DNA of 24,940 nt from positions 1 through 24,940 of the IMG/VR virus record IMGVR_UViG_3300043654_000084. One strand, 5' to 3'. This document shows positions 1 to 24,940 of this stretch, one piece after another (the stretch's first letter is position 1; each line of letters starts with the position of its first letter). Both the position numbers and the translations under genes were made by a program. The DNA is from a virus. The notes beneath the pieces were generated by a model. That model worked only from the letters and a program-made list of their open reading frames with translations. It searched no databases and was not told the DNA's origin.

Positions 1-1362
1 TCAACAGCGCAGGGCGGCCCAAGCGGTCACGAACAGGTGTTTCCACGGATAGCTACGACTATACCGAATCCAAATGCGCCGGGCAGTCACGCGCACCTGG
101 GCGGCGATTTTCAGCAGCCGCAACCGGATGGTGTCCACTTGCGCGGTGGCCCACTCTGTTCCGGCAAGTCCCAGTCGCCGCAGCGCGTGCACCAGCACGT
201 ACGCCAGCGACGAGAAGTACAGCCGCAACTGATTGGCGCGCATGGTCTCCGTGCTCATGCGGTCGCTGAACAGGTGGAACTGTTCCTTGATGCGATTCTC
301 CATCTCGCCCCGCGCGCAGTAGCACTGCTCGTAGAGTTCCCGCGCCGGCCATTCCGACGCCGGCAGTGAGGTGACCACGTAACGTGGGTTCTCGCCCTTC
401 GCCAGATACTCCGCTTTGGCCACTACGCGCCGCGACCGCGACCAACTGGTGCGCGTGCGGTAGACGAGCTCCGCGAACACGCGTGCGGCTTTGCCCGTGC
501 GCCGGTGTTCCCGCTTCGCTTCGCGCATCTGCCGAGCCATTTTCCGCCGCAACCGCGCGTTGCGCGCCAGGCCGAAAACATAGTGCACACCGTGGGTTTC
601 GCACCACCGCATCAGCTCCTCGCGGCAGAACCCAGAGTCGGCCCGCAGCACGATCCCTACCTTGGGCCAGTGGGCCCGAATTTGCGCGACGACGCGTTCC
701 ACCTCGGCGAGACTGCCCGCGCTGGCGTCCTGATTCGACGGCCGCAGCCTGGCGCACAGCAGATGGTCCTCACAGAAGATGTACAGCGGCAGGTAGCAAT
801 AGTGGCCGTAGTAGCCGTGGAAGAAGCGCCCCTCCTGCTCTCCGTGCAGCGGGGTGTCGGTCACGTCCAGGTCCAGCACCACCTCGCGCGGCGGCTGGGA
901 GTGCGCCTCCAGAAAGATCTGCACCAGCAGCGCGTCCAGCGCCTCGGCCGAGTAGCTGATGCGGTGGTAGCGCTCGGTGAGTGGCGAACCGGCCGGAGCC
1001 AGTTCCATGCGGTTCAGCGTGCTCTTTCCCGCCAGCGGCGTGGTGAGATCGCGTCTGCCAGCGACCAGCGCCAGTAACGGATCGTGGCGCAGTTCCTCGT
1101 GGTCGTTCAGATCCTCGTAGCCCAGCGCCAGCCCGTGGATGCGCTGTGCCAGCATCTCCTCCAGGGGATGCTCGACGCGCTCCGGATCGCGCCCGTCGGT
1201 GAAGCAACCGACCACGCGCCGCAGCAGACCGATGCGCCGGTCGACCTGACGCAACAGTGGCGCACCCCCTTCGGTGGAGAGCTGGCCGCCGTCGAACTGG
1301 GCCACCACCTGACGCGAAAAATGCGCTTCAAACGGGAACTGCGACTGGGTACACTCTGTCAT
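1..1362 (-). CDS. IS1380-family transposase (DDE)
   Basis: A 453-residue protein, the usual size for IS1380-family DDE transposases that cut and reinsert the element. It begins with a family-like stretch (VAQFDGGQLSTEGGAPLLR, about residues 20-38), and the RNase-H-like catalytic core follows: an aspartate in VVLDLDVTD (D166), a second in LRADSGF (D242), and a glutamate in RGEMENRIKE (E353 or E355), with the conserved basic helix after it. The reading frame is intact from ATG at 1362 to the stop at 1, so the enzyme may be active. A GA-rich stretch lies just upstream of the ATG, next to a stem that could limit translation. It points away from the phage genes and is not part of their operon. Confidence 0.93.
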   Translation of the reverse strand: MTECTQSQFPFEAHFSRQVVAQFDGGQLSTEGGAPLLRQVDRRIGLLRRVVGCFTDGRDPERVEHPLEEMLAQRIHGLALGYEDLNDHEELRHDPLLALVAGRRDLTTPLAGKSTLNRMELAPAGSPLTERYHRISYSAEALDALLVQIFLEAHSQPPREVVLDLDVTDTPLHGEQEGRFFHGYYGHYCYLPLYIFCEDHLLCARLRPSNQDASAGSLAEVERVVAQIRAHWPKVGIVLRADSGFCREELMRWCETHGVHYVFGLARNARLRRKMARQMREAKREHRRTGKAARVFAELVYRTRTSWSRSRRVVAKAEYLAKGENPRYVVTSLPASEWPARELYEQCYCARGEMENRIKEQFHLFSDRMSTETMRANQLRLYFSSLAYVLVHALRRLGLAGTEWATAQVDTIRLRLLKIAAQVRVTARRIWIRYSRSYPWKHLFVTAWAALRC

Positions 1363-1363
1363 G

Positions 1364-1433
1364 AAAAGGCCGCCTCTCTTCGGACATCAACTACGATTCG
1401 ACAACGAAGTTATGCCCGAAAAAGCGGCCTTTT
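1364..1433 (-). promoter_or_regulatory. Inverted repeat in the transposase leader
   Basis: AAAAGGCCGC at 1364-1373 and its exact complement GCGGCCTTTT at 1424-1433 flank a 50-base loop. On the transposase transcript the second arm sits two bases upstream of the ATG, so folding would occlude the region just before the start codon. Insertion sequences often use such leader structures to block translation from read-through transcripts; that role here is inferred. Confidence 0.45.
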
Positions 1434-1461
1434 TCTATTCCTAATCAACGAGTCTTTTCAT

Positions 1462-1484
1462 TCCTGGTGAGAAATCCGGGCTAG
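1462..1484. repeat. Presumed terminal inverted repeat of the IS (inner copy only)
   Basis: The segment containing GGTGAGAAATCCGGGCTAG ends the insertion sequence on this side. It is judged to be the terminus from its position between the transposase leader and the open tail-fibre frame. Its partner is outside the window, so the repeat length cannot be verified. Confidence 0.45.
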
Positions 1485-2455
1485 AAGCGCGGCAGAGCGG
1501 CGGGCAGCCGTCTGGAATCATCCTGCAGTTTGCCAATCAGAGCAGCGTCCTGGCGACGCGGCCGGCGGGCCTGGTGCAACTGAACTGCACGACGGGAATG
1601 GCCTGCGCGTTTTCGGGGACGACGTTCACGCTGACTTCGACAGCGGGCGGGGGCGGATCGCCTCCGTTCGCGGACAGCACGGCGCTACTGAAGAACAACG
1701 CGGACAACACGAAGCAGTTGCAAGTCAACCTGGCGGGGATCAGCACGGGAACGACGCGCACCTGGACGGTGCAGAACACCAACCTGACTCCCGCGGGAAT
1801 TGACGTGGCGCAGAGCTGGACGGGGGGTGCACGGCAGACGTTCCAGGCTTCAGCGAGTACGGCAGGTGCGGCGCTGGCACCTGCGGCGGTGCCGACGTCG
1901 CCGGCGGCGGGCGATTTGAGCATGGACAACGCCGCTTCCGGTTGCGACGTGCTGAAGTGGGCGTCCAGCGGGAGCAGTTTTGTGCCCGCGGGAATCGTGC
2001 TGCGAAGCAAGGTGAGCGCATCGAGCACGTCGAGCAGCAGCGAGGTCAGCCTCGATACCTACAACATCCCGGCGAATTGTCTGGCCAGCGGAGATCTGGT
2101 GAGGATCAACGCGCTGTTCACACACAACGGAGGCACGACGACGGGTTGGAAGCCGGGAATCAAATTCGGATCGACGTACGTAGTCAGCACCAGCGGGGCG
2201 CTGGGAGCAACGGATACGTATAACTGGGCGGAGGCCTACGTGATGGTGACGGGCGCGTCATCGCAGGTGTCGTTCGGGCGGGAACAGCGCTTCAGCAACG
2301 GGGGATTCGCCAACTCCGTGAACGCTACGCCGGCAGCGAGTACGAGCGCAACGATCACCGTGGATTTCCGGGCGCTGATGTCCGGCGCAACATCCGAAAC
2401 GGTCAGGTTGGAATGGTTCACCATCGAACTGCTAAAAAGCGCCAACGCCCAGTAA
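1485..2455 (+). pseudogene. Tail-fibre gene, 3' fragment cut by the IS
   Basis: The frame is open right up to the IS junction and reads as a tail-fibre shaft and tip, with no natural start; GTG at 1574 is only the first available start inside the fragment. The first half contains an NADNTKQLQVNLAGIS-type segment and a TRTWTVQN segment of the sort found in fibre shafts, then a DVLKW motif near 1951. The last 150 or so residues are rich in Ser, Thr, Gly and Phe/Tyr and look like a beta-sandwich receptor-binding tip ending in EWFTIELLKSANAQ. It is followed, with overlap, by the head operon. The missing 5' part should lie beyond the IS. I infer loss of function, although a shortened product from 1574 cannot be excluded. 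Confidence 0.7.
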
Positions 2456-2847
2456 AACCGCACGGCAACACGCCGGAGGAGCCCCGCTCTTCGGGCCCTT
2501 CCGGCGGGCGCCCGCGAAAGTTCAACAGCGCCAAGGGCCTGGTAAATGCCATTTTTCGAGAAAAGGACCCGGTAGAACTCGGAGCGACGTTGCTGGGCTG
2601 CGGAAATGCGGCGACGGCTGCAAAGATTTATACGCTGCTCCTCGAGTACCGCTTTGGCAAACCCCTGCAGCAACTGGAAGCCGGCGGACCCGATGAGTCG
2701 CGCATCGTATATCAGTTCGTGACCCACGCCCCGCGCCCGAACTACACGGGCTCCGCCCCGGATGCGGTCCAGAACCGCGGAGACGGCCCGGCGGGGGACC
2801 CCACTGCATCGAGCGGAGACCACAGAACGGAGGATGAAAATGACTGA
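2413..2847 (+). CDS. Small basic phage protein, possible terminase small subunit
   Basis: A 144-residue protein starting at ATG 2413, inside the last 43 bases of the fibre fragment. The N-terminus is basic (KKRQRPVKPHG), followed by a GGRPRKF segment, an Ala/Leu-rich probably helical section (about residues 43-83) ending in EYRFGKPLQQLE, and a low-complexity acidic tail. The GRPRKF plus helical layout and the position just upstream of the large terminase fit a DNA-recognition subunit or a DUF5681-like protein, but I see no decisive motif, so the function is inferred from context. It overlaps the next gene by 8 bases, suggesting coupled translation. No strong ribosome site precedes the start. 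Confidence 0.6.
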   Translation: MVHHRTAKKRQRPVKPHGNTPEEPRSSGPSGGRPRKFNSAKGLVNAIFREKDPVELGATLLGCGNAATAAKIYTLLLEYRFGKPLQQLEAGGPDESRIVYQFVTHAPRPNYTGSAPDAVQNRGDGPAGDPTASSGDHRTEDEND

Positions 2848-3031
2848 CACGGGAGCGACAGCCGGAAGCAGCAGCGCGAGGGGAATCCAGATCGGATTCC
2901 TGCTGGAGTTTGTCGGCGCGGCCGCAATTGTGGGCGCGGCGTTCTTCTCACCGCTGTCGGAGCGCATCACAGTGCTGGCGGGCGTCGCAGCGTTCGCCTT
3001 GGGGAGATTCTTTCCCCGGATTGTGAAGTAG
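2840..3031 (+). CDS. Small two-helix membrane protein (holin-like or unknown)
   Basis: A 63-residue protein. ATG 2840 is chosen over ATG 2834 because CGGAGG at 2828-2833 is then six bases away instead of touching the start. After a short Ser/Gly/Ala N-terminus there are two hydrophobic segments, about residues 17-36 (IQIGFLLEFVGAAAIVGAAF) and 43-58 (ITVLAGVAAFALGRFF), with a short basic end (RIVK). Size and topology match class II holins, which make holes in the inner membrane at lysis, but no lysin gene is adjacent, so another small phage membrane role is equally possible. It starts within the end of the preceding gene and is followed 46 bases later by the large terminase. Confidence 0.65.
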   Translation: MTDTGATAGSSSARGIQIGFLLEFVGAAAIVGAAFFSPLSERITVLAGVAAFALGRFFPRIVK

Positions 3032-3077
3032 AAGCGCCTCGACCGCAGAGTCGCACAGGGCAAAGGGCGCGGACGGC

Positions 3078-4553
3078 GTGGGGGTGACAACGGAAACCGG
3101 GGCGGAGCGATGGGCGCGGGACGAAATAAAACGCCTGGAGCTACCTTACCAACCGTTCCCCAAGCAGGCGGTCTTTCACAGCTCTCCGGCGAAATACAGG
3201 CTCTTCGGCGGGGCCGCGGGTCCGGGGAAAAGCATGGCCCTGCTGATGGAGGGCGTGCTCAAGGCGTGCCAGCACGGCGGCGTCAATACGCTGCTGCTCC
3301 GGCGAACCTTCCCGGAGCTGGAGAAATCGCTGCTGCTCTATTTTCGGCGGCACGTGCCGCGGGAGCTCTACCGCAATTTCAACGAAGCGAAGCACGTGGT
3401 GACCTGGTTGAACGGCTCGGTCACCCAGTTCGGTTACTCCCGAAGCGAGCACGACATTTACCAGTACCAGGGCGCGGAGTTCGTGTTTATCGGGGTGGAC
3501 GAGCTGACGCAGTTCACCCTGGGGCAGTGGACGTTTCTCACCAGCCGGAACCGCTGCCCTGTGCCCGACACGTTTCCCTGCATGGCCGGGGCCACCAATC
3601 CGGGCGGGGTGGGCCATGCTTGGGTCAAGGCGCTGTGGATTGACCGACGCGCGGCCCCCGGGATGGAGCGCCCCGAGCAGTACCATCCCAGCGATTACCA
3701 CTATGTTCCCGCCCTGCTCGAAGACAACCCGGTTTACCGCCGGGATGAGAATTACCGGCGCACCCTCGAGGCTTTGCCCGGCCATTTGCGCCGCGCCTTC
3801 CTCCTGGGCGACTGGAACATCTTCGCCGGGCAGTATTTCGACATTTTCGACCTTCGGCTGAACACCGCGAGGGCCGAGGAGTTGGCCCCGGTTTGCGCCT
3901 CACCGTGGCTGCCGCGGTGGATCTCCATTGACTGGGGATTCGAGCATCCGGCAGCGGTGTACTGGCACGTGCAGGATGGCCCTCGGACCTTCACCTATCG
4001 CGAGTATGTGGCCCAGCGGCTGAGCCCGCGGACGCTGGCGCACGAGATCGCCGAGCGCAGCCGTGGCGAAAAGATTGACGCCGTCTACCTCGGCCCTGAC
4101 GCTTTCGCTCAGCGCACCGATGAGGCCACTATCGCCGAACAGTTGGGCACGGTATTCGCTCAGCATGGTATTCCTCGCCCCGCGCCCGCTGATAACGACC
4201 GCGTGGGTGGCTGGATGCTTCTCTACCAGCTCCTGGAGGCCGGCCAATGGGTGATCGCCGATAGTTGTCCGCGGCTCGTGGACGTGCTTCCCGCGCTCGT
4301 GCGCGACCAACGCAACGTCGAGGACGTGGCGAAAACGGACGGCGACGACCCCGCGGACGCCGCGCGGTACGGGCTGAAGTCGCGGCTGCGTCCCCGAACG
4401 GCGCCGATCGAGACGAGGTTGCTCGAACGCATGGCTGAAGTGAAGACGGACGATCCAACGGTGCGGGCGCTGTACGCGCGGAAATTCGAAGCGGAAGAGA
4501 AGCGCAAGAGGCGTCCGGTGTTTTTGCGGTGGGGATGGCGGCGGCCACACTGA
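3078..4553 (+). CDS. terL: Phage terminase large subunit (TerL)
   Basis: A 491-residue protein that would drive DNA packaging: an ATPase motor plus a nuclease that cuts the concatemer at the portal. The ATPase half shows a Walker A motif GGAAGPGKS (44-52), a Walker B strand VFIGVDE with D141 and E142, and a GATNPGG coupling-type motif (171-177). The C-terminal RNase-H-like nuclease half shows acidic positions in ISIDWGFEHP (D285), LGPDAF (D341) and DDPADAARYG (D424 or D427). Length is normal for the family. The start is GTG 3078; an in-frame GTG at 3084 is also possible. Its stop overlaps the ATG of the next gene (TGATG at 4551-4555). Confidence 0.95.
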   Translation: MGVTTETGAERWARDEIKRLELPYQPFPKQAVFHSSPAKYRLFGGAAGPGKSMALLMEGVLKACQHGGVNTLLLRRTFPELEKSLLLYFRRHVPRELYRNFNEAKHVVTWLNGSVTQFGYSRSEHDIYQYQGAEFVFIGVDELTQFTLGQWTFLTSRNRCPVPDTFPCMAGATNPGGVGHAWVKALWIDRRAAPGMERPEQYHPSDYHYVPALLEDNPVYRRDENYRRTLEALPGHLRRAFLLGDWNIFAGQYFDIFDLRLNTARAEELAPVCASPWLPRWISIDWGFEHPAAVYWHVQDGPRTFTYREYVAQRLSPRTLAHEIAERSRGEKIDAVYLGPDAFAQRTDEATIAEQLGTVFAQHGIPRPAPADNDRVGGWMLLYQLLEAGQWVIADSCPRLVDVLPALVRDQRNVEDVAKTDGDDPADAARYGLKSRLRPRTAPIETRLLERMAEVKTDDPTVRALYARKFEAEEKRKRRPVFLRWGWRRPH

Positions 4554-4927
4554 TGGAGACACTGGAGAAAGTCTGGCACTGGCTGACGACGAGCCGGTAC
4601 ACGCGTCTGCTCGAAGAACGAGTGGCGCGGCTGGAGACGGAGAATGCGCACCTGCGGAATTCGATCTACGTCCGGGCAGGTGTGGGGCCGTTGCCGGTCG
4701 AACCTGGCCCCGGCGCGGCAGGCGGCGCGGAGCGGAAGACGCCGCAGCCCATCCGGCGGCCGGTGAGCTGGGCACAGGTGAAGCAGAAGCTGGAGAGCGC
4801 AGCAGCGAGCGGGATGCGGCGGGATGAGGAATCGGGCCGGGCGAATGCGGCACGCCATGGCGTGCCCCTAACAAGACCGAGCGCGGAACACTCGAAAGAT
4901 GCAGTGAATGGAGGAGAACATGTCTGA
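4553..4927 (+). CDS. Small coiled-coil phage protein
   Basis: A 124-residue protein of unknown function. ATG 4553 is preferred because it overlaps the terminase stop (TGATG), typical of coupled phage genes; ATG 4529 would extend it by 8 residues. Residues 18-40 form a heptad-like coiled coil (RLLEERVARLETENAHLR). The rest is Pro/Gly/Ala-rich, with a short helical patch (SWAQVKQKLESAAAS). Codons at about residues 99-106 are supplied by a perfect palindrome (4849-4866), so this part of the tail may be a late insertion. It overlaps the next gene by 8 bases. Position between terminase and portal suggests a packaging or head accessory role, but nothing in the sequence proves it. Confidence 0.6.
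   Translation: METLEKVWHWLTTSRYTRLLEERVARLETENAHLRNSIYVRAGVGPLPVEPGPGAAGGAERKTPQPIRRPVSWAQVKQKLESAAASGMRRDEESGRANAARHGVPLTRPSAEHSKDAVNGGEHV
4849..4870. repeat. REP-like palindrome inside a coding region
   Basis: GGCACGCCATGGCGTGCC at 4849-4866 is an 18-base perfect palindrome followed by CCTA. It shares the outer GGCAC...GTGCCCCTA with elements at 5308, 6150 and 10739. It is read in frame as Ala-Arg-His-Gly-Val-Pro-Leu in the coiled-coil gene. Confidence 0.65.
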
Positions 4928-5237
4928 AATCGGGGGACGACATTACATGAATCCGGCGTACGGGCGGGCGATCGCGACGGAAGCGGAGGATGACGGGGAG
5001 GAATGCGCTGACCACGGCGATCTGAAGCACATCTCCGTACACCCGCAGAAGGGCGGCGGGTTTTCGGTGCACGCGCATTATCAGCACAGGCGCGCGGGGC
5101 ATCACTCGGTGGAGTCGCGGCACGCGAGCCACGAGGAGGCCGCGGAGGAAGTGAAGCGGCACCTGCGGGGTCACGATGTGCGGCAGGCGCAACGGAGCGG
5201 ACGGGCGGAAGAGGAAGAGAGCGAGGACGCAAGTTAG
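4920..5237 (+). CDS. Small His-rich phage protein of unknown function
   Basis: A 105-residue hydrophilic protein. ATG 4920 is chosen because GGAGG at 4910-4914 lies five bases upstream; ATG 4908 would contain that site inside the gene. The middle is His-rich (HISVHPQ, VHAHYQHRRAGHH), followed by a charged helical segment (EEAAEEVKRHLRGHD) and an acidic end. The His cluster could bind metal, but there is no recognised motif. It overlaps the preceding gene by 8 bases and ends 114 bases before the portal; the gap contains a palindromic repeat. I do not recognise a family. Confidence 0.6.
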   Translation: MSEIGGRHYMNPAYGRAIATEAEDDGEECADHGDLKHISVHPQKGGGFSVHAHYQHRRAGHHSVESRHASHEEAAEEVKRHLRGHDVRQAQRSGRAEEEESEDAS

Positions 5238-5307
5238 AGACGGCGCACGCTCAGAGAATCGCTGACCGTAAATACCTGGATATTTTTTGTTGGAGCTTAG
5301 TGGACGT

Positions 5308-5340
5308 GGGGCACGGCCCGCCGCGGCGGGTGCCCCTACG
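5308..5340. repeat. REP-like palindrome upstream of the portal gene
   Basis: The element has outer arms GGGGCA (5308-5313) and TGCCCC (5331-5336) around an inner palindrome CCCGCCGCGGCGGG (5317-5330), and ends in TACG. It lies 12 bases before the portal start in an otherwise empty 114-base gap. There is no T-tract, so a simple intrinsic terminator is unlikely; it may still form a strong RNA hairpin ahead of the portal ribosome site. Confidence 0.65.
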
Positions 5341-5351
5341 ACTATGGGGAG

Positions 5352-7808
5352 ATGCGTGTGGTGGATGAATTCCAAAACCAAGCAACGCCGGTGATGCAGG
5401 GCACTGCTCCAGGGAGCACACCGGGAGGCTCGACAGTTGCATCCGAGAGCGCACAGACAGGAGTGTCTGTGCTACGGCGGCCGTATGGGCCGAACAACGA
5501 GCAGTTGCCGGCCGGCTTGCAGCAGGCGCTGAAGGGGCTGGTGGACGAGCTGGCTCGGGAGAATATCTACGCGCGGCGGCAGGAGATCCGCAAAGTGCGG
5601 CAGGCGCGGCTGTTTTGGAAAGGGAAGCAGTACATCTGGTGGAGCGAGCGCGATCAGGCATTCCACACGCCGTTTGATACCTCGTGGTCGCAATCGGACG
5701 CGCCGGGCGAAGACATGCCGCGCTACCAGTACGTGACGAACATTTATCAACCGTTCGGGCTGTCGCTGATGGCGGCGCTATCGCAGTCCGTGCCGCAGAC
5801 GCGGCTGTTTCCGGAATCGCCTACCGATGAGCGGGACCTCACCACGGCGAAAGCGGGGTCGAAGGTGATCGAGTACCTGGAACGAGCGAACGACGCGCGC
5901 GGGCTGCTCCAGGACGTGGCCTTTTACCTGTATACGGACGGCAAAGTTGGCGGCTACGTTCGGTACGTAGTGGATGGGCAACGGTTCGGTTTCCGGGAAA
6001 TGGAAGTTTTCGAAGAGGCGCAGGCTGCGGTGGCTCCGGCCAAAGCGATGTGCCCGGAGTGCGGGTGGGAGAAAGAGATTGCGGACAGCACCGGAAAGCG
6101 GGCCGAGGGCGCGGACGAGGCGCGGAACGACGAAGCCGGCGAGGCGGATGGGGCACGGTCCCGCAACAGCGGGATGCCCCTAGAATGCGCACAATGCGGC
6201 GCGGAACTGACAGATGCGGACGTGCGTGCGGCGGAGACGGTGCGCGTGCCGCGGCACGTGGGCACGGAGCGGGTGCCGAACGGCCAGGAAGTGATTTCCA
6301 TTGTGGGGGCACTGGAGCTGAAGACGCCGCTGTGGGCGCGGGAGCAGCACGAATTTCCGTACCTGATCTGGGGGGTGGAAGCGCACATCTCGAAACTGAA
6401 GGCCGCGTACCCGCACGTCGCGGAGCAGATCCTGCCGGGAGGACTGGGCGGGGACACGGAGTACGAGCGCATCGCGCGCCTGACGGTGGCGCAGGGCAGC
6501 ACGATGATCGAACAGACCGGGGACGTGCTGGCGAACCTGGTGACGTTCCAGCGAACCTGGCTGCGTCCGTGGGCGTTTTATGCCATCGATGACGGGGCCA
6601 CGCGACAGCAGTTGCTGGAACTTTTCCCGGACGGTTGCTACGCGGCCTTTGCCGGAGAAACGTATTGCGAAAGCCGCAACGAAAATCTGGACGACCACTG
6701 GCGCGTGCTGCACGCCATGCCCGGAGACGGGCAGGACCGGCCGGCGCTGGGTGAATCGCTGATCCCGGTGCAGGAACGGCTGAACGACCTGGCGAACATC
6801 GCCATTGAAACCTATCAGTACGGCATCCCGGCGACATTTGTGGACGCCGAAATCATCGACCTCGAGGCGCTGGAGGAGCAGACCAGCGCGCCGGGGGCCA
6901 TGTATCCCGTACACCCGCGGCCGGGACAGCCGGTGGGCGCGGCGTTTTACGCCACACCGCAGGCGGTGCTCTCGCCGGACATGCTGCGGCACATGGCGGA
7001 CCTGTTTGGACCCGTCGCGCAGTTCGTTACCGGAGCGTTTCCGGCGCTGTTCGGCGGGGAAATGGAGAATCAGAAGACCGCCTCTGGCTACGCCATGGCG
7101 CGGGATCAGGCCATGGGACGAATGGGCCTGCCCTGGGGTCGCATCCGGAAGTTTTACTCGGACGTGATCCTGCTGGCGCTGGAATGCTTCCGCCGGAATC
7201 GCACGGAAGACCTGGAGCTGCCGGTGGTGAGCTCGAGCGGGGACTGGTCGGCGGAGACGGTTCAACTGGCCGATTTGGCGGGGCGGGTGCGCGTGTATCC
7301 GGAGACGGATGAGAATTTTCCGGTCTCGTGGACGCAGCAGAGGCAGGCGTTCCTGCAATTGCTGCAACTCCTGGGCAAAGACCCGACGTTCCAGCGCGCC
7401 ATGGCGGATCCGGAAAATATGGCGGTGCTGAAACACCTGGTGGGCCTGGATGACCTGGCGCTGCCGGGCGACGAGGCGCGCGTGAAGCAGTACCGCGAAA
7501 TCGAGCAGTTGCTGCTGGAGCCACCGCAGATCAGCGCGGACCCGGTGACGGGGATCCTGCGCATGGAGCCTTCCATCCGGCCGGACACGTTTGCCGACGA
7601 TCACGTCTCAGAACTGGCGACTTGCAAACGGTGGATGTCGTCGGATGCGGGGCAGCGGGCGCGAGTGGACAACGCGCAGGGATTCTTAAACGTGCGCGCG
7701 CATGCCATCGCGCACTTTGAAGCGATTCGGGCGCAGGCAACGGCCGCGGCGCAGAACGTGGGCATGGCACCAGGCGCGGCAGCAGGCGCGGGAGTTCCAC
7801 CGGTGTAG
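5352..7808 (+). CDS. Phage portal protein (large, podovirus-like)
   Basis: An 818-residue protein that would form the ring through which DNA enters the head. The N-terminal core has a KQYIWW/YVTNIYQPFGLSLMAAL section, and the central crown region contains LIWGVEAHISKLKAAYP, LRPWAFYAI and the long helix-rich part ending near DLFGPVAQFVTGAFPALFGG; a QNVGMAPGAAAG tail follows. Length is close to P22-type portals. A zinc-ribbon-like pair of CxxC motifs is visible (C234/C237 and C279/C282), with an unusually long spacer, part of which (residues 267-277) is encoded by a palindrome. Start is ATG 5352 with GGGGAG touching it; GTG 5358 or 5361 have better spacing, so the true start may be 2-3 residues later. 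The first 45 residues are low-complexity and contain another hairpin repeat. Confidence 0.85.
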   Translation: MRVVDEFQNQATPVMQGTAPGSTPGGSTVASESAQTGVSVLRRPYGPNNEQLPAGLQQALKGLVDELARENIYARRQEIRKVRQARLFWKGKQYIWWSERDQAFHTPFDTSWSQSDAPGEDMPRYQYVTNIYQPFGLSLMAALSQSVPQTRLFPESPTDERDLTTAKAGSKVIEYLERANDARGLLQDVAFYLYTDGKVGGYVRYVVDGQRFGFREMEVFEEAQAAVAPAKAMCPECGWEKEIADSTGKRAEGADEARNDEAGEADGARSRNSGMPLECAQCGAELTDADVRAAETVRVPRHVGTERVPNGQEVISIVGALELKTPLWAREQHEFPYLIWGVEAHISKLKAAYPHVAEQILPGGLGGDTEYERIARLTVAQGSTMIEQTGDVLANLVTFQRTWLRPWAFYAIDDGATRQQLLELFPDGCYAAFAGETYCESRNENLDDHWRVLHAMPGDGQDRPALGESLIPVQERLNDLANIAIETYQYGIPATFVDAEIIDLEALEEQTSAPGAMYPVHPRPGQPVGAAFYATPQAVLSPDMLRHMADLFGPVAQFVTGAFPALFGGEMENQKTASGYAMARDQAMGRMGLPWGRIRKFYSDVILLALECFRRNRTEDLELPVVSSSGDWSAETVQLADLAGRVRVYPETDENFPVSWTQQRQAFLQLLQLLGKDPTFQRAMADPENMAVLKHLVGLDDLALPGDEARVKQYREIEQLLLEPPQISADPVTGILRMEPSIRPDTFADDHVSELATCKRWMSSDAGQRARVDNAQGFLNVRAHAIAHFEAIRAQATAAAQNVGMAPGAAAGAGVPPV
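5451..5475. repeat. Hairpin repeat inside the portal N-terminus
   Basis: GCACAGACA at 5451-5459 and its exact complement TGTCTGTGC at 5464-5472 surround a four-base loop and are followed by TAC. It is translated in frame as residues 34-41 of the portal. The TAC ending resembles that of the GGGGCAC elements, but the stem sequence is different, so it is a separate family. Confidence 0.5.
6150..6182. repeat. REP-like palindrome inside the portal zinc-ribbon spacer
   Basis: Outer arms GGGGCA (6150-6155) and TGCCCC (6175-6180) enclose CCCGC...GCGGG (6160-6164 and 6169-6173), followed by TAG. The 33 bases 6150-6182 equal eleven codons and keep the frame, giving portal residues 267-277. Confidence 0.65.
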
Positions 7809-7812
7809 TCCG

Positions 7813-7836
7813 GCCCACCGGTGCACCGGGTTGGGC
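7813..7836. repeat. Imperfect palindrome after the portal gene
   Basis: GCCCA (7813-7817), the perfect palindrome CCGGTGCACCGG (7818-7829), two unpaired bases and TGGGC (7832-7836) form one near-perfect stem four bases after the portal stop. There is no T-tract. It overlaps the left arm of the longer inverted repeat that follows. Confidence 0.55.
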
Positions 7837-7895
7837 TCGCCGCGTGGAGGGGTGGAGGGAACTAGGGACAGGTGTCGCTAGCAGCGGCGAGCCCA
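7832..7895. repeat. Long inverted repeat between portal and scaffold genes
   Basis: TGGGCTCGCCGC (7832-7843) pairs exactly with GCGGCGAGCCCA (7884-7895) across a 40-base loop. With the preceding palindrome it fills most of the 120-base gap between portal and scaffold. It may be a miniature repeat element or an RNA structure that separates expression of the two genes; the sequence alone does not decide. Confidence 0.55.
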
Positions 7896-7928
7896 GAAGT
7901 TTGTTTGGACGATTGGAGTGGAGAAACG

Positions 7929-9350
7929 ATGGCGACGCAGACGGTAACGGTATCGCGGCCGCCGACGGGCGGAGCCTCGAAGACGAGCGGGCTCCCCGCG
8001 GCGGGCGGCGCAGCGGACTATTCCTTCAGCGACGAAGAGTTGCTGGGGATGGAGGACGCTCCCGAGGGCGGCGCTGAGCCGCGGGAGGGCGCGCATGAGG
8101 ACGCGGGTGAACGGGAGGATGCCCGCAACGCCGAAGCTACGCCACCGGAGAAGCAGGCCGCAGAGGATGCCAGCGGAAAGAAAAAACAAGAACAGGCGGA
8201 GGCGCCGGCGGATCTGGCGCGGTTGTTCGAGCTGCCGGAGGTGGGGCCGAAAGTTCGCGAGATTTACGAACGCGATACACAGTATCGGAGGCTTTTTTCG
8301 ACCGTCGAGGAAGCGCGGGCGGTCAGGGATCTGTTTCCGAATACGGAAGCGGCGCGGACGGCTGCGGCGGCACGGGGAGAGCTGGCGCGGCTGGATGCGT
8401 TGCTGGAATCGCCGGACCCGCGGGCGCACGCGGAATTGATCGCGGCTTTGAAGCAGATTGCTCCGGAAGCGTTTCGCGGGCTGGCGCTAACGTTCGGGGA
8501 ACGCTTGCAGGCGCTCGATCCGGAAGCGTTTGAACGCGTATCCGGAACGATGGCGGCGCAAACGCTGGCGGTGCAGCGATGGCCGGAGCACGTGGCGTTG
8601 CTGGCACGCGCCGCAGAACAGCAGGATTGGCCGGCGGTGAAATTCCTGGCCGGAGGGCTGGCGGCACAGATGGAGCAGATGCAGCGCGGGTCCCGGGGGA
8701 TTGCGGGAGGTGCGCCGCAGGCGGCCCGCGAGCTTCTTCCGGAAACGCAAGGACAGAACGATGTGCGACGGATGGCGCGACAGGAGGCGCCGCGCGTGGA
8801 GGCGCAGACGAACGACGCCGGGGGCGATGCGCGAAGCGGGGCCGGGCAGTTCCTCGAAGCGGTAAATAGCAACGTGGAGCAGGCGGTGCGGCAGGCGGTG
8901 GAGCGGAAGGTCGAAGAACTGCTGCCGGATGCGCCCGCCGGAGCGCGGCAGAAAGTTGGCGGAGAGATCTTCCGCGAACTGGATGCGGCGTTGCGGCAGG
9001 ACCCGGGCCTGCTGGACCAGGTGCGCGATACGGTGCGCGGCGCCTTGCGCACAGGGCGTGGAGGGAACCCCGCTCTAAGGGGCGGCGACGGCAGCGCGTC
9101 GCAGCAGGAAGCATTGGCGCAATTGATTGCCAGTCGGGCGCGAGCCGCGCTGCCGGGGGTAGCGAAACGCGTGGTGGCGGACTGGACAGATGTGGTGCTG
9201 CGTTCGAGCCAGGCGCGGCGCGCGAAACATTCGGAGGCGGCGAGCCGGGTGGAGGTGGGGCGCGGAGGGGCGCCCGGGCCGGTCGGGCAGCAACCCAAAC
9301 GCGTGGATTACACGCAGATGAGCGATCAGGACATTTTGAACATGGTTTGA
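7929..9350 (+). CDS. Putative scaffold-like phage protein
   Basis: A 473-residue, highly charged, Ala/Glu/Arg-rich protein. ATG 7929 is chosen because GGAG at 7920-7923 is five bases upstream; earlier in-frame starts would run through the inverted repeat. The first 90 residues are acidic and disordered-looking (SFSDEELLGMED, then Glu/Ala/Asp-rich). A helical block follows (DLARLFELPEVGPKVREIYERD onward), then further long helices (VEQAVRQAVERKVEELL, ALRQDPGLLDQVRDTV), and it ends in DYTQMSDQDILNMV. Lying directly before the capsid gene and built mostly of charged helices, it fits a scaffold that guides head assembly, by position and composition rather than by a motif. The short C-terminal motif resembles those seen in phage head proteins. 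Confidence 0.65.
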   Translation: MATQTVTVSRPPTGGASKTSGLPAAGGAADYSFSDEELLGMEDAPEGGAEPREGAHEDAGEREDARNAEATPPEKQAAEDASGKKKQEQAEAPADLARLFELPEVGPKVREIYERDTQYRRLFSTVEEARAVRDLFPNTEAARTAAAARGELARLDALLESPDPRAHAELIAALKQIAPEAFRGLALTFGERLQALDPEAFERVSGTMAAQTLAVQRWPEHVALLARAAEQQDWPAVKFLAGGLAAQMEQMQRGSRGIAGGAPQAARELLPETQGQNDVRRMARQEAPRVEAQTNDAGGDARSGAGQFLEAVNSNVEQAVRQAVERKVEELLPDAPAGARQKVGGEIFRELDAALRQDPGLLDQVRDTVRGALRTGRGGNPALRGGDGSASQQEALAQLIASRARAALPGVAKRVVADWTDVVLRSSQARRAKHSEAASRVEVGRGGAPGPVGQQPKRVDYTQMSDQDILNMV

Positions 9351-9447
9351 GGGAGATGGTACAGCGCCGATCCCGCTGGGCGGGGCGGCGTGACAGGAAA
9401 ACGAACGAGCAGTTCACACAAAGAAAGAATTCAGGGAGGAAGAGAGA

Positions 9448-10710
9448 ATGCCAGCCATAGCCAATGCGCAGAGCGTTGCTCTGCAACTCGAAAAGGTGCG
9501 CCCGAAGGTGCCGGTGCTGTTCGAGCGCGACGACATTTTGCTGACGCTGATCCAAAAGAGAGGGGACGTGGAGAAGGTGAGCTCGCGAAACATGCGCGTG
9601 CCGCTGCAGATCCGTCCCGGAGGCAAAGCCTCGCAGCACACCATGGACGGGGACGACCTGGGGCGTGGGAGCGGGTCGGTGTACGACGTCGCCACGCTGA
9701 CGCCAGTGTTTCAGACATTCGCGGTGGAAATCACGAAGCTGGTGGAATACGCCACCACCGGAAACGAACGCGCGGTGGAAAACGCGGCGAAACGGGAGGT
9801 GGCCAGCGGGATGAAGCAGTTCCGCTGGTTCCTTGACACACTGCTGCAGACCAACGGCAACGGGGTGATCGGCAGCGTGGCGAGTTTTGCCGGGACCACG
9901 TGGACGCTGGCAGTGCCGCCCGGGGCGCAGTTGTTCTACTACAACCAGGACGTGCAGGTGTACGACTCTACGCTGACGACGAATCGCGGCACGGCCACCA
10001 TTCAGAGTGTGGACCCACTGAGCAAACAGATCACCGTCAGCGCGAATCCCGGAGGACTGACGAACGGCGACCTGATCGTTCCGGCGGGACTCTCAGGGGC
10101 GCAGCCGGTGAGCATCTTCGGGGTGAAGTATCACCACATCGATTCGACCACCGGGACGTGGCTGGGGCTCAGCCGCGCGACCTATCCGGAGGCGCTGCGC
10201 ACGCCGCACTTTGCTTCGGGCAATGCGGCGCTGGTGCCGTCGAATGTGCGACTGGCGGTCAACAAAATGCGGAAGGTGCTGGGAACGGACATCCTTTCGC
10301 GGGAGAAGCTGATTGCCTACATGTCGCCGGAACAGGAACATGCCTGGGAACAACTGGGCGTGACCATTTCGGAGATCGTGCGCAACCAGGTGCCGTCGGA
10401 TGCGGGGATGCCCGACCTGCTGTTCAACCAGCAGGTGGAGAAACGCATGGCCGGCGTGCCCATCAAAACCAGTATCCACGCCGATCCCACGCGGATCGAC
10501 TTCATCGCGCTGGCGCGGTGGGGCCGCGCGGTGATGAAAGAGATCGACTTCTACGAGGTGGGCGGGCAGACGGTGTTCCCGGTGTACGGGGCGTCGGGAG
10601 GGCTGGCCTCTTCGTATTTGTTCTACTTCACCACGGGCTTCCAGATCTTCATGGACGGCCCTCGGTTCGGGGCTTATGTGGATGGACTGGCGATTCCGAG
10701 CGGGTACTGA
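9448..10710 (+). CDS. Probable major capsid protein
   Basis: A 420-residue protein. The start ATG 9448 has a strong ribosome site (GGGAGGA at 9434-9440), the best in the window, as expected for the most abundant virion protein. The N-terminal part contains RNMRVPLQIRPGGKASQHTMDG and a long segment (VEITKLVEYATTGNERAVEN) like the spine helix of an HK97-type fold; a beta-rich insertion (residues 150-215) follows, then a helical A-domain-like region (VRLAVNKMRKVLGTDIL) and a hydrophobic end (LASSYLFYFTTGFQIFMDGPRFGAYVDGL, cited in part). Position after scaffold and portal and the size agree with a coat protein; fold assignment is inferred. Confidence 0.8.
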   Translation: MPAIANAQSVALQLEKVRPKVPVLFERDDILLTLIQKRGDVEKVSSRNMRVPLQIRPGGKASQHTMDGDDLGRGSGSVYDVATLTPVFQTFAVEITKLVEYATTGNERAVENAAKREVASGMKQFRWFLDTLLQTNGNGVIGSVASFAGTTWTLAVPPGAQLFYYNQDVQVYDSTLTTNRGTATIQSVDPLSKQITVSANPGGLTNGDLIVPAGLSGAQPVSIFGVKYHHIDSTTGTWLGLSRATYPEALRTPHFASGNAALVPSNVRLAVNKMRKVLGTDILSREKLIAYMSPEQEHAWEQLGVTISEIVRNQVPSDAGMPDLLFNQQVEKRMAGVPIKTSIHADPTRIDFIALARWGRAVMKEIDFYEVGGQTVFPVYGASGGLASSYLFYFTTGFQIFMDGPRFGAYVDGLAIPSGY

Positions 10711-10738
10711 GGAACGGCGGCCAGTTGACGTAGTGATA

Positions 10739-10763
10739 GGGGCACGGCATGCCGTGCCCCTAC
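10739..10763. repeat. REP-like perfect palindrome after the capsid gene
   Basis: A 22-base perfect palindrome at 10739-10760 (half-site GGGGCACGGCA) followed by TAC, 28 bases after the capsid stop. It is the most regular member of the family also found at 4849, 5308 and 6150. A strong hairpin here could lower read-through or protect the capsid mRNA 3' end, but there is no T-run. Confidence 0.7.
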
Positions 10764-10770
10764 GAGGTCA

Positions 10771-11481
10771 GTGGCGAGTGACGAGCAACGGGTGACGAGA
10801 GGGGGCGCTCTGAACGAATCGGGGCGCCCCCCAATCGTTTTGCGCATGATTGAAGTGATCCGTGAAGCGAAGCGGACGCCGGCGGAAGTGGAAGAACGGC
10901 TGGCTCGCGCGGGCGGGCTGAATCTGTACGGCCGGCCGGTCTTCCGGGTGGTGTGGGGATGGTCGCGGCCCACGTGGATCGGCGGAAAATGGACCGACCG
11001 GGACGAGCACGGCAACGTCATTCGGGAAGTAACGGAGATGCGCGAGGTGCCGAAATACCTGCCCTTCGATCGCTGGCACCTGGAACGATGGCTGCCTGCG
11101 GAACTCTACGGGGGACCGCAGCAGTGGTATGAGAACACCATCGAGCGCGCCGACGGGCTGGCCATTCCGGCGCTGGGGCCGTATCCGCACGAAGGCGAAT
11201 ACGAATTGTGCGTGACGCTGGAAGGGCCGCGCGGGGAGTTCGTTCCGCTGGAGGTATCGGCGGTCGAATGGCTGGTGAGAGCGATCCAGTATTCACGGGG
11301 ACTGCCCGCGGGGCTGCGCCGCGGGGCCATCGCCGGCCGCGAAGAAAAGAAAGATCGGGATTTCGAGAAGTACGCCTACGACGTTCTCGATGACGCTGCT
11401 CCGGCACTTCACGGAGTTCCGTTCGTGACGGTGCCGGAGGGCGGGAGGATACGCGCTTGGACGAACTCAGAGATTACGTGA
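10771..11481 (+). CDS. Conserved-looking phage protein of unknown function
   Basis: Up to 236 residues from GTG 10771. Clear protein-like sequence begins around ATG 10846 (MIEVIREAKRTPAEVEERLA), followed by GLNLYGRPVFRVVWGWSRPTW, RWHLERWLPAELYGG and a Glu-rich middle; the C-terminal part is helical and charged (EEKKDRDFEKYAYDVLDD). The first 25 codons run through a stretch with a repeated GTGACGAG (10778 and 10792) right after the palindrome, so they may be non-native and the true start may be downstream. No ribosome site is convincing for either choice. It overlaps the next gene by 25 bases. Located just after the capsid gene; I do not recognise the family, so the head-completion role is only positional. 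Confidence 0.65.
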   Translation: MASDEQRVTRGGALNESGRPPIVLRMIEVIREAKRTPAEVEERLARAGGLNLYGRPVFRVVWGWSRPTWIGGKWTDRDEHGNVIREVTEMREVPKYLPFDRWHLERWLPAELYGGPQQWYENTIERADGLAIPALGPYPHEGEYELCVTLEGPRGEFVPLEVSAVEWLVRAIQYSRGLPAGLRRGAIAGREEKKDRDFEKYAYDVLDDAAPALHGVPFVTVPEGGRIRAWTNSEIT

Positions 11482-12152
11482 ATCGCGACGACTGGGCGGT
11501 GATTGCCAACATCTCCGACCAGGAATTTCACTCCGACCAGGCCAGTCTGGGGCTGTACACCATCCCGTCCCGCCTTGCGGGACCGCCGGGGGCACGCTAC
11601 GCGGCGGTGACGCTGTACGGCCGCACGGAGCTGTACGACATGGGGGACGACAGAAAGGGCGAGCGCTACTGGCCGGCGCGGCTGATTGCGAAATCGGTAG
11701 TCGCGGAGCACAATCCGGACGCGGACCTGCGGCGGTACGGCGTTTTTCTTTGCGGGGGAGACGAGCCGCTGGACGAGGAGTTGCGCGAGGCCGAATCCCA
11801 GCGCGACACATTCTACCGCCAGCAGGTGGAACAGGCGGACGCCATCTACGCCCGGACACCCAATCGCCCGGAACTCATCTCCGATGTACAGAGGCGGGCG
11901 GCGAAACACCTGGGACTGGACCGGCCGTGGCTGGTGAAGATCGCGCCGATGCAGGAATGTCCGGTGTGTGGCGAGCCGGTGAAGGCCGGCGTGGCGCTGT
12001 GCCGTCATTGTGGGGCCGTGCTGGACGAAGAGAAAGCTGCGCGCTTCGGCGTGCTGCGTGCGAACGACGGGACGCGAGCGTACTTGGGGGCGGAAGTTGC
12101 GGGAGCAGTCACGGTGGAGGCGGGCAAGAGAGAGAAGGGAAGTAGAGTCTGA
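11457..12152 (+). CDS. Phage protein with a C-terminal zinc ribbon
   Basis: A 231-residue protein starting at TTG 11457, supported by GGGAGG at 11443-11448 eight bases upstream; no better start gives this frame. A globular N-terminal part (residues 1-100, with ELYDMGDDRKGERYWPARLI) is followed by a helical segment rich in Glu/Gln, then a four-cysteine zinc ribbon at C168, C171, C182 and C185 (CPVCGEPVKAGVALCRHCG), which probably binds one zinc ion. The zinc site suggests contact with nucleic acid or protein, but the partner is unknown. It closes the head block, 34 bases before the fibre gene. The portal carries a similar CxxC pair, so two neighbouring virion-region proteins share this feature. 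Confidence 0.7.
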   Translation: MDELRDYVNRDDWAVIANISDQEFHSDQASLGLYTIPSRLAGPPGARYAAVTLYGRTELYDMGDDRKGERYWPARLIAKSVVAEHNPDADLRRYGVFLCGGDEPLDEELREAESQRDTFYRQQVEQADAIYARTPNRPELISDVQRRAAKHLGLDRPWLVKIAPMQECPVCGEPVKAGVALCRHCGAVLDEEKAARFGVLRANDGTRAYLGAEVAGAVTVEAGKREKGSRV

Positions 12153-12186
12153 TCGGCGGGGAGAATTGTCCGGGGAGGGATGGTTG

Positions 12187-15156
12187 ATGCGGAAGCGGGG
12201 AACGATTGTTCTGGCGCTGCTGGTGTGGCTGGCGGCAGCGGGAGAGCTGTGCGCGCAGGGAACGCGGAAGGACGATATCGTCCTGAATCGATTCGGCCAG
12301 CCGGTGGCCGGAGCGAATGTGACCGTGTGCACGTCGGGGGCGACTGGCACGCCGTGCTCGCCGCTGGCCAGCATTTATTCCGATGTCGGGCTGACGCAGC
12401 CACTGGCGAATCCGATGACCACGGACGGCCAGGGGAATTACCATTTTTATGCAGCTCCCGCCCGCTACAAGATTCAGATCTCCGGGGCCGGAACTACGAC
12501 GACTACGATTCCGGACGTACTGCTGGCGGCCGATCCGACGTCGCCGAGCTATCAGAGCCTGAGCGTCGCGCAGAACATCTCGGCGCTGAGCCTGAATTTG
12601 AGCGGCAACCTTGCCGTCACCGGCAACGTGAATTCGACAACGAGTGTGAGCGCGCCGCAGACGGGGAACACGGCGCCAGTGGAGATCGGGCCGGCGTGGT
12701 ATCCGGGCACGGCGAGCGGACTGGCGCCGTCTCCTCTCCTGGCCCCTGCGGTGGTGCTGGAGTCTGCAAGCGGAGGCACCATCGCGGCAGGAACGTACTA
12801 CTGCGTCGAGACTTACGGAAACCGGAACGGGGAGACGCTGGCGAGTCCGCAGAAGCAGATTGTGGTGGCCGCGGGAGCTACGAACCAAATTAACGTCTCC
12901 ACGAACAACGACAAGCAGCATTTCTTCGGCACCTACAAGATGCGCGTCTACTGTGGAACCGTAAGCGGAGGCCCGTACTTCCTCCAGACTCCTAAGACGG
13001 TTTCCTACACGGCGGTGAACAACGGACTTTCACGCACGTCGAACGTGGATACGGTGACATTTGCAGCGGCGACTGGCCTGGCGCGGAATCAGCAGATCAC
13101 CGTCGCCGGTGACGCGGGATGCGGAACGAGTTTCGCGGGCACCTATCGCATCACCGCGTCGAGCGTGGACTCGAAGACCTTCACGTTTCCGCAGACGGCG
13201 GGGAATGATGCGGCGTGCGGAGGCGCGGCCATCACGGTGAGTTACCCATTGGCCATCGACACGAACTGGGCGTACGCGGTGGATGGTGGTGGGTTTGAAG
13301 TCATCTTCACGGCGATTGTGGGCGCGGGGTCGAATCCTCCAGTCACCAACACGGCGACGATCGACCCGATCCAGGTAGCGGTGAATGCGGCGCGGCTGCC
13401 AACCGGAGCGGTTACCCGGCAAGGGTCTGTTTTGCTGGGCGGGGGAAACTACACGCTTACGACTCCGCTGATTCTCGGCTTCTCCGCTCCCGCTGTCGTG
13501 GGACAGGCTCCTACGGTCAAGAACGAAGGCGGCGGGTCGGGGACGACCATCCTCTGTCCTTGGAACGATTACAACACCGGCTGCGTGATGATTATGGGGA
13601 ACCTGATCGACATGGAGAACCTGTTCATCTTGGCGCAGGCAGGGGCCACCGCAGGCATTCTCATCACGCCGGGCTTCTCCGACTTCAACGGGATATATAC
13701 CAACGGCGTGAACGTGCAGGCGGACGGCACCAACGCGCAGGCTTGTGGCATCCGCATCTTCCGCGTCGCCACGCTGGACCAGGGCCAGTTCAACAATATG
13801 GCCATCAACTCCGGGGGGCGAGGCGGATTGTGCGGCTCGAACTCCTCTCTGTCGCCCATCTCGATAAATTACGGGAGAATCAACGCCGGGAGCGTCATTG
13901 GCAGTTCCTTTTTCATCTACGACGGCGGGCCGACAGACTGGGCGCGGGGCGTGAACTTCGGCGGATTTACTTCCGCGATGGGCCTGGACATTTACAACGT
14001 GGACGGCGAGCAGAATTCCGGGCCAGCGATTGACCTGGTAAACGTGGGTGACGTAACCATTCGATCTTTCACGAACTCAGATGCTGTCGGGATGCCCGCC
14101 GGTACGCTGGCATCTGCACTCGCTATGAGCAATGACTTTTTTGGCGGTGGCGGGCACGTCTACCTTGGAACAGCAACCGTGCTATTCGCTTCCGCCAATG
14201 CTTCGGCGACCATCAACTTCGCCACAGGGTCTGCCGCGCCAGTTTTTAAGTGCGATGGAGCGGCGGTCGAAGGCTCAAGTTTCTCGGGAGCTGCCGTAGG
14301 AATCGCCCTCAACAACACCGCCGGGTCGGTCTACATCGTGAACTGCCCGCTGCTCTCCATCAATCCTACGAGCGCGACATCGAGAATTACGGGGATAAGC
14401 ATTCTCGGAGGGACAAACAACACTTTTGCCTTCGTCCCGGTGCCGAGCAGTGCGGTATTTGCCGATGCCATGAATGCTGCGACTGGCCCGTTGAAAACCT
14501 ATGAGGCCAAGAACAGCGCGAACTCGCGGACGTGGTCACTCTCTGGCAACGTGTACGACCTGTTCAATTCCGACGGAACCACCGAACTGATTCGACAGAA
14601 CAGTGGAAGCCTGGGGAACTTCTCGTTCCTTGGAACGCTCGGCTTCATGGGCATCACCCCAGGAAACAACTTCATCATGACCGGCACGCCCTCTGCGCCG
14701 CGCACCATCACCTGGCCGGACAACAGCGGAACGGTGGCGGAGTTGAACGTCGCGCAGACGTGGACGCAAACGCAAACATTTTCCGGGGTGGGGTTGAGCG
14801 GGGACACCAGCTTCAGCGCGAGTCCGCGGCCTCCGCTCAACGCCTTCTTCCCCGGGGCGCTGACGTCGACCTGGACGGGGCTCACGTTCACTCCTGACAA
14901 GGCGATCACGGTTACGCGGTTTCAGGCCCAGGCGAAGACGGCGCCTGCGGGATGCACCACGAATGCCGTGATCCGTCTGACCGACGGCACGACGCCCGTC
15001 AACCTGACGGTGAGCAGCGCATCCCCGGACAGCGGAGCGATCTCCCAGAACTACGCGGCCGGCGCGGTGCTCACGGTTTCCATTTCGACCGCCGCGAGCG
15101 GGTGCACCACGAGTCCTGCCGACATCAATGTGACGGTGCAATACAGGATGCAATAA
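12187..15156 (+). CDS. Large tail fibre/tailspike-like protein with a signal peptide
   Basis: About 989 residues from ATG 12187 (GGGGAGGGA at 12172-12180 upstream). It begins with an apparent Sec signal: basic MRKRG, hydrophobic TIVLALLVWLAAAG, then LCAQ (cleavage around residue 24). Next is a module common in phage fibres, which typically joins the fibre to the tail (NRFGQPVAGANVTV...SIYSDVGLTQPLANPMTTDGQGNYHFY). The middle has a small beta module (about 281-351) and a long Gly/Asn-rich stretch resembling a parallel beta-helix (for example NLIDMENLFILAQAGATAGI). The end has shaft-like TITWPDNSGTVAELNVAQTWTQTQTF and a beta-rich tip ending in VTVQYRMQ. It would mediate host binding, possibly with polysaccharide-depolymerising activity if the helix is enzymatic; catalytic residues are not identifiable by eye. 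Confidence 0.8.
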   Translation: MRKRGTIVLALLVWLAAAGELCAQGTRKDDIVLNRFGQPVAGANVTVCTSGATGTPCSPLASIYSDVGLTQPLANPMTTDGQGNYHFYAAPARYKIQISGAGTTTTTIPDVLLAADPTSPSYQSLSVAQNISALSLNLSGNLAVTGNVNSTTSVSAPQTGNTAPVEIGPAWYPGTASGLAPSPLLAPAVVLESASGGTIAAGTYYCVETYGNRNGETLASPQKQIVVAAGATNQINVSTNNDKQHFFGTYKMRVYCGTVSGGPYFLQTPKTVSYTAVNNGLSRTSNVDTVTFAAATGLARNQQITVAGDAGCGTSFAGTYRITASSVDSKTFTFPQTAGNDAACGGAAITVSYPLAIDTNWAYAVDGGGFEVIFTAIVGAGSNPPVTNTATIDPIQVAVNAARLPTGAVTRQGSVLLGGGNYTLTTPLILGFSAPAVVGQAPTVKNEGGGSGTTILCPWNDYNTGCVMIMGNLIDMENLFILAQAGATAGILITPGFSDFNGIYTNGVNVQADGTNAQACGIRIFRVATLDQGQFNNMAINSGGRGGLCGSNSSLSPISINYGRINAGSVIGSSFFIYDGGPTDWARGVNFGGFTSAMGLDIYNVDGEQNSGPAIDLVNVGDVTIRSFTNSDAVGMPAGTLASALAMSNDFFGGGGHVYLGTATVLFASANASATINFATGSAAPVFKCDGAAVEGSSFSGAAVGIALNNTAGSVYIVNCPLLSINPTSATSRITGISILGGTNNTFAFVPVPSSAVFADAMNAATGPLKTYEAKNSANSRTWSLSGNVYDLFNSDGTTELIRQNSGSLGNFSFLGTLGFMGITPGNNFIMTGTPSAPRTITWPDNSGTVAELNVAQTWTQTQTFSGVGLSGDTSFSASPRPPLNAFFPGALTSTWTGLTFTPDKAITVTRFQAQAKTAPAGCTTNAVIRLTDGTTPVNLTVSSASPDSGAISQNYAAGAVLTVSISTAASGCTTSPADINVTVQYRMQ

Positions 15157-15239
15157 CGCCCGTCACTGGCGATGTCCTGAAGTGGATGGTTGCGGGATTA
15201 AACCCCTGGCAGCCGACTGGCCCTCAGCTTCGGACTTGA
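15157..15239 (+). pseudogene. Possible remnant of an older fibre tip
   Basis: Immediately after the fibre stop, in another frame, the codons read TGDVLKWMVAGLNPWQPT and stop at 15237-15239. The DVLKW(x)nWxP pattern resembles a recurring tip motif of phage fibres. The nearby fibre fragment carries CDVLKW at 1948-1965, and the two DNA segments match at about 15 of 17 bases around it. It has no start codon. I infer a leftover from exchange of the tip; a chance match is possible. Confidence 0.3.
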
Positions 15240-15275
15240 GTCTGCGACCCCCTGCAACGTTTTCCTCAAACGGAT

Positions 15276-15503
15276 ATGCCATTCTGGCGCGGAGTGTTCA
15301 GCGAATCTGACGGCACGCCGAGTTTTTCGCGCGTGGCAACGGCAGCGATCGTGGCATTTGCCATGGGCTGGGTGACGGCGCTGGTGCGGGTGAACCATCA
15401 GCTCCCGGACTTTGGCGGGCTGGTGCTGCTGATTGGCACGCTTTACGGAGTGAACAAAGTAGCGGAAGCGTCCCGCAGCATGGGGATCGGGAAGGGAAAC
15501 TAG
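15276..15503 (+). CDS. Small holin-like membrane protein
   Basis: A 75-residue protein with two hydrophobic segments, about 20-37 (VATAAIVAFAMGWVTALV) and 46-60 (FGGLVLLIGTLYGVN), separated by a short polar turn, and a polar tail. This size and topology fit a class II holin, which would open the inner membrane at lysis, although no endolysin is nearby. Start is ATG 15276, without a clear ribosome site; the stop at 15503 directly abuts the ATG of the next gene. A second two-helix protein of similar size occurs at 2840, also just downstream of a fibre gene. Confidence 0.65.
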   Translation: MPFWRGVFSESDGTPSFSRVATAAIVAFAMGWVTALVRVNHQLPDFGGLVLLIGTLYGVNKVAEASRSMGIGKGN

Positions 15504-16247
15504 ATGCCGGTAGTGGGATCGTCGGGGTACGGCACAGCGTCGGGAGTGCTGACGCTGGTGCGGTCGTTGCTGGACGACGCGGCGGTGAGCACGGGCGACG
15601 TGTTCACGGATGCGGTGCTGATCCCGTTTGTGAACACGGCGTACCACCAGGTGCAGTTTGAGATGGCCAACCACGGGATCGAGACGTTTATCAAAGACAA
15701 CGTGGTTCTGACGGTTCCGGCAGTGACGGGAGCGGATCCATCCTTCCAGGTGGTGCTGAACGACACGCAGAATCAGATGACTACGGTCTCACCGACCCCG
15801 CAGATCCCCACGGACCTGCTGGTGCCGGTGCGGCTGTGGGAGCGGCAGACAGGGTCGAGCGAGGCATTCCTTCCGATGTTCCTGGAGAAGGACGGGCTCC
15901 CGTCTGAGACTCAGCAGGCGCGCCTGCGGTACTGGGAGTGGCGGACCGATGGAATCGTGATGCTGGGGGCGACGCAATCGAATGATATCCGCATCCGGTA
16001 CGAGTCCGTGCTGCCGGACGTCGTGCAGGGAACGGACACCATCCAGCTTCGCGGCGCGCAGGACAGCATCGGATTTCTTGCGGCTGCGCTGGCGGCGCAA
16101 TCGCGCGGGTCACCGCAGGCGCGGGACTTCGACGCGGCGGGAGATGAGGCGCTGCGGAAGATACTGGTGCGCGGGACACGGCGCCAGCAGCATGCCATGC
16201 ATCGGCGGCGGCCTTACGGCTGGCGCAGCCAGAACGTCTTTCTCTGA
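15504..16247 (+). CDS. Head-tail adaptor-like phage protein
   Basis: A 247-residue protein starting directly at the base after the preceding stop, with GGGAAGGGA at 15490-15498 as ribosome site. The N-terminal half contains helical segments typical of connector proteins (VLTLVRSLLDDAA, VFTDAVLIPFVNTAYHQVQFEM), followed by a beta-rich middle with IPTDLLVPVRLWERQTG and RYWEWRTDGIVMLG, then a helical segment and a strongly basic end (RRQQHAMHRRRPYGWR). This layout is like adaptor proteins that sit under the portal in podoviruses (P22 gp4-like). Assignment is by size, helix pattern and neighbourhood. A 120-base gap before the WD40 gene marks the end of this block. Confidence 0.65.
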   Translation: MPVVGSSGYGTASGVLTLVRSLLDDAAVSTGDVFTDAVLIPFVNTAYHQVQFEMANHGIETFIKDNVVLTVPAVTGADPSFQVVLNDTQNQMTTVSPTPQIPTDLLVPVRLWERQTGSSEAFLPMFLEKDGLPSETQQARLRYWEWRTDGIVMLGATQSNDIRIRYESVLPDVVQGTDTIQLRGAQDSIGFLAAALAAQSRGSPQARDFDAAGDEALRKILVRGTRRQQHAMHRRRPYGWRSQNVFL

Positions 16248-16367
16248 GGAGTTGGCCCGAAGTTGCTACGGTCCCAACCGCTGGACCCCGCCCACGAAAC
16301 AAATAGGCGCGTGAGCCCGGCGAAGGGCGTATGCTCCGAACGATTGCTACCTAGAACGAAGCTCCGG

Positions 16368-17942
16368 ATGAAGACAAATGTCAGGGATGCAGTGGCCCAC
16401 ATCCCTCGGGGGCTGCGTGTTACCGGTATCCTAACGGTCATCCTGCTCCAGGGCGCCGTGTTTGCCCAATCCGGCGCGGACAAGCAAGACGTGCCCTCGC
16501 CAGTTCTCAGGGGCGGCCATTTGGATGATGTTCTGACTGTTGCCTTCGGTCCCGACGGGAGCCTGGTAGCGTCGGGAAGTCATGATGGCGCGGTCAATAT
16601 TTGGAATCTCGAAAAGGGCACCGATGCTCGATCACTGCCGCTCTCCAGGCACGGATCGACGATCCGGGTTTACGCGGTTGAATTCAGTCCAGACTTGCAA
16701 TTGGTTGCAATCGGTGGCAGCGACAATGCAGTCAGGCTGCGGCAGGTTGAGACAGGCCAGGAGCTCCGTACTCTAAGTCTCGGACCCGCTACAAAGATCG
16801 ATTTCGTTCGGGCCATTGCCTTTAGCTCAGACGGAACGTTGGTGGCCGCCACGAGCGGCCCAAGCATTAAACTCTGGGACGCCGTTACGGGTACTGAACT
16901 TCGAACGCTGAGCGGTAATAAATACCCCGTGAACCACCTCGCATTTCGTCCCGGCACGAGTCTTCTCGCCTCTGGATGCAGTGACAAGACCGTTAAAATG
17001 TGGGATGCCGCAACTGGTCGAGAGATGCGGACACTTGAGGGACACAGCAATTTCATCACTGCCCTGGCTTTTGATCCCGGCGGTCGCCTCCTAGTCTCGG
17101 GAAGCACCGATGCAGTGATCATCTGGGATGCCGATACGGGAAACAAGCTTGGCGTGCTGCCTCATGCGGCGCAATCTTACAAGGACGACGGACTAGGATC
17201 CGGGACTGCCAATTTTATCAATTCGCTGGCCTTCAGTCCTGACGGACTTCTGCTGGCGCAGGCAAATCGTGATGGAACCATCGACCTCTGGGATGTCTCG
17301 ACGCGCCAGAATGTCCGCACCCTCCGGGGGCATCGTGGTTCGGTCAATAGCGTTTCCTGGGGTGGGAATCCACGCCGGCTGGTATCGGGGAGCAGTGACA
17401 GGACCGTAAAAATCTGGGATGTTGCGACGGGGAAATTGCTGGCAACTTCCGATCGGTTTTTCTACAGCGGGGTGATTGGCATTAGAATCTTGTTCCCGGA
17501 GGACTGGGAAAAGGGCTCCGAACAGGAAGCCGCGCTTGATCGCCCTGCAGGCGTGCAACTGGGCAAGCGGGATACGCTGGCGCGGGTGGCCCTGCTTCGG
17601 GAGCGCCTCGAACTATCGCCAGAATCGTACGAAAAACTGATGGAAGACGCCTTATCCCACTCATTCGAACAATTCTCAGTGGAAGGCAAGGAAGAAGTAA
17701 CGCGCGACGGCTTAGAAGGTGTTCACCTCGTATTGACCTGGCGGCGAAACGCTGTGCCGTTCCGCGCCTGGGTCGACGTCTTTTCTGTTGGAAAGCAGCA
17801 TTTCCGTGTCGAAGCAACGGCACCCCGCGAAGTGTTCGACCGCTATGCTGACACTTTTCGGCAGATGCTGTCCTCCGTCCGCTTCCCAGGTGAACACGTT
17901 GACAGCTCAGAGTTGCCCGCTCCTGAGCCTCCAAAGCCCTGA
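16368..17942 (+). CDS. Secreted WD40 beta-propeller protein with a DcrB/PsbP-like C-terminal domain
   Basis: A 524-residue protein from ATG 16368; an in-frame TTG at 16263 would put 35 residues before the signal and is rejected. Residues 18-34 (VTGILTVILLQGAVFAQ) look like a Sec signal peptide or membrane anchor. Seven WD40 repeats follow, about residues 47-358, enough for one closed propeller; clear repeats include VNIWNLEKG, IKLWDAVTG, VKMWDAATG, IDLWDVSTR and VKIWDVATG. Residues 363-508 form a separate domain (IGIRILFPEDWEKG...FRVEATAPREVFDRYADTF) resembling the PsbP/DcrB (DUF1795-type) fold. WD40 propellers bind other proteins, so a periplasmic scaffold role is likely. Its GC content is visibly lower than that of neighbouring virion genes, suggesting acquired cargo. 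No clear promoter is seen. Confidence 0.82.
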   Translation: MKTNVRDAVAHIPRGLRVTGILTVILLQGAVFAQSGADKQDVPSPVLRGGHLDDVLTVAFGPDGSLVASGSHDGAVNIWNLEKGTDARSLPLSRHGSTIRVYAVEFSPDLQLVAIGGSDNAVRLRQVETGQELRTLSLGPATKIDFVRAIAFSSDGTLVAATSGPSIKLWDAVTGTELRTLSGNKYPVNHLAFRPGTSLLASGCSDKTVKMWDAATGREMRTLEGHSNFITALAFDPGGRLLVSGSTDAVIIWDADTGNKLGVLPHAAQSYKDDGLGSGTANFINSLAFSPDGLLLAQANRDGTIDLWDVSTRQNVRTLRGHRGSVNSVSWGGNPRRLVSGSSDRTVKIWDVATGKLLATSDRFFYSGVIGIRILFPEDWEKGSEQEAALDRPAGVQLGKRDTLARVALLRERLELSPESYEKLMEDALSHSFEQFSVEGKEEVTRDGLEGVHLVLTWRRNAVPFRAWVDVFSVGKQHFRVEATAPREVFDRYADTFRQMLSSVRFPGEHVDSSELPAPEPPKP

Positions 17943-18074
17943 CAGCCTCCTGACCCGATGTGTAGATAGTCCCTGGTTGCAAGCCCCCCGCGCGCTCCAT
18001 GCCAAAACAATCTTTCGGCACACCTCGGAGCCCGGGGCTAGTCCGCAGCACGAAAATCGAAGGAGCAAAAACAA

Positions 18075-18419
18075 ATGGCACTGACGCTTACGGTGAATCA
18101 GTTTGACGTGGACTCGACGGGGAAGCAGGTGTACGTGGCGGGCGTGATTGCGGCCAGCGGGAGTTATACGACCGGAGGCGACACGCTCGATCTTTCGAAC
18201 CAGTCGTTCATTCCCTCGGCGCAAATACCGAAACAGGTCTCGCTGTTCACGCAGACGGGCCAAGTCTATAACTACACTTTCATTCGCGGGGCGGCGCTGA
18301 ACAACAACAAGGTGAAAATCTACGTCGGGGGCGGAGCGGAGCTGGGCGCGGGCGCGTATCCCGCGGCAATCACCTCCGACATCATCGCGTTCTCGGCGGT
18401 TTATCTGAAGTTGCAATGA
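18075..18419 (+). CDS. Small beta-rich structural phage protein
   Basis: A 114-residue protein with a good ribosome site (AGGAG at 18060-18064 before ATG 18075). Sequence is beta-rich and acidic-neutral (LTLTVNQFDVDSTGKQVYVAG, cited in part; YNYTFIRGAALNNNKVKIYVGGG; ending in FSAVYLKLQ) without Cys or a signal peptide. Such small proteins in phage clusters often decorate the capsid or sit in the tail, but I do not recognise the family. It stands between two cargo-like genes, 132 bases after the WD40 gene, and probably followed the adaptor gene before the WD40 gene was inserted. Confidence 0.65.
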   Translation: MALTLTVNQFDVDSTGKQVYVAGVIAASGSYTTGGDTLDLSNQSFIPSAQIPKQVSLFTQTGQVYNYTFIRGAALNNNKVKIYVGGGAELGAGAYPAAITSDIIAFSAVYLKLQ

Positions 18420-18629
18420 GACGGGTCTGCGATGCCGTACATCGGATGCAGGCGTGGACTGGCGGAACCGCACATCGATGCGAGGGTGTCCCCGGAACCG
18501 AACATGGGGCCATCCCCGTGGCGATGGTCCGATCGAATCGCAGAGGGGAAAAGGCCGGAAGGGCCTGCGGGGGCGGTTCCACGCGGAACCGCCGGGGACC
18601 CGCCCTCACAGGTTTATGCTTGTTCTAGC
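18420..18629. other. 210-base intergenic region between convergent genes
   Basis: The region between the 114-residue gene and the stop of the BNR-repeat gene holds two GC-rich hairpins (18552-18566 and 18572-18593) but no convincing gene. A short plus-strand frame beginning MPYIGCRRGLAEPHID (ATG 18432) has no ribosome site and runs into the antisense of the BNR gene; it might be the start of a phage gene cut off by that insertion, which is speculation. Confidence 0.4.
18549..18593 (-). terminator. Possible intrinsic terminator of the BNR-repeat gene
   Basis: Reading on the minus strand after the stop at 18630: a hairpin GGCGGTTCC-GCGT-GGAACCGCC (18593-18572), then a second stem AGGCC-CTTCC-GGCCT (18566-18552) followed by TTT. 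The distance to the stop is about 40 bases. The T-run is short, so termination efficiency is uncertain; the first hairpin may instead be a repeat element. Confidence 0.35.
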
Positions 18630-20441
18630 TCAGGGTTTCACCTTCTGGAAGAAGGTGTCGGCTTGCGAGTGAGTTTGCCCGGAGAGGGGATCGAGCGAAT
18701 TGATGGGCTCAGTCACCGGGTTGCGGTTGTCCCCCCAAACCGCGTAAACGCTGCCGTGGTTGTTGAACAGACCGACGTATTCGCCGAGGTTGTAGCAAGC
18801 GACGATGTTCCGGTCGAAATTGGTCGTACGGAACGGCTGGGCGCCCGTTGGGATGGGGATGTTGCTGGGCGCGAGGTCGAACGACTGACCGGTGATCCGG
18901 GTCGCACTGCCCAGAGCGAACTTGCTGCCCTGTCCAGTCTTAACGAGATCGAGATCAACCGTGCCGTCGCTGTGCTGGGTGTAGTAGGAGATGTCCACCT
19001 TATTCCCGGCGGCCTCAAGAGCAATGGCCGGATAGACGTGGCGGACATCATTCGCGGCGCTGGGATTGATCTGCTGGGGGCCGATCCAGGTTTGGCCGCC
19101 ATCGGTCGAGCGGAGCAGGAAAATGTTTGAGCCGCTCGACGGGTCGCCGAAGAACGGGCTATCCGAGGAGTTGTAAGCCAGGAAGACATTCCCGTTTTCG
19201 ACGGTGAGTGCAGGCTGAACGGTGAGACGCGAGGATTGAATGAAGCGGGGCAAGCCGAACCGACCACCCCCGATGTCGTTGCCCTGGACGATGGCGAGGC
19301 GGAAGCCGCCGCCGGGACTGCCGCAATCTTCGAACGTGCCGGGCTGAACGAGAGGAATGAGCGTCGGGTCGGGCGCCCCAGGGATGTTGAAGTTGGTGAA
19401 ATTGAACGTTTGCCCAGCATCGTCGCTCACCAGCATGCGATTGAAGTCCGTATCCACGTTGCTGAATTGTGCAAAGGGGATGTAGAGGCGTCCGTTTGAC
19501 CGGTCAACTGCCGGGTTTGTGAACTGGATGAAGTTTTGCGGGTGCGTCGGGTTGGGATCAGGTCCCGGGGCGAAGATAATTCTGGACTGGAAGGTCTGGG
19601 CTCCATCGGTCGAAACGGCGAGGCCCACGGCCGAGCCAGTGGAACTGAAACTGGTCCAGGTGACGTAGACGTTGTCGCGGCCGGGATTGTTCGGGTCTGG
19701 GCCCACGGCGATCCAGTTCTTGTCGCTGCCGTCGTCCACGACGGCCACAACCCCCGGGCCAAAGGTTTGGCCACCGTCGGTGGAGACGTTCACGACAACG
19801 GCGCCGTGCCCAGTGGCTGTTTCGCCGAGGCTCGCGTAATAAAAGGTGCCGCGGCGATCCACGGCAACTACGCCGTCACCGAAAGTAAATGGACCCACCC
19901 CGGGAACGGCAGGGACGAAGCCGGTGGCCCACGTCCGGCCGCCGTCGTTGGAGAACGAGTAGCCGGATAATTGAAGGCGCGTGAAGACCAGCCCCGGGCC
20001 GCCCGGGTTTGGTCCCACGGATGCGCCGGCGGAGTTGTTGTAGCTGACGACGATGTTCTGTCCGTGAGCGGCGACAGTGGTCTCGCTCTGCGTAAAGTGC
20101 AGGAACGGCCGGAAGCCGGGAAAGATTTGAATGTTGTCGAGCGCGGGGTCATTTACCTGTGTGTTGGCTCCGCGCAAGAGGTTTTGGCCATGGGAAAGCG
20201 ACGGGCTGAAGGTCGGAGCCGGTTCAGGCCCCAGCATCACCTGGCCCGCAACCTCGTCCCTCATGATGATGCCTTCGCTCCGCAGCTCGAGGTCGTCACC
20301 GAACTTGCTGACAGCGGTTACGAGCGGACCTCTCGTCGAGGCGCCGCTCTGTGCCGAACTGGAAACAGACAAGGCCATCGCGATCGCCAGTATCAGCGCG
20401 AGGCCTGCCAGATTGCGATACAACCGGCCGGGCTTAAACAT
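18630..20441 (-). CDS. Secreted BNR/Asp-box repeat protein (sialidase-superfamily-like)
   Basis: A 603-residue protein on the opposite strand to the phage genes. Start ATG at 20441 has a strong ribosome site (AGGAGG, 20444-20449 region, minus strand). Residues 1-30 are a signal peptide (LAGLALILAIAMALSVSSSAQ). Five Asp-box motifs mark a beta-propeller: SNDGGRTW (164), STDGGQTF (220), STDGAQTF (277), SDDAGQTF (339) and STDGGQTW (445). Such proteins are often labelled exo-alpha-sialidase, but I cannot see the FRIP motif or the arginine triad, so enzyme activity is unproven and a binding or structural role is as likely. It probably acts outside the cytoplasm. The opposite strand, its own ribosome site and a possible terminator mark it as independent cargo between phage genes. 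Confidence 0.82.
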   Translation of the reverse strand: MFKPGRLYRNLAGLALILAIAMALSVSSSAQSGASTRGPLVTAVSKFGDDLELRSEGIIMRDEVAGQVMLGPEPAPTFSPSLSHGQNLLRGANTQVNDPALDNIQIFPGFRPFLHFTQSETTVAAHGQNIVVSYNNSAGASVGPNPGGPGLVFTRLQLSGYSFSNDGGRTWATGFVPAVPGVGPFTFGDGVVAVDRRGTFYYASLGETATGHGAVVVNVSTDGGQTFGPGVVAVVDDGSDKNWIAVGPDPNNPGRDNVYVTWTSFSSTGSAVGLAVSTDGAQTFQSRIIFAPGPDPNPTHPQNFIQFTNPAVDRSNGRLYIPFAQFSNVDTDFNRMLVSDDAGQTFNFTNFNIPGAPDPTLIPLVQPGTFEDCGSPGGGFRLAIVQGNDIGGGRFGLPRFIQSSRLTVQPALTVENGNVFLAYNSSDSPFFGDPSSGSNIFLLRSTDGGQTWIGPQQINPSAANDVRHVYPAIALEAAGNKVDISYYTQHSDGTVDLDLVKTGQGSKFALGSATRITGQSFDLAPSNIPIPTGAQPFRTTNFDRNIVACYNLGEYVGLFNNHGSVYAVWGDNRNPVTEPINSLDPLSGQTHSQADTFFQKVKP

Positions 20442-20720
20442 AGTCCTCCTTATTCTTCTCTGTTTGATAAAGGGAAAAAGCTAAGGGCGGAAACGTTGCG
20501 CGACAAGACGTCGCAGCCCCCGTTGAACCGAGCGGGGAAAGAAACTTCGAAAAGCCTCACAGCGTCCTCGTCCAAGTCTGAAAGTCAGCCCGTTGAAAAT
20601 GGGGAAGCGGGCGGCGACTCCCGAGGGGCAAGAGCCTAGCACGGTTCTTCGCTGAATCGGAACGACCTTCCGGCCCCCGGTGGGCAAAGGAAAAGGGAAA
20701 GCAGGGAAAGGACGATCGAA

Positions 20721-23390
20721 GTGAGCGTGGCGGGACTTGCGCCGGCGGCCGTGGAGGTATTCGGCTCGCTGGTAACGTATACGGAGGCGAGCGTGCTCCC
20801 GCCCGGAGTTTCGCCGGATTGCCAGGACGTGCAGTTCATGCTCGAGGGAGTGCGGACGCGGGACGGGCTGCTGTCGATTCTAGGACCGCTGGCGGGCGGG
20901 GTGAATATCAACGGGCTGAAGACGCACATCACGCCGGCCGAGAATCTTCGCACCCTGGTGTTCGACAGCAACGGAAACCTGTACCGCGAATACACGCCCG
21001 GCACACTGCAACTGCACACGCCGGGGATGGCGGACAATTCCTTCCTGGCGTCGACAACGCTTTTCGGGCGGGAATACATCGCCATTTCGGACCAGTCGGC
21101 GGGCGCGGACATGCCGCGGCAGTACGACGACTCGCTCAACCTGGATCGCGTGAGCCAGGTGGGGCCGGGAGAACCGCCGGCAGTTGCGGACGCGTCATTT
21201 ACGCCCGTGAATATCGCCGCGGCGCCGACTGGAGCGGTCCGCAATTCGGCTGGAACCGTGGTGACGATCACGACCACGTCGCCGCACGGACTGGTGGTGG
21301 GCGCGACGAGCAGCCAGACGGTGACGATCGCCGGGGTTGCGGACACTTCGTTCAATGGCACGTTTCCAGTGGCGAGTGTGGCGGATGCCACACACTTTAC
21401 GTACGCCCAGGGCGGAACGGCCAGCGCCACGAGCGGCGGGGGCACGTCAACCATCGCGGGGAACATCGCGCCAGGCGTGCATCAACTGTGCGTACTCTTC
21501 CAGACGCGGCAGGGATATTTGACGGCGCCGTCGCCGGCGGTGTCGTGGACGGCGGCAGGGTCGAAACAGGCGACAATGACAAACATCCCCACGGGGCCCG
21601 CGAACGTGGTGGCACGGATCCTGGCGTTTACCGGAGCGGGCGGAGCGAGCTTCTACTACGTTCCGGCAACGATGATCCTGAGCGACAACACCACGACGTC
21701 GGTGACGCTGGATTTTTCCGACACGATTCTGCTTTCGGGCGTGAACGTGGACATGCTCTTCCCCCTGGTGGAGTTGGGGGAATGCGCGGGAGTGATCGGC
21801 TACGCCTCGCGGCTGTTCTGGTGGGGAGAGCGAAACAAACAGACGAATTGGATCAACCTGACGTTCGACGGTGGCTGGGACGCGAGCGGGAACGGGCGCC
21901 CGCTGGGATGGCAGCGCGACGCCACCTATGGCGCGGGAGGTCAGCGCGAGGGCACCGACGTGGCCTGGGGCGACGCTTACCGCGTGGTGGCCGATGGGGC
22001 AACGGCGACGCGCGGGCTTATCAGGCAGGGGGCGGTGCAGGATGCCGAGGGCGTGGCGCGCATCGCGGCAAACACGGATTACTCGGTGCGGGCGCGGGTG
22101 AAGCGCAGCGCGGGGCTGGCGACGGGGACGCTGCACGTCCAGCTCTACAGCGCGTCCGCATCCATCAGCACCGTCGGCCTCACGGTGAGCGCGGCGACGG
22201 CGACGACAACCTGGGCGGAATACATCGCCGAGCTGACGCCGCCGCTGACGGCGATTCCGAGCGACCTGGTGCTGCGCGTCTATGCCGACGGCACGCCGGG
22301 GCCGAGCGGCGAATTCTTTCTGGTAGACAACATCGAGATCTTCCCCACGACGGAGCCGGTGAACGGCTCGAGCGTGCGAGCCAGCCGGGCGGAAAATGCG
22401 GAGAGCTACGACGGGGTCAGCGGCTTCCTGAACATTTCGGAGAACGATGGGCAACGGGTGCGGGCAGCGTTCGTGCTGCGCGACATCCTGTACTTCGTGA
22501 AAGACCGCAGCCTGCACGCCACCTCGGACGACGGGGTAAACGAGCCGTCCCTGTGGGCGCTTTCCGAGGTTTCGCAGCGGCTGGGGACGCCGAGCATCCA
22601 GGGAGCCGACCTGGGCGATGATTTTGCGGTTATCGCCGGACGCAACGGCTTGTATCTGTTCAACGGTGGGGAGCCGCAAAAGCTTTCCACGGAAATCCAG
22701 CCCACGTGGGATTCGATCAACTGGGCCGCGGGCGAGACGTTGTGGGTGCGGGTGGACCAGCAGGCCAGGCGCATCCTGGCCGGGGTGCCGCTGGGGACGG
22801 CCACGAAACCGAATGCCGTGCTGGTTCTCGATTACCGCGATGGAATCGAACCCCCATTGCGCACCTCACTGACCGGGCGGCTGATCGCCACGCCGCAGTC
22901 GCGCCGATGGACGATCTGGAACATCGCGGCAACTTCCTGCGGGCTGATCGAACGCAGCGACGGCACGGTGAAGCTGTTCTTCGGCTCGAATGCGGGCACG
23001 GGGAAGATCTACCAGCTCACTCCGGGCATGTATTCGGATGATGGCGCGGCGATCAACAGCTACTATTCCACGGCGTTTCTGACCGGTACGGAGCTGGGCA
23101 ACGTGCCGCCGATCGGACGACAACTGTTCGGCTACCTGCAATTGAACGTGAGCGGAACGGGGAGCCTGAGTGTGACCGCCCGGCCGCAGGGTAACGTCAG
23201 CCCGGTCATGCTGCGGGCGCTTGGCCTGGCGAATCCTTCGCCGCACGACAGGGAAATCACCACGCGGATCTACAGCGAACGGGTGAGCTACAAGCTGGCC
23301 ACCGGCGCGGCGAACCAGTGGTTCTCTCTGGGGAAACTGGTGGCGTGGTTGAGGCCGGCGCCGTACAGCTATGTGCGGGGCGGGGTCTGA
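20721..23390 (+). CDS. Large tail protein, nozzle/stabilisation-like
   Basis: An 889-residue protein from GTG 20721 (a GGAAAGGA stretch lies upstream). The N-terminal part (PPGVSPDCQDVQFMLEGVRTRDGL, cited in part) matches the general pattern of podovirus tail-nozzle proteins, which begin by listing source values in a propeller. Residues about 169-248 form a small beta module (VVTITTTSPHGL...VTIAGVADTSFNGTFPV) also seen in the fibre. Next come a fibronectin-like segment, RLFWWGERNKQTNWINLTFDG, and a carbohydrate-binding-like sandwich (about 390-545) inserted before the propeller resumes (DGQRVRAAFVLRDILYFVKD). It would close the tail tube and hold the DNA in the virion. The nearest functional analogue is P22 gp10, but this protein is nearly twice as long. 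Confidence 0.7.
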   Translation: MSVAGLAPAAVEVFGSLVTYTEASVLPPGVSPDCQDVQFMLEGVRTRDGLLSILGPLAGGVNINGLKTHITPAENLRTLVFDSNGNLYREYTPGTLQLHTPGMADNSFLASTTLFGREYIAISDQSAGADMPRQYDDSLNLDRVSQVGPGEPPAVADASFTPVNIAAAPTGAVRNSAGTVVTITTTSPHGLVVGATSSQTVTIAGVADTSFNGTFPVASVADATHFTYAQGGTASATSGGGTSTIAGNIAPGVHQLCVLFQTRQGYLTAPSPAVSWTAAGSKQATMTNIPTGPANVVARILAFTGAGGASFYYVPATMILSDNTTTSVTLDFSDTILLSGVNVDMLFPLVELGECAGVIGYASRLFWWGERNKQTNWINLTFDGGWDASGNGRPLGWQRDATYGAGGQREGTDVAWGDAYRVVADGATATRGLIRQGAVQDAEGVARIAANTDYSVRARVKRSAGLATGTLHVQLYSASASISTVGLTVSAATATTTWAEYIAELTPPLTAIPSDLVLRVYADGTPGPSGEFFLVDNIEIFPTTEPVNGSSVRASRAENAESYDGVSGFLNISENDGQRVRAAFVLRDILYFVKDRSLHATSDDGVNEPSLWALSEVSQRLGTPSIQGADLGDDFAVIAGRNGLYLFNGGEPQKLSTEIQPTWDSINWAAGETLWVRVDQQARRILAGVPLGTATKPNAVLVLDYRDGIEPPLRTSLTGRLIATPQSRRWTIWNIAATSCGLIERSDGTVKLFFGSNAGTGKIYQLTPGMYSDDGAAINSYYSTAFLTGTELGNVPPIGRQLFGYLQLNVSGTGSLSVTARPQGNVSPVMLRALGLANPSPHDREITTRIYSERVSYKLATGAANQWFSLGKLVAWLRPAPYSYVRGGV

Positions 23391-23399
23391 GAGAGCGCC

Positions 23400-24227
23400 G
23401 TGCTGAGCATCCCGCAGATTGCCTCGACCCGGCAGATCAGCCCGTACCTCTACGAATCGCTCAACCAGATTGTGGCGGCGGTGAATTCTTTGAGCGCGCG
23501 GATCGGCGTGGATGCGGCGCCGGCATCGCAGGCGCCGGCGGGAATGAGCCTGCCGGCACCGGCCGCGCCGGCGTCGATCAGCGTCACCGGGGCGCGGGGA
23601 ATCTTCAGCGCTGCGCTGGGGGCGAGCGCGGGGGCCACGAGCGCGGCCCTGTATTTCCTGGAGGCTGCGAGCGACCCCGGATTCAGCCCCGCGGGAACAA
23701 CGGTGTATCCCCTCGGAGAATCGCAGCAGGCAAACATATCGCTGGGTGCCGTGACGCGCTACTTCCGGGCCCGGGCGAAGTACCCGGAATCGGACTACAG
23801 CCCGTACGCCGTGCTCGGCGGCTCAACGCCGGCAGGCGTGAGCGGAGGCCTGGCGCAATCGAACGACGTGCAGCCGAACATCCCGCTGAACTATACAAAC
23901 AATGCGACGGTGGATTCGGTTGACGCCGGATCAAGCGCCACGGCGAGAATTTACGGTCCAGGCGGCGTGGGTTCGTCCTGGACGCGGTACACCGGGCAGG
24001 GAACCGCGACGTATCCGGCGGGCTCGGTCACCGGCATGGCCTACAGCACCGTGTACTACGTGGTCTGGACAGGCAGCGCGTATCAGGCGCTGGGCAGCCT
24101 GCCCGCTGCGGTCAGCGATTCGTACGTTTTTGCGGGAAAAGTCACCACCGTGGCATCGGGGGGCGGGGGCGGCGCACCGGGTGGCGGAGGCGGGGGCGGC
24201 GGCAATGGCGGACGGTTCACGCAGTAA
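23400..24227 (+). CDS. Tail protein with fibronectin-like domain and glycine-rich end
   Basis: A 275-residue protein from GTG 23400, nine bases after the preceding stop. An amphipathic helix (YLYESLNQIVAAVNSLSARIG, about 17-36) could form a coiled coil; an Ala/Pro linker follows, then a fibronectin-III-like beta domain (about 62-140) and a second beta module (TYPAGSVTGMAYSTVYYVVW with SDSYVFAGKVTTV, cited in part) common in phage tail proteins. The last 25 residues are nearly all glycine (24148-24206), a flexible tail. It probably belongs to the tail tip or fibre network with the preceding gene. Confidence 0.65.
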   Translation: MLSIPQIASTRQISPYLYESLNQIVAAVNSLSARIGVDAAPASQAPAGMSLPAPAAPASISVTGARGIFSAALGASAGATSAALYFLEAASDPGFSPAGTTVYPLGESQQANISLGAVTRYFRARAKYPESDYSPYAVLGGSTPAGVSGGLAQSNDVQPNIPLNYTNNATVDSVDAGSSATARIYGPGGVGSSWTRYTGQGTATYPAGSVTGMAYSTVYYVVWTGSAYQALGSLPAAVSDSYVFAGKVTTVASGGGGGAPGGGGGGGGNGGRFTQ

Positions 24228-24269
24228 CATACGCGGAATTGTTCACCTGCTGTATTCGGTTGCGAAATC

Positions 24270-24497
24270 ATGGCGGCCAAAATCGTGCAGAGACTGTTCG
24301 ACGTCCACCAGGGCGCGGTCGTCGTGACCATTGAAGACGACTTGGGCGCGCGCGCGGTGCATACGATCCAGGTGCTGGAGCCGGACGGCAGCGAGGCCGA
24401 TGTGACCGGCTACATCGCGCGTGCGCTGGGGGCGGCGGATGGGCGGGCGGAGAAGGTGCGCGCGGCGTTTGAGAAACATGGATGGACGGGAAAATAG
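24270..24497 (+). CDS. Small phage protein of unknown function
   Basis: A 75-residue protein (MAAKIVQRLFDVHQGAVVV at the start; the end is a short helix EKVRAAFEKHGW). The middle mixes beta strands and charged residues (TIEDDLGARAVHTIQVLEPDGSEADVT). No motif or family is recognised and no clear ribosome site precedes ATG 24270. Its end may overlap the next gene by 16 bases, depending on that gene's start, suggesting one operon with the tail genes. Confidence 0.55.
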   Translation: MAAKIVQRLFDVHQGAVVVTIEDDLGARAVHTIQVLEPDGSEADVTGYIARALGAADGRAEKVRAAFEKHGWTGK

Positions 24498-24940
24498 ACC
24501 CTTTGTTCTTCCCTTCAGGGGATGACGCCCCATATCAAACGATGCGGATTCGAGAATACGCGCCGGAGGATGAGGCCGCGCTGCGGGAGATGCATGCGCG
24601 GCAGGGCTTTGAGTATCCGTTTCCGGATCTAAGCAACCAACTGTTCCTGACGCGGCTGGTACTGGAAGACGATTCCGGCCGTGCGGTGATGGCCGTGCTG
24701 GGGCGCGTGACCTGCGAAGTCTATCTGCTCGCGGAGCCGGCGGCGGGCACGCCGCGAGAACGCTGGTGGCGCCTGATGGGGTTGCACGAGGCGGCGCGGC
24801 GCGATTTGTGCGCGCGGGGGTTCGACGATGCGACGTGCTGGATTCCGCCGCGGATCGCTCGGGCCTTCGGGCGGAGGCTGACGAGGCTGGGTTGGGTGCG
24901 CGATCCCTGGCCGGCGTATTCGCGCAGCGTGAAGGAATAG
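24482..24940 (+). CDS. GNAT-like acetyltransferase-fold protein
   Basis: Up to 152 residues from ATG 24482; the family-like part starts at ATG 24542 (MRIREYAPEDEAALREMHARQG), a typical GNAT opening, so the true start may be there (132 residues). A strand-helix pattern follows (RAVMAVLGRVTCEVYLLAEPAAG, cited in part), then a helix-rich half (LHEAARRDLCARGFDD) and the end FGRRLTRLGWVRDPWPAYSRSV, like the terminal strands of GNAT proteins. The usual acetyl-CoA binding motif (Q/RxxGxG/A) is not obvious, so it may be a non-catalytic relative. GNAT-fold proteins occur in phage tail and internal-protein loci; the role here is unknown. The stop codon is the last base triplet of the window. Confidence 0.6.
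   Translation: MDGKIDPLFFPSGDDAPYQTMRIREYAPEDEAALREMHARQGFEYPFPDLSNQLFLTRLVLEDDSGRAVMAVLGRVTCEVYLLAEPAAGTPRERWWRLMGLHEAARRDLCARGFDDATCWIPPRIARAFGRRLTRLGWVRDPWPAYSRSVKE

Follow-up and report, generated by a model that had tools for sequence, protein, structure and literature searches.

A foreign-type WD40 propeller gene with a signal-peptide-like start inside a phage structural cluster

Among described phage genes, morons of the lambda lom type come closest to the gene reported here. In lambda, lom encodes an outer-membrane protein with a signal peptide and lies between the spike and fibre genes (section on lom in PMC12309495). The WD40 gene resembles such morons in being an extra gene for an exported-type protein among virion genes, in its absence from related phages and in its foreign composition. 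Lom is a beta-barrel, whereas the WD40 protein is a propeller with an additional domain, and no sigma-70-like promoter or intrinsic terminator was found at the flanks of its gene by a scan that may be ill suited to the bacteria concerned. Bacterial WD40 repeat proteins (PF00400), of which PDB entry 2ymu was the best sequence hit, share the seven repeats in one propeller; to these the phage protein adds a signal-peptide-like start, a C-terminal DcrB-like domain and carriage by a phage. Propeller proteins of phages are already present in databases and are hence not new: PHROG 19311 (function unknown) matched the WD40 protein at E 6.3e-15, and BFVD models from uncultured Caudovirales phages (rows 7, 38, 41 and 46) matched it too, in each case over the propeller part only. 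Neither WD40 nor propeller is a term used in the main text on the Tunturi viruses of Acidobacteriota (PMC11924767), and the relevant text of PMC6851490 and PMC11414923 concerns other proteins. No account of an exported phage WD40 protein was found among open-access papers, most of which were judged by their listing.

The phage record and its host

The window is the whole of one IMG/VR virus record, 24,940 bases in length, which may be a fragment and seems to derive from a soil phage of an uncultured family. Its features are collected in Table 1. The names portal, scaffold, adaptor and spike are labels taken from position and size, and the portal, adaptor and spike ORFs gave no informative family match in Pfam and PHROG scans. 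The placing of the WD40 ORF within a phage cluster, as proposed in an earlier note on this DNA, was upheld by the terminase and capsid PHROG matches and by neighbours that recur in many virus contigs. Homologues of the terminase, the capsid gene, the neighbouring genes, g18075 and g20721 were found across many IMG/VR contigs; those of the adaptor-like gene were present in the 80 loci retained from a set of 94 virus loci, and those of g20721 in 43 related virus loci. Distant terminase matches were obtained in 852 records of isolated phages (32-36% identity among the matches listed), and the capsid protein had 0 matches among 50,697 phage records.

Table 1. Features of the 24,940-base window discussed in the text.
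Feature	Position	Strand	Basis
DDE_Tnp_1_4 transposase, left record end	1..1362	-	Pfam E 5.1e-155
Terminase large subunit	3078..4553	+	PHROG 979 E 2e-37
Major capsid protein	9448..10710	+	PHROG major head protein E 2.8e-07
Spike-like protein, signal-peptide-like N-terminus	12208..15156	+	label from position and size; no PHROG match
Adaptor-like gene, left of insertion	15504..16247	+	label from position; no Pfam or PHROG match
WD40 protein gene, 524 aa	16368..17942	+	ATG at 16368, stop at 17942, no internal stop
Signal-peptide-like N-terminus, residues 1-33, cleavage between VFA and Q	16368..16466	+	read from sequence
Seven-bladed WD40 propeller, about residues 50-361	16515..17450	+	Pfam WD40, 7 stretches; AlphaFold2, 28 strands
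C-terminal DcrB/PsbP/Mog1p-like domain, weak, about residues 362-515	17451..17912	+	sequence tests
g18075, conserved small phage gene, right of insertion	18075..18419	+	recurs in related virus loci
Second acquired gene, BNR type, 603 aa, signal-peptide-like start	18630..20441	-	Pfam; codon z=13.1
g20721, conserved 889 aa protein	20721..23390	+	structural by position; weak PHROG virion/tail matches

The phage family likely infects Acidobacteriota and likely has some temperate members, because the flank of one related record (L106) matches Acidobacteriota genomes and an integrase is present in 4/47 related records; for the window itself the host assignment is indirect, and temperateness is a statement about the family. 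The L106 flank looks chromosomal, and a 1,057-aa gene in it had matches of 55-59% identity spanning almost the entire gene in 5/149 Acidobacteriota genomes. A phosphoesterase gene of L106 (17926-21099) was dropped as candidate cargo, as it sits in this host-like flank. No integrase match was found in the window, which may be incomplete. Across 396 Acidobacteriota genomes the best terminase match had 39% identity. The transposase with which the record starts, taken here to be of the IS1380 type, was matched in 8/199 Acidobacteriota genomes at E<=1e-50 with up to 61% identity, and at most hints at the same host.

The WD40 gene, its site and its composition

The N-terminus of the WD40 protein, read by eye, is MKTNVRDAVAHIPRGLRVTGILTVILLQGAVFA followed by QSG, and combines basic residues and a hydrophobic core with a V-x-A cleavage site; the signal peptide described in the earlier note is thus present as a signal-peptide-like start, by which the protein is probably exported. 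PF00400 was matched in seven stretches at E 5.5e-59 and 194.6 bits (cut-off 27). A single-sequence AlphaFold2 model contained 28 strands arranged as seven four-stranded blades over residues 55-361, so that the repeat count of about seven given earlier was recovered by both routes. When residues 51-360 of the model were averaged in ten-residue blocks, mean pLDDT was 73-94 in 27/31 blocks and 35-67 in the other four.

Codon use sets the gene apart, as had also been observed before. Its codon distance was z=14.3, and none of the reference virion-cluster genes exceeded 5.4, a composition unlike that of its neighbours such as is expected of a moron, and its GC3 was 0.61 compared with 0.74-0.83 in structural-type genes. 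A second gene, on the far side of g18075, was similarly deviant (z=13.1, GC3 0.76); the other 14 window genes tested for codon distance had z at most 5.4. The protein encoded by this second gene reached 29.9 bits with Pfam Tli3 (cut-off 27) and 25.6 bits with BNR, below the cut-off of 27, and had no relative in viral_contigs. Because the two GC3 values are dissimilar, the two genes may have had different donors. The sequence AGGAGG stands three bases upstream of the ATG of the BNR-type gene.

To place the insertion, the junction downstream of the adaptor-like gene was surveyed in 81 loci, L106 being added by hand and several rows coming from near-identical records. The first recognised gene after the adaptor was g18075 in 53/81, g20721 in 13/81, the spike-like gene in 10/81 and none in 5/81. 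Where g18075 followed, the two genes overlapped or were separated by at most 262 bp in 49/53 loci, compared with 1827 bp in the window. The exceptions among the 53 were L224 (660 bp), L300 (1612 bp), L301 (1705 bp) and L106 (2131 bp); the gaps of L300 and L301 contain extra adaptor-like genes and that of L106 contains a gene for an NHL-repeat protein. The window's 1.8 kb gap is occupied by the WD40 gene, which is thus an extra gene between genes that are adjacent in relatives, as in a moron. By eye, the large post-adaptor gaps of L282, L286, L295, L296, L300 and L301 contain phage-type genes, and L250, which has a different gene order, carries a helicase-like insert between adaptor and g20721.

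None of the 47 related records contained a WD40 match over the cut-off, with one match below it. No relative of the WD40 protein was confirmed in viral_contigs and none was found in 50,697 phage records, by searches able to reach close relatives only; the recurrence of a WD40-plus-domain fusion in phages, which the earlier note had raised, was accordingly absent from both collections at that depth. Searches of genome_contigs returned 36 loci, and among the matches listed all fell within query residues 4-389, the WD40 part; 341 plasmid records were also returned, with 0 covering 80% of the protein. The best relatives of the WD40 part span several phyla, and this part is therefore uninformative on origin.

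The C-terminal domain

The remainder of the protein had been likened in the earlier note to DcrB, which that note links to phages C1 and C6, and to PsbP. What was recovered was a weak sequence-profile resemblance that fell short of the family threshold: the Pfam DcrB model (PF08786, DUF1795, including DcrB, EagT6 and PA0094, of the Mog1p/PsbP fold) matched the C-terminal domain at E 0.02 and 15.4 bits (cut-off 27.2), the aligned part being the C-terminal two thirds of the model. Two further differences from DcrB are the fusion to a propeller and the anchor. DcrB carries a lipid-anchoring N-terminal Cys, and the functions of the Mog1p/PsbP fold group are diverse (both from the relevant part of PMC7716261); no Cys lipobox or lipid-anchor Cys was found in the signal-peptide region of the WD40 protein.

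DcrB domains were detected in 5/199 Acidobacteriota genomes at E<=0.01, two of them over the Pfam cut-off. A home-built DcrB-like profile was made from five Acidobacteriota domains, only two of which lay above the Pfam DcrB cut-off. Against the PDB this profile found EagT6 (E 2.2e-07), PA0094 (E 2.3e-07) and two DcrB entries (E about 0.004), followed by BTF3 chains from E 0.017. On the C-terminal domain it gave 8.0 bits, equal to E 0.3 for the small set searched; this score exceeded those of 2000/2000 same-residue shuffles, narrowly (best shuffle 7.9 bits), and of 347/347 accessory ORFs of related phages. Alignment with hhalign returned E 0.0043 yet a probability of 8%.

Modelled alone from the single sequence, the domain gave a poor model (pLDDT 49.9). 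With this model Foldseek returned no hit at E<=0.001, and its top rows were taken by designed proteins and proteins of the NsrQ type; EagT6, cyanobacterial PsbP and PA94 came lower down within the first 50 rows. VIA-align with the same model placed SPLUNC1, CENP-N and AMPK in the top rows with Z at most 6.7, the level that the tool calls 'common'. No DcrB-named entry stood among the rows listed by either program. The domain alone was found in 0/396 Acidobacteriota genomes and, in another scan, in 0/4, counts that show little as the search was run without a positive control, and in the fetched related loci the best low-level hits had E 2 or worse. A Mog1p/PsbP-like fold is likely for this domain, judged by its profile resemblance.

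Explanations for the gene and other cargo of the family

The WD40 gene is a plausible moron because it is an acquired, probably exported propeller gene within a structural cluster. In the reading that we prefer, and to which we would give about an even chance, it is accessory cargo for an exported binding scaffold that alters the host envelope; export, binding and an effect on the envelope are what we infer from the sequence. A phage of the uncultured, probably Acidobacteriota-infecting family would have acquired the gene between the adaptor-like gene and g18075. The protein would leave the cytoplasm by Sec, its signal segment would be cleaved after about residue 33, and the mature protein would reside either in the periplasm or on the outer surface, where its propeller would bind a host envelope protein. 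Such binding, to which the DcrB/PsbP-like domain would add a further contact, would alter the dealings of the infected cell with its surroundings or with other phages. If the protein is used at all, such a modification might, at a chance of perhaps a quarter, take the form of a blocked phage receptor or blocked injection. Points against this reading are the late-gene orientation of the gene, so that expression in a lysogen would be putative, the negative promoter and terminator scan at its flanks, the lack of an integrase match in the window and the indirect host assignment.

This account keeps one part of the interpretation in the earlier note, in which a DcrB-like envelope protein was proposed for superinfection exclusion or another change to the host surface: the acquired, probably exported propeller gene in the structural cluster stands, and the argument from DcrB gains no support. 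Because the match is below the cut-off, the lipid-anchor Cys is missing and the fold is functionally diverse, the DcrB resemblance says little on phage uptake, and it hardly raises the odds of superinfection exclusion.

The serious rival to the moron account, somewhat unlikely in our estimate, is that a host gene was caught by illegitimate recombination or transposition, has not yet been lost and is functionless for the phage. The foreign codon use, the lack of a copy in the other virus contigs searched and the transposase bordering the record on its left are all consistent with such a neutral passenger, as is the presence of possible sources, since Acidobacteriota chromosomes bear relatives of the WD40 protein (42/199 genomes at E<=1e-20) and of the BNR-type protein (8/199 genomes, 30-42% identity). 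Against it, the 524-codon frame is intact with a complete propeller and a signal-like start, two separate exported-type genes flank g18075, and two relatives also carry exported-type propellers. One of these (L106:7470-9410, minus strand), at the site of the WD40 gene, measures 646 aa, starts with a signal-peptide-like segment and contains NHL repeats (E 1e-16); the other (L096:595-1812, plus strand), between the scaffold and capsid genes, is a 405-aa signal-like PQQ_2 protein (E 5.1e-19). Both genes deviate in codon use from the core genes of their own records (z 7.4 against up to 3.4 in L106, z 7.1 against up to 1.3 in L096). Occupancy of one site by WD40 and NHL genes looks like swappable cargo, and it could also have come about by chance, WD40 proteins being common in Acidobacteriota and the L250 insert after the adaptor being of another kind.

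If acquired cargo is the right reading, the probably exported WD40 fusion is an addition to known phage cargo, in a likely Acidobacteriota phage family that gained exported-type propellers more than once. Cargo that altered the host surface would offer a route by which soil phages shape one very common soil phylum. A broader proposal, which we regard as improbable though worth stating, is that the family runs an exported toolkit made up of a spike-like protein with a Sec signal and swappable propellers (WD40, BNR, NHL, PQQ); were it true, binders encoded by the phage would cover the infected cell or its surroundings and would block rivals or mask receptors.

The spike-like protein also enters an explanation that we consider unlikely, in which the propeller is an exported or particle-associated accessory working with that protein, for example in receptor binding or as a surface decoy. 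A signal-peptide-like start was found in the spike-like protein of 30/30 relatives with an N-terminal match, compared with 3/351 for 13 other phage genes, under a home-made rule (basic residue, hydrophobic core and small-x-small site, best of the in-frame starts); 27/30 of the spike matches begin within the first 23 residues, inside the segment itself, and the choice of relatives is therefore not independent. The late-gene direction shared by the WD40 gene fits the same explanation. It is opposed by the lack of an over-threshold WD40 match in the 47 relatives, by codon use unlike that of the virion-cluster genes and by the fact that a place of the spike-like protein in the particle is putative. 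To our knowledge a Sec-exported part would be unusual in a tailed phage, which counts against it as well. The signal-like start of the spike-like protein is a puzzle with two solutions, a protein that is no part of the particle or a tailed-phage particle with an exported component, and because of it a signal peptide alone cannot separate cargo from family genes.

Superinfection exclusion through a DcrB-like decoy, the strict form of the idea in the earlier note, agrees with the signal-like start, the phage cluster and the weak DcrB profile resemblance; as the score misses the DcrB threshold, a lipobox Cys is lacking and the fold group is functionally varied (relevant part of PMC7716261), it is very unlikely. 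A chimeric assembly joining host and phage DNA, suggested by the metagenomic record and the foreign composition, is scarcely credible, as several false joins would be needed to place a foreign gene on each side of conserved g18075 and the separate record L106 carries a similar insertion there.

Accessory genes of the related phages were surveyed with a simple ORF rule that yielded 347 ORFs in 234 clusters; duplicates and near-duplicates (L097, L119, L120, L128, L159 and L160) were omitted from this and the signal-start survey. Family scans covered 91/103 not-yet-covered representatives of at least 190 aa and the NHL protein (12 omitted, 9 minus-strand). Exported-type propellers were a minority of the cargo, and no enrichment is claimed for them. 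Serine proteases of the SDH type (ClpP-like) were found in two different intervals (L093:12915-13934, L104:8192-9370 and L122:8384-9406), with foreign codon use (z 9.3-16.4, core genes up to 6.3). Further cargo comprised AAA/SMC-type proteins (L091, L123) and a DUF1420 membrane protein (L105), and one GH43 match was obtained among the scanned representatives.

Several smaller observations were made in the same records. Between the portal and scaffold genes, a gene opposing the direction of its neighbours is present in L040 (6648-7532), L041 (9846-10724) and L056 (6062-6928), and L220:4936-5778 resembles these by eye; the L040 gene matched a response-regulator receiver at E 1e-14 and a PilZ-like part at E 0.0015, below the cut-off. 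The scaffold-capsid interval of the same three records holds a family of small signal-like proteins (L040:9937-10704, L041:12311-13087 and L056:8655-9434, minus strand), of which the L041 member had no Pfam match. In L091 (12880-14663), after g20721, an AAA_21 ATPase gene overlaps a DUF3226 gene by one base, and the two are, at a guess, a defence-type pair.
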